Shown one piece after another: positions 1 through 64,000 of a DNA stretch of 64,000 nt (position 1 is its first letter; every line of letters starts with the position of its first letter). Under the pieces are notes generated by a model. It had not been told where the DNA came from and made no database searches. It saw only the letters and a list, made by a program, of their open reading frames with translations. Made by a program: the position numbers and the translations under genes. The DNA lies in assembly GCA_016283575.1 (NCBI GenBank), contig JAEEND010000022.1, positions 124,001 through 188,000 of the forward strand. Direction: 5' to 3'. The DNA is from Lachnospiraceae bacterium. Its GTDB lineage: Bacteria; Bacillota; Clostridia; Lachnospirales; Lachnospiraceae.

Positions 1-488
1 TAGTGATATTTGATGCGGATGCTTTAAATATTTTCGCTGAGAATAAAGAATTATTCTACATTCTTTCAGAAAGAATTAAAAATTCGTTTGTAGAATGTGT
101 AATGACGCCTCATAAGAAAGAGCTTAAAGGCATTATAAAGATGTTGGGCCTCGATTTTCTTGATCCCGAAGAGGCTTGCGAAAAGATATTTGAGATATCA
201 AGGATCGTCGTGGTTGATAAGGGACCTGACTCAGGCATCTATGGTGAGGAAAGATTTATTAATCTTACCGGCAATGACGGCCTTGCAACTGCAGGAAGCG
301 GTGATGTTCTTTCAGGTATTCTTGCGGGACTGTTATTTCAGATAAAAGATAAATGTGATTTTGAGGAAGCTGTTGCCATGGGAGTGTATCTTCACGGCTT
401 GCTTGCCGACAGAGTGGCAGAACGTAAATCCAAGGCTTCGCTGATGGCCGGCGATCTTATCCTTGAAATCCCTCAGGTCATAGCCTGA
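1..488 (+). CDS. nnrD: ADP/ATP-dependent NAD(P)H-hydrate dehydratase, C-terminal part (5' end outside window)
   Basis: The enzyme dehydrates the damaged S-form of NAD(P)HX back to NAD(P)H at the expense of a nucleotide; it belongs to the ribokinase-like fold. The visible 161 residues hold the family's DADALN motif at the very start, TPH-x-x-E at about residue 36, and near residue 90 the nucleotide and active-site segment GNDGLATAGSGDVLSGI. The GTG at base 3 is an internal codon (Val of VIFDADAL), not a start, because the frame is open to the window edge and the first half of the domain is missing. In many bacteria this domain is fused behind an NnrE epimerase domain; whether that holds here cannot be seen. 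Confidence 0.9.
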   Translation, partial: VIFDADALNIFAENKELFYILSERIKNSFVECVMTPHKKELKGIIKMLGLDFLDPEEACEKIFEISRIVVVDKGPDSGIYGEERFINLTGNDGLATAGSGDVLSGILAGLLFQIKDKCDFEEAVAMGVYLHGLLADRVAERKSKASLMAGDLILEIPQVIA

Positions 489-504
489 AGTACCATTGTT
501 GCAA

Positions 505-533
505 TTGACTTAGCAATAGGATAATGGTATATT
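505..533 (+). promoter_or_regulatory. Candidate sigma-A promoter for the CBS-domain gene
   Basis: TTGACT (505-510) and TATATT (528-533) are separated by 17 bases. They lie in the gap between nnrD and the next gene, 26 bases before the chosen ATG. The same gap holds an imperfect inverted repeat (TACCATT at 491-497, AATGGTA at 523-529) followed by a T-run, so part of it may instead terminate nnrD transcription. Confidence 0.45.
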
Positions 534-558
534 TTTCTTGCGTTTTTACGGAGTGAAT

Positions 559-1467
559 ATGGACATATTTTTGAAGTTAATAATTATACTTACATTGATC
601 TGCGTAGCATTATTTCTTATCTACCTGATCATAAAGCTCATAAAGAAAGATTCCGTAACAAAACCGTCAGAGATCATATCCATGGTTAATGAAGGACATG
701 AGCAGGGGGTTTTGGAAACTGCGGAAGCGACAATGATCAATAATATCTTTGATTTCGTGGATAAAGAAGCCGGTGAGATCATGACCAACAGAAAGGATAT
801 TGTTTCCGTTGACAAGAACTCAAAGCTTTCGGATGCCATAAGTTTCATGCTTTCTAATTCGAATTCCCGTTATCCGGTTTTTGATGAAAATCTTGACCAT
901 ATCATTGGTATTCTTTTCCTTAAGGATGCCATGAGATTTTTGTCAAAGGATGAAACTTTGGGTGAAAAGCCTATTGTTGAGATAAAAGGGCTGATCCGTA
1001 AAGCCATGTTTATTACGGAAACCATGAATATCAATGACCTGTTTAAATCAATGCAGTCTAAAAAGACCCAGCTTGCCATAGTTGTTGATGAATACGGTCA
1101 GACTGTTGGACTTATCGCCATGGAAGATATTCTTGAAGAGATTGTCGGTAATATCATGGATGAATATGATGTGGAAGAAAAGCATATTAAGAAGCGTGGC
1201 GAAGGTGAATATATCGTAGATGGATTCACGCCCTTGTCCGAATTGGAAGAAAGCCTTAAAGTATGCTTTAATACTGAAGAATTTGAAACTTTGAACGGTT
1301 TCATGATTTCGAAGCTTGATCGTCTTCCCGAAAAAGATGAAGTATTCAGCGTAGATGTTGATGATTATGAATTCAGTGTTCTTTCGGTTGAAAACAGAAT
1401 GATAACAAAAGTCGCCGTAAAGAAAATTGGTAATAAAGAAACAGAGAAAGAAGAGGAAAACAAGTAA
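559..1467 (+). CDS. CBS-pair / CorC-HlyC family protein with one membrane anchor
   Basis: 302 residues. A single hydrophobic N-terminal segment (about residues 3-25) is followed by a tandem CBS domain (about 70-200, with [19 protein letters not shown] and [22 protein letters not shown]) and a C-terminal CorC/HlyC transporter-associated domain (about 210-290). The usual multi-pass CNNM (DUF21) domain is absent, so this is a short CorC-like form; a role in divalent cation handling or stress is inferred from the family only. I chose ATG 559 because GGAG lies 5 bases upstream; the TTG at 538 lacks a ribosome site. The stop overlaps the yebC start by one base, so the two are translationally coupled. 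Confidence 0.8.
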
Positions 1468-2198
1468 TGTCAGGACATTCAAAATTTGCCAACATTAAGC
1501 ACAAAAAGGAAAAGAATGATGCTGCAAAGGGTAAGATCTTTACTATCATCGGCAGAGAAATTGCAGTTGCAGTTAAAGAAGGCGGTCCCGATCCTGCCAA
1601 CAATTTTAAGCTTGCTACAGTAATTGCAAAGGCTAAAGCCAACAACGTTCCCAATGATACTATTGAACGCGGAATTAAAAAGGCTGCAGGCGAAGGCAAC
1701 GCCGTTAACTATGAATACTGCTCTTATGAAGGATACGGCCCCAACGGTATAGCGATTATCGTTGATTGTCTTACAGATAACAAGAACAGAACAGCAGCTA
1801 ACGTAAGAAGCGCTTTCACGAAGGGTAACGGAAGCATCGGTACTCAGGGATGCGTATCCTTTATGTTTGATAAAAAGGGTCAGATCATCGTTGACAAAGA
1901 AGAATGCGATATGGATGCCGACACTTTAATGCTTACTGTATTGGATCTTGGAGCTGAAGATTTCAACGAAGAAGATGATTGCTATGAAATTCTTACAGAT
2001 CCCGATTCTTTTGATGAAGTAAGAGAAGCCATTGAAAAGAACGGTATCAAGATTGCCAGCGGTGAAGTTACCATGATCCCTCAGAACTATGTGAGTCTTA
2101 CTGATGAAACTGCTGTAAAGAATCTTCAGAGAACACTTGACCTTCTTGATGAAGATGATGATGTTCAGAATGTTTATACTAATTGGGAAGAAGAATAA
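1467..2198 (+). CDS. yebC: YebC/PmpR family protein (TACO1-like)
   Basis: 243 residues, full family length. It begins with the signature [14 protein letters not shown] and carries the RGIKKA and [18 protein letters not shown] blocks typical of the family. Members have been described both as DNA-binding regulators and, more recently, as ribosome-associated factors that help translate proline-rich stretches; the sequence does not tell which applies here. Its start overlaps the stop of the CBS gene (TAATG), so the two form one transcription unit. Confidence 0.95.
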
Positions 2199-2224
2199 TT
2201 TTATATAAAGAGAGGTTATTAGGG

Positions 2225-3490
2225 ATGGAAAAAGATACCATTTGCGTGCAGGGAGGATATGAACCCGGAAACGGCGATCCTCGTATTTTACCCATTATTC
2301 AGAGCACAACTTTTAAATACAGTACCAGCGATGAAATGGGAAAGCTTTTCGATCTGGAAGCTGACGGATATTTCTATACAAGACTTGCCAATCCTACCAA
2401 TGATTATGTTGCTAAAAAGATTTGCGAGCTTGAAGGCGGTGTAGCAGCGATGCTTACATCTTCAGGTCAGGCAGCTAATTTCTATGCAGTATTCAATATC
2501 TGTGAATCCGGAGATCATTTGGTAGTTTCCAGCGCAATTTACGGCGGAACATTTAATCTTCTTGTTAATTCTCTTGCGAAGATGAATATTTCCTGTACCG
2601 TTGTAGATCCTGATTGTACTGAAGAAGAACTTAATGCGGCATTCAAAGAAAATACAAAATGTGTATTCGGTGAATCCATTGCCAATCCCGCAGTTAAGAT
2701 CCTTGATTTTGAAAAATTTGCAAAAGCGGCTCACGCTCATGGTGTTCCTTTGATTGTAGATAACACCTTCCCCACACCTATTAACTGTAATCCATTTAAG
2801 TTTGGTGCGGATATTGTTACTCATTCAACTACAAAATACATGGACGGCCATGCAACAAGCGTAGGTGGCTGTATCGTAGATTCCGGTAATTTCGACTGGA
2901 CAAAATATCCCGATAAATTCCCCGGACTTTGCAAAGTTGATGAAACCTATCACGGTATTGTTTATACAGAAAAGTTCGGCAAGGCAGCTTATATTACAAA
3001 ATGTACCGCACAGCTCATGAGAGATTTTGGTTCCATCCAGTCTCCTCAGAATGCTTTTTATATTAACTTTGGCCTTGAAACACTTGCTTTAAGAATGGAG
3101 CGTCATGTTTCAAATGCGACTAAGGTTGCCGAATGGCTTTCTAACTGCGATAAGGTTAAGTGGGTTAATTATCCCGGACTTAAGAGTGATAAATATCATG
3201 CTCTTGCTGAAAAATACATGCCCAACGGAACCTGCGGTGTATTGACCTTCGGCCTTGGTACCAGAGAAGAATCCGCCCGTGTTATGGACAGACTTAAAAT
3301 GATTGCCATAGTTACTCATGTGGCTGATACAAGAACCTGCGTACTTCATCCCGCAAGTCATACTCACAGACAGATGAATGATGAACAGCTCAGAGAAGCA
3401 GGTGTATTACCTGATTTGATCCGCTTATCCGTTGGTATTGAAAACGTTAATGATATCATTGCAGATTTGGATCAGGCTATAAACGGTTAG
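2225..3490 (+). CDS. metY: O-acetylhomoserine sulfhydrylase (PLP-dependent)
   Basis: 421 residues, the normal length for this Cys/Met-metabolism PLP enzyme, which makes homocysteine (or methionine) from O-acetylhomoserine and sulfide or methanethiol. Visible landmarks are the N-terminal QGGYEPGNGDPR, FYTRLANPT, LTSSGQAA, the PLP Asp in IVDNTFPTP, and the Schiff-base Lys in HSTTKYMDGH. The C-terminus has SVGIENVNDIIADL. ATG 2225 is chosen because AGAGG lies 9 bases upstream; the TTG at 2183 lies inside yebC. Methionine gamma-lyase is an alternative within the same superfamily, but the length and N-terminus favour MetY. Confidence 0.88.
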   Translation: MEKDTICVQGGYEPGNGDPRILPIIQSTTFKYSTSDEMGKLFDLEADGYFYTRLANPTNDYVAKKICELEGGVAAMLTSSGQAANFYAVFNICESGDHLVVSSAIYGGTFNLLVNSLAKMNISCTVVDPDCTEEELNAAFKENTKCVFGESIANPAVKILDFEKFAKAAHAHGVPLIVDNTFPTPINCNPFKFGADIVTHSTTKYMDGHATSVGGCIVDSGNFDWTKYPDKFPGLCKVDETYHGIVYTEKFGKAAYITKCTAQLMRDFGSIQSPQNAFYINFGLETLALRMERHVSNATKVAEWLSNCDKVKWVNYPGLKSDKYHALAEKYMPNGTCGVLTFGLGTREESARVMDRLKMIAIVTHVADTRTCVLHPASHTHRQMNDEQLREAGVLPDLIRLSVGIENVNDIIADLDQAING

Positions 3491-3499
3491 GAGATTAAA

Positions 3500-4441
3500 A
3501 TGGACAGACTTGCCATTGTTGTTCCCTGTTATAACGAAGAAGAGGTTTTGGAAATATGCTCCGAAGCATTGAGAGAAGTTCTTTCGGATCTACAGGGTAA
3601 AGGAAAGATTTCAGAAGACAGTTTCGTTCTTTTTGTTAATGACGGTTCCAAGGATAAAACCTGGGAGCTTATCGAAAAAGAACATGAAAAATATCCCGAT
3701 AAGATCAAGGGTGTTAAGCTTGCAGGAAATGTAGGACACCAGTTTGCTCTTACCGCAGGTCTCATTACCGCAAAGGACATGTGCGATATTTCAGTTTCAA
3801 TTGATGCTGATTTACAGGATGACGTAGCGGTGATCGAAGAAATGGTAGATAAATACCATGAAGGAAAGGATATTGTTTACGGCGTTCGTAAGAAGCGTAC
3901 AACAGATACTTTCTTTAAGCGCGTAACCGCAGAAGGCTTTTATAAATTTATGAGTTTCATGGGTGTTAAAACAGTTTACAACCATGCTGACTTCAGATTA
4001 ATGAGTAAGAGAGCTTTGGAACAGTTTGCTGAGTATAAAGAAACCAATCTTTTCTTAAGAGGCCTTGTTCCTTTGATCGGTTATGAAACCGATTGTGTTT
4101 ATTATGACAGAAAAGAGCGTGTAGCCGGAGAAAGCAAGTATCCCTTAAAGAAAATGCTTGCTCTTGCATTTAATGGTATTTCATCTTTCAGCGTAAAGCC
4201 CATAACATTTATTACCACACTTGGTCTTATCATTATCATTATGTCAGTGCTTGCAGCTGTTTATGCGCTTATTTCTTATTTTACCGGTCATGTTACCGAG
4301 GGATGGACTTCGCTTATCTTATCCATCTGGTTCTTAGGCGGCGTTCAGCTTCTTTGCATCGGTTTGATCGGTCAGTATATCGGAAAGATTTATATCGAAG
4401 TCAAGAACAGACCCAGATACAATATAGAAAAAGTAATCTAA
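3500..4441 (+). CDS. GT2 glycosyltransferase with C-terminal membrane hairpin (DPM1/GtrB-like)
   Basis: 313 residues. The N-terminal 220 residues form a GT-A domain: VVPCYNEEEVL at the start, FVNDGSKDKT near 49-58, DADLQDD as the metal-binding DXD region near 100, and AGESKYPLKKM near 213-223, which is typical of polyprenyl-phosphate sugar transferases. Two transmembrane helices follow (about 235-260 and 270-295). The family transfers a sugar to undecaprenyl phosphate at the inner membrane face. The next gene, 10 bases downstream, is a multi-pass membrane protein that could be the partner using the lipid-linked sugar; that link is inference. The acceptor and sugar are not determinable. Confidence 0.85.
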   Translation: MDRLAIVVPCYNEEEVLEICSEALREVLSDLQGKGKISEDSFVLFVNDGSKDKTWELIEKEHEKYPDKIKGVKLAGNVGHQFALTAGLITAKDMCDISVSIDADLQDDVAVIEEMVDKYHEGKDIVYGVRKKRTTDTFFKRVTAEGFYKFMSFMGVKTVYNHADFRLMSKRALEQFAEYKETNLFLRGLVPLIGYETDCVYYDRKERVAGESKYPLKKMLALAFNGISSFSVKPITFITTLGLIIIIMSVLAAVYALISYFTGHVTEGWTSLILSIWFLGGVQLLCIGLIGQYIGKIYIEVKNRPRYNIEKVI

Positions 4442-4451
4442 GGGGGTTTTT

Positions 4452-5891
4452 ATGGGAGTAAAAAAGACCTGGTTTTCATATTTTAGTGCTTGTGCAGGAA
4501 TTTGCTTTACAGGATACCTGCTTTTTACCCTTTTGTTTAATGAGACTGAATTATGGAACTCTTTAGCAGGTCTTTTCCCTTTTTCCTTCGAAGAACTTCT
4601 TTATAGAAGCCTTTTTATAGTTTTATTTTTAGTAGCCTTTTTGGGCCTTGTTTTAGGCATTTCTTTTATCAAAAAGAACATTTCATTAAAAGAATATTCG
4701 GAGGCACCTTTCTTTAAGGTACTTTCGATTATTCTTTTTGTTTTATTGATCTGTTATCAGATTTTCTTAAATTACAACGAGATTTTTACAGTTTCCGGTG
4801 ATCTTAAAGAATATATTGCTGCTGATAAGTTTGAAATCATAAACAGCGCTTTTATCGGTACTGACTTTAAAATCACGGATCTTGATTCTTTATATATTTT
4901 CCTTATATCTTTCATGCTTCGTATATTCGGGGAAAACTACATTGTTGTTCCTCTGTTCAATGCATTTTTAGAGATTCTTTTGCTTGTATTTTTGTATTTT
5001 ACATTAAAGCCGACCTTCGGATCCGTTGTTTCGATTGCGGGAACGGTTGGAATTACAGCTTTTTCATATCTCTTTGATTCTTTTAATATCACATCTGACA
5101 GGTTAGGACTTGCTCTTTTCCTGTTTGTGACAATGATTGTCATGAATATTGTATATGCTTATGGTAATGAAGGAGAGGATGAAGAGAAGATAAGAAGCTT
5201 TGCATCATTTAAGATTTTATATCTTTCCATGCTTTATCTTTTGACTTTCATTTTCTATATTTGCCTGTATTTCTTTAAATATAAGTCATTTAATTTAAGT
5301 TTATATGACATTTCGAGAATATTTGATGCCGTAAATATCGGCTTTGTTTTCTATATCGTTCTTTTACTTTTGATTTTAAATGTATATATTTCAATGTTCT
5401 TTGAAAAAGAAGATCATATATCAGGCCTTACTCTGATAATGATTGTTTCTTCTTACTTTGTAATAAATAATGATTTTTATAAGTATTCAGGCGTGATTTT
5501 ATTGTTATCCATGATACTTCTTGCAACCTCCGGTGCAATGGCTCTTTTATTCAGGGGTTATAAGGAGCCTGATTACGGATCCATATTTGACAGTGAAGAA
5601 TTGATTAAAGAAGAGCCTCTTAATGAAGACTTGATCGAAGAAGAAGTTTACGTAGAAGATTCTGTCGAAGAAGAGCAGACGGAAGAGACTGTTGTTGAGG
5701 TTGAAGAAACCATTTCGGTTTTAGAAGAAATTCCCGAACCTGTTTCAAAGCCCCAGGTTCAGTTAATAGAAAATCCCCTTCCCGGTCCCAAGCCTCATGT
5801 TAAGAAAAATCTTGATTATGGATTTGAACCCTCCGAAGGTGAAATGAAATACGATTATGATGTAAAAGATGACGATGATTTTGATATTTAA
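4452..5891 (+). CDS. Multi-pass membrane protein with acidic cytoplasmic tail, function unknown
   Basis: 479 residues. About eight to ten hydrophobic segments cover residues 10-370. A hydrophilic tail of about 100 residues follows, very rich in Glu and Asp (runs such as EEEVYVEDSVEEEQTEE), ending in DVKDDDDFDI. The layout (long extracytoplasmic loop after the third helix, later helix bundle) recalls GT-C type glycosyltransferases or flippase-like proteins, but I see no diagnostic motif and assign no function. AAGGGGG sits 5 bases before the ATG. It directly follows the GT2 gene and is probably co-transcribed with it. Confidence 0.65.
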   Translation: MGVKKTWFSYFSACAGICFTGYLLFTLLFNETELWNSLAGLFPFSFEELLYRSLFIVLFLVAFLGLVLGISFIKKNISLKEYSEAPFFKVLSIILFVLLICYQIFLNYNEIFTVSGDLKEYIAADKFEIINSAFIGTDFKITDLDSLYIFLISFMLRIFGENYIVVPLFNAFLEILLLVFLYFTLKPTFGSVVSIAGTVGITAFSYLFDSFNITSDRLGLALFLFVTMIVMNIVYAYGNEGEDEEKIRSFASFKILYLSMLYLLTFIFYICLYFFKYKSFNLSLYDISRIFDAVNIGFVFYIVLLLLILNVYISMFFEKEDHISGLTLIMIVSSYFVINNDFYKYSGVILLLSMILLATSGAMALLFRGYKEPDYGSIFDSEELIKEEPLNEDLIEEEVYVEDSVEEEQTEETVVEVEETISVLEEIPEPVSKPQVQLIENPLPGPKPHVKKNLDYGFEPSEGEMKYDYDVKDDDDFDI

Positions 5892-5927
5892 GCCATAGAA
5901 ATTTTATTTCTTTAATGTATCAAAGTA

Positions 5928-5936
5928 TGCTATAAT
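5928..5936 (+). promoter_or_regulatory. Extended -10 promoter for ftsK
   Basis: TGC-TATAAT at 5928-5936 is a perfect extended -10 element in the 81-base gap before ftsK. No good -35 is present (TTTCTT at 5907-5912 is the nearest). This fits an extended -10 promoter driving ftsK and probably the fhs-folD genes behind it. Confidence 0.55.
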
Positions 5937-5972
5937 GAAATTCGTATATTTAAATTAGGTGGAATGGTTTTA

Positions 5973-8507
5973 ATGGGAACATCTAAGTCAGGACGACCTC
6001 GTAAAGGTAAGTCTGTAAAATCAAAAACAAATACAGCAAGAAAAACAAAAAAAGAATTTGAACTGGAAGAAGAGATCAAAATTCTTTTGCTTATAGCTTT
6101 TTTCCTGCTTTTGTTTATATGTAATTTCGGAAAAATAGGTACAGTAGGTAATGCGGTGTCCGGCGTAATGTTCGGACTTTTTGGTGTTCTTTCTTATATT
6201 TTCCCAATAGTTGCATGCGTACTTATATTGATTAAAATAATCAATCCAATGTCAAAGATCGCGAACCGTAAATTTATATTCGGTTTTGTGATGTTTTTTG
6301 CTGTTTCCATGTTTGTGGAGTTCATAAACGGAATATCAAAGACTCTTACTAAGTACGATATTAAAGAGATCTATAAGTACGGAGTTTCATATCATAAAGG
6401 CGGCGGCATTTTTGCTTCCTCCATGAATTATCTTTTGTCTCATTACCTTGGTTTTGTGGGTTCCTTGATCTTTGCAGTGATTTTAGCCATTATCTCTCTT
6501 ATCATCTTAACTGAAAGATCCTTTGTAAGAGATGTAAAGCATACCGGCGAAAAGCTTCTTTCAATGAACAGCCGTGAAAAGAGTGATGAAGATAAAGAAG
6601 CTTTTTATCGCGAACGTGCCCTTGATCTTGAAGAAAAAAGAAGGCTGAAAAAAGAAAAGGACGAAGCATTAAGACTTCAGAAACTTGAAGAAAAGCAGAA
6701 AAAAGAAGATGAAAAAGTATTAAATCGTAATAAAAAAGCTGTCGGGATTACGGAAAATACTACACTTACCGATACAGGAAGCAGTGATAATACTACCGTT
6801 AAAAGACCTTCTTCCAATGATATGCATGAGATTAAGCTTGAAGGCTTTGATCCTTCCACAGAGCTTTTTATAGATGATATATTTGAGACAGAGGAGCCTT
6901 ACGCTGATTCTGTTGTTACTCAGGTAAATCATGTTAATCATGTTGAAAAGCCTGCGCCCACTATTCTTAAACCTGAAAAGAAGGTTATCGAAGATACTGA
7001 TGCGGATAAAGAATTTATAAATATAACTGAATCCAAAGTTGAGGGAGAATATGAATTTCCGCCAATCAGCCTCTTAAAGCAGAGTAAAGGAAGATCAAAG
7101 AGCGATTCTTCTTCATATATTGAGCGTACCAAGCTTCGTCTCCTTGATGTATTTGAAACCTTTGGAGTAAATGTTACGGCAGGGGATGTTACAAAAGGTC
7201 CCACCGTTACAAGATTTGAACTGATACCTCAATCCGGAGTTAAAGTAAGCAAGGTTAAATCCCTTGCGGATGATATAAAGCTTAACCTTGCTGTTACTGA
7301 TATAAGAATTGAAGCTCCGATACCCGGTAAAGCCGCTATCGGAATTGAAATTCCCAATGAAACCAATGAGCCTGTATATCTTGGAGATATGATCGGCTCA
7401 GCTGATTTTAAGAATTCCAAATCAAATCTTTCTTTTGCCGTAGGTAAAGATATATACGGTAAAAATATAATATTTGATATTGATAAATTCCCGCACCTTT
7501 TGATTGCAGGTGCAACCGGATCCGGTAAATCCGTCTGCATCAATACACTTATAATGTCCATTATTTATAAAGCCAATCCCGATGATGTTAAAATGATCAT
7601 GATTGACCCTAAGGTAGTGGAACTGTCCGTATATAACGGTATCCCTCATTTGCTTACACCTGTTGTTACAGATCCTAAAAAGGCAGCTGCAACATTAAAT
7701 TATGCCGTAAATGAAATGATGGAGCGTTATAAGAAATTTGCGGATCAGGCAGTAAGAGATATTGACGGATACAACGAGAAGGTTAAATCAAGTAATGATC
7801 CTACATTAAGAAAACTTCCGAGAATCATTATTATTGTTGACGAGCTTGCAGATCTTGTAATGGTTGCGAAAAACGATGTTGAAGATGCGATATGTCGTAT
7901 AGCACAGCTCGCCCGTGCAGCAGGTATTCATCTGATCGTTGCGACTCAGAGACCTTCAGTTGATGTAATTACCGGCCTTATTAAGGCTAATATGCCTTCA
8001 AGACTGGCCTTTGCTGTATCAAGCGGCGTCGATTCGCGAACCATTCTTGATATGGGCGGAGCAGAAGATCTTTTGGGTAAGGGTGATATGCTTTTCTTCC
8101 CCAAGGGACTTAAAAAGCCCACAAGACTTCAGGGCGGATTCGTATCCGATTCCGAGGTTAATGCTGTTGTTGAATTCCTTAAAAAAGGCGGTCCTGCTGA
8201 AATTGATGAATCCATTACCGCAAAGATCGATTCTTTTGCATCAAAGCAAAGTAACAGCGATTCTTCCGGAGATTCCCTGGGAGGATATGATGAAATGTTC
8301 GTAGATGCGGGAAGGTTCATAATCGAAAAGGATAAAGCTTCGATAGGTTTACTGCAGCGTGCATTTAAAATGGGCTTTAACAGAGCCGCACGTATTATGG
8401 ATCAGCTTGCGGAAGCAGGGGTTGTAGGTCCCGAACAAGGTACAAAATCAAGAGAAATTCTTATGTCCATGGAGTCATTTGAGAATTTCGTTGAAAATAA
8501 TATGTAA
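5973..8507 (+). CDS. ftsK: FtsK/SpoIIIE-type DNA translocase
   Basis: 844 residues. Four predicted membrane helices lie between residues 30 and 170. A charged, low-complexity linker follows (about 190-350) with a Lys/Glu-rich coiled region, then the alpha/beta motor domain with Walker A AGATGSGKS at about 512-520 and Walker B IIIIVDELADL at about 617. The C-terminal gamma winged helix (about 780-840, LLQRAFKMGFNRAARIMDQLAEAGVVG) recognises KOPS/SRS-like sequences. The protein pumps chromosomal DNA through the septum and, in many bacteria, activates Xer recombination at dif. ATG 5973 is preferred over 5964 because AGGTGG ends 10 bases before it but only 1 base before 5964. FtsK and SpoIIIE cannot be told apart here. 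Confidence 0.93.
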   Translation: MGTSKSGRPRKGKSVKSKTNTARKTKKEFELEEEIKILLLIAFFLLLFICNFGKIGTVGNAVSGVMFGLFGVLSYIFPIVACVLILIKIINPMSKIANRKFIFGFVMFFAVSMFVEFINGISKTLTKYDIKEIYKYGVSYHKGGGIFASSMNYLLSHYLGFVGSLIFAVILAIISLIILTERSFVRDVKHTGEKLLSMNSREKSDEDKEAFYRERALDLEEKRRLKKEKDEALRLQKLEEKQKKEDEKVLNRNKKAVGITENTTLTDTGSSDNTTVKRPSSNDMHEIKLEGFDPSTELFIDDIFETEEPYADSVVTQVNHVNHVEKPAPTILKPEKKVIEDTDADKEFINITESKVEGEYEFPPISLLKQSKGRSKSDSSSYIERTKLRLLDVFETFGVNVTAGDVTKGPTVTRFELIPQSGVKVSKVKSLADDIKLNLAVTDIRIEAPIPGKAAIGIEIPNETNEPVYLGDMIGSADFKNSKSNLSFAVGKDIYGKNIIFDIDKFPHLLIAGATGSGKSVCINTLIMSIIYKANPDDVKMIMIDPKVVELSVYNGIPHLLTPVVTDPKKAAATLNYAVNEMMERYKKFADQAVRDIDGYNEKVKSSNDPTLRKLPRIIIIVDELADLVMVAKNDVEDAICRIAQLARAAGIHLIVATQRPSVDVITGLIKANMPSRLAFAVSSGVDSRTILDMGGAEDLLGKGDMLFFPKGLKKPTRLQGGFVSDSEVNAVVEFLKKGGPAEIDESITAKIDSFASKQSNSDSSGDSLGGYDEMFVDAGRFIIEKDKASIGLLQRAFKMGFNRAARIMDQLAEAGVVGPEQGTKSREILMSMESFENFVENNM

Positions 8508-8519
8508 TATGGAGTGTCT

Positions 8520-10190
8520 ATGAAATCTGATATTGAAATCGCACAGGAAGCAGTTATGGAGCCAATAGTCAATGTGGCTGCAAAGGTTGGAATTAACGAG
8601 GATGACCTTGAATTATATGGAAAATACAAGGCAAAGATTTCCGATTCCTGGTATGAGAAAAACAAGAATAATAAGGATGGAAAGCTTATCCTTGTAACAG
8701 CCATTAATCCTACTCCCGCTGGAGAAGGTAAGACTACTACAAGTATCGGTCTTACACAGGCATTTAATAAACTAAATAAGAAATGTGTTGTAGCTTTAAG
8801 AGAGCCTTCTCTCGGACCCTGCTTTGGTATTAAAGGCGGTGCTGCCGGAGGCGGATATGCGCAGGTTGTTCCCATGGAAGATTTAAATCTTCACTTTACA
8901 GGTGACTTTCATGCCATTACCAGTGCCAATAATCTTCTTGCTGCAATTATTGATAATCATATCCAGCAGGGCAATGAATTAAATATTGATTCAAGAAATA
9001 TTGTATGGAAGCGTTGCCTCGATATGAATGACAGAGCTTTACGAAATATTGTAGTAGGTCTTGGTAAGAAGGCTGACGGTTTTGTAAGAGAAGATCACTT
9101 TGTTATCACGGTTGCCTCAGAAATCATGGCTATTCTTTGTCTTTCTGAAGACTTACATGATTTAAAAGAAAGATTATCAAAGATCATTGTTGCTTATGAT
9201 ATAAAAGGAAATCCCATTACTGCCAAGGATGTTAAGGCAGTAGGTTCCATGGCGGCGCTTTTAAAGGATGCGATCAAGCCTAATATCATCCAGACTCTTG
9301 AACATACACCTGCCATTGTTCATGGCGGTCCTTTTGCCAATATCGCTCATGGATGTAATTCCGTAAGAGCCACGAAATACGCATTAAAAATGGCTGATTA
9401 TGTAATTACGGAAGCAGGCTTCGGTGCAGATCTGGGTGCAGAAAAATTCTTTGATATCAAATGCCGTAAGGCCGATTTAAAGCCTGACTGTGTTGTACTT
9501 GTTGCCACCGTAAGAGCCCTTAAATATAACGGCGGTGTTCCCAAGGCTGAATTATCTTGTGAGAATCTCGATGCTCTTAAAAAAGGTATCGTAAATCTTG
9601 AAAAGCATATTGAAAACCTTAAAAAATACAATGTTCCCGTAGTTATTACATTAAATGCATTTTCTTCCGACACAGAAAAAGAACTTGAATTCGTTAAGAA
9701 CTTCTGTGAAGAAAGAGACTGTGAATTTGCTTTATCAAAGGTATGGGAAGCAGGCGGTGAAGGCGGTATTGAATTAGCCAATAAGGTTATTAAGAGTATA
9801 GAAGAGAAGCCTTCACACTTTAAGCCCTTATATGAAGATAGTCTTTCATTAAAAGAAAAGATTGAAACCGTAGCAAAAGAAATATATGGCGCCAAGGACG
9901 TTTCTTATTCCGCTGAAGCAGAAAAGACCCTTGTGAAGCTTACGGATATGGGACTTTCCGACTTGCCTGTATGTATGGCAAAGACTCAGTATTCCTTATC
10001 CGACAATCCTGATTTACTCGGACGCCCCGAAGGATTCACATTAAATGTAAGAGAAGTATATCCTTCCACCGGCGCAGGATTTATTGTATGTCTTACAGGT
10101 CAGATGGTAACGATGCCCGGACTTTCCAAATCTCCTGCGGCATATACCATCGATATTACTGATGATGGTAAAATAACAGGTTTATTCTAG
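8520..10190 (+). CDS. fhs: Formate-tetrahydrofolate ligase
   Basis: 556 residues, the standard length. It ligates formate to THF with ATP to give 10-formyl-THF, the entry step of the methyl branch of one-carbon metabolism. The P-loop-like motif [14 protein letters not shown] is at about residues 64-77. [22 protein letters not shown] and FTGDFHAI follow, and the C-terminus has [27 protein letters not shown] 8520 is chosen because GGAG lies 5 bases upstream; the GTG two codons earlier is inside that site. It is followed 10 bases later by folD, which uses the product. Confidence 0.96.
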
Positions 10191-10200
10191 GAGTGAGACT

Positions 10201-11037
10201 ATGGAATTAATCGATGGAAAAAAGATTTCCGAAGAGATCAAGCTTGAATTAAAAGAAAAAGTTGCAAAGCTTAAAGAACAAGGTAAGGAAGCCACCCTTG
10301 CAGTTATTCAGGTGGGTCAGGATCCTGCTTCTTCAATTTATGTTAAAAACAAGAAAAAGGCATGTGAATACATCGGTGTCGGTTCCGTGTCCTATGAGCT
10401 TTCTGAAAATACCACAGAAGAAAAACTCTTATCAATAATTGATGAATTAAATGAAAGAAGCGACATTACGGGAATCCTTGTGCAGCTTCCTTTACCTAAA
10501 CATATCGATGAAGATAAAGTTATAAAGCGTATAGATCCCAAAAAGGATGTTGACGGATTCCATGTTGAAAATGTCGGTGCCCTTGTTGTTGGTGAAGAAG
10601 GATTTGTCTCCTGTACACCTAACGGCGTGATCCAGCTTCTTAAAAGAAGCAATGTTGATATAACCGGAAAACATGCCGTTATTATAGGTCGAAGCAATAT
10701 TGTCGGTAAGCCTATGGCACTTTTAATGCTTCGTGAAAATGCAACGGTTACCGTATGTCATTCTAAAACAAAGAATTTGAAGGAGATCTGCAAAGAGGCT
10801 GACATCCTCATTGTTGCAATGGGTAAGCCCCGTTTTGTGGATCATGAATATATAAAAGAAGGCGCTGTCGTGATCGATGTGGGAATTCACAGAGATGAAA
10901 ATAATAAGATATGCGGAGATGTTAACTTTGATGATGTTAAAGAACATACTTCAAAGATCACTCCTGTTCCCGGCGGTGTCGGCCCCATGACCATTGCCAT
11001 GCTTATGTACAATGTTGTAAGTGCTATAGAAGACTGA
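10201..11037 (+). CDS. folD: Bifunctional methylene-THF dehydrogenase / methenyl-THF cyclohydrolase
   Basis: 278 residues, typical length. It interconverts 5,10-methylene-, methenyl- and 10-formyl-THF with NADP. Catalytic features are visible: SSIYVKNKKKACEYIG (the Tyr and Lys of the cyclohydrolase site), LVQLPLPKHID, DVDGFH, the cofactor fold IIGRSNIVGKPMA, and the C-terminal TPVPGGVGPMT. It is co-directional with and 10 bases from fhs, so the two probably form one operon. Confidence 0.96.
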   Translation: MELIDGKKISEEIKLELKEKVAKLKEQGKEATLAVIQVGQDPASSIYVKNKKKACEYIGVGSVSYELSENTTEEKLLSIIDELNERSDITGILVQLPLPKHIDEDKVIKRIDPKKDVDGFHVENVGALVVGEEGFVSCTPNGVIQLLKRSNVDITGKHAVIIGRSNIVGKPMALLMLRENATVTVCHSKTKNLKEICKEADILIVAMGKPRFVDHEYIKEGAVVIDVGIHRDENNKICGDVNFDDVKEHTSKITPVPGGVGPMTIAMLMYNVVSAIED

Positions 11038-11051
11038 TAGGAAGAATAACT

Positions 11052-12479
11052 ATGAAATGTCCTAATTGCGGTGCGGAAATACCTGAAAACAAACTATATT
11101 GTGAAGCCTGTGGATGCGAACTTCAGATAGTACCCGATTTTGATGTGGATGTGGAACGTGAAATGAAGCATACCATGAATAAGATCATAAAGGATAATCA
11201 TTTCGATGATGATTTTGAATTCGATGACGATCCTTCTATTTTTTCGCTGTTTAAAGGCGTTAAATTATCAGGAAAGCTTTTATATGCCGTTATAGGTGTT
11301 ATAGGAGTTTTGGCTGTGATTGCAGCAATATTTATCGGATCTAAAATCGTAAAGCAGAATAATTATGCCTATCAGATAGAAATGGGTAATGAAGCTTCAG
11401 ATGCAAATGATTATTTAAAAGCCGTTTCTTATTACGAGAATGCTCTTAAACTTAAGCCCGATGACTATGATGTGGCATTTAAAATTGCAAATCTTTATTA
11501 TTCCGCAGGTCGTGAAAATGATGCGATTTTCGTCCTTAAGGATGTAATAGCCAATGATTCCGTTCCGACTGATAAAAAAGAAGAAGCTTATATGAAAATA
11601 ATCTCTCTCTACGAAGCCTCTTCCAATTACGAGCTCATTGCGGAACTGTTATCAGAGTGCACTAATCAGAATATATTATCCACTTATCAGCGTTATATAG
11701 TAGGAGATCCTTCTTTTAGCGTAGATGCCGGAACATATCATGAAACCATAGCTTTAAAGATTGAATGTCCTAAAGGCTCAACTGTTTATTACACAATGGA
11801 CGGCACTGACCCCGATACCAATTCAACGGAGTATGATTCCGTGATCTTCCTTGAATACGGAAGCTATGAAATTAAAGCAATTTCCGTTAACCAGTATGGA
11901 ATTTCATCTGCTGTGGTTTCAAATAAATATTTGATAGACGTTGATTTTGTATTTGAACCCGATATTTTAACTGAATCCGGGGATTATACCAATGCAACCA
12001 TGATTGAAGCCGATGTACCAATCATGTATTCCGTATATTATACGACGGACGGTTCTGAACCCTCCAAGGATTCAGGTACTTCCATAAAATATTCCGGCCC
12101 GATTCCAATGCCCCTTGGTGAATCTCATTTCAGATTCATTTCTTATGCAAGTGACGGTAGCGTTAGTTCCATTGTTGACAGAGATTATTCTCTTACACTT
12201 GCAACATCCTTAGATCCCGCCACAGCGGTTTCCAAGATAAATGAAGTATTGAGAGCTTCCGGCCATATTAATGATGAACTTGGACGCTTTGATTATATCT
12301 ATGTTGCTCCGTATCCTGTTGAAGGAATGGGTGATTTCTATTTTGTAGTTGAATATCTTACGGATAATTCGGGTAACATGAGTAAGCTTGGAACTCTGGC
12401 AGTTGATTGCTATAACGGAATGATCTATTCCGTAACGGAAAGAAGTCAAAACGACTTTAAATTAACGCCTTATAATTAA
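11052..12479 (+). CDS. Zinc-ribbon, single-pass membrane protein with TPR and chitobiase-type repeats
   Basis: 475 residues, function unknown. In order: a zinc ribbon at the N-terminus (CPNCG at 3-7, CEACG at 18-22); an acidic linker; one transmembrane helix (about 77-98); a TPR-like pair (about 108-175, YENALKLKPDDYDVAFKIANLYYSAG); two repeats of the CHB_HEX_C type (about 235-290 and 310-380, each with YYT-x-DG-x-x-P); and a C-terminal alpha/beta domain. The topology puts the zinc ribbon in the cytoplasm and the repeats outside. AGGAAG lies 8 bases before the ATG. It sits between folD and nfnA but has no evident link to either pathway. Confidence 0.75.
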   Translation: MKCPNCGAEIPENKLYCEACGCELQIVPDFDVDVEREMKHTMNKIIKDNHFDDDFEFDDDPSIFSLFKGVKLSGKLLYAVIGVIGVLAVIAAIFIGSKIVKQNNYAYQIEMGNEASDANDYLKAVSYYENALKLKPDDYDVAFKIANLYYSAGRENDAIFVLKDVIANDSVPTDKKEEAYMKIISLYEASSNYELIAELLSECTNQNILSTYQRYIVGDPSFSVDAGTYHETIALKIECPKGSTVYYTMDGTDPDTNSTEYDSVIFLEYGSYEIKAISVNQYGISSAVVSNKYLIDVDFVFEPDILTESGDYTNATMIEADVPIMYSVYYTTDGSEPSKDSGTSIKYSGPIPMPLGESHFRFISYASDGSVSSIVDRDYSLTLATSLDPATAVSKINEVLRASGHINDELGRFDYIYVAPYPVEGMGDFYFVVEYLTDNSGNMSKLGTLAVDCYNGMIYSVTERSQNDFKLTPYN

Positions 12480-12504
12480 TAAATATATAAAGGAAGGGTT
12501 TTTT

Positions 12505-13383
12505 ATGTACAAGATTTTAGAAAGAGAGGAGCTCACACAGAATATTTTCAAAATGGTTGTTGAAGCTCCCAGAGTAGCGGCAAGCTGTCTGCCCGGTCAG
12601 TTTGTTATTGTACGTTCCGATAAGGATGCGGAACGTATTCCTCTTACCATTTGTGATTATGACAGAGTTAAGGGTACAGTTACGATCGTATTTCAGATTG
12701 TCGGTGAAGGAACGCTTATTATGGCGGATTTAAAGGCAGGAGATTCTTTCCACGATTTCGTAGGACCTCTCGGATGTCCTTCTGAATTCTGCAATGAAGA
12801 TATTGCTTCACTTAAAGAAAAGAAGATTCTTTTTGTTGCCGGTGGTGTCGGAACAGCTCCCGTATATCCTCAGGTTAAATGGCTTAAGGAACAGGGCGTT
12901 GATGCTGATGTTATCGTTGGTTTCAAAAACAAGGACTTCCTTATTATGGAAGATGAAATGAAGGCGGTTGCCGGTAACTTAATGGTTACCACCGATGACG
13001 GTTCTTACGGCAGAAGCGGTATGGTAACCAAGGTTATCGAAGACCTTTATGCTGAAGGCAAGAAATATGACGTTTGTGTCGCTATTGGTCCCATGATCAT
13101 GATGAAGTTTGTATGTAAGCTTACAAAAGAACTTAACTTAAAGACAGTAGTAAGCTTAAATCCCATTATGGTAGACGGTACGGGCATGTGTGGCGCCTGC
13201 CGTGTAACAGTGGGCGATAAAGTTAAATTTGCCTGCGTTGACGGTCCTGAATTTGACGGACACTTAGTTAATTTTGATGAAGCCATGAAACGTCAGACTT
13301 TATATAAGACTGCTGAAGGCAGAGCTTATCTTAAAGCAAAAGAAGGCGATACACATCACGGCGGATGCGGAAACTGTCAGTAA
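12505..13383 (+). CDS. nfnA: NADH-dependent ferredoxin:NADP oxidoreductase, small FAD/[2Fe-2S] subunit
   Basis: 292 residues of the dihydroorotate dehydrogenase electron-transfer-like family. It has an FAD-binding beta barrel with the RxPLT-type motif (ERIPLTICDYD, about residues 50-60), an NAD-binding fold starting FVAGGVGTAPVYPQ, and a C-terminal 2Fe-2S cluster region (MCGACRVTVGDKVKFACVDGP; Cys near 230-245). Unusually His/Gly/Cys-rich last residues (THHGGCGNCQ) end the chain. Together with the next gene, 13 bases downstream, it matches NfnAB, the bifurcating transhydrogenase of anaerobes; a sulfide dehydrogenase role is the older alternative for the same pair. Confidence 0.87.
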   Translation: MYKILEREELTQNIFKMVVEAPRVAASCLPGQFVIVRSDKDAERIPLTICDYDRVKGTVTIVFQIVGEGTLIMADLKAGDSFHDFVGPLGCPSEFCNEDIASLKEKKILFVAGGVGTAPVYPQVKWLKEQGVDADVIVGFKNKDFLIMEDEMKAVAGNLMVTTDDGSYGRSGMVTKVIEDLYAEGKKYDVCVAIGPMIMMKFVCKLTKELNLKTVVSLNPIMVDGTGMCGACRVTVGDKVKFACVDGPEFDGHLVNFDEAMKRQTLYKTAEGRAYLKAKEGDTHHGGCGNCQ

Positions 13384-13396
13384 GGAGAAAGAATAA

Positions 13397-14779
13397 ATGG
13401 ACGTTTTAAAGAAGACACCCGTTCGTGAGCAGGATCCCAAGGTTAGAGCCACGAACTTTGAAGAGGTATGTTTGGGATATAATAAAGAAGAGGCCATGGA
13501 AGAGGCTTCCAGATGCATTAACTGTAAAAATGCCCAGTGTATCAAGGGCTGCCCTGTTTCAATCAACATTCCCGGATTTATTGAACAGGTTAAAAACGGT
13601 GATTTTGAAAAGGCATATGAAATCATTTCCGAGTCCTCAGCACTTCCCGCTGTATGCGGACGTGTATGTCCTCAGGAAAGCCAGTGTGAAGGAAAATGTA
13701 TCAGAGGTATAAAGGGTGAACCCATTTCCATCGGTAAGCTTGAACGTTTTGTTGCTGATAATGCAAGAGAACAGGGCTTAAAGCCTGAGAAGCCCACTGA
13801 AAAGAAAGGTAAAAAGGTTGCTGTAGTAGGCTCCGGTCCTTCCGGTCTTACCTGTGCAGGAGATCTTGCAAAAATGGGTTATGATGTAACGATTTTTGAA
13901 GCTTTACATGAAGCAGGCGGTGTACTTGTTTATGGTATTCCCGAGTTCCGTCTTCCCAAGGAAAAAGTCGTTAAGAAAGAAATCGAAAATGTATTAAGCC
14001 TCGGCGTTAAGATTGAAACCAACGTAATTATCGGTAAATCCTTAACAGTAGATGATCTATTTGAAAAAGAAGGCTTTGACGCTGTATTTATCGGTTCCGG
14101 TGCAGGACTTCCCAAATTCATGGGTATTCCCGGAGAAAACTTAAACGGCGTATTCTCAGCCAATGAATATCTTACAAGAAGCAACTTAATGAAGGCTTTT
14201 GATGAATCCGAAAGAACACCCATCATGAGAGCCAAGAAAGTTGCTGTTGTAGGCGGCGGTAACGTTGCAATGGATGCTGCAAGAACAGCATTAAGACTTG
14301 GTGCTGAAGTTCATGTTGTTTACAGACGTAGCGAAGCTGAACTTCCTGCCAGAGTAGAAGAAGTACATCATGCCAAAGAAGAAGGAATCATCTTTGACCT
14401 TCTTACAAATCCCGTTGAAATCCTTGCAGATGAAAATGGATGGGTTTCCGGCATTAAATGTATCAGAATGGAACTTGGCGAGCCTGATGAATCAGGAAGA
14501 AGAAGCCCCGTTGAAATACCCGGTTCAGAATTTGTGATCGATGTTGATGCAGTTATCATGTCCCTCGGCACAAGTCCCAACCCTCTTATTTCTTCTACAA
14601 CAAAGGGTCTTGAAATTAATAAGAGGAGATGCATTGTTGCTGATGAAGAATTCGGTCAGACATCTAAGAACGGTGTCTTTGCCGGCGGTGATGCTGTTAC
14701 AGGCGCAGCTACCGTAATCCTTGCCATGGGTGCAGGAAAGAATGCAGCAAAGGGTATTGATGAATTCTTATCTAAATAA
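13397..14779 (+). CDS. nfnB: NADPH-dependent glutamate synthase-type flavoprotein / NfnB large subunit
   Basis: 460 residues. The N-terminal domain carries two [4Fe-4S] motifs: CINCKNAQCIKGCPV (about residues 37-51) and CGRVCPQESQCEGKC (about 90-104). An FAD fold follows (VAVVGSGPSGLTCAGDLA, about 142-159), then an NADPH fold (VAVVGGGNVAMDAARTA, about 282-298) and a C-terminal FAD segment with GVFAGGDAVTGAATVI. No large glutamate-synthase subunit is nearby, and the gene directly follows nfnA, so the NfnB role (electron bifurcation between NADPH, NAD and ferredoxin) is favoured over GltD. Confidence 0.87.
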   Translation: MDVLKKTPVREQDPKVRATNFEEVCLGYNKEEAMEEASRCINCKNAQCIKGCPVSINIPGFIEQVKNGDFEKAYEIISESSALPAVCGRVCPQESQCEGKCIRGIKGEPISIGKLERFVADNAREQGLKPEKPTEKKGKKVAVVGSGPSGLTCAGDLAKMGYDVTIFEALHEAGGVLVYGIPEFRLPKEKVVKKEIENVLSLGVKIETNVIIGKSLTVDDLFEKEGFDAVFIGSGAGLPKFMGIPGENLNGVFSANEYLTRSNLMKAFDESERTPIMRAKKVAVVGGGNVAMDAARTALRLGAEVHVVYRRSEAELPARVEEVHHAKEEGIIFDLLTNPVEILADENGWVSGIKCIRMELGEPDESGRRSPVEIPGSEFVIDVDAVIMSLGTSPNPLISSTTKGLEINKRRCIVADEEFGQTSKNGVFAGGDAVTGAATVILAMGAGKNAAKGIDEFLSK

Positions 14780-14790
14780 GGAGGCGCTAT

Positions 14791-15462
14791 ATGGGTTTTT
14801 GCCCTAATTGCAAGCTTGAATATGTTGATGGCGTCACAGTCTGTCCTGACTGTGGCGCATCAATTGTTGATAGCTTGGAAAATATAACTGAAGAAAACGC
14901 AGAAGCTTTATCGGAGGATATTAAGGCTGATTTTCCTGAAGATGATGAGCCTTCTTACAGCGAAGCCGATCTTGAAAATTTAAGAGCTCTTTTAAAGCCT
15001 TATAAATCAAAGGCTGAAAAATATGCCGACAACAAGCAGGGAGCCCCTGTATTGGTAATATTCGGTATTGCGGGAATCCTTATTCTTGTATTAAATGCTT
15101 TACATGTTATAAACCTTCCTTTAAGCGGCTTTTCCCTTACTTCCATCAATGTTGTAATGGGAGTTTTATTCGCTTTCTTTTTGTTATCAGGTATCAGATC
15201 TTTTGTTTCTTTATCTAAATTGAAAAAAGAGGCAGATACGGAAAAAGAAAATATAGATAAAGCCCTTGATTTTCTTAAGACTCAGAAGGAAGCAGGCTTA
15301 CTTAATATTTTTGATTCAGAAGATATTTCTTTTGAAGAAAAGATCTTAAAGGTATCAGATATGTGCGTAAAAGATCTTGAGGAAAGATTCCCTGAATTTG
15401 AATCGGGTTTTTCTTATTATGTAGTTGACAGATTTGCCGGTGATATACTGAATGAAGATTAA
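14791..15462 (+). CDS. Small zinc-ribbon membrane protein, function unknown
   Basis: 223 residues. An N-terminal zinc ribbon (CPNC at 4-7, CPDCG at 21-25) is followed by an acidic linker, two transmembrane helices (about 90-110 and 122-142) and a charged, helical C-terminal domain with several aromatic residues (FESGFSYYVVDRF). A strong AGGAGG precedes the ATG. The stop lies 11 bases inside rlmH, so the two are translationally coupled. I do not recognise a functional family beyond the zinc ribbon. Confidence 0.65.
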   Translation: MGFCPNCKLEYVDGVTVCPDCGASIVDSLENITEENAEALSEDIKADFPEDDEPSYSEADLENLRALLKPYKSKAEKYADNKQGAPVLVIFGIAGILILVLNALHVINLPLSGFSLTSINVVMGVLFAFFLLSGIRSFVSLSKLKKEADTEKENIDKALDFLKTQKEAGLLNIFDSEDISFEEKILKVSDMCVKDLEERFPEFESGFSYYVVDRFAGDILNED

Positions 15463-15931
15463 ATTGATCTGTGTCGGTAAAATTAAAGAAAGCTTCTTTA
15501 GAGATGCCATCAGTGAATATATTAAACGCATCTCCAAATTCAGTAAGGTTGAGATCATTGAGTGTCAGGATGAAAAGACACCCGATAATGCCGGTGATGC
15601 CCTTAACAGGCAGATCATGGAAAAAGAAGGAGAACGCATTCTTTCCAAAATAGCCAAGGATGATTATGTGATCACACTGGAAATTCTCGGAAAAGAATTA
15701 TCAAGCATTGAATTATCCGACAAAATTAATGATATACTTAATAGAGGCGTAAACAGCATCGCTTTTATCATCGGCGGCTCTTTGGGGTTGTCTGATACAG
15801 TAAAAAAACGTGCTGATTTTAAACTGAGCTTTTCCAAAATGACCTTTCCGCATCAGTTAATGCGGGTCGTTTTATTGGAACAGATATACAGAAGTTTTAA
15901 GATTCAAAATAATGAACCATATCACAAGTAA
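15452..15931 (+). CDS. rlmH: 23S rRNA (pseudouridine1915-N3)-methyltransferase
   Basis: 159 residues, the standard length of this SPOUT methyltransferase, which methylates pseudouridine 1915 in helix 69 of 23S rRNA. Landmarks: the start KIKLICVGKIKE, the SAM-knot sequence IAFIIGGSLGLSD (about 107-119), FSKMTFPHQLMRVVLLEQIYRSF and the conserved C-terminal PYHK. It overlaps the preceding gene by 11 bases. Confidence 0.95.
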   Translation: MKIKLICVGKIKESFFRDAISEYIKRISKFSKVEIIECQDEKTPDNAGDALNRQIMEKEGERILSKIAKDDYVITLEILGKELSSIELSDKINDILNRGVNSIAFIIGGSLGLSDTVKKRADFKLSFSKMTFPHQLMRVVLLEQIYRSFKIQNNEPYHK

Positions 15932-15945
15932 TCGGAGGAATTACT

Positions 15946-17250
15946 ATGAGAATGTATGATATTATTATGAAAAAAAGAAACGGACGGAAACTTTCCAAAG
16001 AAGAGATAGAATTTTTTGTAGATGGCTTTCAAAACGGCACGATTCCGGATTATCAGGTATCGGCACTTATGATGGCCATTTATTTTAATAAAATGGATAA
16101 AGAAGAGACTTTGAATCTCACCATGGCTATGATGAATAGCGGAGAGGTTCTTGATCTTTCACATATCCCCGGTATCAAAGCTGATAAACATTCAACCGGC
16201 GGTGTGGGAGATAAGACAAGTCTTTCTTTAATTCCCATCGTAACAAGCTGCGGATTGAAGGTTGCTAAAATGAGCGGCCGTGGTCTTGGACATACAGGCG
16301 GAACAATCGATAAGCTTGAAAGCTTTCCGGGTTTTTCCACCGATATTTCAACGGAAGAATTTGAAAGAAATATTGAAAATGTAGGCTTCTCAATTATGGG
16401 GCAGACTAAAGATCTGGCTCCGGCGGATAAGAAGCTTTATGCCCTTCGAGATGTAACCGCTACGGTTGATAATATATCTTTGATCGCAAGTTCAATTATG
16501 AGTAAAAAGCTTGCAGCGGGTGCAGATGCCATTGTACTTGATGTTAAAACAGGTAGCGGCGCTTTTATGAAGACACTCGAAGATTCCGAAAGTCTTGCCC
16601 GTGAAATGGTAGATATCGGTAATAATGCAGGACGTAAGACCATTGCGGTAATATCTGACATGGATGAACCTCTTGGACTTGCCGTTGGTAATGCACTTGA
16701 AGTAAAAGAAGCCATCGAGACGCTTAAAGGAAACGGTCCTGCTGATTTTACCGAGCTTGTATATACATTAGCCGAGAAAATGCTAATAGCAGGCGGAGTT
16801 GCCGATTCCGAAGAAGCTGCAAAAGAAAAGATCGAGGATGCTGTTTCATCAGGTCGAGCCCTGAAAAAGCTTGCCGAATTCATCAAAGCGCAGGGCGGAG
16901 ACGATAGATATGTTTATAATACGGAACTATTCCCCAAAGCTGAGATCATCGAAGAAGTAAAAGCTCCAAGATCCGGATATATAAAGAAGATCGTATGTGA
17001 TGAAGTCGGTATCTGCTCCATGATACTTGGCGGCGGCAGAGAAAAGAAGGAAGATATCATAGATCTTAGCGTAGGTATTGTTTTTAAGCATAAAACAGGC
17101 GAATACGTAAATAAAGATGATGTGATAGCGGAAATTCATGCAAATGACAGAGAAAAGCTTAAAACAGCAAAAGAAAGACTTATAAAAGCAATTTCTTTTT
17201 CAGATGAAAAAGTACCGATCAAAACCATTATTAAAAAAGTGATTTACTGA
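15946..17250 (+). CDS. pdp: Pyrimidine-nucleoside (thymidine) phosphorylase
   Basis: 434 residues. It phosphorolyses uridine, thymidine and deoxyuridine to base plus (deoxy)ribose-1-phosphate. The signature KHSTGGVGDKTSL is at about residues 81-93, then SGRGLGHTGGTIDKLE, DVTATVDNISLI and a C-terminal biotinyl-like domain. The Firmicute enzymes of this length are usually broad-specificity Pdp; thymidine-only DeoA is the alternative. CGGAGG lies 7 bases before the ATG. Confidence 0.92.
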   Translation: MRMYDIIMKKRNGRKLSKEEIEFFVDGFQNGTIPDYQVSALMMAIYFNKMDKEETLNLTMAMMNSGEVLDLSHIPGIKADKHSTGGVGDKTSLSLIPIVTSCGLKVAKMSGRGLGHTGGTIDKLESFPGFSTDISTEEFERNIENVGFSIMGQTKDLAPADKKLYALRDVTATVDNISLIASSIMSKKLAAGADAIVLDVKTGSGAFMKTLEDSESLAREMVDIGNNAGRKTIAVISDMDEPLGLAVGNALEVKEAIETLKGNGPADFTELVYTLAEKMLIAGGVADSEEAAKEKIEDAVSSGRALKKLAEFIKAQGGDDRYVYNTELFPKAEIIEEVKAPRSGYIKKIVCDEVGICSMILGGGREKKEDIIDLSVGIVFKHKTGEYVNKDDVIAEIHANDREKLKTAKERLIKAISFSDEKVPIKTIIKKVIY

Positions 17251-17253
17251 CCT

Positions 17254-18231
17254 ATGGAAAAAGCTATTGATTTACGTTCCGAAGATTTAAGAAAGCTCTT
17301 CGGTGAAAATGACAAATATCTTGAAAAAATCGAAGATGAACTGTCTGTTTCATTGATCAACAGAAACGGGGCCCTGAAAATTCTCGGTGATGATGAAAAT
17401 GTTAATAAGGCGGCATCTTTAATTAAGCAGATCATAAATTCAACCGAAGGTTCCAAGGATTTGGAAGAGCAGAAAGTTGATTATGCCATTGAACTTTCAA
17501 AAGAAAATAAAGAAGAATCTTTGTCGATCCTTGATAAAGATACAATATGTCATACCGTAAACGGTCGTCCCATTAAGCCTAAAACCCTGGGACAGAAGGC
17601 TTACGTTGATGCCATGAAAAAAGACATGGTTGTTTTCGGTATCGGCCCTGCCGGCACAGGTAAAACCTATCTTGCCATGGCTCTTGCCATAACAGCTTTT
17701 AAGAATAATGAAGTAAATAAGATCATATTAACCCGTCCCGCGATTGAAGCAGGAGAGAAGCTTGGTTTTCTTCCCGGTGATCTTCAGAGTAAAGTAGATC
17801 CTTATTTAAGACCTCTGTATGATGCTCTTTATCAGATCATGGGGGCCGAGGGCTTTCAGAAAAATATGGAAAAGGGCTTAATAGAAGTTGCGCCTCTTGC
17901 TTATATGAGAGGCCGTACTTTGGATGATGCTTATATCATTCTTGATGAAGCACAAAATACAACCCCTGCCCAGATGAAGATGTTTTTAACAAGAATAGGC
18001 TTTGGCTCAAAGGTTGTGATCACCGGAGATTCATCACAGAAAGACTTACCCAAGGATGTTAAAAGCGGCCTTGATGTTGCTGTTAAAATCCTTAAAAATA
18101 TCGATGGCATTTCAGTTTGCAATCTGACAAGTAAGGATGTTGTTCGTCATCCCCTTGTTCAAAAAATTGTTAAGGCTTACGAAAAATACGAAGAGAAGAA
18201 TCAGGAACATAAAAACAGGAGAAATAATTAA
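17254..18231 (+). CDS. phoH: PhoH-like P-loop ATPase
   Basis: 325 residues. An N-terminal KH-like region is followed by the PhoH ATPase domain, with Walker A GIGPAGTGKTYLA at about 129-141 and Walker B AYIILDEAQNTTPAQMKMFLTRIG at about 226-249. In Firmicutes phoH sits with ybeY and a PgpH-type 7TM-HD gene, as here, suggesting a role in RNA metabolism; the biochemical activity is unsettled. There is no clear Shine-Dalgarno before the ATG, which lies 3 bases after the pdp stop, so translation may depend on re-initiation. Confidence 0.9.
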   Translation: MEKAIDLRSEDLRKLFGENDKYLEKIEDELSVSLINRNGALKILGDDENVNKAASLIKQIINSTEGSKDLEEQKVDYAIELSKENKEESLSILDKDTICHTVNGRPIKPKTLGQKAYVDAMKKDMVVFGIGPAGTGKTYLAMALAITAFKNNEVNKIILTRPAIEAGEKLGFLPGDLQSKVDPYLRPLYDALYQIMGAEGFQKNMEKGLIEVAPLAYMRGRTLDDAYIILDEAQNTTPAQMKMFLTRIGFGSKVVITGDSSQKDLPKDVKSGLDVAVKILKNIDGISVCNLTSKDVVRHPLVQKIVKAYEKYEEKNQEHKNRRNN

Positions 18232-19428
18232 TTGGATTATCTTGTTAAAAAATATAGAATTGCATCTTTTGGAATTGCTGCCATTAATATTTTATTGTTA
18301 CCGGGCATAGCATTTCTTTATAATAAAACCCTTGGTGAAATATTAAGGATTGAAGGCTTTTCGATTCTTTTTACATTGGGTTTTCTTTATGTGCTTTTCT
18401 ATAATTTTAAACTTAAAAGATTTGACTATGATAATCTCGAACATCCCTACAGATTTTTCCTGATTTTTTTTATTTCATTCGCTCTTTCAATGGTTTTTCC
18501 CTTAATAGATGAAAAGGGATGGGTATTTTTATCCATTGCCATTGCTATTTCTTTATTTTCAAACAGCTTTATCGGTTTGTATTGTTTAAGCGGCCTTACT
18601 TTTTTTACAATTCTTTTATCAAATAGCGGTAATGCCGTAACCTTTTTCGTTTATTTTTTGAGTGCTTTCATAGGCATTATTTTATTTAGTGACATAGATC
18701 AGAATTTCAGTGTTGGACATTCCATTTTTATATCCTCACTGTATCTATTTATCCTTGAGTCCTTCGGCTTTGTAATGCTTGAAAATAAGGATCTGACTGC
18801 AGAATCCTTTATAATGCCCATAGTTAATATCATGATCAATGCCATAGTATTATTTGGATTTTTAAAGAGCTTTAATGCCCTTGTAGTCAACAAATACAGA
18901 AACAGATTCTTAATATTAAATGACCAGGAATATTTCCTTATCAGAAATATGAAAGAAAAATCAAAGAAGGATTATTTAAGAAGCATACATTCTGCTTATC
19001 TTTCCGAAAGAATAGCAAAAGCCGTCGGCTGTAATGTGGATGTTTGTAAGAATCTTGCTTATTATCATCGCATAAATAAGGCTTTCAATTTATCAAATGA
19101 AGGCTGTAAAAAGCTGTTTATCGAAAATCAGTTTCCGCCTGAAGCGATCATTGCTTTAACGGACTTTTTAAAGAGAGATTCTAATCTTGAATCAAAAGAA
19201 TCCTGTATTGTATATCTTGCCGACCGTCTTATTTCCGACATTCAGGCGATTTTGGATAATAATAAATCAAGTAAAGAAAAAACGGACTACGTCAGTGTTA
19301 TAAATAAGCTTTTTGAAGATGAGACCGTTAAGAAAACTCTTTCCGAGAGCCTTCTTTCTTTAAGAGATATTAAGATTGCAAGAGAGATAATGTTAAAGGA
19401 AAAACTGTATTATGACTTTTTACGTTGA
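18232..19428 (+). CDS. Degenerate PgpH/YqfF-like 7TM-HD membrane protein, probably catalytically dead
   Basis: 398 residues, TTG start directly after the phoH stop with AGGAG 10 bases upstream. Seven or so transmembrane helices (about 10-225) precede a cytoplasmic domain. The position between phoH and ybeY and the phrases HSAYLSERIAKAVG, AYYH and FIENQ identify it with PgpH (c-di-AMP phosphodiesterase). The extracellular 7TMR-HDED domain is missing. His253 is kept, but the HD pair is His279-Arg280 (YYHRINK instead of the usual YYHDIGK), and the NPHD and later His ligands after FIENQ are absent. Loss of c-di-AMP hydrolysis is inferred; a binding or scaffold role remains possible. Confidence 0.75.
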   Translation: MDYLVKKYRIASFGIAAINILLLPGIAFLYNKTLGEILRIEGFSILFTLGFLYVLFYNFKLKRFDYDNLEHPYRFFLIFFISFALSMVFPLIDEKGWVFLSIAIAISLFSNSFIGLYCLSGLTFFTILLSNSGNAVTFFVYFLSAFIGIILFSDIDQNFSVGHSIFISSLYLFILESFGFVMLENKDLTAESFIMPIVNIMINAIVLFGFLKSFNALVVNKYRNRFLILNDQEYFLIRNMKEKSKKDYLRSIHSAYLSERIAKAVGCNVDVCKNLAYYHRINKAFNLSNEGCKKLFIENQFPPEAIIALTDFLKRDSNLESKESCIVYLADRLISDIQAILDNNKSSKEKTDYVSVINKLFEDETVKKTLSESLLSLRDIKIAREIMLKEKLYYDFLR

Positions 19429-19918
19429 TAATGAGATTGATTATGGTTTTGATTTTCCCGTTGAAGAATTGATTAAAGAATTGACGGAAACCGTATTAAA
19501 AGAAGAAAATGTGCCTTTTAATAACATTTCTTTAAATGTTACTTTTACCGATGATGCCGAAATTCACCGCATCAATCGTGAATTCAGGGATATGGACAGG
19601 TCCACGGATGTTTTATCCTTTCCTGCGATAGATTTTGATGCTCCCGCGGACTTTAACGGAATAGAGGAGGGCGATATTAATTATTTCGATCCTGAAACCC
19701 ATGAGCTTATTCTCGGTGATATCATGATTTCTGTTGAGCACGCGGAAATGCAGGCAAAAGAATATAATCATTCTTTTAAGCGCGAGATTGCTTTTTTAAT
19801 TACTCATTCTTTACTTCATCTGCTTGGATACGATCATATGGAGGAAGAAGAACGCCTTGTGATGGAAGAAAAGCAGGAATTGATCTTAAATAAATTAGGA
19901 ATTACAAGAGAGATTTAG
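19412..19918 (+). CDS. ybeY: Endoribonuclease YbeY (16S rRNA maturation, quality control)
   Basis: 168 residues. The metal site H-x3-H-x5-H is clear in THSLLHLLGYDHMEEEE near the C-terminus, preceded by the conserved NREFRDMDRSTDVLSFPA and ILGDIMIS. A short acidic insert (about 70-87) precedes the ILGDI motif. The start lies 17 bases inside the PgpH-like gene. The dgkA-cdd-era genes that often follow in Firmicutes are not here. Confidence 0.94.
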   Translation: MTFYVDNEIDYGFDFPVEELIKELTETVLKEENVPFNNISLNVTFTDDAEIHRINREFRDMDRSTDVLSFPAIDFDAPADFNGIEEGDINYFDPETHELILGDIMISVEHAEMQAKEYNHSFKREIAFLITHSLLHLLGYDHMEEEERLVMEEKQELILNKLGITREI

Positions 19919-19920
19919 TT

Positions 19921-21564
19921 TTGGAGCATAATAATAAAAGATTTAACAATTTCATAGTACAGGGCGGTATTCTTGCCATGGCCGGTGTTCTTGTGAGGAT
20001 TCTCGGCCTTCTTAAAAGAATTCCTCTTGCATATATTATCGAAGATGTCGGAAACAGTTATTATTCCGCAGCTTATGAGATCTATAATATAGTGCTTACA
20101 ATTTCTTCTTACGGCATTCCTCTTTCCGTATCAAAGCTTGTTTCCGCAAGAGTAGGAAAGGGGCAATATAAAAATGCCGAAAAGATTTTTAAATGCGCTT
20201 TGATCTTTGCACTTGTATCAGGTACCGCATCAAGCGTCCTTGTTTATATATACAGCGGTAATTTATCAAGACTTATGAATGAACCCATGAGCGAGATGGC
20301 GCTCAGAGTATTAGCACCTACACTTTTTGTCGTTGCCGTTATGGGCGTGTTCAGAGGCTATTTCCAGGGCGTAGGAACCATGGTGCCAACAGCTTTTTCA
20401 CAGCTTATTGAGCAGGTTGTTTTAATTACCGTAAGTTTATCAAGCGCATATTTCTTAAGTATCAGAGGCGCAAAGATCGGCGCTCTTTTACAGAATAAAT
20501 ATTATAAGAATGCCTATGGAGCCGCAGGAGCCACTTTAGGATGTTCTGTCGGCGCCCTTGCATCCCTTATTTTTTTGATTGCTCTGTATAATGCATATAG
20601 CAGAAAAAATAAAAAGCTTATATTACGTGATGAAACGGAGTACGAAGAAAGTACTTTAAATGTATTTAAGGCGCTTATCTTTACCATTGTTCCCGTAGTT
20701 ATCAGCTCAACGGTCAATAATATTTCCAATTTCCTTGATCAGTATATTCATAACAGAGTTATGGTTGAAAAGGGATTGCTTGATATTAAATCCGTAAATT
20801 GGGGTATTTATTCGGGAAAATACCTGGTTCTTATCGGAGTACCCATAGCTATGGCAAATGCCATGGGAGCATCAAGTGTTCCCACCATTTCTGCCATAAT
20901 GCGTAAAAAGAATTATGAAGAAATATGCAGTAAGATCGGAAGCGTAATAAGGATCACCTTGATGATCTCCATTCCTTCGGCGATCGGTCTTTCCGTAATG
21001 GCACCCTCTGTAATGTATTTACTTTTTTCAAGCACCGGTGAAGTCGGACCGAATCTTGTGAGAATCGGTTCCTTCGGTATTATATTCTTTTCTTTTTCAA
21101 CCCTTACAAACGGTATTTTGCAGGGTATGAGCAAGATGTTTAAACCTATTATCCATGGGCTTATAGCAATTGTGATCCATGTATCATTGCTTCTTGCACT
21201 TCTTTATTTAACAGACTGGAATATTTATGCCGTTGCATTTTCCAATAATTTCTTTTCGCTTGTTATCTGTATCCTTAACCTTTATTCAATCCACAAGGCC
21301 GTAGGATACAGGCAGGAAGTTAAAAAAACCTTTATTGTGCCCGTTGTTTCTGCTGCCATAATGGGAGCCGTATTATACTTATTTGATTTCTTATTTATGA
21401 GAAACGGCTTCAGCAGGATACTTATTTTAGTAAGTATAATGATCGGTGTGATCGTTTATTTTATATTCATGATCATGTTTAAAGGCATCACCGAAAAAGA
21501 AATTTTAATGCTTCCCGGCGGAAGATATATCTATAAACCACTTCATAAATTGCATATTTTATAA
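19921..21564 (+). CDS. Polysaccharide/lipid flippase of the MOP superfamily (SpoVB/MurJ-like)
   Basis: 547 residues with about 14 predicted transmembrane helices. The N-terminal FIVQGGILAMAGVLVRILGLLKRIPLAYIIED-type opening and the RGYFQGVGTMVPTAFSQLIEQ segment are typical of the SpoVB/MurJ branch, which flips lipid-linked peptidoglycan or polysaccharide precursors. The start is TTG, two bases after the ybeY stop, with AGAGAG upstream. Substrate is unknown; lipid II is plausible given that cell-envelope genes are frequent in the window. Confidence 0.85.
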   Translation: MEHNNKRFNNFIVQGGILAMAGVLVRILGLLKRIPLAYIIEDVGNSYYSAAYEIYNIVLTISSYGIPLSVSKLVSARVGKGQYKNAEKIFKCALIFALVSGTASSVLVYIYSGNLSRLMNEPMSEMALRVLAPTLFVVAVMGVFRGYFQGVGTMVPTAFSQLIEQVVLITVSLSSAYFLSIRGAKIGALLQNKYYKNAYGAAGATLGCSVGALASLIFLIALYNAYSRKNKKLILRDETEYEESTLNVFKALIFTIVPVVISSTVNNISNFLDQYIHNRVMVEKGLLDIKSVNWGIYSGKYLVLIGVPIAMANAMGASSVPTISAIMRKKNYEEICSKIGSVIRITLMISIPSAIGLSVMAPSVMYLLFSSTGEVGPNLVRIGSFGIIFFSFSTLTNGILQGMSKMFKPIIHGLIAIVIHVSLLLALLYLTDWNIYAVAFSNNFFSLVICILNLYSIHKAVGYRQEVKKTFIVPVVSAAIMGAVLYLFDFLFMRNGFSRILILVSIMIGVIVYFIFMIMFKGITEKEILMLPGGRYIYKPLHKLHIL

Positions 21565-21572
21565 GAGGGCCT

Positions 21573-22784
21573 ATGAAAAAAGTATGTATTGTGGGAGGCG
21601 GAGCCTCCGGTATGGTAGCTGCCATTGAAGCTGCCAGACGCGGAAATGAAGTAACCGTTTTTGAAAAGAAGGATTCTGTTGGTAAAAAGCTTTTAGCAAC
21701 GGGTAACGGTCGTTGTAATTTCACCAACATGAATATGAGTGAAAAATATTATTATACCGATAATCCGGATTTTATTAAGAAAACCTATGACAGATTCGGT
21801 AACAGAGATCTGATACTCTATATGATGGGACTGGGATTACTCAGTAAAGTCAAGAACGGTTATGTATATCCCGCATCGGAGCAGGCATCTACGGTTCTTG
21901 ATTCCCTTCTTTATGAGCTGTTTGATTTGAATGTAAATATAATAACCAATAAAACGGTAACGGAAATCATACCTAAAAATAAAGGATATGAGATATGCCT
22001 TGAAGGCGGAGAAAAGTATTCATTTGATAAAGTAATCCTTTCAGCAGGGGGCCGCTCGGGTCTTCCCAAAAAGGAGCATTGTAATTCCTATGAATTATTG
22101 GAAAAGCTTAATATAAAATATACAAGGCTTTATCCCGCACTCACTCAGGTTAAGGCAATAAACATAGATTTAAAGCCCTTATCGGGAGTAAGATCCGATT
22201 GTAATCTTCATGTATTTTCTGATGGTGAATTACAGATTTCCGAAGAGGGGGAAGTATTATTTACGGACTTCGGTCTTTCCGGGATAGTAACCTTTCAGGT
22301 CAGCCATTTTGTGGCAGAGATGGAAGATAAGAAGGTTCCTGTTACCATTGTGCTTGACTTGATCCCGGGCATTGACTATGAGGAATTCGAAGATATCATC
22401 AAGCAAAGGATGCTTCTTTTTAAGGACAGAACCATAGAAGAATTTTTCGCAGGGATCCATAACAGGAAGCTTAATGAATTTATAATAAAGCTTCATGATC
22501 TTGATCTTCATGAAAAGGTTTCTTCGTATGATATTGAAACCATAGTTGAATGTGCTTTAAATTATAAGGAATTTATGGTACCTGTTAAAGGTGTTAAGGG
22601 ATATGATTCTTCTCAGGTTACGGCAGGAGGCATTCCTACCGATCTCATCACTGAGAATTTTGAACTTAAAAGTCATCCCGGGCTTTTTGTTACGGGAGAG
22701 CTAATTAATGTTGACGGTATTTGCGGAGGCTTCAATTTGCAATGGGCCTTTAGTTCAGGTTTTATTGCCGGCAACATGGTTTAG
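21573..22784 (+). CDS. HI0933/YhiN-family FAD-dependent oxidoreductase
   Basis: 403 residues. The N-terminal Rossmann FAD motif VCIVGGGASGMVAAIEAARRG is complete, followed by the family's GKKLLATGNGRCNFTN and, at the C-terminus, QVTAGGIPTDLI and VTGELINVDGICGGFNLQWAFSSGF. The family is conserved but its substrate is not known to me. It is 8 bases from both the flippase and the second FAD protein, so all three appear co-transcribed. Confidence 0.85.
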   Translation: MKKVCIVGGGASGMVAAIEAARRGNEVTVFEKKDSVGKKLLATGNGRCNFTNMNMSEKYYYTDNPDFIKKTYDRFGNRDLILYMMGLGLLSKVKNGYVYPASEQASTVLDSLLYELFDLNVNIITNKTVTEIIPKNKGYEICLEGGEKYSFDKVILSAGGRSGLPKKEHCNSYELLEKLNIKYTRLYPALTQVKAINIDLKPLSGVRSDCNLHVFSDGELQISEEGEVLFTDFGLSGIVTFQVSHFVAEMEDKKVPVTIVLDLIPGIDYEEFEDIIKQRMLLFKDRTIEEFFAGIHNRKLNEFIIKLHDLDLHEKVSSYDIETIVECALNYKEFMVPVKGVKGYDSSQVTAGGIPTDLITENFELKSHPGLFVTGELINVDGICGGFNLQWAFSSGFIAGNMV

Positions 22785-22792
22785 GAGGATAT

Positions 22793-24424
22793 ATGCTTTT
22801 AATATCTCAGGTAAAACTGAAACCGGGTTATTCAATGATGGAGCTTGAAGCCAAAATAGCATCCATCCTTAAAGTACTGCCTGAAGACATTAAATCTTTG
22901 TCCCTTGAAAAAGAATCAATTGATGCAAGAAAAAAGCCTGATGTTTTTATGGTTTTGAATGTCTTATGCGATGTTCGTCATGAAGATTCGGTACTTAAAA
23001 GAATACATTCCGATCAGGTAAAAAAATATGAACCTGTTGAATATAAATATTCAGTTACCGGAACTCATGAATTAAAGAATCGCCCGGTAATTGTAGGCGC
23101 AGGACCCGCAGGCTTATTTGCTGCATATTTCTTATCCATGGAAGGTTATAAACCGCTCCTTATAGAACGTGGTTTCGATGTTGATTCTCGCTTAAAGGAT
23201 GTTGAAGAATTCTGGAATACCGGTGTCCTTAAGCCGGGTTCCAATGTCTTATTCGGAGAAGGAGGCGCAGGCACTTTTTCCGACGGCAAATTAAACACTT
23301 TGATCAAAGATAAATTCGGCCGCAACAGAAAGGTTTTGGAAATATTTGTAAAAGCCGGTGCGGATCCTAAAATCCTTTATGAAAATAAGCCCCATATCGG
23401 AACCGATGTTTTGACCAAGGTCGTTAAAAACATCCGTGAAAATATAATCTCCATGGGCGGTGAAGTAAGATTTAATGCGGAACTTACGGGAATCCATGAA
23501 GAAAACGGTGTTTTAAAATATATAGAAGTAAACGGCATTCAAAAGCTCCCCTGTGATTGTCTTATATTAGCTATCGGACACAGTGCAAGAGATACATTTA
23601 AAATGCTTCATGATTCAAATGTCCATATGGAATCCAAGGATTTTGCCGTAGGTTTAAGGGTTGAACACAGACAGGATAAGATAAACAAAGCCCTTTACTC
23701 AAACGATCCGGAGGTATTAAAAAAACTTCCTCCCGCATCATATAAGCTTGCGGCAAAAACGGAAGAAGGCAGGGGCGTATATTCATTCTGCATGTGTCCC
23801 GGAGGCTTTGTTGTTAATTCTTCAAGCGAAAAAGGATATCTTTGCATAAATGGAATGAGCTATTCCAAAAGAAACGGTAATAATGCAAACTCGGCCATTG
23901 TTGTGACTGTAGGAAAAGAAGATTTTGGTTCCGATGATGTATTAGCCGGTGTTGAGTTTCAAAGAAAGCTGGAAAAGAAAGCTTTTGAAACAGGTAACGG
24001 CTTTATTCCCGTGGAACATTACGGAAATTTCAAGGCGGAAGTCAGGGGAGAAGTGAATCTCTCCGACAGTGATGTTGATACGCTTTTTTCTTTTTCACCT
24101 GAAACAAAGGGAAGATATACTTTTGCAAAAGTCAGTGAAATCTTGCCATCTTCGATAAATAAGGCTATTATTGAAGGAATGGAGCATTTTGATAAGATCA
24201 TTCCCGGGTTCGCCGATGATTACACATTGGTATGCGGCGTGGAAACAAGAACCTCTTCACCGGTTCGCATTACAAGAGATGATGATTTTGTTTCTTTAAA
24301 TGTGAAAGGTATGTATCCTTGCGGTGAAGGAGCCGGTTATGCAGGAGGTATCACCTCTGCTGCAATGGACGGCATGAAGGTTTTTGAAAAGATCATTGCA
24401 AAATATAAGCCCATTTCGGAGTAA
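22793..24424 (+). CDS. Uncharacterised FAD-dependent dehydrogenase (COG2509 type)
   Basis: 543 residues. An N-terminal domain of about 95 residues precedes the FAD motif VIVGAGPAGLFAAYFLS (about 100-116). The family signature FGEGGAGTFSDGKLNT follows at about 158-173, and the C-terminal PCGEGAGYAGGITSAAMDG closes the FAD site. Substrate and pathway are not known. AGGAGG precedes the ATG, and the gene follows the HI0933-type gene by 8 bases. Confidence 0.83.
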   Translation: MLLISQVKLKPGYSMMELEAKIASILKVLPEDIKSLSLEKESIDARKKPDVFMVLNVLCDVRHEDSVLKRIHSDQVKKYEPVEYKYSVTGTHELKNRPVIVGAGPAGLFAAYFLSMEGYKPLLIERGFDVDSRLKDVEEFWNTGVLKPGSNVLFGEGGAGTFSDGKLNTLIKDKFGRNRKVLEIFVKAGADPKILYENKPHIGTDVLTKVVKNIRENIISMGGEVRFNAELTGIHEENGVLKYIEVNGIQKLPCDCLILAIGHSARDTFKMLHDSNVHMESKDFAVGLRVEHRQDKINKALYSNDPEVLKKLPPASYKLAAKTEEGRGVYSFCMCPGGFVVNSSSEKGYLCINGMSYSKRNGNNANSAIVVTVGKEDFGSDDVLAGVEFQRKLEKKAFETGNGFIPVEHYGNFKAEVRGEVNLSDSDVDTLFSFSPETKGRYTFAKVSEILPSSINKAIIEGMEHFDKIIPGFADDYTLVCGVETRTSSPVRITRDDDFVSLNVKGMYPCGEGAGYAGGITSAAMDGMKVFEKIIAKYKPISE

Positions 24425-24428
24425 GTTT

Positions 24429-24629
24429 ATGAATATGGATGAAAAAATCAAAAGGATCAATGAGCTCTATCACCTGTCACAGGAAAGAGCTTTGACCGAT
24501 GAAGAAAAGGATGAACAGAACAAGCTTCGCCGGGATTACATTGATTCGATTAAAAGCGGCTTAAAGGCTCAGCTTAATAATATTTCCATTGTGGAAAAGG
24601 ACGGCAGTGTGACATCGCTTAAAAGGTAA
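24429..24629 (+). CDS. DUF896 (YnzC-like) small protein
   Basis: 66 residues. It matches the DUF896 pattern: KIKRINELYHLSQERALTDEEK followed by EQNKLRRDYIDSIK, a helical hairpin. Related Bacillus proteins include YnzC and the SOS-operon YneB/YnzC neighbourhood. I chose ATG 24429 because GGAG lies 7 bases upstream; the longer frame from 24384 lies inside the FAD gene. The molecular role is not established. Confidence 0.85.
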   Translation: MNMDEKIKRINELYHLSQERALTDEEKDEQNKLRRDYIDSIKSGLKAQLNNISIVEKDGSVTSLKR

Positions 24630-24637
24630 GGACGGTT

Positions 24638-25246
24638 ATGGAAGGCAAAGAGGAAATTCGGAAAAGATTACTGGAATACAGGGACAGTATTTCATCTAAA
24701 GATTGGGACAGCATGTCCTGTAAAATCATGAGACTCATTCAGAAATCCAAGATTTACAATGAATGTGATGCTCTTTTATGCTATGCGGATTATCATGCGG
24801 AGGTAGGAACCCTTCTTTTGATCGAGGATGCATTATTACGAGGAAAGAAAGTTTTTCTTCCTAAGGTCATGGAATCTTACGATGAATCAAAAATGGATTT
24901 TTTTGAGATCAGCTCAACCTATGAGCTTGTAGAAGGCTATAAAACCATTAAAGAGCCCGTATTTAATCCACAGCGTAAATTTGATTCTAAATCAGGCAAG
25001 TTCAAAAAAGTATTAATGCTGGTTCCCGGCGTTGCTTTTGATCTTGAAGGCAATCGAATCGGATATGGTAAGGGGTATTATGACAATTATTTAAAAGAAT
25101 ATCCCGAGATACTTACAGTAGGTATCTGCTTCTCAAATCAGATACTTGATAAGATCCCCTTCGAGGACTGTGATATAAGACTTGATTATGTTATAAGCGA
25201 AAAAACATCTTCGGATTATATCGAAAAAATGCGTTTTAAAGGTTAG
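24638..25246 (+). CDS. 5-formyltetrahydrofolate cyclo-ligase
   Basis: 202 residues. It converts 5-formyl-THF to 5,10-methenyl-THF with ATP, returning stored folate to the one-carbon pool served by fhs and folD in this window. Visible motifs: the N-terminal KEEIRKRLLEYRD, the KVFLPKV stretch, and the substrate/ATP motif VPGVAFDLEGNRIGYGKGYYD at about 128-148. Four bases separate it from miaB. Confidence 0.92.
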   Translation: MEGKEEIRKRLLEYRDSISSKDWDSMSCKIMRLIQKSKIYNECDALLCYADYHAEVGTLLLIEDALLRGKKVFLPKVMESYDESKMDFFEISSTYELVEGYKTIKEPVFNPQRKFDSKSGKFKKVLMLVPGVAFDLEGNRIGYGKGYYDNYLKEYPEILTVGICFSNQILDKIPFEDCDIRLDYVISEKTSSDYIEKMRFKG

Positions 25247-25249
25247 TTT

Positions 25250-26650
25250 ATGTTAAACAGTGAAGAATTACTTCAGGTTTCCTATGTAGAGAAATTAAAG
25301 GAAATCGTCAAAAAGAAAGAAAATGAAATGGGTCGAAAGCTTACCTGCAATGTGGTAACCTTCGGCTGCCAGATGAATGCCAGGGATTCCGAAAAGCTTC
25401 TTGGCATATTAAAGGCTGCGGGCTTTAGTGAAACAGAATCTGAAGACGCAGACTTTGTTATTTTTAATACCTGTACCGTAAGAGATAATGCAAATCAGAG
25501 AGTTTACGGTCGTCTTGGTGCTCTTAAGCCTTATAAAAAGAAGAACCCCAATATGAAGATAGGTCTTTGCGGATGCATGACCCAGGAGCCTTCTGTAATA
25601 GAAAAGCTTAAAAAGAGTTATTCTTTTGTGGATTTAATATTCGGAACTCATAATATTTTCTGCTTTGCGGAGCTTTTATGTAAAATGTACGAGACCGACG
25701 AGCAGATAATAGAGATCTGGGAATCCACCGATAAGATTGTTGAAAATCTTCCTGTAGACAGGAAATATTCTTTTAAATCCGGAATCAATATTATGTTCGG
25801 ATGCAATAATTTCTGTACCTACTGTATCGTACCCTATGTTCGAGGAAGAGAGCGAAGCCGTGAAACTTTTGAAATAATTGAAGAAATCAGGAATCTTGTG
25901 GCTGACGGAGTATCGGAAGTAATGCTTCTTGGCCAGAACGTAAATTCATACGGGAAGAATCTTGAGAATAAAGTAACATTTCCCGAACTTTTAAAGATGG
26001 TTGAAGAAATTGACGGTCTTGAACGCATCAGATTCATGACTTCTCATCCCAAGGATCTATCCGATGATCTGATTGAAGTCATGAAGAACTCAAAGAAAAT
26101 CTGTACACATATTCATTTGCCTCTTCAATCAGGTTCTGACAGGATCTTAAAGGCAATGAACCGCAGATATACAAAAGAAGATTATTTGAAACTTGTAGAT
26201 AAAATTCGGGCTGCGATCCCTGATATTTCCATTACGACGGATATTATCGTAGGTTTCCCGGGTGAAACAAGAGAAGATGTTCTTGAAACCATCGATGTAA
26301 TAAATAAAGCCCGTTTTGATAATGCCTTTACTTTTGTATATTCAAAAAGAACCGGAACGCCTGCAGCTTCAATGCCGGATCAGGTGCCCGAAGAAGAGGT
26401 TAAAGAAAACTTCAATCTTGTATTATCCGCAGTTCAGGATATGGCAAGAAAACGTACCGAAAGATTTATGGGACGTACGGTCAAAGTGTTGTGCGAAGAA
26501 AAGAATGAACAGGATCCTTCCATGATGGATGGCAGAATGTCCCATAATACAGTGGTTCATTTTAAGGGTGATGAATCAATGATCGGTAAGTATTTTGATG
26601 TAAAGCTTACCGAATTCCACGGTTTTTATTATACCGGAGAGATTATTTGA
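25250..26650 (+). CDS. miaB: tRNA-2-methylthio-N6-dimethylallyladenosine synthase
   Basis: 466 residues. This radical-SAM methylthiotransferase adds the methylthio group to i6A37 of tRNA. The UPF0004 domain has its three cluster cysteines (VTFGCQMNARDSE, NTCTVRDNA, GLCGCM), the radical-SAM motif is CNNFCTYC at about 185-192, and a C-terminal TRAM domain follows. MiaA, which makes its substrate, is encoded 4.6 kb downstream in the same direction. Confidence 0.96.
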   Translation: MLNSEELLQVSYVEKLKEIVKKKENEMGRKLTCNVVTFGCQMNARDSEKLLGILKAAGFSETESEDADFVIFNTCTVRDNANQRVYGRLGALKPYKKKNPNMKIGLCGCMTQEPSVIEKLKKSYSFVDLIFGTHNIFCFAELLCKMYETDEQIIEIWESTDKIVENLPVDRKYSFKSGINIMFGCNNFCTYCIVPYVRGRERSRETFEIIEEIRNLVADGVSEVMLLGQNVNSYGKNLENKVTFPELLKMVEEIDGLERIRFMTSHPKDLSDDLIEVMKNSKKICTHIHLPLQSGSDRILKAMNRRYTKEDYLKLVDKIRAAIPDISITTDIIVGFPGETREDVLETIDVINKARFDNAFTFVYSKRTGTPAASMPDQVPEEEVKENFNLVLSAVQDMARKRTERFMGRTVKVLCEEKNEQDPSMMDGRMSHNTVVHFKGDESMIGKYFDVKLTEFHGFYYTGEII

Positions 26651-26671
26651 TCAAAGTGAGAGTGTGGGGTA

Positions 26672-29326
26672 ATGGCTGAATTTACACCTATGATGCAGCA
26701 ATACTTGGAGACAAAGAAACAGTATTCTGACTGCATTTTGTTTTACAGATTAGGAGATTTTTATGAAATGTTCTTTGATGACGCTGTTACTGTGTCCAAA
26801 GAGCTTGAACTTACATTAACAGGAAAAAGCTGCGGCCAGGAAGAGAGAGCTCCCATGTGCGGAGTTCCTTTTCATGCAGTGGATTCCTACTTGAATCGTC
26901 TCGTTTCAAGAGGCTATAAGGTTGCCATCTGCGAGCAGGTCGAAGATCCGAAGCTTGCCAAAGGTCTTGTTAAAAGAGAAGTAACAAGAATAGTGACAAG
27001 CGGAACAAATCTTGATACATCTTCAATCGATGAGCGAACCAACAGTTACTTAATGTGTGTAAGTTTTATCGATGAATCCATCGGCATTGCCGTTTCTGAT
27101 ATCACAACGGGAGATTTTTATTTAACGGAAGCAAAAGACATGAAGGGTGTCATTGATGAAGTAAATAAATATGCGCCCAAAGAGATCATATGTAATGAAG
27201 CTTTTCTCGTTACGGATTTTCCTTTCGATTATTTTAGAGATAAAGAAAGAGTACTCATTAGTTCAATAGAATCAAGATTCTTTGATGAAAAAGAAGCTGT
27301 TCTGATCTTAAAGAGTCAGTTTAAAGTATCTTCACTTGAAGGTCTCGGAATCCTTTCATACAAATCCGGGATTCTTGCTGCGGGAGCTTTGATCGGTTAT
27401 CTTCAGGAAACCCAGAAAACAGCTATTTTGAATATTTCCACCATCAAGACCTACAATACCTTTGATTATATGATCCTTGATTCTTCCACAAGAAGAAATC
27501 TGGAACTTACAGAAACCATGCGAGATAAAAACAAGCACGGATCGCTTCTTTGGGTTATTGATAAAACAAAAACCGCCATGGGCGGAAGGCTTTTAAGAAA
27601 TTATATTGAGCAGCCTTTGATCGTTAAGGATTTAATGAATAAGAGATTGGATGCAGTATCTGAGCTTTTAAAGAATCCCGTTGACAGAGAGGAATTAAGA
27701 GAATACTTAAATGAAGTATATGATTTAGAGCGTTTGCTCGGTCGTATCACATATAAAACCGCGAATCCAAGAGATTTGATCGCTTTTAAGAATTCACTTT
27801 CCATTCTTCCTGCATTAAAGTCCGTATTAAAAGATTACGAATCCGACTTGATCAAAGTAATCTATGATGAGATCGATACATTAAAGGATCTGTTTGATTT
27901 AATAGACAGTGCAATAGTGGAAGAGCCTCCCATTACCATTAAAGAAGGCGGCATTATTAAAACCGGCTACATGGAGGAGATCGATCACTTTAAGAAAGCG
28001 AAAACCGAAGGAAAACAGTGGCTTCTTAATCTTGAATTAAAGGACCGCGAAGAAACAGGCATAAAAAACCTTAAAATTAAATATAATAAAGTCTTCGGTT
28101 ATTATTATGAAGTAACAAATTCCTACAAGGATCTTGTTCCCGAGCATTTTATAAGAAAACAGACTCTTGTAAATGCAGAGCGATATACAACAAAAGAACT
28201 CAAAGAAATGGAAGATACCATTCTTAATGCCGAGGATAAGCTTAATAATCTCGAATATGATGTATTCTGCAATATAAGAGAAACCATTGCAGGAAATGTT
28301 TCACGTATCGTAAAGACATCAAAGGCAATTGCAGGACTTGATGTATTTTGTTCTTTGGCTCATGTGGCACAGACCAATAATTATGTGAGGCCCCAGTTAA
28401 ATGACGCGGGTGTCATTGATATCCATGAAGGACGGCATCCCGTTATAGAAAAAATAATGGATTCCGGCCTCTTTATTCCTAATGATACAAGGTTAGATAA
28501 CAATAAAGATCTTGTATCCATTATTACAGGCCCCAATATGGCCGGTAAATCCACATACATGAGACAGGTTGCATTGATTGTATTGATGGCTCAGATAGGT
28601 TCTTTTGTCCCCGCCAAAAAGGCCAACATCGGTATTGTGGACAGACTCTTTACAAGAGTGGGCGCTTCCGATGATCTTTCAAGCGGCCAGTCTACCTTTA
28701 TGGTGGAAATGAGCGAGGTAGCCAATATTTTACGTAATGCTACTTCAAAGAGTCTTCTTATTCTTGACGAAATAGGACGCGGTACATCGACCTTTGACGG
28801 ACTTTCCATTGCATGGGCAGTTGTTGAACATATAAGCAATAAAAAGATTCTCGGGGCAAAAACACTTTTTGCAACCCACTATCATGAGCTTACGGAACTT
28901 GAAGGAAAGATTCCCAATGTTAAGAATTATTGCATCGCCGTAAAAGAAAACGGAGATGATATCGTATTCTTGCGTAAGATCATAAGAGGCGGAGCCGACA
29001 GAAGTTACGGTATTCAGGTAGCTCGCCTTGCGGGCGTCCCCGAGATCGTATTAAACAGGGCGAGAGAGATCTCAGAAGAAATATCGGATAATGATTTAAC
29101 GGAGAAGATTCAATCCGTTTCCGTCAATGTGAAGAACGAAAAAGAAAAAGCCGCAAAGGATGATGATTTTGTTAATATCGGTCAGATGACTTTATTTGAT
29201 ACGGTTAAGGATGAGGATGTTCTTAATGAATTAAAAGAGCTTGATCTTTCAAATATCACACCTCTTGATGCTCTTAATAAATTATCAAGATTCCAGAGCA
29301 TGTTAAATAACAGATGGAAGGCATAA
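26672..29326 (+). CDS. mutS: DNA mismatch repair ATPase MutS
   Basis: 884 residues, full length. The mismatch-reading motif FYRLGDFYEMFFDDA is at about 24-38 (Phe-x-Glu in FYEMF). The ATPase core has Walker A GPNMAGKSTYMRQ at about 620-632, then SGQSTFMVEM, the Walker B LLILDEIGRGTSTFDG and the trans-acting THYHELTEL. It forms the mismatch-repair pair with mutL, which starts 1 base after its stop. Confidence 0.97.
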   Translation: MAEFTPMMQQYLETKKQYSDCILFYRLGDFYEMFFDDAVTVSKELELTLTGKSCGQEERAPMCGVPFHAVDSYLNRLVSRGYKVAICEQVEDPKLAKGLVKREVTRIVTSGTNLDTSSIDERTNSYLMCVSFIDESIGIAVSDITTGDFYLTEAKDMKGVIDEVNKYAPKEIICNEAFLVTDFPFDYFRDKERVLISSIESRFFDEKEAVLILKSQFKVSSLEGLGILSYKSGILAAGALIGYLQETQKTAILNISTIKTYNTFDYMILDSSTRRNLELTETMRDKNKHGSLLWVIDKTKTAMGGRLLRNYIEQPLIVKDLMNKRLDAVSELLKNPVDREELREYLNEVYDLERLLGRITYKTANPRDLIAFKNSLSILPALKSVLKDYESDLIKVIYDEIDTLKDLFDLIDSAIVEEPPITIKEGGIIKTGYMEEIDHFKKAKTEGKQWLLNLELKDREETGIKNLKIKYNKVFGYYYEVTNSYKDLVPEHFIRKQTLVNAERYTTKELKEMEDTILNAEDKLNNLEYDVFCNIRETIAGNVSRIVKTSKAIAGLDVFCSLAHVAQTNNYVRPQLNDAGVIDIHEGRHPVIEKIMDSGLFIPNDTRLDNNKDLVSIITGPNMAGKSTYMRQVALIVLMAQIGSFVPAKKANIGIVDRLFTRVGASDDLSSGQSTFMVEMSEVANILRNATSKSLLILDEIGRGTSTFDGLSIAWAVVEHISNKKILGAKTLFATHYHELTELEGKIPNVKNYCIAVKENGDDIVFLRKIIRGGADRSYGIQVARLAGVPEIVLNRAREISEEISDNDLTEKIQSVSVNVKNEKEKAAKDDDFVNIGQMTLFDTVKDEDVLNELKELDLSNITPLDALNKLSRFQSMLNNRWKA

Positions 29327-29327
29327 A

Positions 29328-31208
29328 ATGGCTGAAATTAAACTTCTAAGTAATGAAACAATCGATAAGATCGCTGCCGGTGAAGTGGTAGAAAAGCCCG
29401 TTAATGTTGTTAAAGAATTATTGGAAAATTCTTTGGATGCCGGAGCCACTCGTATTGTCTGTGAAATAAAAAACGGCGGGATCGATCTTATAAGAGTGAC
29501 TGATAACGGAAAAGGCATTGCATCGGATGACTGTACCAATGCCTTTTTAAGACATGCCACCAGTAAGATTCACGAAATAGAAGATTTAAATGATTTAAAT
29601 ACTTTGGGCTTCAGAGGAGAAGCTTTATCAAGTATTGCTGCGGTTTCAAAAACCGAACTTATTACTAAAACACGTGACTCACTTTTAGGTAAGAAAATAA
29701 ATATAAACGGCGGTGTATTAATGGAAGATTCCGACGTTGGCGCTCCAAGCGGTACTACCATAATCATAAGACAGCTTTTTTATAATACCCCCGCCAGGAA
29801 GAAATTCCTTAAAAGTGCTGCGGCTGAAGCTGCAACCATTCAGGATATTGTTGAAAAAATAGTTCTTTCAAATCCCGATGTTGCAATATCTTTAATTATA
29901 AATAATAAGATCAAAGTTGATTCTCCCGGAAACGGAAAAAAAGAGGATGCGATCTACTCGGTTTTCGGTAAAGATGTTTACAAAGCACTTCTTCCTCTTG
30001 ATTATGAAAGTGAAGGAATTCACATTACAGGTTTCATATGTAAGCCTGAGTTTAATTATCAATCAAGAAACGGCGAGATTTATTTCGTAAACGGAAGATA
30101 TATCAGATCTAAGACCATTCAGACCGGAATAGAAGAAGGCTTTTCCGGATTTTTAATGCAGCATAGATTCCCTTTCTGCATTTTGAATATAAATATCGAT
30201 CAGGAAAATGTGGATGTTAATGTTCATCCACGTAAAATGGAAGTTCGCTTTTCTGATGATGAACTGATTAAAAAGCATATTAAATATTCCATCATCGAAA
30301 CTCTCAGTAAAACCGAGCTTATTCCTGAAGTTTCAGTGGATTTAAATTTAAAAACCGAAACCGACAGTTTTGATTTTAAAGTAAACACCGATGCTTTAAG
30401 CGATGTAGCATTCGACAGATCATTTTATGAAGTTAAAGATGAAGATGTCACATTCCCGGAACATGATGTGAGTTTAGATACTAAGATCGATTCAGTAAAT
30501 GAAAAAAAAGTACAGCCCTTTGAAATAAACAGAGTTGCAGAAAAAGAAATTATCTTTAATAAAGAACTAAGTGAACTTAAACCTGTTGATGAATCTTTAT
30601 TTGATAAAAAGCTTATTACTGATGAACCCTTAAAGAGATATCGTATTATAGGTCAGGTCTTTAATACATATTGGCTCATTACATTGGATGATGATCTTTA
30701 TATAGTGGATCAGCATGCAGCACATGAAAAAGTAAACTACGAAAAGTTTTTACGACGATTTAAAGAAGATTCTTTTTACGGACAGACACTTTTAAGCCCG
30801 GTTATTCTTAATCTTTCACCCATAGAAAAAGAAGCGCTTTCCGTAAATTATGATCTGTTTACCAGATTCGGCTTCGAACTTGAAGAATTCGGTGATTCTT
30901 CTTTTGCATTAAGAAGCGTACCCGGGGATATGTTTGAAATGGATTATTCGGAGCTTTTCCATGATATTCTCAATGAATTATCCGATAAAGGCTCATCGGA
31001 AGTACCCGAAGTATTTTTAGATAAGCTTGCGACCAAAGCATGTAAAGCTTCCGTAAAGGGCGGCATGAGTATTTCTTTTGGTGAAATGGAAGAACTCATG
31101 AATGAGATGATGAAACTTGATAATCCCTACAATTGTCCTCACGGACGCCCCACATTTATTAAGATCACCAAGAATGAACTGGAACATAAATTTAAGAGGA
31201 TTGTTTAA
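29328..31208 (+). CDS. mutL: DNA mismatch repair protein MutL (endonuclease type)
   Basis: 626 residues. The GHKL ATPase domain shows KELLENSLDAGAT, DNGKGI and GFRGEALSSIAAV. A variable linker (about 335-435) leads to the C-terminal dimerisation domain, where DQHAAHEKVNYE matches the DQHAx2Ex4E endonuclease motif; CPHGRPT is also present. This is therefore the nicking form found in bacteria without MutH. Its stop overlaps the miaA ATG. Confidence 0.97.
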   Translation: MAEIKLLSNETIDKIAAGEVVEKPVNVVKELLENSLDAGATRIVCEIKNGGIDLIRVTDNGKGIASDDCTNAFLRHATSKIHEIEDLNDLNTLGFRGEALSSIAAVSKTELITKTRDSLLGKKININGGVLMEDSDVGAPSGTTIIIRQLFYNTPARKKFLKSAAAEAATIQDIVEKIVLSNPDVAISLIINNKIKVDSPGNGKKEDAIYSVFGKDVYKALLPLDYESEGIHITGFICKPEFNYQSRNGEIYFVNGRYIRSKTIQTGIEEGFSGFLMQHRFPFCILNINIDQENVDVNVHPRKMEVRFSDDELIKKHIKYSIIETLSKTELIPEVSVDLNLKTETDSFDFKVNTDALSDVAFDRSFYEVKDEDVTFPEHDVSLDTKIDSVNEKKVQPFEINRVAEKEIIFNKELSELKPVDESLFDKKLITDEPLKRYRIIGQVFNTYWLITLDDDLYIVDQHAAHEKVNYEKFLRRFKEDSFYGQTLLSPVILNLSPIEKEALSVNYDLFTRFGFELEEFGDSSFALRSVPGDMFEMDYSELFHDILNELSDKGSSEVPEVFLDKLATKACKASVKGGMSISFGEMEELMNEMMKLDNPYNCPHGRPTFIKITKNELEHKFKRIV

Positions 31209-32149
31209 TGAAGCCTTTAGTGATTTTAACAGGCCCCACTGCTGTGGGAAAAACAGATCTTTCCATAAAACTTGCAAAGAAAATTAACGGCGAAATCATA
31301 TCTGCCGATTCCATGCAGGTTTATAAAGGTATGAATATAGGTTCTGCCAAAATCACGGAAGAAGAAAAGTGCGGTGTAAAGCATTATTTGATCGATGTTT
31401 TGGATCCAACCGAAGATTTTAATGTAAGCTTGTTTAAAGAAATGGCTCTTGAAGCCATGGATGAAATTTATAAAAAGAATATGATCCCCATCATTACCGG
31501 TGGCACGGGCTTTTATATTCAGGCGCTTTTATATGATGTGGATTTTAATGAATCAGACGGTGAGGATACCTATTTAAGAGAAAAGCTTACAAAAGAAGCT
31601 ATTGAAAAGGGACCCGATTTTCTTTTTGAAAGATTAAAGAAGATTGATCCTGAATCTGCTGAAATAATACATAAAAATAATATTAAAAGGGTTATTCGTG
31701 CCATTGAATTTTATGAGCAGACAGGCACAAAAATAAGCGATCATAATAAGGAGCAGTATGAAAACGAATCGCCTTATAATTTCTCTTATTTTGTATTAAC
31801 CGATGACAGAGACAAGATTTATGAACGCATAAATAAGAGAGTGGATATCATGCTTGAAAAGGGCCTTGTTAAAGAAGTTGAAACTCTTAAAAACAATGGA
31901 TTAAGCATGAACAATATTTCGATGCAGGGGCTTGGTTACAAAGAAATCCTTGCGTATCTTGATGGGGATATTACCCTTGATGAAGCTGTTGAAATCATTA
32001 AAAGAGATACAAGACATTTTGCAAAAAGACAGCTTACCTGGTTCAGAAGAGAAAAACATGTTACTTTTATCGATAAATCCAAATTTAAATCTGATGATGA
32101 AATTCTTATGTTTATGGCGGAAGAATTGAAGGCTAAAAAAATAATATAA
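31208..32149 (+). CDS. miaA: tRNA dimethylallyltransferase
   Basis: 313 residues. It transfers a dimethylallyl group to A37 of tRNAs reading UNN codons. Motifs: P-loop LTGPTAVGKTDLS at 7-19, SADSMQVYKGMNIGSAK, ITGGTGFYIQALL, and QGLGYKEIL and TRHFAKRQLTWFRR near the C-terminus. TAATG overlap with mutL gives a mutS-mutL-miaA operon, an arrangement shared by many bacteria. Confidence 0.97.
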   Translation: MKPLVILTGPTAVGKTDLSIKLAKKINGEIISADSMQVYKGMNIGSAKITEEEKCGVKHYLIDVLDPTEDFNVSLFKEMALEAMDEIYKKNMIPIITGGTGFYIQALLYDVDFNESDGEDTYLREKLTKEAIEKGPDFLFERLKKIDPESAEIIHKNNIKRVIRAIEFYEQTGTKISDHNKEQYENESPYNFSYFVLTDDRDKIYERINKRVDIMLEKGLVKEVETLKNNGLSMNNISMQGLGYKEILAYLDGDITLDEAVEIIKRDTRHFAKRQLTWFRREKHVTFIDKSKFKSDDEILMFMAEELKAKKII

Positions 32150-32236
32150 AATCTTTGTAATTTAAACACAGAAAGAAGATTTTATGTTACTATAAATTTT
32201 AGCGATTAAGTGTGGCTCGGGAGAAGGAAGGAGCCT

Positions 32237-32941
32237 ATGAACACTAAATCATCATTACTTAGAGAACACTTCATGAGGGATGATCTTCCTTATGAAAAGT
32301 TCAATCGGATCGGAGCAGAGGGACTCACGGATTCTGAATTACTTGCGATAATACTCAGGAACGGCACCAGGAATTTTAATGTATATCAGATTGCCTGTTC
32401 CATTTTATCATTACCAAAGATAAAACAGTTAGGTATTCCCGGATTAGGCAGATTAAAAAAAGAAGAGCTTTTAGCTATTCCCGGTATGGGGCCGGTTAAA
32501 TCTGCCCAGGTTTTATGTATTTCAGAACTTTCAAAAAGAATGTCCGTTTCTTTCAAAGAAGCAAAGCTCCCCCTGGATTCACCAAGTAAAATTGTATCTA
32601 TGTACATGCCTAAAATGCGCATTCTTGAAAAAGAGATTGTTATGGCTGTATATTTAGATTCAAAATTAAGATTGATAATGGATGAAAAGATTTCCGTCGG
32701 CACCATAAACAGCAGCATTTTAGAGCCGAGAGAAGTCATAAGATCCGCCATGGGATGTAATGCCACCAATATTTTCGTGTTGCATAATCATCCATCCGGC
32801 GACCCAAGTCCCAGTAATGAGGACAATATTATTACAAGTAAACTTTTAAAAGCCTGCAATCTGGTATCAATAAAGCTTATCGATCATATAATAGTGGGAG
32901 ATAACAGATACTATAGCTACAACGAGCATGGCTTTTTATAG
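32237..32941 (+). CDS. radC: RadC-family JAB/MPN domain protein
   Basis: 234 residues. The N-terminal UPF0758 helix-hairpin-helix region (LTDSELLAIILRNGT, LLAIPGMGPVKSAQ) precedes a JAMM metalloprotease-like domain with HNHPSGDPSPSNED (about 184-197). The function is not settled despite the name. ATG 32237 is chosen because AAGGAG lies just upstream; the GTG at 32210 has no such site. The 87-base gap before it contains no promoter I would call. Confidence 0.9.
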   Translation: MNTKSSLLREHFMRDDLPYEKFNRIGAEGLTDSELLAIILRNGTRNFNVYQIACSILSLPKIKQLGIPGLGRLKKEELLAIPGMGPVKSAQVLCISELSKRMSVSFKEAKLPLDSPSKIVSMYMPKMRILEKEIVMAVYLDSKLRLIMDEKISVGTINSSILEPREVIRSAMGCNATNIFVLHNHPSGDPSPSNEDNIITSKLLKACNLVSIKLIDHIIVGDNRYYSYNEHGFL

Positions 32942-32950
32942 GAGGTTATA

Positions 32951-33961
32951 TTGAGTAACTTAAGCTTTGGTATCGATCTTGGTACAAATAACATCAGAAT
33001 CTATCATAATGACACTGAAGATATCCTGATGGAAAAGAACATGATTGCCATCGAAAATAAGAAGAACATTTTTGCCTACGGAAATTCCGCTTTTGAAATG
33101 TATGAAAAGGCGCCCGGAAATATCAACATTTCAAGACCTTTGAACTATGGTGTTATTGCTGATATTAACAACATGAAGACTCTTGTTAAATACTATATTG
33201 CCGGCCTTCTTAAAAATAATATCAAACCCGCCGATTATTTCATTGCCGTTCCTACGGACGTAACTGAAGTTGAAAAGAAAGCATTTTACGATCTTATCAA
33301 AGAAAGCAATGTAAAAGCAAAGAAGATCATGGTAGTGGAAAAAGCCATTGCCGACGGTCTCGGCCTTGATATCGATATCAAAAATTCACAAGGAGTTCTT
33401 GTAGTTGATATCGGTTTCCAGACAACCGAAATTTCAATCCTTTCTCTCGGCGGTATCGTATTAAGTAAACTTATTAAAGTAGGCGGTCTTAATTTTGATG
33501 AATCCATAAAGAATGCTGTGAGAAAAGAATTTTCTTTATTTATCGGCGGAAAAACAGCCGAAAATGTTAAGGTTCATTTGAAAGATCTTGAAGCTGCGGA
33601 AGAATCTGCCGTTGTATACGGACGCGATATTGTAACAGGTCTTCCCGTTGAAAGATCCATTTCCACCAAGATCATTGACAGAGCTTTAGAAGATAACTTT
33701 AATACCATTATTGATAATATCAGAGTTATCCTCGAACGCACTCCTCCGGAACTTTCCGCAGATATTTTCAGACATGGTATTTACTTAACCGGCGGCGGTT
33801 CCATGGTCAATCACCTTGCCGAGAAGATTGCCAACGGCACAAATCTTAAAGTCAACATTGCAGAGCATCCGGAACACAGCGTTGCCCTGGGCCTTGCCAA
33901 AGTTATCAGGGATGATACCTATAAATCCGTAGCATATTCGATAGAAGGAATGGGTAAATGA
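32951..33961 (+). CDS. mreB: MreB-family actin-like protein with altered phosphate loop
   Basis: 336 residues, TTG start with AGGAGG 6 bases upstream. The actin fold is recognisable: phosphate-1 loop FGIDLGTNNIRIY at 6-18, PLNYGVIADI, and the adenosine motif YLTGGGSMVNHL. The phosphate-2 loop, normally DIGGGTTE, reads DIGFQTTE at residues 153-160, and the connecting EPMAAAIG-type segment is EKAIADGLG. ATP handling may therefore differ from model MreBs. It heads mreB-mreC-mreD-mrdA; the mreB and mreC genes overlap by 4 bases. Confidence 0.9.
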   Translation: MSNLSFGIDLGTNNIRIYHNDTEDILMEKNMIAIENKKNIFAYGNSAFEMYEKAPGNINISRPLNYGVIADINNMKTLVKYYIAGLLKNNIKPADYFIAVPTDVTEVEKKAFYDLIKESNVKAKKIMVVEKAIADGLGLDIDIKNSQGVLVVDIGFQTTEISILSLGGIVLSKLIKVGGLNFDESIKNAVRKEFSLFIGGKTAENVKVHLKDLEAAEESAVVYGRDIVTGLPVERSISTKIIDRALEDNFNTIIDNIRVILERTPPELSADIFRHGIYLTGGGSMVNHLAEKIANGTNLKVNIAEHPEHSVALGLAKVIRDDTYKSVAYSIEGMGK

Positions 33962-34863
33962 GTCCTATTGTAAAAAGAAAAGGAGAGAGATTTACCTTAC
34001 CGGGTAAATATCTCCTTTTTATTTTAACCATAATCTGCTGTACGCTTATTGCCGTTACATTTGCATCTGATATATTTAACGGTCCCTTGAATTTCGCCGT
34101 AAGCTATATTGTCGTTCCTTATGAAAGAGGAGTTTCCGCCATCGGAATGCGACTTTCACAGAGAAAAGATGAACTTATAAGTATACGTGAACTGCTTACG
34201 GAAAATGAAGAATTAAAGGCCGAAATAGAGAGATTGCAGGATGAAAATACGCGTCTCATGCAGGATAAATATGAATTAAATAACCTTCGAACATTATTTG
34301 AGCTTGATTCGGAATATGAAAGCTATAAAAAGACCGGTGCGAGAGTAATATATCAGGACGCAGGAAACTGGTTTTCTTCTTTTATCATTGATAAAGGTTC
34401 CGATGATGGAATAATGCTTGATATGAATGTAATCGCGGGTAACGGTCTTGTAGGAAGGATCACCATGGTAGGTCCCAACTGGAGTCGCGTTACCGGTATT
34501 ATTTCCGATAACTCCAATGTTTCCGTTACCATCGTATCCACGCAGGATAATGCCATAGTAACAGGGGATCTTTCCGCCATCAGCAATGGATTTATTCCTT
34601 TTTCTCAGCTGATCGATTCAGATAACAATGTTTCTGTGGGAGATAAGATCGTAACAAGTGATATAAGTGATAAATACCTTCCCGGTATTTTAGTAGGATT
34701 TGTAAGTGAGATAAACAACGATCCCAACAACCTTACAAAATCCGGATATTTACTTCCCGTGGTTGATTTTGAACATATCGAAGAAGTACTTGTTATTACC
34801 GATATGAAACAGCAGATAACCAAAGAAGATATGAATAAGGCAAAAACTGCAGATTCTCAATGA
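33958..34863 (+). CDS. mreC: Rod shape-determining protein MreC
   Basis: 301 residues. A short basic N-terminus leads to one transmembrane helix (about 17-38), then a coiled coil (about 68-105, LLTENEELKAEIERLQDENTRL-type heptads), and the double beta-barrel domain outside the membrane (about 110-285, GLVGRITMVGPNWSRV). It bridges MreB to the periplasmic-side elongasome. ATGA overlaps with both mreB and mreD mark one operon. Confidence 0.95.
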   Translation: MSPIVKRKGERFTLPGKYLLFILTIICCTLIAVTFASDIFNGPLNFAVSYIVVPYERGVSAIGMRLSQRKDELISIRELLTENEELKAEIERLQDENTRLMQDKYELNNLRTLFELDSEYESYKKTGARVIYQDAGNWFSSFIIDKGSDDGIMLDMNVIAGNGLVGRITMVGPNWSRVTGIISDNSNVSVTIVSTQDNAIVTGDLSAISNGFIPFSQLIDSDNNVSVGDKIVTSDISDKYLPGILVGFVSEINNDPNNLTKSGYLLPVVDFEHIEEVLVITDMKQQITKEDMNKAKTADSQ

Positions 34864-35378
34864 AAAGAATAATTTTTTATATATTTTTATTAATAACTTC
34901 ATTTGTATTACAGGGGACGCTCTTTAAGACCTTAAGCTTCGGCGGCATTTCTCCCAATCTTTTGCTTGTTTGCGTAGTTTCTTTCGGATTGATGAGAGGA
35001 GAAAAGACAGGGCTTTTGCTGGGTTTCTTTTCAGGTCTTTTAATGGACATTTTCTTAGGTCCCTTTATAGGTTTTTATGCCCTTTTACTTATGTACGTAG
35101 GCTTTGTTACGGGATTTTTCCATAAAGTATTTTTCGCGGAAGATTTAAAGCTTCCACTTTTGCTTATCATTGTATCCGATATTTCCTATGGCTTTTTATG
35201 CTATGTTTTATTATTCCTTTTAAGAGGTAAGACAGACATTTTATATTATTTCATGCATGTGATAATTCCCGAATGTGTCTATACCACGGTTGTTACCATC
35301 CTTATTTATCCTTTATGTCTCTTTATAAATCATAAACTTGAGACTGACGAAAGAAAGCGGGCAATTAAATTTGTTTGA
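34860..35378 (+). CDS. mreD: Rod shape-determining membrane protein MreD
   Basis: 172 residues, almost wholly hydrophobic with five or six helices. It contains the family-like RGEKTGLLLGFFSGLLMDIFLGPFIGFYA core at about 46-74 (given here as a region, key residues Gly, Asp and Phe). Small partner of MreC in the elongasome. It overlaps mreC by 4 bases and the start of mrdA by 8 bases. Confidence 0.92.
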   Translation: MKRIIFYIFLLITSFVLQGTLFKTLSFGGISPNLLLVCVVSFGLMRGEKTGLLLGFFSGLLMDIFLGPFIGFYALLLMYVGFVTGFFHKVFFAEDLKLPLLLIIVSDISYGFLCYVLLFLLRGKTDILYYFMHVIIPECVYTTVVTILIYPLCLFINHKLETDERKRAIKFV

Positions 35379-38199
35379 TAAAATAAAAGATTATTTTCTA
35401 AGCTTAATAAAGACAAGAATCATCTTTTTATATCTGATATTCTTTATACTTATGAGTATTCTTGTTGTCCGTATTTTCGATTTGCAGATAATAAAGGGCG
35501 ATGAATATCTTAATTCCTTCCAGCTGCAGATAAAAAAAGAAATATCCTTGGATGCTGCCAGAGGCAAGATTTATGACAGAAACGGCAAGCTTCTTGCATA
35601 CGATCAGCTTGCTTATTCCGTAAAAATAGAAGACGTATTTGAATCAGGCAGTAAAAAGAACGAGAATTTAAACAGGATCATATATAAAACCATCAATATC
35701 ATCGAATCAAATGATGATAAGATATCTACGGATTTTTATATTGATCTTGACGAATATAACAATTATCAGTTCACTGTTTCCGGGACGAAGCTTAAAAGAT
35801 TTAAAGCGGATATTTACGGAAAGCCTTATATTGATGACTTAACATATACTGAGCTTACTTCCTCGGCTGAAGATATGATCGATTATCTTTCCGGTGAAAA
35901 GCGCTACAATGTTCAGATCGAAGGCATTACGAAGGCTGATATTTTAAAGATAGTTTCAATAAGATATGCCTTAAGCTTAAATTCTTATCAAAAATATATT
36001 GCAACCACCATAGCCACCAATGTTTCCGAAAAGACCGTTGCGGTTATTATGGAAAACCAGGATGTGCTTGAAGGTGTTTCCGTTGTGGATGATACCATAA
36101 GAGTTTATCCCACCGGTGTTTATACTTCCCATATCATCGGTTATACAGGTAAGATCTCATCCGATGAGCTTGCTGAATATCAGGCAGAAGATCCTTCTTA
36201 TTCATCCAATGATATCGTAGGTAAAAACGGCATCGAAAAGAGCATGGAATCAGTATTGAAGGGTAAAAAAGGCTCTGAAACCGTTTATGTTGATACCATG
36301 GGTAAGGTTATCTCATCGGCGGATTATGTAAGTGCCGTTGCGGGAAATGACCTATATTTAACAATTGATGCGGATTTACAGGAAGCCGTATATCATATTT
36401 TGGAGCAGAAGCTTGCGGGTATCCTTCTTTCAAAGATCATAAATTCAAAGGTTTATGTTCCGGGACCCCATGCATCAAATTCAGATATCAAGATACCTAT
36501 TTATGATGTCTATTATTCTTTTTTCAATAACCAGGTAATAGATATCAATCATTTAAGCGCCGATGATGCTACCGAAAACGAAAAAGAAATCTATGCTGCA
36601 TTTTTAGGTAAAAAGGAATCGGTTCTTGAATCCTTAAGAAATGAAGTTACGGAAAAGAATACTGATTATAAAAAGCTTAGTACCGAATATCAGAATTATG
36701 AAAATCACATGGAAAAGATCCTACTTGATACGGGAATCCTTAATTCTGATAAGATCAATTACGACGACCCCACTTATAATACATGGGCCGTTGAAGAAAC
36801 TATTTCTTTTGGTGAATATGTAAAATATGCGATTTCCCAAAACTGGGTGGATTCCGAAAAACTGGATCTCAATCAAGCTTATTCGGATTCACAGGAAATA
36901 TATGATGCCATAGTGGAAGAAATCTTTAAAGAGCTTAAAGAAGATATTACCTTTGACAGAATTATATATAGATATGCCATCAAAGAAGATAAAATAAGGC
37001 CCATTACTATCTGCAATACCTTGATCGATCAGGAAGTATTGAATCTTACGGAAGATGAACTTCATACATGGTATTCCGGTAAGCTTTCTCCCTACAGCTT
37101 TATAATTGAGCGTATTGAAAACTTGCAGATAACGCCTGCTCAGCTTGCATTGGAACCCTGTTCCGCATCCTGTGTCATGACGGATGTTCATACCGGTGAT
37201 GTCCTTGCATTGGTATCTTATCCAAGCTATAACAATAATTATCTCGCAAACGGCGCCGATGTAAGTTATTTTAAGAAGATCAATCAGGATCTTTCATCCC
37301 CCATGATCAATTATGCCACTATGCAGAGAACGGCTCCCGGTTCCACATTTAAGATGGTAACAGCAACGGCAGGGTTAATGGAAGGTGTTGTTAATACCAA
37401 TACACTTATTACCTGTACAGGTTCTTTTTCGGAGATCACAGAAACCCATAACTGCTGGATTTATCCCGGTCGTCACGGTTCTTTAAATGTGACCAATGCA
37501 ATAAGAAAATCCTGCAACTATTATTTTTATACCGTAGGATACAAGCTTTCACTTGATGAAAGAAACAATTATAATTCAAGCCTCGGTATTGATGCCTTGT
37601 ATAAATACGCGGATCTTTACGGACTTTCGGAAAAATCCGGTGTAGAAATAGAAGAATATGCTCCCATTGTATCTGACAGTTATTCCGTACCTTCCGCCAT
37701 CGGTCAGGGTACTCACAGTTATACAACAGTGGGGCTTGCCCGCTATGTAACGGCAGTTGCCAACAGCGGAACCGTTTACGATCTTACTCTTTTAAGCAAG
37801 TTAACGGATTCCAACGGCAATCTGATAAAGGAATATGATGCCGAAACAAGAAATGTCATAGATTTGGATAAAAGCTACTGGAATGCGATTCATCAGGGTA
37901 TGAGAGGCGTGTGCCTTGACAAGTCTTACTTTGCATCCTTCCCCATTGAAGTTGCAGGTAAAACCGGTACTGCACAGCAATCAAAAACAAAACCCGACCA
38001 CGGTCTTTTTGTTGCATATGCGCCATATAATAATCCGGATATAGCAGTGGCTGTGCGTATTGCCAACGGTTATTCTTCCGATAATGCCGCAAGAACTACT
38101 CACGATATCCTTACCTGGTATTATGATCTTGAAAGTAATGCCGATGTCGTAACAGGTAAGGCTTCCACCAATATATCCGAAGTAAGATCAGGAGACTAA
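35371..38199 (+). CDS. mrdA: Penicillin-binding protein 2 (elongasome transpeptidase) with large insertion
   Basis: 942 residues, versus roughly 600-720 for most PBP2s. One N-terminal helix (about 14-34), then the PBP dimer domain (ARGKIYDRNGKLLAYD, then the YPTGVYTSHIIGYTG linker). The transpeptidase domain has SxxK at Ser658 (APGSTFKM), SCN near 712, and KTG in AGKTGTAQQ. Between HILEQKLAGIL (about 350) and CSASCVMTDVHTGDVLALV (about 595) lie about 245 extra, charged, helical residues. TTG 35371 is my preferred start; TTG 35338 is possible, and neither has a strong Shine-Dalgarno. Confidence 0.92.
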   Translation: MFDKIKDYFLSLIKTRIIFLYLIFFILMSILVVRIFDLQIIKGDEYLNSFQLQIKKEISLDAARGKIYDRNGKLLAYDQLAYSVKIEDVFESGSKKNENLNRIIYKTINIIESNDDKISTDFYIDLDEYNNYQFTVSGTKLKRFKADIYGKPYIDDLTYTELTSSAEDMIDYLSGEKRYNVQIEGITKADILKIVSIRYALSLNSYQKYIATTIATNVSEKTVAVIMENQDVLEGVSVVDDTIRVYPTGVYTSHIIGYTGKISSDELAEYQAEDPSYSSNDIVGKNGIEKSMESVLKGKKGSETVYVDTMGKVISSADYVSAVAGNDLYLTIDADLQEAVYHILEQKLAGILLSKIINSKVYVPGPHASNSDIKIPIYDVYYSFFNNQVIDINHLSADDATENEKEIYAAFLGKKESVLESLRNEVTEKNTDYKKLSTEYQNYENHMEKILLDTGILNSDKINYDDPTYNTWAVEETISFGEYVKYAISQNWVDSEKLDLNQAYSDSQEIYDAIVEEIFKELKEDITFDRIIYRYAIKEDKIRPITICNTLIDQEVLNLTEDELHTWYSGKLSPYSFIIERIENLQITPAQLALEPCSASCVMTDVHTGDVLALVSYPSYNNNYLANGADVSYFKKINQDLSSPMINYATMQRTAPGSTFKMVTATAGLMEGVVNTNTLITCTGSFSEITETHNCWIYPGRHGSLNVTNAIRKSCNYYFYTVGYKLSLDERNNYNSSLGIDALYKYADLYGLSEKSGVEIEEYAPIVSDSYSVPSAIGQGTHSYTTVGLARYVTAVANSGTVYDLTLLSKLTDSNGNLIKEYDAETRNVIDLDKSYWNAIHQGMRGVCLDKSYFASFPIEVAGKTGTAQQSKTKPDHGLFVAYAPYNNPDIAVAVRIANGYSSDNAARTTHDILTWYYDLESNADVVTGKASTNISEVRSGD

Positions 38200-38202
38200 T
38201 CA

Positions 38203-38901
38203 ATGAATTCAAATGTTTATATCAAAAGCTATTCCAACGGATTGAAGGTTCAATTGTCAGATTCATGTTCTTTTAACGAACTCGTATCGGAAATTGAAGA
38301 TAAATTCGCCGAGTCAAAGAATTTCTTCAAGGGAAGCAAGATTGCCGTTTCCTTTGAGGGAAGAGCGCTTTCTTTTGAAGAAGAGAAAAAGATCATAAAA
38401 ATAATGGAACAGGCTTCGGAAATGACTGTTCTTTATGTCATCGGAAAGGATGAAGAAACCGCTTTAAATTATGCAAAGGTAGTTGACCGTGGCATAAATA
38501 TCAAGACTTCATCCCCTGATAAGACCTTCGGGAATTTATATGTCGGAACTTTAAGAGCCGGAGAGCGTTATGAAACCGATGAAGGAGTAGTGGTTTTGGG
38601 CGATGTAGAACCCGGTGCAACTTTAATAGCTGCCGGAAATATCGTAGTACTTGGCGGGATCTATGGATCCGTCCAGATCAAAAACTACGAAAATCTTGAA
38701 AATTATTTCATCGCGGCAAGCGACATTTCCTGTGAAAAAATCAAGATCGGTGATTTCAGATATCATAGTAAAGAAAAAGGAAAGTGGCTTATCCGCCCCA
38801 AGATGAACCCGAAGATCGCCTATTATAACGGCAATCAGATATATCTTGAGAATATATCAAAAGAAACACTTACTTTTCTTTCCGGAAGAATGAGCAAATA
38901 A
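38203..38901 (+). CDS. minC: Septum site-determining protein MinC
   Basis: 232 residues. An N-terminal FtsZ-inhibiting domain (about 1-95) is followed by the right-handed beta-helix domain with the GDVEPGATLIAAGNIVVLGGIYGSV repeat pattern (about 128-152). MinC blocks FtsZ polymerisation away from midcell and normally needs MinD for membrane recruitment. minD and minE usually follow it in Clostridia, but rodA starts 1 base after its stop. Confidence 0.9.
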   Translation: MNSNVYIKSYSNGLKVQLSDSCSFNELVSEIEDKFAESKNFFKGSKIAVSFEGRALSFEEEKKIIKIMEQASEMTVLYVIGKDEETALNYAKVVDRGINIKTSSPDKTFGNLYVGTLRAGERYETDEGVVVLGDVEPGATLIAAGNIVVLGGIYGSVQIKNYENLENYFIAASDISCEKIKIGDFRYHSKEKGKWLIRPKMNPKIAYYNGNQIYLENISKETLTFLSGRMSK

Positions 38902-38902
38902 A

Positions 38903-40030
38903 ATGTTTAGAAATCTGTCTATTAAGAATTATGATTTTAAATTAATAGTATATGTTGTAACGCTGAACATAATCGGTATTCTTGCCGTCGGCTCTGCCAA
39001 TGCATCAATGCAGATGCGTCAGATCGAAGGTGCAATAATGGGTTTTTTCCTTATGGTTGTTGTATCGCTTTTTGACTATAAGGTTATATTGAAATTTTAC
39101 TGGTTATGGTATGGAATTAATGCAGCTTTGCTTTTGGCTGTTTTACTTGCAGGCGAAACCACCAACAATGCAACCCGATGGTTTGAAATAGCCGGTATCA
39201 GATTTCAGCCCTCCGAGACGGCAAAGATTTTATTGATTATTTTTTTCGCACAGTTTATTATGAAATATAGAGATAAGATTAACACCGTGCAATTTATAAT
39301 CAGTTATTTTGTGGTGGCAATGTTACCTCTGTATCTGATCTTCAGTCAGCCCGATCTGTCTACAACTTTGGTTGTTTTCGTAGTTATTCTGACCCTTCTT
39401 TTTTTGGCCGGTCTCGACTACAGAGTTATAATCGGTGCTTTGCTAGTGGTTATTCCATCAAGTATTATTTTTATAAGCATAATCCTTAAAGAAGGTCAGA
39501 CCTTATTAAACGGATATCAGAGAAAAAGAATTTTATCTTTCTTTTATCCTGAAAAATTCGTTGATGATGCTTATCAGCAGATAAATTCCGTTATTGCCAT
39601 CGGTTCCGGCAGATTAACAGGAAAAGGCCTTAATAATAACATCATAAGCTCACTTAAAAACGGTAAATTCATTATTATGCCGGATACGGACTTTATATTT
39701 GCCGTAATAGGAGAGGAGCTTGGTTTTATCGGATCTCTTGCCGTTATTCTGTTACTTTTCTTAATATGCTTTGAGTGCTTTTCCATTGCAAGACGCGCTC
39801 AGGATAAAGCGGGACTTTGCATTGCTGCAGGAATCGGCACATTAATAGGGATTCAGTCCTTCTTCAATATCGGAGTAGCAACGTTTATTTTGCCTAATAC
39901 CGGCTTACCTCTTCCTTTCGTAAGCTATGGTCTTACATCACTTGTAAGTTCATACATAGGTATAGGCTTTGCGTTAAATGTCGGATTCCGTTCCGGCAAA
40001 AAAAGGGAGTTACGAGACACTGTTATTTAA
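38903..40030 (+). CDS. rodA: SEDS peptidoglycan glycosyltransferase RodA
   Basis: 375 residues, about ten transmembrane helices. SEDS signatures are visible: TTNNATRWFEIAGIRFQPSE (about 85-104), the catalytic-region Asp in FSQPDLSTTLV, YQQINSVIAIGSG, and the C-terminal LPLPFVSYGLTSL. It polymerises glycan strands with PBP2, encoded two genes upstream. It ends 12 bases before the mgsA ATG. Confidence 0.95.
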   Translation: MFRNLSIKNYDFKLIVYVVTLNIIGILAVGSANASMQMRQIEGAIMGFFLMVVVSLFDYKVILKFYWLWYGINAALLLAVLLAGETTNNATRWFEIAGIRFQPSETAKILLIIFFAQFIMKYRDKINTVQFIISYFVVAMLPLYLIFSQPDLSTTLVVFVVILTLLFLAGLDYRVIIGALLVVIPSSIIFISIILKEGQTLLNGYQRKRILSFFYPEKFVDDAYQQINSVIAIGSGRLTGKGLNNNIISSLKNGKFIIMPDTDFIFAVIGEELGFIGSLAVILLLFLICFECFSIARRAQDKAGLCIAAGIGTLIGIQSFFNIGVATFILPNTGLPLPFVSYGLTSLVSSYIGIGFALNVGFRSGKKRELRDTVI

Positions 40031-40042
40031 TTGGAGGGTTTA

Positions 40043-40438
40043 ATGAATATTGCTTTAATTGCGCATGATGCCAAGAAAAAACTCATGCAGAATTTTTGTA
40101 TTGCCTATCGGGGCATTTTAAGTAAGAATGAGCTTTATGCAACCGGTACCACCGGCAGACTTATAGAAGAAGTAACAAATCTTTCTATTCACAAATATCT
40201 CGCAGGCCACTTAGGCGGTGAACAGCAGATAGGTGCACAGATCGAGCATAATCAGATCGACCTTGTTATTTTCTTAAGAGATCCTCTTACACAGAAAACC
40301 CACGAGCCTGATGTAAGTAATGTTATGAGATTGTGTGATATGCATAACATTCCTCTTGCCACCAATCTTGCCAGCGCAGAATTATTGATTAAATCTCTTG
40401 ATCGAGGAGACCTTGAGTGGCGTGAAATGTATAAATAA
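40043..40438 (+). CDS. mgsA: Methylglyoxal synthase with Glu at the catalytic Asp position
   Basis: 131 residues. It converts dihydroxyacetone phosphate to methylglyoxal and phosphate. AHD at 7-9, [20 protein letters not shown] (His87, Asp90) and NIPLATN match the family. The segment that in E. coli reads GGDQQ, with catalytic Asp71, reads GGEQQ here with Glu60. All other active-site residues I can align (His8, Asp9, His87, Asp90) are kept. ATG 40043 is preceded by GGAGGG. Presence behind rodA is a conserved Clostridia arrangement. Confidence 0.9.
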
Positions 40439-41402
40439 AAAACTTTTGATTTCATTATCATGTATATTAATGGCATCTTTATATACCGCATGCGGAAATG
40501 CGGCTATACGGATGCCTTTTTCTGATTTCAATAAAAGCCATGAAGATACTTTTAATATAAGTTCCTATGAAGAGCTTATGGCTGAAGCCTTCGCAGAAAA
40601 TATAGCCGTTGAAAAAGAAGATGTGCTTGATATTTTCAGTCTTGAAGATTCCTCAGCCGGCATTCTTGTCGATGTTAAAAATAAAGATATACTCTATCAG
40701 CAGAATGCTTTTAAAACAATGTATCCCGCAAGTCTTACCAAAATCATGACAGCCCTTCTGGTTCTTGAAAATTCCAATCTTGATGATACGGTGACCTGCA
40801 CATCCGCTGTTAAAAATATCGCTTTTAATGATGCTGTTTTATTGAATCTTAATCCCGGTGATACCATGACAGTGGATCAGGCGCTTCATTTAATGCTTAT
40901 TAATTCATACAATGATGTAGCCATTGCATTGGCATGTCATGTATCCGGAACCGAAGAAGCATTTAACGATCTTATGAATAAAAGAGCATTGGAACTCGGA
41001 GCTACGCATACCCATTTTAATAATTCTCACGGCTTACCGGATGAAGAACATGTAACCTGTGTTCATGATCTATATTTAATTTTCAATGAGCTTATTAAAT
41101 ATGATAAATTCAAGGAGATCATTCAATTACATGATTATTCCACCGTATATCATGACAATAACGGTAATGATATAAATGCAACCGCAAATACGACCAATGC
41201 CTTTTTCAGAGGAATCTACGATAAGCCGGAAAACGTTACGATACTTGGCGGAAAGACGGGTACTACAACGGATGCGGGATTCTGCCTTATGCTTCTTAGT
41301 CAGGATAAGTATGGCAATTCATATATTTCCGTAATCTTAAATGAAGATTCAAGAGATTCTTTGTATGGGAAAATGTCGGAACTCCTCGGAGAGCTTAAAT
41401 AA
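40413..41402 (+). CDS. D-alanyl-D-alanine carboxypeptidase (peptidase S11)
   Basis: 329 residues from TTG 40413 (GAGG five bases upstream; GTG 40422 is the alternative). The N-terminus is hydrophobic and ends YTACGN, a lipobox-like site with an atypical Tyr at -3, so a lipoprotein anchor is likely but not certain. Serine PBP motifs: SLTK (about 101-104), SYN, and KTGTTTDAG. The family trims the terminal D-Ala of peptidoglycan stem peptides. The start lies inside the mgsA 3' end, so expression is probably coupled to the shape operon. Confidence 0.88.
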
Positions 41403-41450
41403 AGAGGCAATTTAACCAACTTTTTCAGGCCAAGTTAAGATAATTAAGAG

Positions 41451-41479
41451 TTGTTTTTTACATGTCACTATCTTATAAT
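41451..41479 (+). promoter_or_regulatory. Sigma-A promoter upstream of the P-loop protein
   Basis: TTGTTT (41451-41456), 17-base spacer, TATAAT (41474-41479). It lies in the 120-base gap after the carboxypeptidase gene and gives a leader of about 37 bases with GGAGGG before the ATG. Confidence 0.65.
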
Positions 41480-41522
41480 AATTCTATAAGACGCAAGTCA
41501 ATAAATGACGGAGGGTTACATC

Positions 41523-41939
41523 ATGGTACAATTAATCATTGGAGAAAAGGGTAAGGGTAAGACCAAGCACCTTCTTGAAAAAGTTAATAGCGAGATTCAG
41601 AAGATATCGGGTAACATCGTTTATTTGGACAAGAGCACCAAGCATATGTATGAACTTAACAATAAGGTGCGTCTCATCGATGTATCCGATTATTTTATTG
41701 ATAATTACAGTGAATTTATAGGCTTTATCTTAGGTATTCTTTCACAGGATCATGATCTTGAACAGATGTATATTGATTCCTTCCTCATTGTTTCAAAATG
41801 TGACAAAGATTTTGAATATTGTATCGATAAATTAGAGAAAGTCAGTGAAGCATTTAAGACAGATTTCATTATCTGCGCTTCTGTTACAGAAGACGACATT
41901 TCAGCCGAGACTAAGAAAAAAGTTATTTTATCCTTATAA
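41523..41939 (+). CDS. Small P-loop protein, function unknown
   Basis: 138 residues. A Walker A-like motif (GEKGKGKTKHLLE) lies right at the N-terminus (residues 7-19). No clear Walker B is present; the nearest hydrophobic strand with an acidic residue is MYIDSFLIVSKCDKDF at about 79-94. ATG 41523 has GGAGGG 7 bases upstream; the extended frame from 41505 does not. It has its own promoter and a terminator directly after it, so it is a single-gene unit. The nucleotide-binding assignment is motif-based only. Confidence 0.65.
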   Translation: MVQLIIGEKGKGKTKHLLEKVNSEIQKISGNIVYLDKSTKHMYELNNKVRLIDVSDYFIDNYSEFIGFILGILSQDHDLEQMYIDSFLIVSKCDKDFEYCIDKLEKVSEAFKTDFIICASVTEDDISAETKKKVILSL

Positions 41940-41956
41940 AAACAATTAAGAATACA

Positions 41957-41984
41957 GACCTCGGTTCATTACCGGGGTCTTTTC
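41957..41984 (+). terminator. Rho-independent terminator of the P-loop gene
   Basis: GACCTCGG and CCGGGGTC pair (one G-T) around the loop TTCATTA, followed by TTTTCTC. It starts 18 bases after the stop. Confidence 0.75.
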
Positions 41985-42002
41985 TCGATTTTTGGAGTAA
42001 AC

Positions 42003-43412
42003 ATGCCATCTTCCAATAACGTTTTACGTTTTAAGCAAAAGAAAAACTTTAATATAGGTATCGCGATCTTTCTTGTAATCCTTATATATATAATCATTTG
42101 TATTTTTCTCGGATTAAAGGAAAAACCCACTACCGGATATCAGGTTAAATACGGTTCACTTTCTCAGAATAAGACATATTCAGGTATTGCATTAAGAAAA
42201 GAAGTGACAGTAAACAGCGAAACTTCCGGATATGTAAACTATTTTATCGCAGAAGGTGAGAGAGCTGCATATAACAATCTTATCTATTGCATCGATCAAA
42301 GCGGTAAATTTTCCGATTTACTGGGTGAAGATCCTGCCAAAGATACAACTCTTGAAAAGGGTGAATTAAATTCCCTAAAGCAGGAGATCAAGCTTTTTTC
42401 CAAAACCTTTGATAAAGAGAATTTCCCGGAAGCATATTTCTTTAATAAAAAAATAGATGGCGAGATATTAACTCTATCAAACAAACGAATCCTCGATAGT
42501 GTTAATTCGGTCAATGAAATAAGCACTACCGATGTGATCGATTATTCCTATTCAAAGGATCCCGGAATTGTCCTTTATTATCAGGACGGATTCGAGAATA
42601 AAACCGCAGCCGATTTAAATACCCTAGATTTTGACAGAGATTCTTACAAGAAAACCGCACTATATAATGATGAGCTTGTTGAAGCCGGTTCTTTTGTATA
42701 TAAGTATGTATTTGATGAAAACTGGTCCATTGCAATTCTTGTCAAGAATGAAGATGTACCTGAGATCACTGCCAATGAATATGTGGAAGTCAAATTTCTC
42801 GAGCCAAAGACCACTTCATGGGGAAGGGTAAGTATCGCAAATACATTTGAAGAATATTCCGTTATAGAACTTAGCTTTACAAATTCCATGGTTTCTTTTG
42901 CAAAAGACAGATTTATAGATATAGAGCTTTTACTTGAAAATGAATCGGGATTAAAGGTTCCTAAGTCAAGCCTTGTGGAAAAGGACTTTTATCTTATTGA
43001 CAAGGAGTTTGTATCAAAGGGCGGAAATTCCAACAATCTCGGTGTAAACAGAAAAGAATCCGACGGTGTAAATGAAACCGTAAAATTCGTTGAAATAGAA
43101 ATTTATGGCGAAGCCGAAGGATATTATTATGTAGATAAAAGCGCATTACCTGCGGGAAGCGTTTTAATAAAATCAAATGCCCCCATCGGAAGTACCGATG
43201 ATAATACTTTTATAGTACGTGATGATTTTCATGGCACTTTAACAGGTGTATATAATATAAATAAAGGATATGCCGATTTCAAAGAAGTATTTGTATTATA
43301 TGAAAATGAAGAATACTGTATCGTAAAAGCCAATGATCAATATGGCTTAAATGCCTATGATTATATAGCCTTAGAAGCAGGCAAAATATCAGATAAAGAT
43401 TTTGTATATTAG
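42003..43412 (+). CDS. HlyD-like membrane-anchored adaptor protein
   Basis: 469 residues. A basic N-terminus precedes one transmembrane helix (about 17-38). The exterior part starts with a barrel/lipoyl-like segment (GYQVKYGSLSQNKTYSGIALRKE, SETSGYVNYFIAEGERA), a short helical region and a long beta-rich C-terminus. This is the build of HlyD/efflux adaptors, but no ABC or RND partner is encoded nearby. It begins just behind the terminator of the preceding gene and runs into yggS-sepF with an 8-base gap, so a cell-division or envelope role is possible. Confidence 0.65.
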   Translation: MPSSNNVLRFKQKKNFNIGIAIFLVILIYIIICIFLGLKEKPTTGYQVKYGSLSQNKTYSGIALRKEVTVNSETSGYVNYFIAEGERAAYNNLIYCIDQSGKFSDLLGEDPAKDTTLEKGELNSLKQEIKLFSKTFDKENFPEAYFFNKKIDGEILTLSNKRILDSVNSVNEISTTDVIDYSYSKDPGIVLYYQDGFENKTAADLNTLDFDRDSYKKTALYNDELVEAGSFVYKYVFDENWSIAILVKNEDVPEITANEYVEVKFLEPKTTSWGRVSIANTFEEYSVIELSFTNSMVSFAKDRFIDIELLLENESGLKVPKSSLVEKDFYLIDKEFVSKGGNSNNLGVNRKESDGVNETVKFVEIEIYGEAEGYYYVDKSALPAGSVLIKSNAPIGSTDDNTFIVRDDFHGTLTGVYNINKGYADFKEVFVLYENEEYCIVKANDQYGLNAYDYIALEAGKISDKDFVY

Positions 43413-43420
43413 GAGAAACT

Positions 43421-44116
43421 ATGCAGGATTCAATTAAAGAAAACATTAAAAATGTTAAATTAAAGCTTGATGAAGCTGCGAAAAAAAGTCCCTACGGTAA
43501 TAACCCCACATTAATTGCCGTAAGCAAGACAAAGCCCGTTTCCATGTTAATGGAAGCCTATGAAACCGGAATAAGGGATTTTGGCGAAAATCATGTTCAG
43601 GAAATACTGGAAAAATATGAAGTTTGTCCCAATGATATCCGTTTTCATATGATAGGGCATCTGCAGAAGAATAAAGTTAAATATATTGTTGATAAAGTAT
43701 TTTTAATCCACAGCGTTGATTCCCTCGCATTGGCTGAGGTCATTGAAAAGGAATCCATAAAAAAGAATGTTGAAAGCAATGTTTTGATAGAAGTAAACGT
43801 AGCCAGGGAAGAATCAAAATTCGGTATTTTTAAAGAGGATACTCTTGCTTTGATAAAAGAAATCGCTAAGCTTCCTCATGTGCATATAAAGGGCTTAATG
43901 ACCATAGCTCCCTATGTTACGAATCCCGAGGATAACAGGCGATATTTTGAAGAACTTAAAGCCTTATCCATTGACATAGGAAATCAAAACATTGATAATG
44001 TTTGTATGGATGTTTTGTCCATGGGAATGACCGGTGACTACGAAGTTGCGGCTTCCTGCGGAGCCACCTATGTTCGTGTAGGTACAGGCATTTTTGGCGA
44101 AAGAAATTATAATTAA
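43421..44116 (+). CDS. yggS: PLP homeostasis protein (YggS/PLPBP family)
   Basis: 231 residues. The PLP Lys lies in IAVSKTKP (about residue 35). Other landmarks: FGENHVQEILEKYE, HMIGHLQKNK, SVDSLALAEV, EVNVAREESKFG, LSMGMTGDYEVA and RVGTGIFGER at the C-terminus. The protein binds PLP without catalysis and helps balance B6 and amino acid pools. Adjacent to sepF, as in other Firmicutes. Confidence 0.94.
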   Translation: MQDSIKENIKNVKLKLDEAAKKSPYGNNPTLIAVSKTKPVSMLMEAYETGIRDFGENHVQEILEKYEVCPNDIRFHMIGHLQKNKVKYIVDKVFLIHSVDSLALAEVIEKESIKKNVESNVLIEVNVAREESKFGIFKEDTLALIKEIAKLPHVHIKGLMTIAPYVTNPEDNRRYFEELKALSIDIGNQNIDNVCMDVLSMGMTGDYEVAASCGATYVRVGTGIFGERNYN

Positions 44117-44138
44117 TAATAGATTGGAGAATTTTTTC

Positions 44139-44603
44139 ATGGGAGTAATGGATAAGTTTTTAAATGTCATGAAATTCGGTGACGAAGATGAATCCGAATA
44201 CTATGACGAGGAAGAATATGTAGAAGAGACACCTAAAAAAACAGTTGAACCTTCTTTGGAAGAAAAAGTGATCAAACCTTCAGAACCCAAGAAGGCTGCA
44301 TCACCCAAAAGGAGGACAGTAACAATGAATGAATCCAGTGTTTGTGTGTTTAAACCCCAGTCCTTTGAAGAAGCTAAGGAAATTGCGGAAACTTTACTTT
44401 CCAACAATACAGTAATCCTTAATTTCGAAGGCGTTGATCTTCAGATCTCACAGAGAGTTCTTGATATTGTTACAGGTACCTGCATCGCAATCGGCGGAAA
44501 CCTTCAGAAGTTATCTAACTACATGTTCATGGCCACTCCGGCAAGCGTTGATGTTTCGGGTGAATTTCAGGACACCCTTACCGGAGCATTTGAGAATTTC
44601 TAA
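44139..44603 (+). CDS. sepF: Cell division protein SepF
   Basis: 154 residues. An N-terminal amphipathic membrane-targeting helix (MGVMDKFLNVMKFG) leads into an acidic, Lys/Pro-containing linker (about 15-62), then the SepF core (about 66-154, FEEAKEIAETLLSNNTVILNFEGVD). SepF tethers FtsZ to the membrane and aligns protofilaments. ATG 44139 has GGAG upstream; the longer frame from 44094 lies within yggS. A strong terminator follows. Confidence 0.93.
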   Translation: MGVMDKFLNVMKFGDEDESEYYDEEEYVEETPKKTVEPSLEEKVIKPSEPKKAASPKRRTVTMNESSVCVFKPQSFEEAKEIAETLLSNNTVILNFEGVDLQISQRVLDIVTGTCIAIGGNLQKLSNYMFMATPASVDVSGEFQDTLTGAFENF

Positions 44604-44604
44604 T

Positions 44605-44640
44605 ACTTAAATCCTGTCAGCTTTGACAGGATTTTTAAGT
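44605..44640 (+). terminator. Rho-independent terminator after sepF
   Basis: AAATCCTGTCA (44609-44619) pairs perfectly with TGACAGGATTT (44624-44634); the outer ACTTAA/TTAAGT can extend the stem. A short T-run follows. It lies between the sepF stop and aroB. Confidence 0.85.
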
Positions 44641-44667
44641 TTAATAAAAACTACAACGGAGATACCG

Positions 44668-45756
44668 ATGGAATTAAATGTAAAAATCCCTTGTGATAAA
44701 GATAATTACAATGTTTATTTTGAAAGTGATTTTAAACGCTTAAAAGAATTATTATCAAGTATTAATGCATCTAAAGTGATGCTCATAACGGATACCAATG
44801 TTTCCATGCATTGGGAAAAGAAGGTTTTATTAAATATACCTGAATCCATGAAAGCTTTTACCTTTAAATTCGAAGCAGGCGAAGCATCAAAGAATCTTGA
44901 TACGGTTAACTTGATTTATGAAGCCTTAACTGAAAATAAGTTTAACAGGACAGATTTGATAATCGCATTAGGCGGCGGTGTTGTAGGTGATACTGCAGCC
45001 TATGTTGCACATACCTTTAAAAGAGGCCTTCCCTTTATAGCTCTTCCCACAAGCTTATTATCAATGGTTGATTCATCTGTGGGCGGAAAGTCGGGCGTTG
45101 ATTATAAAGGCATCAAAAACATGGTGGGAGCCTTTTCATTTCCTGAATTTGTTTATATAAATACAGAATTCTTATCAACGTTACCTGAAAGAGAATTCTA
45201 TAACGGTTTTGCTGAAATCATGAAGCATGGTCTTATTAAAGATGAAGAATACTATTTATGGCTAATCGATAATATGTATGAAATATGCGAAAAAGACCCT
45301 GATACTTTACTTAAGATGATCTCTCATTCCGTTTTAATAAAGAAATCGGTAGTAGAAAACGATCCTTATGAAAGAGGAGAGAGGGCCTTACTTAATTTCG
45401 GACATACAATCGGCCATGCCATCGAAGCGTATTTTAAAGGTGAATATATTCACGGAGAAGCTGTTGCACTAGGCTGTGTTGCTGCCTCCTATATCTCATG
45501 GAAAAGAAACATGCTTGAAATGGAAGATTATTACGAGATTCGCGACATGTTTGTTCCCTTTAATCTTCCGATCACAATAAAGACGGATGACCTGAACGAG
45601 ATCATCGAGCTTATGAAATTTGATAAAAAGAACACCGGCAATGAGATCAACATGGTCCTTCTTAATAAGATCGGTGAAGCTGTTTTGGTAAATAACATTG
45701 GCAGGGATGAAATACTTAAGGCATTGGAAGAACTTAATTTTAAGGATGAAGTTTAA
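44668..45756 (+). CDS. aroB: 3-dehydroquinate synthase
   Basis: 362 residues, second enzyme of the shikimate pathway (DAHP to 3-dehydroquinate, NAD and metal dependent). Seen: ALGGGVVGDTAAYVAHTFKRG, LPTSLLSMVDSSVGGKSGVD, and the metal ligands in AEIMKHGLIKD and NFGHTIGHAIE, with HGEAVALG. ATG 44668 is preceded by CGGAGA; the earlier in-frame start lies in the terminator hairpin. No other aro gene is present, so the gene is detached from a shikimate operon. Its stop overlaps lspA. Confidence 0.95.
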   Translation: MELNVKIPCDKDNYNVYFESDFKRLKELLSSINASKVMLITDTNVSMHWEKKVLLNIPESMKAFTFKFEAGEASKNLDTVNLIYEALTENKFNRTDLIIALGGGVVGDTAAYVAHTFKRGLPFIALPTSLLSMVDSSVGGKSGVDYKGIKNMVGAFSFPEFVYINTEFLSTLPEREFYNGFAEIMKHGLIKDEEYYLWLIDNMYEICEKDPDTLLKMISHSVLIKKSVVENDPYERGERALLNFGHTIGHAIEAYFKGEYIHGEAVALGCVAASYISWKRNMLEMEDYYEIRDMFVPFNLPITIKTDDLNEIIELMKFDKKNTGNEINMVLLNKIGEAVLVNNIGRDEILKALEELNFKDEV

Positions 45757-46289
45757 TGGAAAACAAAGCTTCTAAATTTAAAATTTATATATTGGATGTT
45801 CTGTTTCTTGCTTTTCTTTTTTCGATTGACAGAACCATAAAGCATTTTATTGTTGATAAATTAAAAGATCATCCTGATTTTTCGGTTATCCCCGGAATTC
45901 TTGATTTACATTATCTTGAGAATACCGGCGCCGCTTTCGGTATACTGAAAAATCAGAGGGCATTCTTTTTAATGGTAACCATTATCATGCTTATTGCCAT
46001 TATATTTTTAATATGGAGTTTTCCTCCTAAGAAAAAATATATTGCAGCGCATTTATTTTTAATCTTTATTTCCTCAGGAGCGATTGGTAATATGACCGAC
46101 AGGATCCTGAACGGTTTCGTAGTTGACTATATTTATTTAAGCTTTATAAACTTTCCCGTATTTAATGTTGCTGACATTTATGTCACAATCGGCACTATAG
46201 GCATAGCCATTCTTTTAATCTTCTTTTACAAAGAGGATGATTTAAACTTCTTACGATTTAAAGAAAAGAAAATCAGGGAATTACATTAA
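45756..46289 (+). CDS. lspA: Lipoprotein signal peptidase (signal peptidase II)
   Basis: 177 residues, four transmembrane helices. Conserved blocks: LENTGAAFGIL, GAIGNMTDRILNGFVVDYI (first catalytic Asp region) and FNVADIYVTIG (second catalytic Asp). It cleaves prolipoproteins at the lipid-modified Cys. One-base overlaps join it to aroB upstream and to the rluD-type gene downstream. Confidence 0.94.
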   Translation: MENKASKFKIYILDVLFLAFLFSIDRTIKHFIVDKLKDHPDFSVIPGILDLHYLENTGAAFGILKNQRAFFLMVTIIMLIAIIFLIWSFPPKKKYIAAHLFLIFISSGAIGNMTDRILNGFVVDYIYLSFINFPVFNVADIYVTIGTIGIAILLIFFYKEDDLNFLRFKEKKIRELH

Positions 46290-47203
46290 TGGAAGAACAT
46301 GTTTTTATTGTATTACCTGAAGAAGAAGGAGAGAGATGCGATAAATATTTAAGTAATCTGTTTCCGGATTTATCCAGGTCATTTATTCAAAAACAAATAG
46401 AAGATGGGAATCTCATCATCAATGACAGTCCCAAAAAGGCAAATTATAAGATAAAAGCCGATGACAGGATAGTATTAACAATTCCCAGCTTAAAGGATCC
46501 CGAAATAGTTCCTGAAAATATTCCCATTGATATAGTATATGAAGATGATGATGTTGCCATCGTAAATAAACCTCAGGGAATGGTGGTTCATCCTTCCTGC
46601 GGTCATTATTCAGGCACCCTGGTAAATGCTTTATTATTTCATTTAAACGGACGTTTAAGCGGCATAAACGGGGTGTTAAGACCCGGTATTGTGCATAGAA
46701 TTGATAAAGATACATCCGGTCTTCTGATAATATGTAAGAATGATAAAGCCCATAATCATATAGCGGAACAGCTAAAGGATCATACCTGTAATCGCATTTA
46801 TCATGCAATATGCCACGGTATAATAAAGGAAGATAATTTAACAGTAGATGCGCCTCTTGGACGTGATAAAAATGACAGAAAAAAGATGAGTATCGTCCCT
46901 GACGGCAAGAGAGCAGTAACTCATATAAAAGTATTGGAGCGATTTAAAGATTATACATATATTGAATGTAAGCTTGAAACAGGACGTACTCATCAGATAA
47001 GAGTTCATTTAAAGAGTATAAATCATCCCTTAATGGGCGATCCCGTATATTTTAACGGAAAAGAAAGCTTTAAATGCGCAGGACAGATATTACATGCGAA
47101 AACCATAGGCTTTATAAGTCCAACAACGGGTGAAAAGCTGCTTTTTGATTCAGAATTACCGGATTACTTTGAAGATATACTGAAAAAATTGCGAAATAAC
47201 TGA
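46289..47203 (+). CDS. rluD: RluA-family pseudouridine synthase (RluD-like)
   Basis: 304 residues. An N-terminal S4 RNA-binding domain (about 14-75) precedes the catalytic domain, with the Asp-containing HRIDKDTSGLLIICKN at about 137-152, and LETGRTHQIRVHLKSINHPLMGDPVY further on. The lspA-rluD order is common in Firmicutes. The exact uridine targets cannot be read from the sequence. Confidence 0.93.
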   Translation: MEEHVFIVLPEEEGERCDKYLSNLFPDLSRSFIQKQIEDGNLIINDSPKKANYKIKADDRIVLTIPSLKDPEIVPENIPIDIVYEDDDVAIVNKPQGMVVHPSCGHYSGTLVNALLFHLNGRLSGINGVLRPGIVHRIDKDTSGLLIICKNDKAHNHIAEQLKDHTCNRIYHAICHGIIKEDNLTVDAPLGRDKNDRKKMSIVPDGKRAVTHIKVLERFKDYTYIECKLETGRTHQIRVHLKSINHPLMGDPVYFNGKESFKCAGQILHAKTIGFISPTTGEKLLFDSELPDYFEDILKKLRNN

Positions 47204-47229
47204 TAAAAAAAATCGAGAAATTAATGTCA

Positions 47230-47254
47230 GTTTACATAATATTATTATGTAAAC
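47230..47254. other. 25-bp near-perfect palindrome, dif-like or operator
   Basis: Eleven-base arms GTTTACATAAT and ATTATGTAAAC flank the centre ATT. Read on the minus strand it ends in ATATTATGTAAACT (47242-47229), which equals the 3' half (XerD side) of the Bacillus subtilis dif site as I remember it; the other half fits poorly and the centre is 5 rather than 6 bases if both arms are taken as 11-mers. It lies 24 bases upstream of an extended -10, so it could instead be an operator for the next gene. Confidence 0.45.
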
Positions 47255-47278
47255 ATACTTTAATTATCTGACAATTTA

Positions 47279-47287
47279 TGTTATAAT
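47279..47287 (+). promoter_or_regulatory. Extended -10 promoter of the cytidylate-kinase-like gene
   Basis: TGT-TATAAT at 47279-47287; only a weak -35 (TTTAAT at 47259-47264). The leader is about 45 bases with AGGGAG before the ATG. The palindrome at 47230-47254 ends just upstream of the weak -35. Confidence 0.6.
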
Positions 47288-47339
47288 CTTAATATAAAAT
47301 TTAGATATAAATTATAAGTAAGTGAAGGGAGTATCGCTT

Positions 47340-47972
47340 ATGAATACAATTATAACTATCGGCAGACAGTATGGATCTGCAGGACATGAAATCGGAGAGA
47401 AGGTCGCAAACTATTTTAAAATTCCCTTTTGTGACAAATCAATTTTAACAAGAGCTGCCAAAGAAAGCGGTTTTTGCGAAGAAATGATCCAGAATCATGA
47501 TGAAAGACCCACAAGCTCTTTCCTTTATAACCTGGTAATGGATACATATTCCTTTGGTTACAATTCCTCATCATTTGTTGATATGCCCATAAGTCATAAG
47601 GTATTTTTAGCGCAATTTGATGCCATTAAGAAAATGGCCAATGAAGGTCCCTGTGTATTTGTAGGTAGATGCGCTGATTATGCTTTAAACGATTACAAAA
47701 ATGTAATTAATCTTTTCATTTATGCTGATGATGATTTTAAAATAAAGAACATATTAAAAAAAGAACCTTCCATTACAACAGAAGCAAAAGCGAGAGAGAC
47801 CTATCTAAAAAAAGATAAACAGCGTGCATCATACTATAATTATTATTCATCAAAAAAGTGGGGGCATGCAGAATCCTATGATTTATGCATAAATTCCGGA
47901 AAACTCGGTGTTGATCGTACCGTGGATTTGATCGTGCAATATGTTGAAGATTTTGAAAAAGCCACAAAATAG
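47340..47972 (+). CDS. Cytidylate kinase-like family protein
   Basis: 210 residues. The N-terminal TIITIGRQYGSAGHEIGEKVA is the P-loop region of the cytidylate-kinase-like family (Pfam 13189 type); VFVGRCADYAL and the LID-like KKDKQRASYYNYYSSKKWG follow. The ordinary Cmk is distinct and not in the window, so the substrate is uncertain. ATG 47340 has AGGGAG 8 bases upstream; the frame's earlier start at 47322 does not. It has its own promoter and terminator. Confidence 0.8.
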   Translation: MNTIITIGRQYGSAGHEIGEKVANYFKIPFCDKSILTRAAKESGFCEEMIQNHDERPTSSFLYNLVMDTYSFGYNSSSFVDMPISHKVFLAQFDAIKKMANEGPCVFVGRCADYALNDYKNVINLFIYADDDFKIKNILKKEPSITTEAKARETYLKKDKQRASYYNYYSSKKWGHAESYDLCINSGKLGVDRTVDLIVQYVEDFEKATK

Positions 47973-48049
47973 ATTGGCACCCGACTCATAATATGATGGA
48001 ACCGATAATTTAATTTATCTTAGATTTGTAAAAAAATAGCTATTATTTT

Positions 48050-48092
48050 AAAAGCACCCCAAATGTAAAACTTGCATTCGAGGTGCTTTTTT
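48050..48092 (+). terminator. Rho-independent terminator after the cytidylate-kinase-like gene
   Basis: AAAAGCACC pairs with GGTGCTTTT and the inner AATG with CATT, giving a long hairpin that ends in TTTTTTC. It lies 78 bases after the stop. Confidence 0.8.
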
Positions 48093-48097
48093 CTTAC

Positions 48098-48126
48098 TTG
48101 CAAAGACAGAATAGACGTGGTATTAT
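48098..48126 (+). promoter_or_regulatory. Sigma-A promoter of the tyrosine recombinase gene
   Basis: TTGCAA (48098-48103), 17-base spacer, TATTAT (48121-48126), with a TG two bases before the -10. It begins directly behind the terminator and gives a leader of about 80 bases that contains nested inverted repeats. Confidence 0.65.
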
Positions 48127-48137
48127 GAATATATATC

Positions 48138-48186
48138 TATGCGTTAAATCTCAATTTAACGAATAAATAGCACGAATTTACGCATA
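48138..48186. repeat. Nested inverted repeats in the recombinase leader
   Basis: Outer arms TATGCGT (48138-48144) and ACGCATA (48180-48186). An inner hairpin CGTTAAAT (48142-48149), CTCA loop, ATTTAACG (48154-48161). AATTTAACG (48153-48161) is echoed as AATTTACG (48175-48182). All lie between the promoter and the ATG, where a recombinase-binding or autoregulatory site would be expected. Confidence 0.5.
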
Positions 48187-48213
48187 TCTATTTGATCCGG
48201 AGGTAAATTAATC

Positions 48214-49275
48214 ATGGGCCGTGATTCTGAATATAATAAAGAAAAAGATAAAAAATATAGATTAAAACTTGAAGCCATGAAGAAAAAGCTTCCCACTTAT
48301 ACCTATGAGTTTTTAGATTCCAAAGCTCAAAGGAATCCAAATACAGCCGTTTCATATACATATGATCTGCTTGATTTCTTCGAATACTTAAAAGAGTTTT
48401 GTCCCGGGGCTAAATCATATGAAATATCATCTGTTCCTGCAGATATATTAAATTCTTTAACTTTCCAGGACATTAATGAGTACCAGAAATATCTAAGCGC
48501 TAAAGATGTAACGATCATCGGAAAATACGACCGTCAGAATGAAATATCCGGAATCGCAAGGAAAATGTCCGCATTGCGTTCTTTTTATAAATATCAGGTT
48601 GAGCATCAATTTCTTGATAACGATCCAACTGTTGGCGCCAATAAGCAAAACCGCAAGGATGACGACCATGTGATCATTCGATTAACGCCATCCGAAGTCG
48701 ATACCTTCCTGAATGTAATAAAAAACTGCGAAGTCGGGTCTCTCAGGCAGCAAAAAATACTTCAAAATACAAGATATCGAGATTTGGCGATACTTACTCT
48801 CCTGCTTAGAACAGGTATTCGAGTTTCAGAATGTGTCGGATTGGACGTTGACGATCTTAATTTCAATGAAAACTCAATGGTTGTTGTAAGAAAAGGCCGT
48901 AAAGAGCATATTCTTTATTTTGATGAGGTAACAAAAGAAGCTCTATGTGATTATCTTGAGCTTGAACGCCCCCATTATATTGATTCCGACAAGGAAAAAG
49001 CTCTTTTTATGTCCATTCAGAAGCGCCGAATTGCCATTAGAAGCGTTCAGCAAATGGTAAATAAGTATGCCCATGTGGCTGTTGCCAATAAGAAAATATC
49101 TCCTCATAAAATGCGTTCCACATATGGTACCGCATTATATAATAAAACAGGTGATATAAGGCTTGTAGCCGATGTTTTAGGTCATTCTGACATAAATACC
49201 ACAGCAAAGCATTACGCAGCATCCGAGGATGCTCACAGACGTGCTGCGGCAAAAGTTGATCCTTATTCGGAATAA
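48214..49275 (+). CDS. Tyrosine recombinase (XerC/XerD-like)
   Basis: 353 residues. An N-terminal SAM-like core-binding domain (about 25-145) is followed by the catalytic domain with the full set of residues: Arg in RTGIRVSE (about 207), Lys in RKGRKEH, His-x-x-Arg in HKMRSTYG, His in LGHSD and the nucleophile Tyr in AKHYAASED (about 335). It is longer than classical XerC/D (about 300) because of a longer N-terminus and an insert between the domains. No integrase-type neighbours (excisionase, att repeats, phage genes) are present, so a housekeeping Xer role is favoured over a mobile one, but this is inference. Confidence 0.85.
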   Translation: MGRDSEYNKEKDKKYRLKLEAMKKKLPTYTYEFLDSKAQRNPNTAVSYTYDLLDFFEYLKEFCPGAKSYEISSVPADILNSLTFQDINEYQKYLSAKDVTIIGKYDRQNEISGIARKMSALRSFYKYQVEHQFLDNDPTVGANKQNRKDDDHVIIRLTPSEVDTFLNVIKNCEVGSLRQQKILQNTRYRDLAILTLLLRTGIRVSECVGLDVDDLNFNENSMVVVRKGRKEHILYFDEVTKEALCDYLELERPHYIDSDKEKALFMSIQKRRIAIRSVQQMVNKYAHVAVANKKISPHKMRSTYGTALYNKTGDIRLVADVLGHSDINTTAKHYAASEDAHRRAAAKVDPYSE

Positions 49276-49278
49276 ATT

Positions 49279-49314
49279 AAAAGCTTCCATAGTTTGATTA
49301 CTACGGAAGCTTTT
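49279..49314. terminator. Bidirectional terminator between recombinase and AI-2E transporter genes
   Basis: AAAAGCTTCCATAGT (49279-49293) pairs with ACTACGGAAGCTTTT (49300-49314), one mismatch, with A/T runs on both sides. It separates the convergent recombinase (plus) and transporter (minus) genes and can serve both. Confidence 0.8.
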
Positions 49315-49325
49315 TAATTTAATGA

Positions 49326-50738
49326 TCAATCATCATTTTTATTACGGGATTTTAATCTGTCTTTGATGAATTTTGATATAAATACATATGCTTTCTTAAT
49401 CCCGTTAAATATGGCAACAAATAACTTTTTAATAAAAAGTGCCGGCTTTGTGGGTTTCTTTTCTTCTTTTACCAGATTATGATTCATGGTACCGTCTTCA
49501 CTTACGGATGCCAGTTCAAAATATTCATCCTGACCGGTAGGTAAGTCTTTTGCTTTTAGCTTCTTATCGGAAATCTTATTAATACCCGCAAGAATGACTG
49601 CAGTTAAAGGTACACCGATGATCATACCGATAACACCCCAGAATCCGCCGAAAACGGTAATCGAAACGATGATCCAGAATGAAGTGATACCCGTTGACTG
49701 TGAAAGGATCATGGGGCCTATGAAATTACCGTCAACCTGCTGCAAAACCAATATGAAAATCACGAAATACAGAGCCATCTTAGGATTAACAAGTAAAATA
49801 ATAAGTGTGCTTGGAACAGCTCCCAGGTAAGGACCAAAGAAAGGAATTACATTGGTAACGCCGATGATCACACTGATAAGCAATGCGTAAGGGATTCCGA
49901 TTATAAGGCATCCAAAATAACAGATAATACCGATGATAAGTGAATCAAATATTTTACCGGAAAGGAATCCGATAAAGGTTTTGTGGGTAAATCTTACGGA
50001 TTCAACAAAGGCATTGGCGGTATTCTTAGATAAAAAAGCATATATTAATTTAACTGAACCGCCTGCAAATCTTTCTTTTGATACAAGGACATATATTGAA
50101 ATTATAATTCCGATAATAACATTCCATAAAAATTTAAATATCTTAAGTAAGCTCGCGGAAAATGATGAAATAAATGTATTAATATTGGGAAGCAATAATT
50201 TCTGTACCGAAGGCATTACAACATCATTTAAGAAGTTGTCAGCTTCGCTTGAATAATCATATACAAGATCCGAAAGCATTTTCGCAAATTCGGGATTGTC
50301 TTCCAGGGTTTTATTTACAAATTCAACGAGGTTGTTGGTATAAATCGTGTAATGATTGATAAGACTCTGAACGCTTGAATATAATTCAGGTATAACATTG
50401 GCAAAAAAAGCATATGCCATATAAATTATCACTGTGAATGTGATCAATAATGATACCAATCTGGATATTTTCTCTTTGTTTTTTAACTTATCATTCTTAT
50501 TAAGATAATTGATTACAGGCATTACTGCTTTCTTTTCAACAAAATTAAGCAACGGAGTAATCAAATATGCAATTACCATACCATATGTAATGGGTGCAAG
50601 AACTTTATTTAATGCCGCAAGCCCATCCATAAGGGTTGACAGTTTAAAAAACAGAAAATATACAGCCATTATGGATACGGCTGTAAGAAAAAGTGTTAAT
50701 CCGATCTGGAAATATTTGTTTTCAAGCTTAATCTTCAT
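49326..50738 (-). CDS. AI-2E family (TqsA/YtvI-like) membrane transporter
   Basis: 470 residues with about eight transmembrane helices in the pattern of the AI-2E/UPF0118 family. Family-typical segments include GLVPIxxxxxP-like VIGVTNVIPFFGPYLGAVPS and IGPMILSQSTGITSFWIIVSITVFGGFWGVIGMIIGVPL in the C-terminal half (key Gly and Pro residues). A basic cytoplasmic tail of about 80 residues follows. Members export quorum signals or exchange Na+/H+; the substrate here is unknown. AAGGGG precedes the ATG on the minus strand. Confidence 0.82.
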   Translation of the reverse strand: MKIKLENKYFQIGLTLFLTAVSIMAVYFLFFKLSTLMDGLAALNKVLAPITYGMVIAYLITPLLNFVEKKAVMPVINYLNKNDKLKNKEKISRLVSLLITFTVIIYMAYAFFANVIPELYSSVQSLINHYTIYTNNLVEFVNKTLEDNPEFAKMLSDLVYDYSSEADNFLNDVVMPSVQKLLLPNINTFISSFSASLLKIFKFLWNVIIGIIISIYVLVSKERFAGGSVKLIYAFLSKNTANAFVESVRFTHKTFIGFLSGKIFDSLIIGIICYFGCLIIGIPYALLISVIIGVTNVIPFFGPYLGAVPSTLIILLVNPKMALYFVIFILVLQQVDGNFIGPMILSQSTGITSFWIIVSITVFGGFWGVIGMIIGVPLTAVILAGINKISDKKLKAKDLPTGQDEYFELASVSEDGTMNHNLVKEEKKPTKPALFIKKLFVAIFNGIKKAYVFISKFIKDRLKSRNKNDD

Positions 50739-50770
50739 ATGATTACCCCTTATAAAGGTTTCTTAATAAA

Positions 50771-50776
50771 ATTATA
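50771..50776 (-). promoter_or_regulatory. Extended -10 of the AI-2E transporter gene
   Basis: On the minus strand TGC-TATAAT, the TATAAT complement lying at 50771-50776, 33 bases from the ATG. No convincing -35. Confidence 0.5.
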
Positions 50777-50830
50777 GCACACAGGCAATAAGAATTATTA
50801 CAAATTTAGAATACTTTTATTTATTTATTA

Positions 50831-50839
50831 TGCTATACT
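50831..50839 (+). promoter_or_regulatory. Extended -10 of the PP-loop gene
   Basis: TGC-TATACT at 50831-50839. The start codon at 50864 lies only about 18 bases beyond the likely transcription start, and no Shine-Dalgarno is visible in that short leader. Confidence 0.5.
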
Positions 50840-50863
50840 TAATCTAAAGAAAATAACAAAAAT

Positions 50864-51586
50864 ATGCAGGAAAACAGACTTTTAAGCCTGATAAGACAGG
50901 CAATAGATAAATATGAAATGATCGATGAGGGCGATAAAATTGCCGTAGGGATTTCAGGCGGTAAGGATTCACTCACTCTTCTTTACGGACTTTCAAAGCT
51001 TAAGAACTTTTATCCAAAGTCCTTTGAATTATATGCTTTTACAGTTGATCTGGGCTTTGAAAATGTGGATTTTTGTAAAATCAAAGCTTTTTGCGATGAT
51101 TTAGGTGTTGAATATCAAATAATAAAGACTGACATCGCTTCCATAGTATTTGATATAAGAAAAGAACAAAATCCCTGTTCTTTATGCGCAAAAATGCGTA
51201 AAGGAGCATTAAATGCCCGATTAAAGGAGCTTGAAATAAATAAGATCGCCTATGCCCATCATAAGGATGATGTTGTTGATACTCTTCTGCTTTCTTTGAT
51301 CTATGAAGGAAGATTCAATACCATTAATCCCGTTACATATTTAGACAGGGATAAGATAACTGTCCTCAGGCCTTTAATCTATGTAAAAGAAAGCGAAGTC
51401 AAGGGCTTTGTAAATAAATATGAGATTCCTGTTTTAAAGAGCCCCTGTCCCGTTGATAAAAAAACAAAACGAGAATACGTTAAGAAAGTTTTAAGTGAAA
51501 TAAATAAATGTGCCCCCGGAGTAAGCAATCGCATATTTACAGCAATTGAAACTGTTAATTTTTTTGCCGGCAAAGACAAAAGGTGA
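50864..51586 (+). CDS. PP-loop ATPase of the TtcA/tRNA-thiolation type
   Basis: 240 residues. The PP-loop SGGKDSLTLLYGL is at about 30-42. CSLC (about 106-109) and a later Cys in SPCPVDKKT (about 190-198) match the cysteine pattern of the TtcA-like branch, which makes 2-thiocytidine 32 in tRNA. Short Firmicute members are not all proven TtcA, so the tRNA target is inferred. It stands divergent to the AI-2E transporter and is followed 4 bases later by the hybrid kinase. Confidence 0.8.
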   Translation: MQENRLLSLIRQAIDKYEMIDEGDKIAVGISGGKDSLTLLYGLSKLKNFYPKSFELYAFTVDLGFENVDFCKIKAFCDDLGVEYQIIKTDIASIVFDIRKEQNPCSLCAKMRKGALNARLKELEINKIAYAHHKDDVVDTLLLSLIYEGRFNTINPVTYLDRDKITVLRPLIYVKESEVKGFVNKYEIPVLKSPCPVDKKTKREYVKKVLSEINKCAPGVSNRIFTAIETVNFFAGKDKR

Positions 51587-51590
51587 GCCA

Positions 51591-54347
51591 ATGCATATTA
51601 CACTGGAAAACGCAATTAACATAGCAAACCTCCTTAATTTCCGATCGATTATTTTTAAAATAGCCGATGGGCAGATTAAGGTTGTTTTTTATTCTGATTC
51701 AATTCCTCAAATGTTCGGATATGAACCCGATGATTTTGATAATACACTTCATACGGATTGTTCAAAACTTATCTCCCGCTACGATTATGAATATCTTTAT
51801 AAAGGCTTTTTTGAAATAGCTCATACAAAGAAAAGCTACAGCTATACCATTCAGGTTAAAAAGAAAAACGGTGGTTTATGCTTTTTAAGTGGAGTTGCTG
51901 CTTACTTTGCGGAAGAAAATGATGATCTTTATTATTATTCATCCATATATGACAGTTCTGAATCAAAGGATAAAAAGAAATCCGAATTGATTCAAAATGC
52001 CGAAAGATATCATAAGGCCATTGAATTTGCCAATATAGCCACATGGGACTATGACATCATAAATAAAAAGTTCTTATATGAAGATGATTTAAATAAATTC
52101 TTTGATTTTACATTTACCAATTTAAATATCCCTGAAGCGATCTTAAGTTCAAGGCTGATAGATAAAGATGATATTCCGGAATATCTTGAATCCTACCGAA
52201 AGCTCACTGCTGGATATAAGGAAGTTACAAGAGAAAACTGGTTCCATTTCCCCAACTCAAATACTCCTAAATATATCAGAGTTAAATATACCGTGGAATT
52301 TAACAAGGATAATATCCCTGTTGTCGCTCACGGAATGCTTATAGATCTTACTGAGCAAAAGAATGCTGAAATTGCCTTTAATTTAAGATCCGAAGCTCTG
52401 ATAAAAAATAATGTTGATAATATATGCATTAATCAGGCAAATCTTTCAAATAATACCATTAAGTCCGCTATGTCAAACTATGCGTATTTAAAGGATTTTA
52501 CCATTTGCGAATCCTTTGATGATCTGATTGCTCAGATCGTTGATAAGATTCCCGGACAGAATGATAAAATACATTTTATAAATACTTTTTCAAGAAACTC
52601 TCTCCTATCCACTTTTGATAAGAGTAATTACCAGGTAAATCTTGAGCACTCTTTATATATTAAAAAGGATTGCGAGATCTTTGTAAAAACAACCGCAAAT
52701 TTAATTAAAAATCCCATAAACGGCGATGTTGAATGCGTTCTTAATATTATTAATATTAATTATAACAAGACCATTGAAAACCTTGTAAATGGCACTGTTC
52801 AGCGTGAATATGACTATATCGCTCTTGTATATATCAAAACCAATATTTTCTTTATAATCGACCGCTATAATGTGGACTTAAATGAAGAAAACGAAGATTT
52901 CTTAGGATATTTTACAAATGAATTTAAACGAACAATCCAATCGGAAGACGAACTTGAATACCTGTTATCCGAATTCAACTATCCTAACCTCATAGAAAAG
53001 ATAAATACTTACGGAGAATATACCCTTCAATATAATACCAGCGATAATTACGAAAAGAATAAGCATAAAATACTTCGATTTGCCTTTTTAAATAATAAAC
53101 GTGATGTCATGACGGTTTCCTGTCATGATACAACCAAGCTCTTTAATGAAGAGCTTGAACAGAAAAGAAAGCTTTCAAATGCTTTGGTTGCCGCAGAAAA
53201 GGCAAATATCGCAAAATCCGAATTCTTATCTTTGGTAAGCCATGATATAAGAACTCCTTTAAACGGGATCATGGGAATGCTGGAACTTGCATCGGACCAG
53301 GATGATATTAATGTTATAAGGGGCTATCTTAATAAAGCAAAGACCTCCTCAAGTTATCTTTTAGGCCTCTTAAATGACGTTTTGGATATGTCCAAGATTG
53401 AATCCGGTAAAATCGAATTGAAGCCCGAAACTTATCCTTACAGCGAGTTCGAAGAATATTTAAGCGGAATAATTCAACCTCTCTGTGATAAAAAGAATTT
53501 ACATTTCAACTTTATTACGGATATCAAAAATAAAGCTATATATGTTGACAAGCTGAGATTTAATCAGATCATGTTCAATATTCTCTCAAACTCCTGCAAA
53601 TATACTAATCCCGGAGGAAATATTGAGCTTAAAATACGCAGTGATACCATCGATGAAAAGACCCTTATCGCTTATATAACGATTTCCGATAATGGTATAG
53701 GAATGTCTGATGAGTTTCAAAAGCATTTATTTGAATCATTCAGTCAGGAAAACCGCCCCGGTGTGGAAATAACAGAAGGTTCAGGTTTGGGACTTTCAAT
53801 TGCATATAATCTTGTAAAACTCATGGGTGGAGAAATTGCCGTAGAAAGTATTATCAATCAGGGAACGATATTCAAATTATCCTTTATACTTCCTTATAAA
53901 GAAATTACCGACGAACATCCCATCATTGATGAAGTAATAGATACCGAACCTATCAGAAAAGATTATTCCGGCAAGCGTTTCCTTCTTTGCGAAGATAATG
54001 AGATCAACCAGGAGATTGCTCTTCAGATACTTACAAATGTAGGAGCAAAGGTTGATATAGCAAATGACGGCCTTGAAGCCGTACAGATGTATAAAAAGGC
54101 AAAATCATATCATTATGATGCCATATTTATGGATATCAGAATGCCTAATATGGATGGCATGGCTGCTACTAAGGAGATCAGAAAATCCAAAAAGAAAGAC
54201 AGTAAGACAATTCCTGTTATTGCCATGACCGCCAATGCCATGAGTGAGGATCGCATGGAATGTATCGAAGCAGGCATGAATGCTTACATACCTAAACCTA
54301 TAAATATTCATCAGATGTATGCGCTCATGACAAGAATAATCAACTAG
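51591..54347 (+). CDS. Cytoplasmic PAS-containing hybrid histidine kinase/response regulator
   Basis: 918 residues, no transmembrane helix. Two PAS-like regions lie at about 20-130 and 140-275, then about 230 residues with another PAS-like fold. HisKA carries His551 in LSLVSHDIRTPLNGIMG; the HATPase domain shows NILSNSCKYTNPGG, DNGIGMS and GSGLGLSIAYNLV. The REC domain (about 795-915) has the acidic pair in LLCEDNEINQ and phospho-acceptor Asp848 in IFMDIRMPNMDG, and Lys in YIPKP. No HPt or DNA-binding output domain or partner gene is adjacent, so it is an orphan hybrid sensor with an intracellular signal. Confidence 0.85.
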   Translation: MHITLENAINIANLLNFRSIIFKIADGQIKVVFYSDSIPQMFGYEPDDFDNTLHTDCSKLISRYDYEYLYKGFFEIAHTKKSYSYTIQVKKKNGGLCFLSGVAAYFAEENDDLYYYSSIYDSSESKDKKKSELIQNAERYHKAIEFANIATWDYDIINKKFLYEDDLNKFFDFTFTNLNIPEAILSSRLIDKDDIPEYLESYRKLTAGYKEVTRENWFHFPNSNTPKYIRVKYTVEFNKDNIPVVAHGMLIDLTEQKNAEIAFNLRSEALIKNNVDNICINQANLSNNTIKSAMSNYAYLKDFTICESFDDLIAQIVDKIPGQNDKIHFINTFSRNSLLSTFDKSNYQVNLEHSLYIKKDCEIFVKTTANLIKNPINGDVECVLNIININYNKTIENLVNGTVQREYDYIALVYIKTNIFFIIDRYNVDLNEENEDFLGYFTNEFKRTIQSEDELEYLLSEFNYPNLIEKINTYGEYTLQYNTSDNYEKNKHKILRFAFLNNKRDVMTVSCHDTTKLFNEELEQKRKLSNALVAAEKANIAKSEFLSLVSHDIRTPLNGIMGMLELASDQDDINVIRGYLNKAKTSSSYLLGLLNDVLDMSKIESGKIELKPETYPYSEFEEYLSGIIQPLCDKKNLHFNFITDIKNKAIYVDKLRFNQIMFNILSNSCKYTNPGGNIELKIRSDTIDEKTLIAYITISDNGIGMSDEFQKHLFESFSQENRPGVEITEGSGLGLSIAYNLVKLMGGEIAVESIINQGTIFKLSFILPYKEITDEHPIIDEVIDTEPIRKDYSGKRFLLCEDNEINQEIALQILTNVGAKVDIANDGLEAVQMYKKAKSYHYDAIFMDIRMPNMDGMAATKEIRKSKKKDSKTIPVIAMTANAMSEDRMECIEAGMNAYIPKPINIHQMYALMTRIIN

Positions 54348-54359
54348 ATTAAATATGCA

Positions 54360-54743
54360 TCAATCTTCCGATGCTGTTTTTAAAAAACAGGGAACGACAA
54401 TATAGCTTCCTGCCTTAAGTGTTTCATCATCATCCAAATTATTGATATATTTTACTTCTTTAGTAAAATCCTTAAGACTGTAACCTTCTTTTCCGTACTC
54501 TTCGGAAAGGGAGGTTATTGTATCTCCGGCCTTGATCTCTACAGTCAGATAATATTTATATACTTTTTCGCTTTCTCCCGACGCATTGGCCTTAAGTGAG
54601 AAAAACAATAAGGACATTGTTATCATAAGAACCAGCATAATAAAAAGAACAAAAATATGTCTTCTTAACTCTCTGTTTCTTCTGATTCTGTTATTTAAGA
54701 TTCTTAATTCGCTTCTTTCGTTGTAATTAACAGCCTGTGCCAT
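54360..54743 (-). CDS. yneA: YneA-like SOS protein: short membrane protein with LysM domain
   Basis: 127 residues. A basic N-terminus (RILNNRIRRNRELRRH) precedes one transmembrane helix (about 32-52), followed by an extracytoplasmic LysM domain (about 66-120, TVEIKAGDTITSLSEEYG then KAGSYIVVPC). This is the build of YneA, the SOS division inhibitor divergent from lexA in Bacillus, and the gene has the same position here. AAGGAG lies 6 bases before ATG 54743. A division-inhibitor role is inferred from architecture, position and the LexA boxes. Confidence 0.82.
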   Translation of the reverse strand: MAQAVNYNERSELRILNNRIRRNRELRRHIFVLFIMLVLMITMSLLFFSLKANASGESEKVYKYYLTVEIKAGDTITSLSEEYGKEGYSLKDFTKEVKYINNLDDDETLKAGSYIVVPCFLKTASED

Positions 54744-54759
54744 GTCCGCTCCTTCTTGC

Positions 54760-54773
54760 AAAACGATTGTTTG
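54760..54773. promoter_or_regulatory. Candidate LexA box in the yneA leader (weak)
   Basis: AAAACGATTGTTTG: a dyad of the AAAC-N4-GTTT form against the Bacillus consensus CGAAC-N4-GTTCG. It lies in the transcribed leader of yneA. Confidence 0.4.
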
Positions 54774-54776
54774 CGT

Positions 54777-54790
54777 TAAACAGTTGTTCG
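54777..54790. promoter_or_regulatory. LexA box between yneA promoter and gene
   Basis: On the minus strand CGAACAACTGTTTA: GAAC-N4-GTTT, close to the Bacillus-type consensus CGAACRNRYGTTCG. Just downstream of the yneA -10. Confidence 0.6.
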
Positions 54791-54800
54791 ATACATTTAC

Positions 54801-54829
54801 AACATACTACACGAATAAATGTTTGTCAA
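54801..54829 (-). promoter_or_regulatory. Promoter of yneA (sigma-A, overlapped by a LexA box)
   Basis: On the minus strand TTGACA (complement at 54824-54829), 17-base spacer, TATGTT (complement at 54801-54806). The LexA box at 54812-54825 fills much of the spacer, the classical layout for repression. Confidence 0.75.
54812..54825. promoter_or_regulatory. LexA box within the yneA promoter
   Basis: CGAATAAATGTTTG, 12 of 14 positions of CGAACRNRYGTTCG, lying between the -35 and -10 of yneA and 37 bases upstream of the lexA -35. Confidence 0.75.
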
Positions 54830-54839
54830 CAAATATTCG

Positions 54840-54853
54840 CGAATTTTTGTTCG
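54840..54853. promoter_or_regulatory. LexA box upstream of the lexA promoter
   Basis: CGAATTTTTGTTCG, with a perfect GTTCG half site, ending 8 bases before the lexA -35. On the other strand CGAATATTTGTTG (54840-54828) makes an overlapping weaker box. Confidence 0.65.
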
Positions 54854-54861
54854 AAAAATGT

Positions 54862-54889
54862 TTGACATGGGAAACATATGTGCTATAAT
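54862..54889 (+). promoter_or_regulatory. Promoter of lexA
   Basis: Consensus TTGACA (54862-54867), 16-base spacer, TATAAT (54884-54889) with an extended TGC in front of the -10. Strong core promoter expected to be held down by LexA. Confidence 0.85.
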
Positions 54890-54924
54890 TAATCCAGAAC
54901 AAATAATCTATATGGAGGTATCAT

Positions 54925-55539
54925 ATGCCCGACGGAAAAATCACCCAGAAACAGCAACAGGTCCTGGATTTCATGAAAGCTTTCGTTAGAGAAAAGGGAT
55001 TTCCCCCTTCCGTAAGAGAGATCTGTGAAGGAGTTAATTTACGATCCACCTCTTCCGTTTTCATGCACATTGAAGGTCTTATAAAACACGGATACATTGC
55101 CAAGGATGACTTTAAATCCCGTGGCTATCGTTTCCTTGATGAAGAGGAAGCTTTTTATAACACAGCTGCCATTAATCTTCCCGTCGTAGGTCAGGTTGCC
55201 GCCGGAATGCCCATTCTTGCCGAACAGAACATTGACTCCTACTTCCCTGTCCCCCAGGACAGAGTTCCCGGAGGAAAAAGCTTTATTCTTAAAGTAAAGG
55301 GCGATTCCATGATAAACATCGGAATTATGAACGGTGACTGCATTCTCGTAAAAGAATGTAACACGGTTAACAACGGTGATGTTTGCGTTGCATTGATCGA
55401 TGATTCCGCTACTGTTAAAACTTTCTATAAAGAAAACGGACATATCAGACTTCAACCCGAAAATGATACCATGGATCCTATTATCGTTGATGATTGTGTT
55501 ATTATCGGTAAAGTTTTCGGTGTATACAGATTTTTCTGA
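54925..55539 (+). CDS. lexA: SOS repressor LexA
   Basis: 204 residues. The N-terminal winged helix (about 1-70) has SVREICEGVNLRSTSSVFMHIEGL as recognition region. The autocleavage site is Ala93-Gly94 (QVAAGMP), with catalytic Ser128 (GDSM) and Lys165 (ATVKTF). RecA filaments stimulate self-cleavage and so derepress SOS genes. It diverges from yneA, with several LexA boxes in the 181-base intergenic region, so it is autoregulated. GGAGG precedes the ATG. Confidence 0.96.
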   Translation: MPDGKITQKQQQVLDFMKAFVREKGFPPSVREICEGVNLRSTSSVFMHIEGLIKHGYIAKDDFKSRGYRFLDEEEAFYNTAAINLPVVGQVAAGMPILAEQNIDSYFPVPQDRVPGGKSFILKVKGDSMINIGIMNGDCILVKECNTVNNGDVCVALIDDSATVKTFYKENGHIRLQPENDTMDPIIVDDCVIIGKVFGVYRFF

Positions 55540-55582
55540 TCGCCCCCTTTTACAGGCTATTCAATTAGTACCTGTTATAAAC

Positions 55583-55611
55583 AAGACCCCGCTCATTACG
55601 AACGGGGTTTT
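55583..55611 (+). terminator. Rho-independent terminator of lexA
   Basis: CCCCG (55587-55591) and CGGGG (55603-55607), extended by A-T and G-T pairs at the base, followed by TTTTG. It lies 44 bases after the lexA stop. Confidence 0.75.
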
Positions 55612-55633
55612 GTAAATTCAAAAATATAAGATT

Positions 55634-55658
55634 AAAAAACCCGCTCACTTCGAGCGGG
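55634..55658 (-). terminator. Rho-independent terminator of the minus-strand rsfS operon
   Basis: On the minus strand CCCGCTC, loop GAAGT, GAGCGGG, followed by TTTTTTAATC. It lies 22 bases beyond the rsfS stop. Confidence 0.85.
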
Positions 55659-55680
55659 AGTTTAGATACAACAATACTAA

Positions 55681-56034
55681 TCAATCGTTATACTCTTCTG
55701 TCGGAGCATCCTTCCATATTCTTTCAAGATTATAAAAGTCTCGAGCATCTTTATCAAAAATATGAACAATGAAATCCTTATAATCCATTAATATCCAGGT
55801 ACCCTTATCATATCCTTCAAGATGAGAAGGATGAACGCCTTCCTTGGCTAAACTGTCAAATACCTCATCGGAGATAGCCTGAACCTGATTGATGTTATTT
55901 CCTGTAGCAAGTACAAAATAATCTGAAATGCTTGATAAGCCTTCAATATCAATTATCTTAATATCATAACCTTTCTTTTCGGAAATGGCTTTACAGGCAT
56001 TAATTACACGATCTTTAATATTTACTTCTGTCAT
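55681..56034 (-). CDS. rsfS: Ribosomal silencing factor RsfS
   Basis: 117 residues of the Iojap/RsfS family, which binds L14 and blocks subunit joining in slow growth. Conserved DYFVLATGNNINQVQAISDEV, HLEGYDKGTWILMDY and VHIFDKDARDFYNLERIW are present. AGAGG in the last codons of yqeK serves as its ribosome site. Last gene of the minus-strand unit. Confidence 0.95.
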   Translation of the reverse strand: MTEVNIKDRVINACKAISEKKGYDIKIIDIEGLSSISDYFVLATGNNINQVQAISDEVFDSLAKEGVHPSHLEGYDKGTWILMDYKDFIVHIFDKDARDFYNLERIWKDAPTEEYND

Positions 56035-56037
56035 TTG

Positions 56038-56625
56038 TTACCTCTTTTTGTAATATTCAAGAGTTTCAAAGGCTCTCTCATCAATATCCGCATTGATACT
56101 CTTTAAATAGTTTATAACATTAACCGATATCTCATAAACACAGGCATCGGGATCTTCAAATGCAAGCTTACGTAAATAAGCAAGGTTTGATGCCTGAGTA
56201 CGTCCCGGTTCAATATAATCCGCAATAAATATTATCTTTTCAAGAAGAGTCATGGAAGGCTTTCCCACAATATGATTAATAACTGCCGAAAGGACCTCTT
56301 CATCTTCTATTTTATATTTTTCTTTGGCGATGATGGCGCCCACTTTACCATGAAGCATAAAGGGATTTTTATGTTCATAATCAGTTATGGAAATATTCTT
56401 TTCCTCACAGATATTAATATAATTCTTATCGTCAAAATCCTTTAATTTGGCGCAATCATGAAGAATTCCGGCAAGAAATGCTTTGTTTAAATCGCATTCA
56501 TATTTCATTGCAAGGGAAACTGCCGTAAAGGCAACTCCCAGGGAATGAATATGCCGTGAATCCTTTTGAATTTTTTCTAAATCATCAATGATATATTTAT
56601 AATCGCCGTAGTAATTTGGAATCAT
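56038..56625 (-). CDS. yqeK: YqeK-type HD-domain phosphohydrolase
   Basis: 195 residues. HD-domain ligands: His in HSLGVAFTAVSLA (about 27), the HD pair in LAGILHDCAKLKD (about 52-53), and later His/Asp in FMLHGKVGA and VINHIVGKP. Firmicute YqeK hydrolyses Ap4A symmetrically to ADP. The nadD gene that normally lies between yhbY and yqeK is not present, the gap being only 8 bases. Confidence 0.92.
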   Translation of the reverse strand: MIPNYYGDYKYIIDDLEKIQKDSRHIHSLGVAFTAVSLAMKYECDLNKAFLAGILHDCAKLKDFDDKNYINICEEKNISITDYEHKNPFMLHGKVGAIIAKEKYKIEDEEVLSAVINHIVGKPSMTLLEKIIFIADYIEPGRTQASNLAYLRKLAFEDPDACVYEISVNVINYLKSINADIDERAFETLEYYKKR

Positions 56626-56633
56626 CCTGCACC

Positions 56634-56933
56634 TTAGTCCTTGGGAAGAATAATCTTAGGGTTATCTTTGTCTGCCTTATATAATACTATCTTTCTTCCG
56701 ATAACCTGAACAACTTCGGATCCGGTTCTTTCCGCAAGAACACCGGCCATATTCTTGGGTGTGTCCATGCAATTTTTTAAAACCGTGATCTTAATAAGTT
56801 CATGAGTATTAAAGCATTCTCTTACAGCATCCGTAATTTCGGGTGTAAGTGTGCTTTTACCGATCTGGAAAAAAGAATCTATATTCATGGCAAGGCTTTT
56901 TAAATAAGCACGCTGTCTGCTGTTTTTAATCAT
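56634..56933 (-). CDS. yhbY: CRM-domain ribosome assembly RNA-binding protein YhbY
   Basis: 99 residues, one CRS1/YhbY (CRM) domain: NSRQRAYLKSLA at the start, IGKSTLTPEIT, and GRKIVLYK at the end. It associates with pre-50S particles. It follows obg by 9 bases in the conserved obg-yhbY order. Confidence 0.94.
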   Translation of the reverse strand: MIKNSRQRAYLKSLAMNIDSFFQIGKSTLTPEITDAVRECFNTHELIKITVLKNCMDTPKNMAGVLAERTGSEVVQVIGRKIVLYKADKDNPKIILPKD

Positions 56934-56942
56934 AAAAAACTC

Positions 56943-58259
<1,317 letters not shown>

Positions 58260-58266
58260 TTAAGTT

Positions 58267-58300
58267 AAAAAAGGGTTTCGTATAATCGTACGAAACCCTT
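58267..58300 (-). terminator. Terminator between rpmA and obg
   Basis: A perfect 12-base-pair stem (AAGGGTTTCGTA at 58271-58282 with TACGAAACCCTT at 58289-58300), followed on the minus strand by a run of six T. It separates the rplU-prp-rpmA unit from obg. Confidence 0.85.
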
Positions 58301-58321
58301 GGCCATTAACAAAAGACAGAA

Positions 58322-58606
58322 TTACTTTTCAACAGGATATACAGAAGCCTGCTTTTTGTCTCTTCCTAATCTTTCAAAACGAACAACACCATCAACTAAA
58401 GCAAATAATGTGTCATCTCCGCCACGTCCAACGTTAACACCGGGATGAATCTTTGTGCCACGCTGTCTGTAAAGAATGTTACCTGCTTTAACGAACTGTC
58501 CGTCAGCTCTTTTCGCACCTAATCTCTTAGATTCGGAATCTCTACCGTTCTTGGTAGAACCAACTCCCTTTTTATGAGCGAAAAATTGAAGGTTCAATTT
58601 CATCAT
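58322..58606 (-). CDS. rpmA: 50S ribosomal protein L27 with cleavable N-terminal extension
   Basis: 94 residues. The core [26 protein letters not shown] is typical L27. The N-terminal [14 protein letters not shown] is the Firmicute extension that must be cut after Phe-Phe (LQFF/AHKKG) by the protease Prp, encoded just upstream. AGGAGG is 8 bases before the first ATG. The tail near the peptidyl transferase centre becomes functional only after the cut. Confidence 0.96.
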
Positions 58607-58608
58607 GG

Positions 58609-58935
58609 TTAATACCTCCTATTTGTCAATTTCAAATATTTTTTGTAACTCTTTTGGATTTCGGATAATCCAAGATGTAACGATGAAAGAAGAAGCTGTA
58701 CTTCACTGCTTTCATAGTTCTCTACACAAAAATCAATCAAACCGGTCTTTTCATCCGAATCAAGTTTAAAAACAGCATCCGTCAATCTTTCGATGGAATT
58801 AACTGTATTAATCGTTAAAACAGAAATGGATGAACATACAATATCCTCGCCTGCATCGGCATAGCCTGCATGACCGGAAGCTTTAAAGCCCTTATATAAA
58901 TTGTTTTCGTCCGTGTAGAATTCAATAGTTGTCAT
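58609..58935 (-). CDS. prp: Ribosomal processing cysteine protease Prp
   Basis: 108 residues. The catalytic His lies in [10 protein letters not shown] (about 20) and the Cys in EDIVCSSIS (about 34), the arrangement of Prp, which removes the L27 N-terminal extension. It sits between rplU and rpmA, as in other Firmicutes, with its 3' end supplying the rpmA ribosome-binding site. Confidence 0.94.
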
Positions 58936-58949
58936 ATCATACCAAATAA

Positions 58950-59255
58950 TTAGGCATTAATCTTTTCAATCTTAACCTGAGTGTATGCTTGTCTATGACC
59001 GTTCTTTTTGTGATATCCGCTCTTTCTCTTGTACTTGTAAACGATAACCTTCTTGCCTCTGCCCTGATCCATAACTGTAGCAGAAACTGTTGCGGATGCA
59101 ACGTCCTTACCAACCTTGATGGAATCATTGCTTACTGCGATTACGTTGTCGAAAGTAACTGTTGCGCCTGCTTCAGCGTCAAGCTTTTCAACACGGATAA
59201 CATCTCCTTCGGATACCTTATACTGTTTTCCTCCGGTAGCAATTATAGCGTACAT
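58950..59255 (-). CDS. rplU: 50S ribosomal protein L21
   Basis: 101 residues, full length. It begins [17 protein letters not shown] and ends with [17 protein letters not shown] and [14 protein letters not shown] lies 8 bases before the ATG. It heads the rplU-prp-rpmA unit, driven from the promoter at 59355-59383 through a leader of about 90 bases. Confidence 0.97.
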
Positions 59256-59347
59256 AGTCTGTACCTCCTATCCTAAACCAATACTGGTTTTTACTCGCTA
59301 GCTTCGGTGGTGCAAAAGGGCACACTTCTACCTCACTATGCGGCATA
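59256..59347 (-). ncRNA. Structured leader of rplU (candidate L21 autoregulatory leader)
   Basis: The transcript from the rplU promoter has about 90 bases before the ATG. On the minus strand it can form GTGC...GCAC with a short loop (plus positions about 59310-59326) and AACCA/TGGTT around GTA (59277-59293). A leader here fits the known Firmicute L21 leader motif, but I cannot confirm a match to that family by eye. Confidence 0.4.
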
Positions 59348-59354
59348 CTCTAAC

Positions 59355-59383
59355 AGATTAGCATCAAAGTATTCAAATGTCAA
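59355..59383 (-). promoter_or_regulatory. Promoter of rplU-prp-rpmA
   Basis: On the minus strand TTGACA (complement 59378-59383), 17-base spacer, TAATCT (complement 59355-59360) with TGC before the -10. It lies just past the rng stop. Confidence 0.8.
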
Positions 59384-59390
59384 CATTTAT

Positions 59391-60527
59391 TTATAAGCCT
59401 GCATAGGTTTTTTCACGGGTTATTTCGCATAGCCCGAGTTTTGTAAATCCTATGCAATTTGTTTTAACTGAATCATCCCTGAATAGTTTTTTTAGTAAAG
59501 AAACCGTTTCTTTTTCTGATGAACTGTCCATATTGATAAAATCAACTATAATGATCCCCGACAGATTTCTTAAGGATAATTGACGCCTTATTTCGAAGCA
59601 CGCTTCGGTATTTGTTTTAATGATACTGTTCTTCGCAGCAGAACCTTTTCCGCTGTTAACATCAATAACCGTTAAGGCTTCGGTCTTATCGATTATAAGA
59701 AACCCGCCGTTTGATAAATTTACCTTTCTCGCAAATGCTTCATCATGAGCTTCCTTTAATTTATAGAGGACACTCAGATTTAACTTTTTATCATCATAGA
59801 AAGAAAGCTTATCTGAAATAAATGAATCCTTCTTTAAATAATCATATATATCTCTATCGTCCGTAACTATTTTATCGGGATTAAGATTTAAAAGCCTGTT
59901 ATATAAAGTTTTTCTGCCCTTATATAATCTTGAATACGGAGTCCTCTTATCACCATTCTTAAGTATATTTATAAGAATATCCGATAATGCATCAAATTCT
60001 TTTACTATCTCATCATCACTGCCGGTTTCACAGGCGGTCCTTAAAATACATGAAAGATCCTGAAGATTAAATTGAAGCTTTTCTAATTCTTCGATTCTTT
60101 CCTTACTGAGTTTAGATGAAAAAGTAAGCTTATTAACCTCATTATTTGAAAAAACCGAATTGATGACCGTAAATCTTCCCTTTAAAGTTAAATGCATTGA
60201 AAGGCGATACCCTTTATTTTTCTGGGGAAGACTCTTAACCTGGCAGAGTATCAGATCCCCTGGTACAAGTTTTTCTTTATTCTTACCAAAAGAAAATCTT
60301 TGATCCACATCTTCAAGTGAAAGAAAACCGGTATCTTCAGGAGAAATCTTTACGAAACATGCATTAATTGATTCTTTTACGGAGTCAACCACACCCACAA
60401 TAATATCATCAAGAAGGATCATATCATCAGGTTCTTCTTCGATATATTCAAAGGCTTTACCTTCAGAAAACCGAAACATTGTATTTACGCTATTAAATTT
60501 TGTATAAACAAGCGTATTCTCATGCAT
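59391..60527 (-). CDS. rng: Ribonuclease E/G family protein, short form
   Basis: 378 residues, shorter than E. coli RNase G (about 490). An S1 domain (about 35-115) precedes the RNase E/G core with both catalytic acidic motifs, TVIDVNSGK (about 290) and IIVDFINMD (about 333). The chain ends 40 residues later at TKLGLCEITREKTYAGL, without the CPxCxGxG zinc-link that holds RNase E dimers. It overlaps the DUF2344 gene by 8 bases, in the usual radical-SAM/DUF2344/rng cluster. Confidence 0.9.
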   Translation of the reverse strand: MHENTLVYTKFNSVNTMFRFSEGKAFEYIEEEPDDMILLDDIIVGVVDSVKESINACFVKISPEDTGFLSLEDVDQRFSFGKNKEKLVPGDLILCQVKSLPQKNKGYRLSMHLTLKGRFTVINSVFSNNEVNKLTFSSKLSKERIEELEKLQFNLQDLSCILRTACETGSDDEIVKEFDALSDILINILKNGDKRTPYSRLYKGRKTLYNRLLNLNPDKIVTDDRDIYDYLKKDSFISDKLSFYDDKKLNLSVLYKLKEAHDEAFARKVNLSNGGFLIIDKTEALTVIDVNSGKGSAAKNSIIKTNTEACFEIRRQLSLRNLSGIIIVDFINMDSSSEKETVSLLKKLFRDDSVKTNCIGFTKLGLCEITREKTYAGL

Positions 60528-61197
60528 AGATTAAACCCAAAGAAACAAATTCATTATTTTCATTAAGAGTATAAAGATCCTGTCTCATTACATGATATTT
60601 ATATTCATTTAAATCAAGATTTGCTTTTTTAAATAAAGCTTCCAGAAAGGCTCCCGGTTTAAGATTTCCGCCGCTTGATGCATCAGTCCTTATGAAAAGC
60701 CCGGATTCTTCAATCTTAAAATCAAAGGTAAATTCTTTTACATTGATCTCCTTCTTGCCGGACTTGGTTTCTTTTTCATAAAAAAGTTCGGAAGAATTTA
60801 AATAAGTCTCATTAAGAAGTGTAAAATCAGGTTTCTTATCATAAAAATCAATATAATAATCAGCAGCCTTAACGGACGCCATGGCATTCTCGGATTTTTC
60901 GGGGAGTACGCAAACAGCTTCAATGGTAATGCCCTCGGCCATGGTTACATTAAGCTTATCCTTAATAAGACTTACATCTTCGGTATCGGCAATCTCCAGG
61001 TCGAAATATTCACCTAAACTCTCAACGCCTACGCCAAGAGGCTGCGCAAAAGACATGATCATGTGAGGTGAAAAGCCCTTTGAATACATGACATCGATGT
61101 CAGTTCTTCTCAAAGCCTTTTGAAAGTATCTCATCAGATCAAGATGACCGATATATTTTAGGATTCCTGTTTTTGTAAATTTAATTCTAACCTTCAT
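60520..61197 (-). CDS. DUF2344 / TIGR03936 family protein
   Basis: 225 residues. The conserved IKFTKTGILKYIGHLDLMRYFQKALRRT and YSKGFSPHMIMSFAQPLGVGVES blocks identify the DUF2344 family, which usually accompanies or is fused to the B12-binding radical-SAM protein encoded just upstream. The function is not known; a role in RNA or ribosome metabolism is suggested by neighbours. ATG 61197 is preferred; the ribosome site is weak. Confidence 0.85.
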   Translation of the reverse strand: MKVRIKFTKTGILKYIGHLDLMRYFQKALRRTDIDVMYSKGFSPHMIMSFAQPLGVGVESLGEYFDLEIADTEDVSLIKDKLNVTMAEGITIEAVCVLPEKSENAMASVKAADYYIDFYDKKPDFTLLNETYLNSSELFYEKETKSGKKEINVKEFTFDFKIEESGLFIRTDASSGGNLKPGAFLEALFKKANLDLNEYKYHVMRQDLYTLNENNEFVSLGLIYA

Positions 61198-61240
61198 AAA
61201 TAATCTTTCTAAAATCAAGTACTTTGATTTCTATACCAAA

Positions 61241-63106
61241 TTATCTGTTTACGCAGATACCGCAATCAAATTTAAGAGCACCGCAGCCTGAACATCTTGC
61301 TTTGCAGTTATCTGTAACCTTTTCATTCTGTGCATTGTGCCATTCACGAAGAAGATGCGCCTTTGTTACGCCACAATCAATGAAATCCCAGGGGAACAGT
61401 TCATCTTCCGCTCTTTCGCGTGTTGTATAAAAGAAGGGATCGATATTTTCTTCTTCAAAGCACTGCATCCATACGTCATGATGATAATATTCACCCCATG
61501 CATCAAAAATACAGCCTTTATTATATGCATTTAATATAACCCTTGAAAGCCGTCTGTCGCCTCTTGCAAGAACACCTTCCATCATACTGACATCCGCTTC
61601 GTGCCAGTTATATTTAATAACCTTCTGATTAAGCTGAGAAGCGATATAATGCTTTGTATGCTCTGCTTTATCAATGAAATCTTCTCTCTTATCCATTCTG
61701 GCCCACTGGAAAGGAGTAAAGGGCTTGGGAACGAAGAAGGAAGTGCTTACGGTAATCTGAACCTTACCATTAACTCTTTCTTCCTTGGGAACCGTATCAT
61801 AAAAGGTCTTGGCGATCTCATTGGCAAGTAAAGCAATTCCTTCTATATCCTTTTCTGTTTCAAAGGGAAGTCCCAGCATGAAATATAACTTAACCTTTGT
61901 CCAGCCTCCCTTAAATGCAAGAGCGGCACCGTTAAGGATCTGTTCCTCCGTAAGACCCTTATTGATAACATTTCTCATTCTCTGAGAACCCGCTTCGGGA
62001 GCAAAGGTAAGACTTGACTTCCTTATGTCCTGAACCTTACTCATTACATCAACGGAGAACTGATCTATTCTAAGGGAAGGAAGGGCAATATTTATTTTCT
62101 TTTTGGTGCAATCCTCAACAAGGAAATTAACAAGCTCTTCTATCTGTGAATAATCGGATGATGAAAGAGATGATAATGATATTTCTTCATGTCCGGTATT
62201 CTTAAGCATTTTAACTGCTTTTTCTTTTAAGTATTCGGCGCTTCGCTCTCGAACAGGTCTGTATATCTGACCTGCCTGGCAGAATCTGCAGCCTCTTATA
62301 CATCCACGCATTATCTCAAGCACCACACGGTCCTGAGTTACTTTCATAAATGGAACAACCGGCTTGTCGGGATAATAGGTTTTATCCATATCGGTAACGA
62401 GTTCCTTGGTTATCTTAACGGGAACATCGCTTTCCAATGGTTTAAATTCCTTTAGCGTGAAATCATCATTGTATACGGGCTCATAAAATTGTGGTACATA
62501 CATACCGGAAAGTTTAGCCGCCTTATGCAAGAATTCTTTTCTGGAATCGCCGTTCTTTCTGGATTCTTTATAAAGATCCAGCAGCATGCGATACATAGTT
62601 TCGCCTTCACCGATATAAAAAATATCAAAGAAATCCGCGATTGGTTCGGGATTATATGTGCAGGGACCACCGCCGATTACGATGGGATCATCCCAGGTTC
62701 TGTCCTTGCTTAATAAAGGAATATCTGAAAGATCAAGGATCTGCAGAATATTGGTATAACACATTTCATACTGTAATGTGATACCAAGAAAATCCATTTC
62801 TTTTACGGGGTCTTTGCTTTCAAGAGTAAAAAGACTGATATGTTCTTCTTTCATGATCTTATGAAGGTCAACCCAGGGTGAATAAACACGTTCACACCAG
62901 GTATCTTCAAATTTATTGAACATATCATATAGAATCTGAATGCCGAGATGGCTCATACCGATCTCGTAAACATCAGGAAAGCACATGGCAAACCTGATGT
63001 CTACTTTATCTTTGTCCTTTACGACGGAATTGATCTCGTTCCCGATATAACGTTCGGGATGGTCGATCTTCATCATTATTTCTTCGGGAATTGGACACTT
63101 TTGCAT
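61241..63106 (-). CDS. TIGR03960-type radical SAM protein
   Basis: 621 residues. An N-terminal B12-binding-like half (about 30-200, DVYEIGMSHLGIQILY, IGGGPCTYNPEPIADFFD) precedes a radical-SAM domain with the cluster motif RGCIRGCRFCQAG (CxxxCxxC, about 268-280). The C-terminus has four to five closely spaced Cys (CKARCSGCGALKFDCGIC). The family is conserved in Clostridia next to DUF2344 and RNase G; its substrate is unknown to me. Confidence 0.88.
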   Translation of the reverse strand: MQKCPIPEEIMMKIDHPERYIGNEINSVVKDKDKVDIRFAMCFPDVYEIGMSHLGIQILYDMFNKFEDTWCERVYSPWVDLHKIMKEEHISLFTLESKDPVKEMDFLGITLQYEMCYTNILQILDLSDIPLLSKDRTWDDPIVIGGGPCTYNPEPIADFFDIFYIGEGETMYRMLLDLYKESRKNGDSRKEFLHKAAKLSGMYVPQFYEPVYNDDFTLKEFKPLESDVPVKITKELVTDMDKTYYPDKPVVPFMKVTQDRVVLEIMRGCIRGCRFCQAGQIYRPVRERSAEYLKEKAVKMLKNTGHEEISLSSLSSSDYSQIEELVNFLVEDCTKKKINIALPSLRIDQFSVDVMSKVQDIRKSSLTFAPEAGSQRMRNVINKGLTEEQILNGAALAFKGGWTKVKLYFMLGLPFETEKDIEGIALLANEIAKTFYDTVPKEERVNGKVQITVSTSFFVPKPFTPFQWARMDKREDFIDKAEHTKHYIASQLNQKVIKYNWHEADVSMMEGVLARGDRRLSRVILNAYNKGCIFDAWGEYYHHDVWMQCFEEENIDPFFYTTRERAEDELFPWDFIDCGVTKAHLLREWHNAQNEKVTDNCKARCSGCGALKFDCGICVNR

Positions 63107-63128
63107 AAATACACCTATTTAAACCAAA

Positions 63129-64000
63129 TTATCTGTTGGAAAGCTCCGTCATGATTTCCTCCCATGTAACATTTTTCATGGCCATAAGCACCATTACATG
63201 ATAAAGAAAATCGGAGATCTCATACTTTATCTCATTTGGATTAGGGTTTTTAGCCGCAATTACGATTTCAGTGGCTTCCTCTCCCACTTTTTTAAGGACC
63301 TTATCAATACCCTTATCGAATAAATAATTGGTATATGAACCGTCCTTGGGATGAAGCTTTCTGTCATGAATAACGGAAAGTACGTCATTAAGCACCAGCA
63401 AAGGATTCTTTTCTTCAAATTCATCGATCACGATGTCATTAAAGAAGCAGGTCCTGTTTCCGGTGTGACAGGCAGCTCCGATCTGCTCAACCTTGGCAAG
63501 CAGAGTATCGGAATCGCAGTCATATTTAAGAGATTTTAAAAACTGGTAATGTCCGCTGGTATCACCCTTGGTCCACAATTCATTTCTGGATCTCGAGAAA
63601 TAAGTCATGCGACCGGTGATAAGTGTCTTCTTATAGGATTCTTCATTCATATAAGCAAGCATCAATACTTCATCGGTCTTAAAATCCTGCACGATACAGG
63701 GGATCATACCGTCTGAATTAAGCTTGAATTCGCTGAATGATTTATAAGAATCAACCATCAACTCTCTTAAACTGTAGAACTGGTCTGCATTGTCATTTAC
63801 GACATGTCCGGTAATGCCGGAAACCCTGTCCATCTTTAGATATTCTAACATTTTATCAAGAGAGACCTCTTTATTCAACATTATAATGCATTTAAAATCA
63901 TCTTCATCCGTAAATTCATCGGATAAGTAGGCGTGTCTGTCTATAAATAAAAGAGTTTCGACATATTCTTTTAAAAGCGCCTTATGAAAAAGAAACTCAT
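63129..64000 (-). CDS. hisIE: HisIE: phosphoribosyl-AMP cyclohydrolase / phosphoribosyl-ATP pyrophosphatase, N-terminus outside window
   Basis: C-terminal 290 residues of a longer protein. The HisI domain shows [36 protein letters not shown] and [11 protein letters not shown]; the HisE domain has [17 protein letters not shown] and FLYHVMVLM. Together they hydrolyse PR-ATP and open PR-AMP in histidine synthesis. The first ATG (63881) is not a proven start: the frame stays open for 39 codons to the window edge, and about 55 residues after that ATG precede HisI. This upstream part ([24 protein letters not shown]) resembles the end of a TIM barrel, so a HisA/HisF-like N-terminal domain is plausible. 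Confidence 0.92.

Follow-up and report, generated by a model that had tools for sequence, protein, structure and literature searches.

The palindrome at positions 47230-47254 of a 64,000-nucleotide stretch of Lachnospiraceae bacterium DNA (the whole stretch is called the window below) is probably not dif itself but, judging from its sequence, a two-armed landing site for XerD near the end of replication. In the explanation that we regard as the best, and as fairly probable, dimers would be resolved by a XerS-like recombinase (XerX) at a site of its own (difX), and XerD would be kept as a DNA binder at the palindrome (palindrome A), where SMC would be unloaded. The features of the window that bear on this explanation are:

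46289-47203, plus strand: RluA/RluD-family pseudouridine synthase gene, ending 26 bases before palindrome A
47230-47254, no strand assigned: palindrome A, two inverted XerD-type half-sites around the 5-bp centre TATTA; proposed XerD homodimer site
47230-47239, minus strand: half-site 1 of palindrome A, TTATGTAAAC when read on the minus strand
47245-47254, plus strand: half-site 2 of palindrome A, TTATGTAAAC
47322-47972, plus strand: cytidylate-kinase-like gene (cmk), ORF as listed; weak model match (21.9 bits, cut-off 102)
48135-48168, plus strand: difX, proposed dif of the XerX system, ATCTATGCGTTAAATCTCAATTTAACGAATAAAT, with 4 mismatches (by eye) to the family consensus AACTATTCGNNAAANNNNNNTTTAACGAATAGTT
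48214-49275, plus strand: xerX, 353-aa tyrosine recombinase, XerS-like; best model XerS (191 bits, below the cut-off of 267)

Palindrome A lies between the RluD-like and the cytidylate-kinase-like gene, the latter of which has a likely alternative start at the ATG at 47340. The palindrome reads GTTTACATAATATTATTATGTAAAC and can be written GTTTACATAAT-ATT-ATTATGTAAAC, bearing out the 11-base arms around a 3-base centre that an earlier note on this DNA had described; the arms are perfect, and the 14-mer ATATTATGTAAACT that the note had compared with the XerD side of dif is present on the minus strand. Both arms contain the half-site TTATGTNAAC, inverted and 5 bp apart, and the spacing of 5 given in the note holds when measured between the TTATG cores. 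The arms are XerD-type half-sites, as the note had proposed, and neither arm is of the XerC type. The half-site TTATGTNAAC matches the XerD arm of several of the classical dif sites listed in PMC2731167.

Searched with 22 fixed bases and a tolerance of 3 mismatches, the window has one match to the palindrome pattern, and none of 100 dinucleotide shuffles contains any. The 2.21-Mb draft genome (97.5% complete) holds one exact copy and one copy with 3 mismatches; the latter, on contig C25, was rejected, as it falls at the start of an unrelated coding ORF. Exact TTATGTNAAC occurs only twice in the 234-kb contig C19, the two occurrences being the two halves of palindrome A. A long inverted repeat is in itself nothing rare, several being present in each of 20 loci scanned, so the case for palindrome A rests on its conservation.

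The palindrome is conserved in related genomes, where the earlier note had proposed to look for it: the pattern GTTNACATAA-N5-TTATGTNAAC (at most 1 mismatch) is found in 85 of 396 family genomes, with at least 2 genomes among the matches listed for the reversed pattern that served as a control. Positive genomes carry 1 to 4 copies, and 34 of the 85 positive relatives carry 2-4 (counted from the table); where several copies are listed for a genome (20 genomes), they all share one contig in 16 cases, at distances of 0.6 to 145 kb from each other. Two members of the genus with a XerD-like match (G012 and G017) have only a weak, 2-mismatch copy elsewhere. In a scan of named genomes the exact pattern recurred in at least 119 stretches, from many Lachnospiraceae and also from Bacillaceae, Tissierellia and a few others.

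The spacing between the half-sites is likewise fixed. Inverted TTATGTNAAC pairs (at most 1 mismatch) with spacings of 0-15 were found in 419 fetched loci (3.24 Mb) at a spacing of 5 only, the count of 118 distinct pairs being inflated because many of these loci were fetched by that very pattern; five more pairs have spacings of 16-28. In 60 loci cut automatically around xerX or difX both of the 2 pairs have a spacing of 5, as do all 8 pairs in 20 hand-placed regions; an earlier test, with 10 of 10 pairs at 5, covered 80 loci that included the 20 hand-placed regions, some of them chosen to include a known palindrome.

Position along the chromosome was assessed by GC skew, which in the window is positive before and negative after ~50-54 kb. 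The cumulative skew along contig C19 has its peak at window position 52,241, 5.0 kb from palindrome A, so that the skew plot suggested in the earlier note places the palindrome near the replication terminus. Changes of sign close to the palindrome are also seen in G391 (+0.080 over the 13.6 kb before it, –0.077 over the 6.4 kb after it) and in the complete genome of Neobacillus sp. OS1-33 (+0.078 at 606-616 kb, –0.116 at 616-624 kb, palindrome A at 616.3 kb). The skew peak lies 11.8 kb from palindrome A in G014 and in G001 (99 kb read in each) and the skew change 18-46 kb from it in Metabacillus indicus; no change of sign was seen in the stretches sampled beside palindrome A in Anaerocolumna sp. 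MB42-C2 and Bhargavaea cecembensis.

The tyrosine recombinase gene that the earlier note had placed about 960 bases downstream is xerX, which starts 959 bases after palindrome A, and the link of the palindrome to a Xer-type gene is conserved. For 58 of the 71 genomes with listed places (a subset of the 85 positives) palindrome A is on the xerX contig, with the nearest copy at a median distance of 3.1 kb (maximum 69 kb) and within 10 kb in 44 of these 58; in the other 13 of the 71 the two are on different contigs of drafts. The nearest copy is less than 70 kb from xerX in all 10 single-contig genomes with a listed site. The site lists behind these distances, and behind the XerD association and catalytic-state counts given below, were compiled by hand from tables. 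Palindrome A is thus located at the terminus and clustered near xerX, and it is separate from the proposed dif at 48135-48168.

Two xerX lineages are present in the genus (the window regions concerned are 48214-49275 and 50864-51586). One, ~80% identical to the xerX of the window, lies between cmk and an AI-2E-transporter-like gene, as in the window; the other, ~44% identical, follows a ttcA-like gene. A genome of another genus (G020) carries a xerX copy at each of both positions, and the pattern suggests that one lineage was replaced by the other. Outside the family, the XerS-like gene of Neobacillus has palindrome A just downstream in both cases seen (L317+L188 and L296), with a difX-like repeat, recognised by eye, upstream of the gene in L296; the Bacillaceae (Neobacillus) therefore have the same arrangement of XerS-like gene and palindrome, with the skew change at the palindrome in OS1-33. 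In Tissierellia (L196, L208 and L284) the palindrome is within ~1 kb of a Xer-type gene, near a gene read as lexA.

The better dif candidate of the region is difX, an inverted repeat distinct from palindrome A, 0.9 kb away from it and ending 45 bp before xerX. Its 21-base core, GCGTTAAATCTCAATTTAACG at 48141-48161, is identical in all 6 genus members compared (all with a window-type xerX), and the surrounding sequence is less conserved. The family consensus AACTATTCGNNAAA-N6-TTTAACGAATAGTT is found in 167 of 396 family genomes (at most 3 mismatches), nearly always once; among the matches listed, at least 6 genomes have more than one difX and at least 2 genomes match the reversed control. The difX of the window, with its 4 mismatches, is missed by this search. 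The site is usually near xerX and lies tens of kb off in some genera (e.g. ~28 kb in G065, 58 kb in G487). By analogy, the dif of a single recombinase would be expected to look like this: asymmetric, nearly single-copy, at the terminus and next to a XerS-like gene; we infer that XerX acts at difX. A search of the window's genome for the canonical Firmicutes dif gave no site with 3 or fewer mismatches. When 9 genomes reached via named loci were searched in like manner, there were 3 weak matches in 2 genomes and control matches in 2 others, so little is learnt from it about a dif near palindrome A in Bacillaceae. Our literature search returned no match for XerS with a dif site in Lachnospiraceae, and difX would provide this large family with a candidate dif; by a term search, neither Lachnospiraceae nor Butyrivibrio nor Eubacterium is named in the main text of one large dif survey (PMC3025954).

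The distribution of palindrome A was also compared with that of XerD. The window's genome has a clear XerD (358 bits, model cut-off 329.6), and a Phage_integrase search of it returns only two genes, this XerD and xerX, leaving no recognisable XerC. None of 150 family genomes passes the cut-off of the XerC model, which is a strict one as only 2 of 14 control genomes pass it. Among the same 150 genomes, one per genus (the sole control for kinship), 80 have a full-length XerD and 31 of these carry palindrome A, against 4 of the other 70 (Fisher p = 1.5e-6); the cut for full-length XerD (E = 1e-74) was chosen by us, and two other cuts give p = 2.1e-6 and 3.2e-6. In all 4 exceptions (G106, G157, G214 and G223) the XerD ortholog is C-terminally truncated and ends before the catalytic tyrosine, and some of the 70 genomes counted as lacking a full-length XerD may hold a truncated one, as these four and G112 and G218 do. 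The site is not universal, since 49 of the 80 genomes with full-length XerD are without it (at most 1 mismatch). The distribution of xerX is wider: all 59 palindrome-bearing genomes searched have it, and so do 36 of the 37 good genomes in a set of 60 relatives (best E at most 1.2e-47); only 7 of these carry the palindrome by a stricter sequence pattern. In its distribution palindrome A follows XerD, not xerX. The association of difX with full-length XerD is only weak (41 of 80 with, 23 of 70 without, p = 0.03).

XerD itself is not always intact. The XerD of the window's genome has all six catalytic residues, as do 37 of the 60 orthologs compared, this one included; 7 differ by K-to-R only and 16 are more degenerate (7 of them without the tyrosine). 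This sample consists of the gene of the window's genome, 20 hand-picked orthologs (the 4 exceptions, other short matches, and single-contig genomes carrying palindrome A) and 39 less selected ones, from 40 genomes taken at about every second entry of the 150-genome list of the XerC search, one of which (G175) gave none. Palindrome A accompanies 16 of the 37 intact, 3 of the 7 K-to-R and 11 of the 16 degenerate XerDs of this partly picked sample, 8 of the 11 genomes in the last group having been selected for carrying it. The 39 less selected XerDs comprise 30 intact, 3 K-to-R only and 6 degenerate ones, and the palindrome occurs with 10 of these 30 and 3 of these 6. Three gene families, cl5, cl16 and cl17 (read as spoIIM-like, proC-like and nudix), recur near the degenerate XerDs, at least one of them in each of the 10 degenerate-XerD neighbourhoods read, which supports orthology. 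The loss of catalytic residues in several relatives suggests that XerD is kept to organise the chromosome and not to recombine it.

A precedent for such a role exists in the XDS sites of the B. subtilis terminus, at which XerD unloads SMC (cited in PMC10945525, PMC12322038 and PMC8242196). Compared by described properties, palindrome A resembles XDS in that it consists of XerD-type sites in the terminus that are apart from the proposed dif. In work by Karaboja et al. from 2021, XDS are reportedly distinct from dif and require neither catalysis nor XerC. In contrast to XDS, palindrome A is a near-perfect palindrome with a fixed 5-bp centre, and in contrast to the B. subtilis host its hosts have no recognisable XerC, with a XerD that is catalytically degenerate in several relatives. 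With the classical Firmicutes dif (XerC/XerD, 28 bp) the palindrome shares the XerD arm TTATGTNAAC, the terminus position and an AT-rich centre. However, classical dif combines 11-bp XerC and XerD arms around a 6-bp centre, is single-copy and serves a XerC/XerD pair, whereas both arms of palindrome A are XerD-type, its centre is 5 bp, its copy number is 1-4 in relatives (though one in the window's genome) and its hosts lack a recognisable XerC.

It is the xerX/difX module, and not palindrome A, that resembles XerS/difSL of streptococci and lactococci, where, as stated in PMC5357621, a single recombinase of ~355 aa acts with an atypical dif next to its gene. Both systems have one recombinase with an atypical dif (a proposed one in the case of difX) adjoining it at the terminus, but XerX scores below the cut-off of the XerS model (191 versus 267 bits). 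Streptococci also encode, beside scpAB, a XerD-like protein of ~245 aa that lacks the tyrosine; our literature search found nothing on this protein, and we know of no cognate palindromic site for it. The XerDs without the tyrosine resemble it as XerD relatives kept in a XerS organism, near SMC partner genes in the case of G112. There (L399, 7067-10208) a single gene separates the truncated XerD from genes read by inspection as scpA and scpB, an arrangement that we take to be reminiscent of the streptococcal one. Unlike in streptococci, no scpAB-like gene was recognised in 9 of the 10 degenerate Lachnospiraceae XerD neighbourhoods read.

Several other explanations of palindrome A have to be weighed. 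One takes it for dif proper, on which XerX would act either by itself or together with XerD; this accords with its terminus position, its XerD-type arms, its linkage to xerX (at most 10 kb in 44 of the 58 genomes with both on one contig) and its place just 3' of the XerS-like gene in Neobacillus and G391. We nevertheless consider it unlikely, as the palindrome has no XerC-type arm and no 6-bp centre, its 5-bp centre is without conserved sequence, it is present in up to 4 copies per genome, it tracks XerD rather than xerX and it persists where XerD is catalytically degenerate. The dif reading put forward in the earlier note is consequently not supported, and a better dif match elsewhere, which the note itself had named as speaking against its proposal, is offered by the candidate difX, which is asymmetric, nearly single-copy and directly upstream of xerX. 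The note had also raised, as a real alternative, a dimeric repressor that would control the cytidylate-kinase-like gene with the palindrome as its operator. In agreement with this, the palindrome lies between rluD and cmk in all 10 members of the genus for which both it and the adjoining genes were read. Yet the palindrome lies downstream of cmk in G020 and beside xerX in G030 (no cmk match in the 19 kb read), other genes adjoin it in other genera, and at the rluD-cmk junction of two other members of the genus, G007 and G016, there is no palindrome match. Among 139 sites with enough flanking sequence, 11 are inside an ORF of at least 110 aa, 73 lie between tandem genes, 45 between convergent genes and 7 between divergent genes, with 3 at an edge, so that divergent gaps hold only 7 of the 125 classified intergenic sites. 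We therefore find an operator very improbable. Convergent pairs are expected to be common at the terminus, so this context lends weak support to the reading as a XerD site.

A hairpin element, either an RNA 3'-end structure or a DNA cruciform, with the resemblance to dif being secondary or the symmetry arising from quasi-palindrome correction, is quite unlikely in our estimation, though it would account for a property that counts against simple dimer binding: the outer flanks are self-complementary over 7 positions each way without sharing a sequence. At positions +1 to +7 the flanks are self-complementary in 71, 62, 61, 55, 53, 41 and 38% of 164 non-redundant sites from fetched loci, compared to 25-43% after shuffling (z 3.9 to 8.8); among 64 difX sites there is no comparable run, +1 alone standing out (z = 2.7). 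By hand arithmetic, the centre pairs of the same 164 sites are complementary in 38% and 48%, about as expected from base composition. Two copies in one genome may differ in their flanks while each is individually symmetric (G087 and G108). Also in line with a hairpin are the proximity of the palindrome to gene 3' ends (median 36.5 bases, 118 sites), a local RNA fold z of –2.65 and an excess of G-U over A-C pairs in the sense of transcription (40 to 24). That excess is, however, not significant (p = 0.06), a downstream T run is absent (9 of 73 tandem sites, versus 8 of 73 for upstream A runs), and a plain hairpin leaves the conserved core, the terminus location and the link to XerD unaccounted for. 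A transcript hairpin is thus not clearly supported, and the flank symmetry could come from quasi-palindrome correction, from birth by inverted duplication or from a hairpin function. Gene context and the missing T run led us to reject the operator and terminator readings. We also considered an integrated mobile element between duplicated copies of the palindrome, for which ORFs and matches to a few query genes were listed around some of the duplicated pairs.

The arm sequence, the terminus location, a fixed spacing unlike that of dif, the tie to XerD and the fact that the palindrome survives beside tyrosine-less XerDs together fit a site at which two XerD molecules sit without recombining. In the mechanism that we propose, dimer resolution in this lineage would have passed to XerX acting at difX, and XerD would have been retained as a sequence-specific DNA-binding protein in the absence of a recognisable XerC. 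Each of the inverted half-sites, whose spacing is 5 bp where dif has 6 bp, would then be occupied by one XerD molecule, and SMC complexes coming in along both chromosome arms would be met and unloaded by the bound pair. Binding of XerD to palindrome A is the step that we think likely; the unloading of SMC there, argued by analogy with B. subtilis, has in our view about an even chance. The broader evolutionary account is about equally tentative: a XerS-like recombinase with a dif of its own may have taken over, and XerD may have become a recombination-independent terminus protein acting on palindromic SMC-unloading homodimer sites, its catalytic residues decaying repeatedly, in different genera, while the sites and the gene neighbourhood were kept.

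If this account is true, these bacteria would constitute a natural experiment that separates the two tasks of XerD. Where a genome has retained XerD and the sites but not the catalytic residues, this would indicate that organisation of the terminus alone is enough to maintain the gene, and inverted TTATGTNAAC at a 5-bp spacing would be a compact and predictable site by which SMC-unloading regions may be located from sequence.
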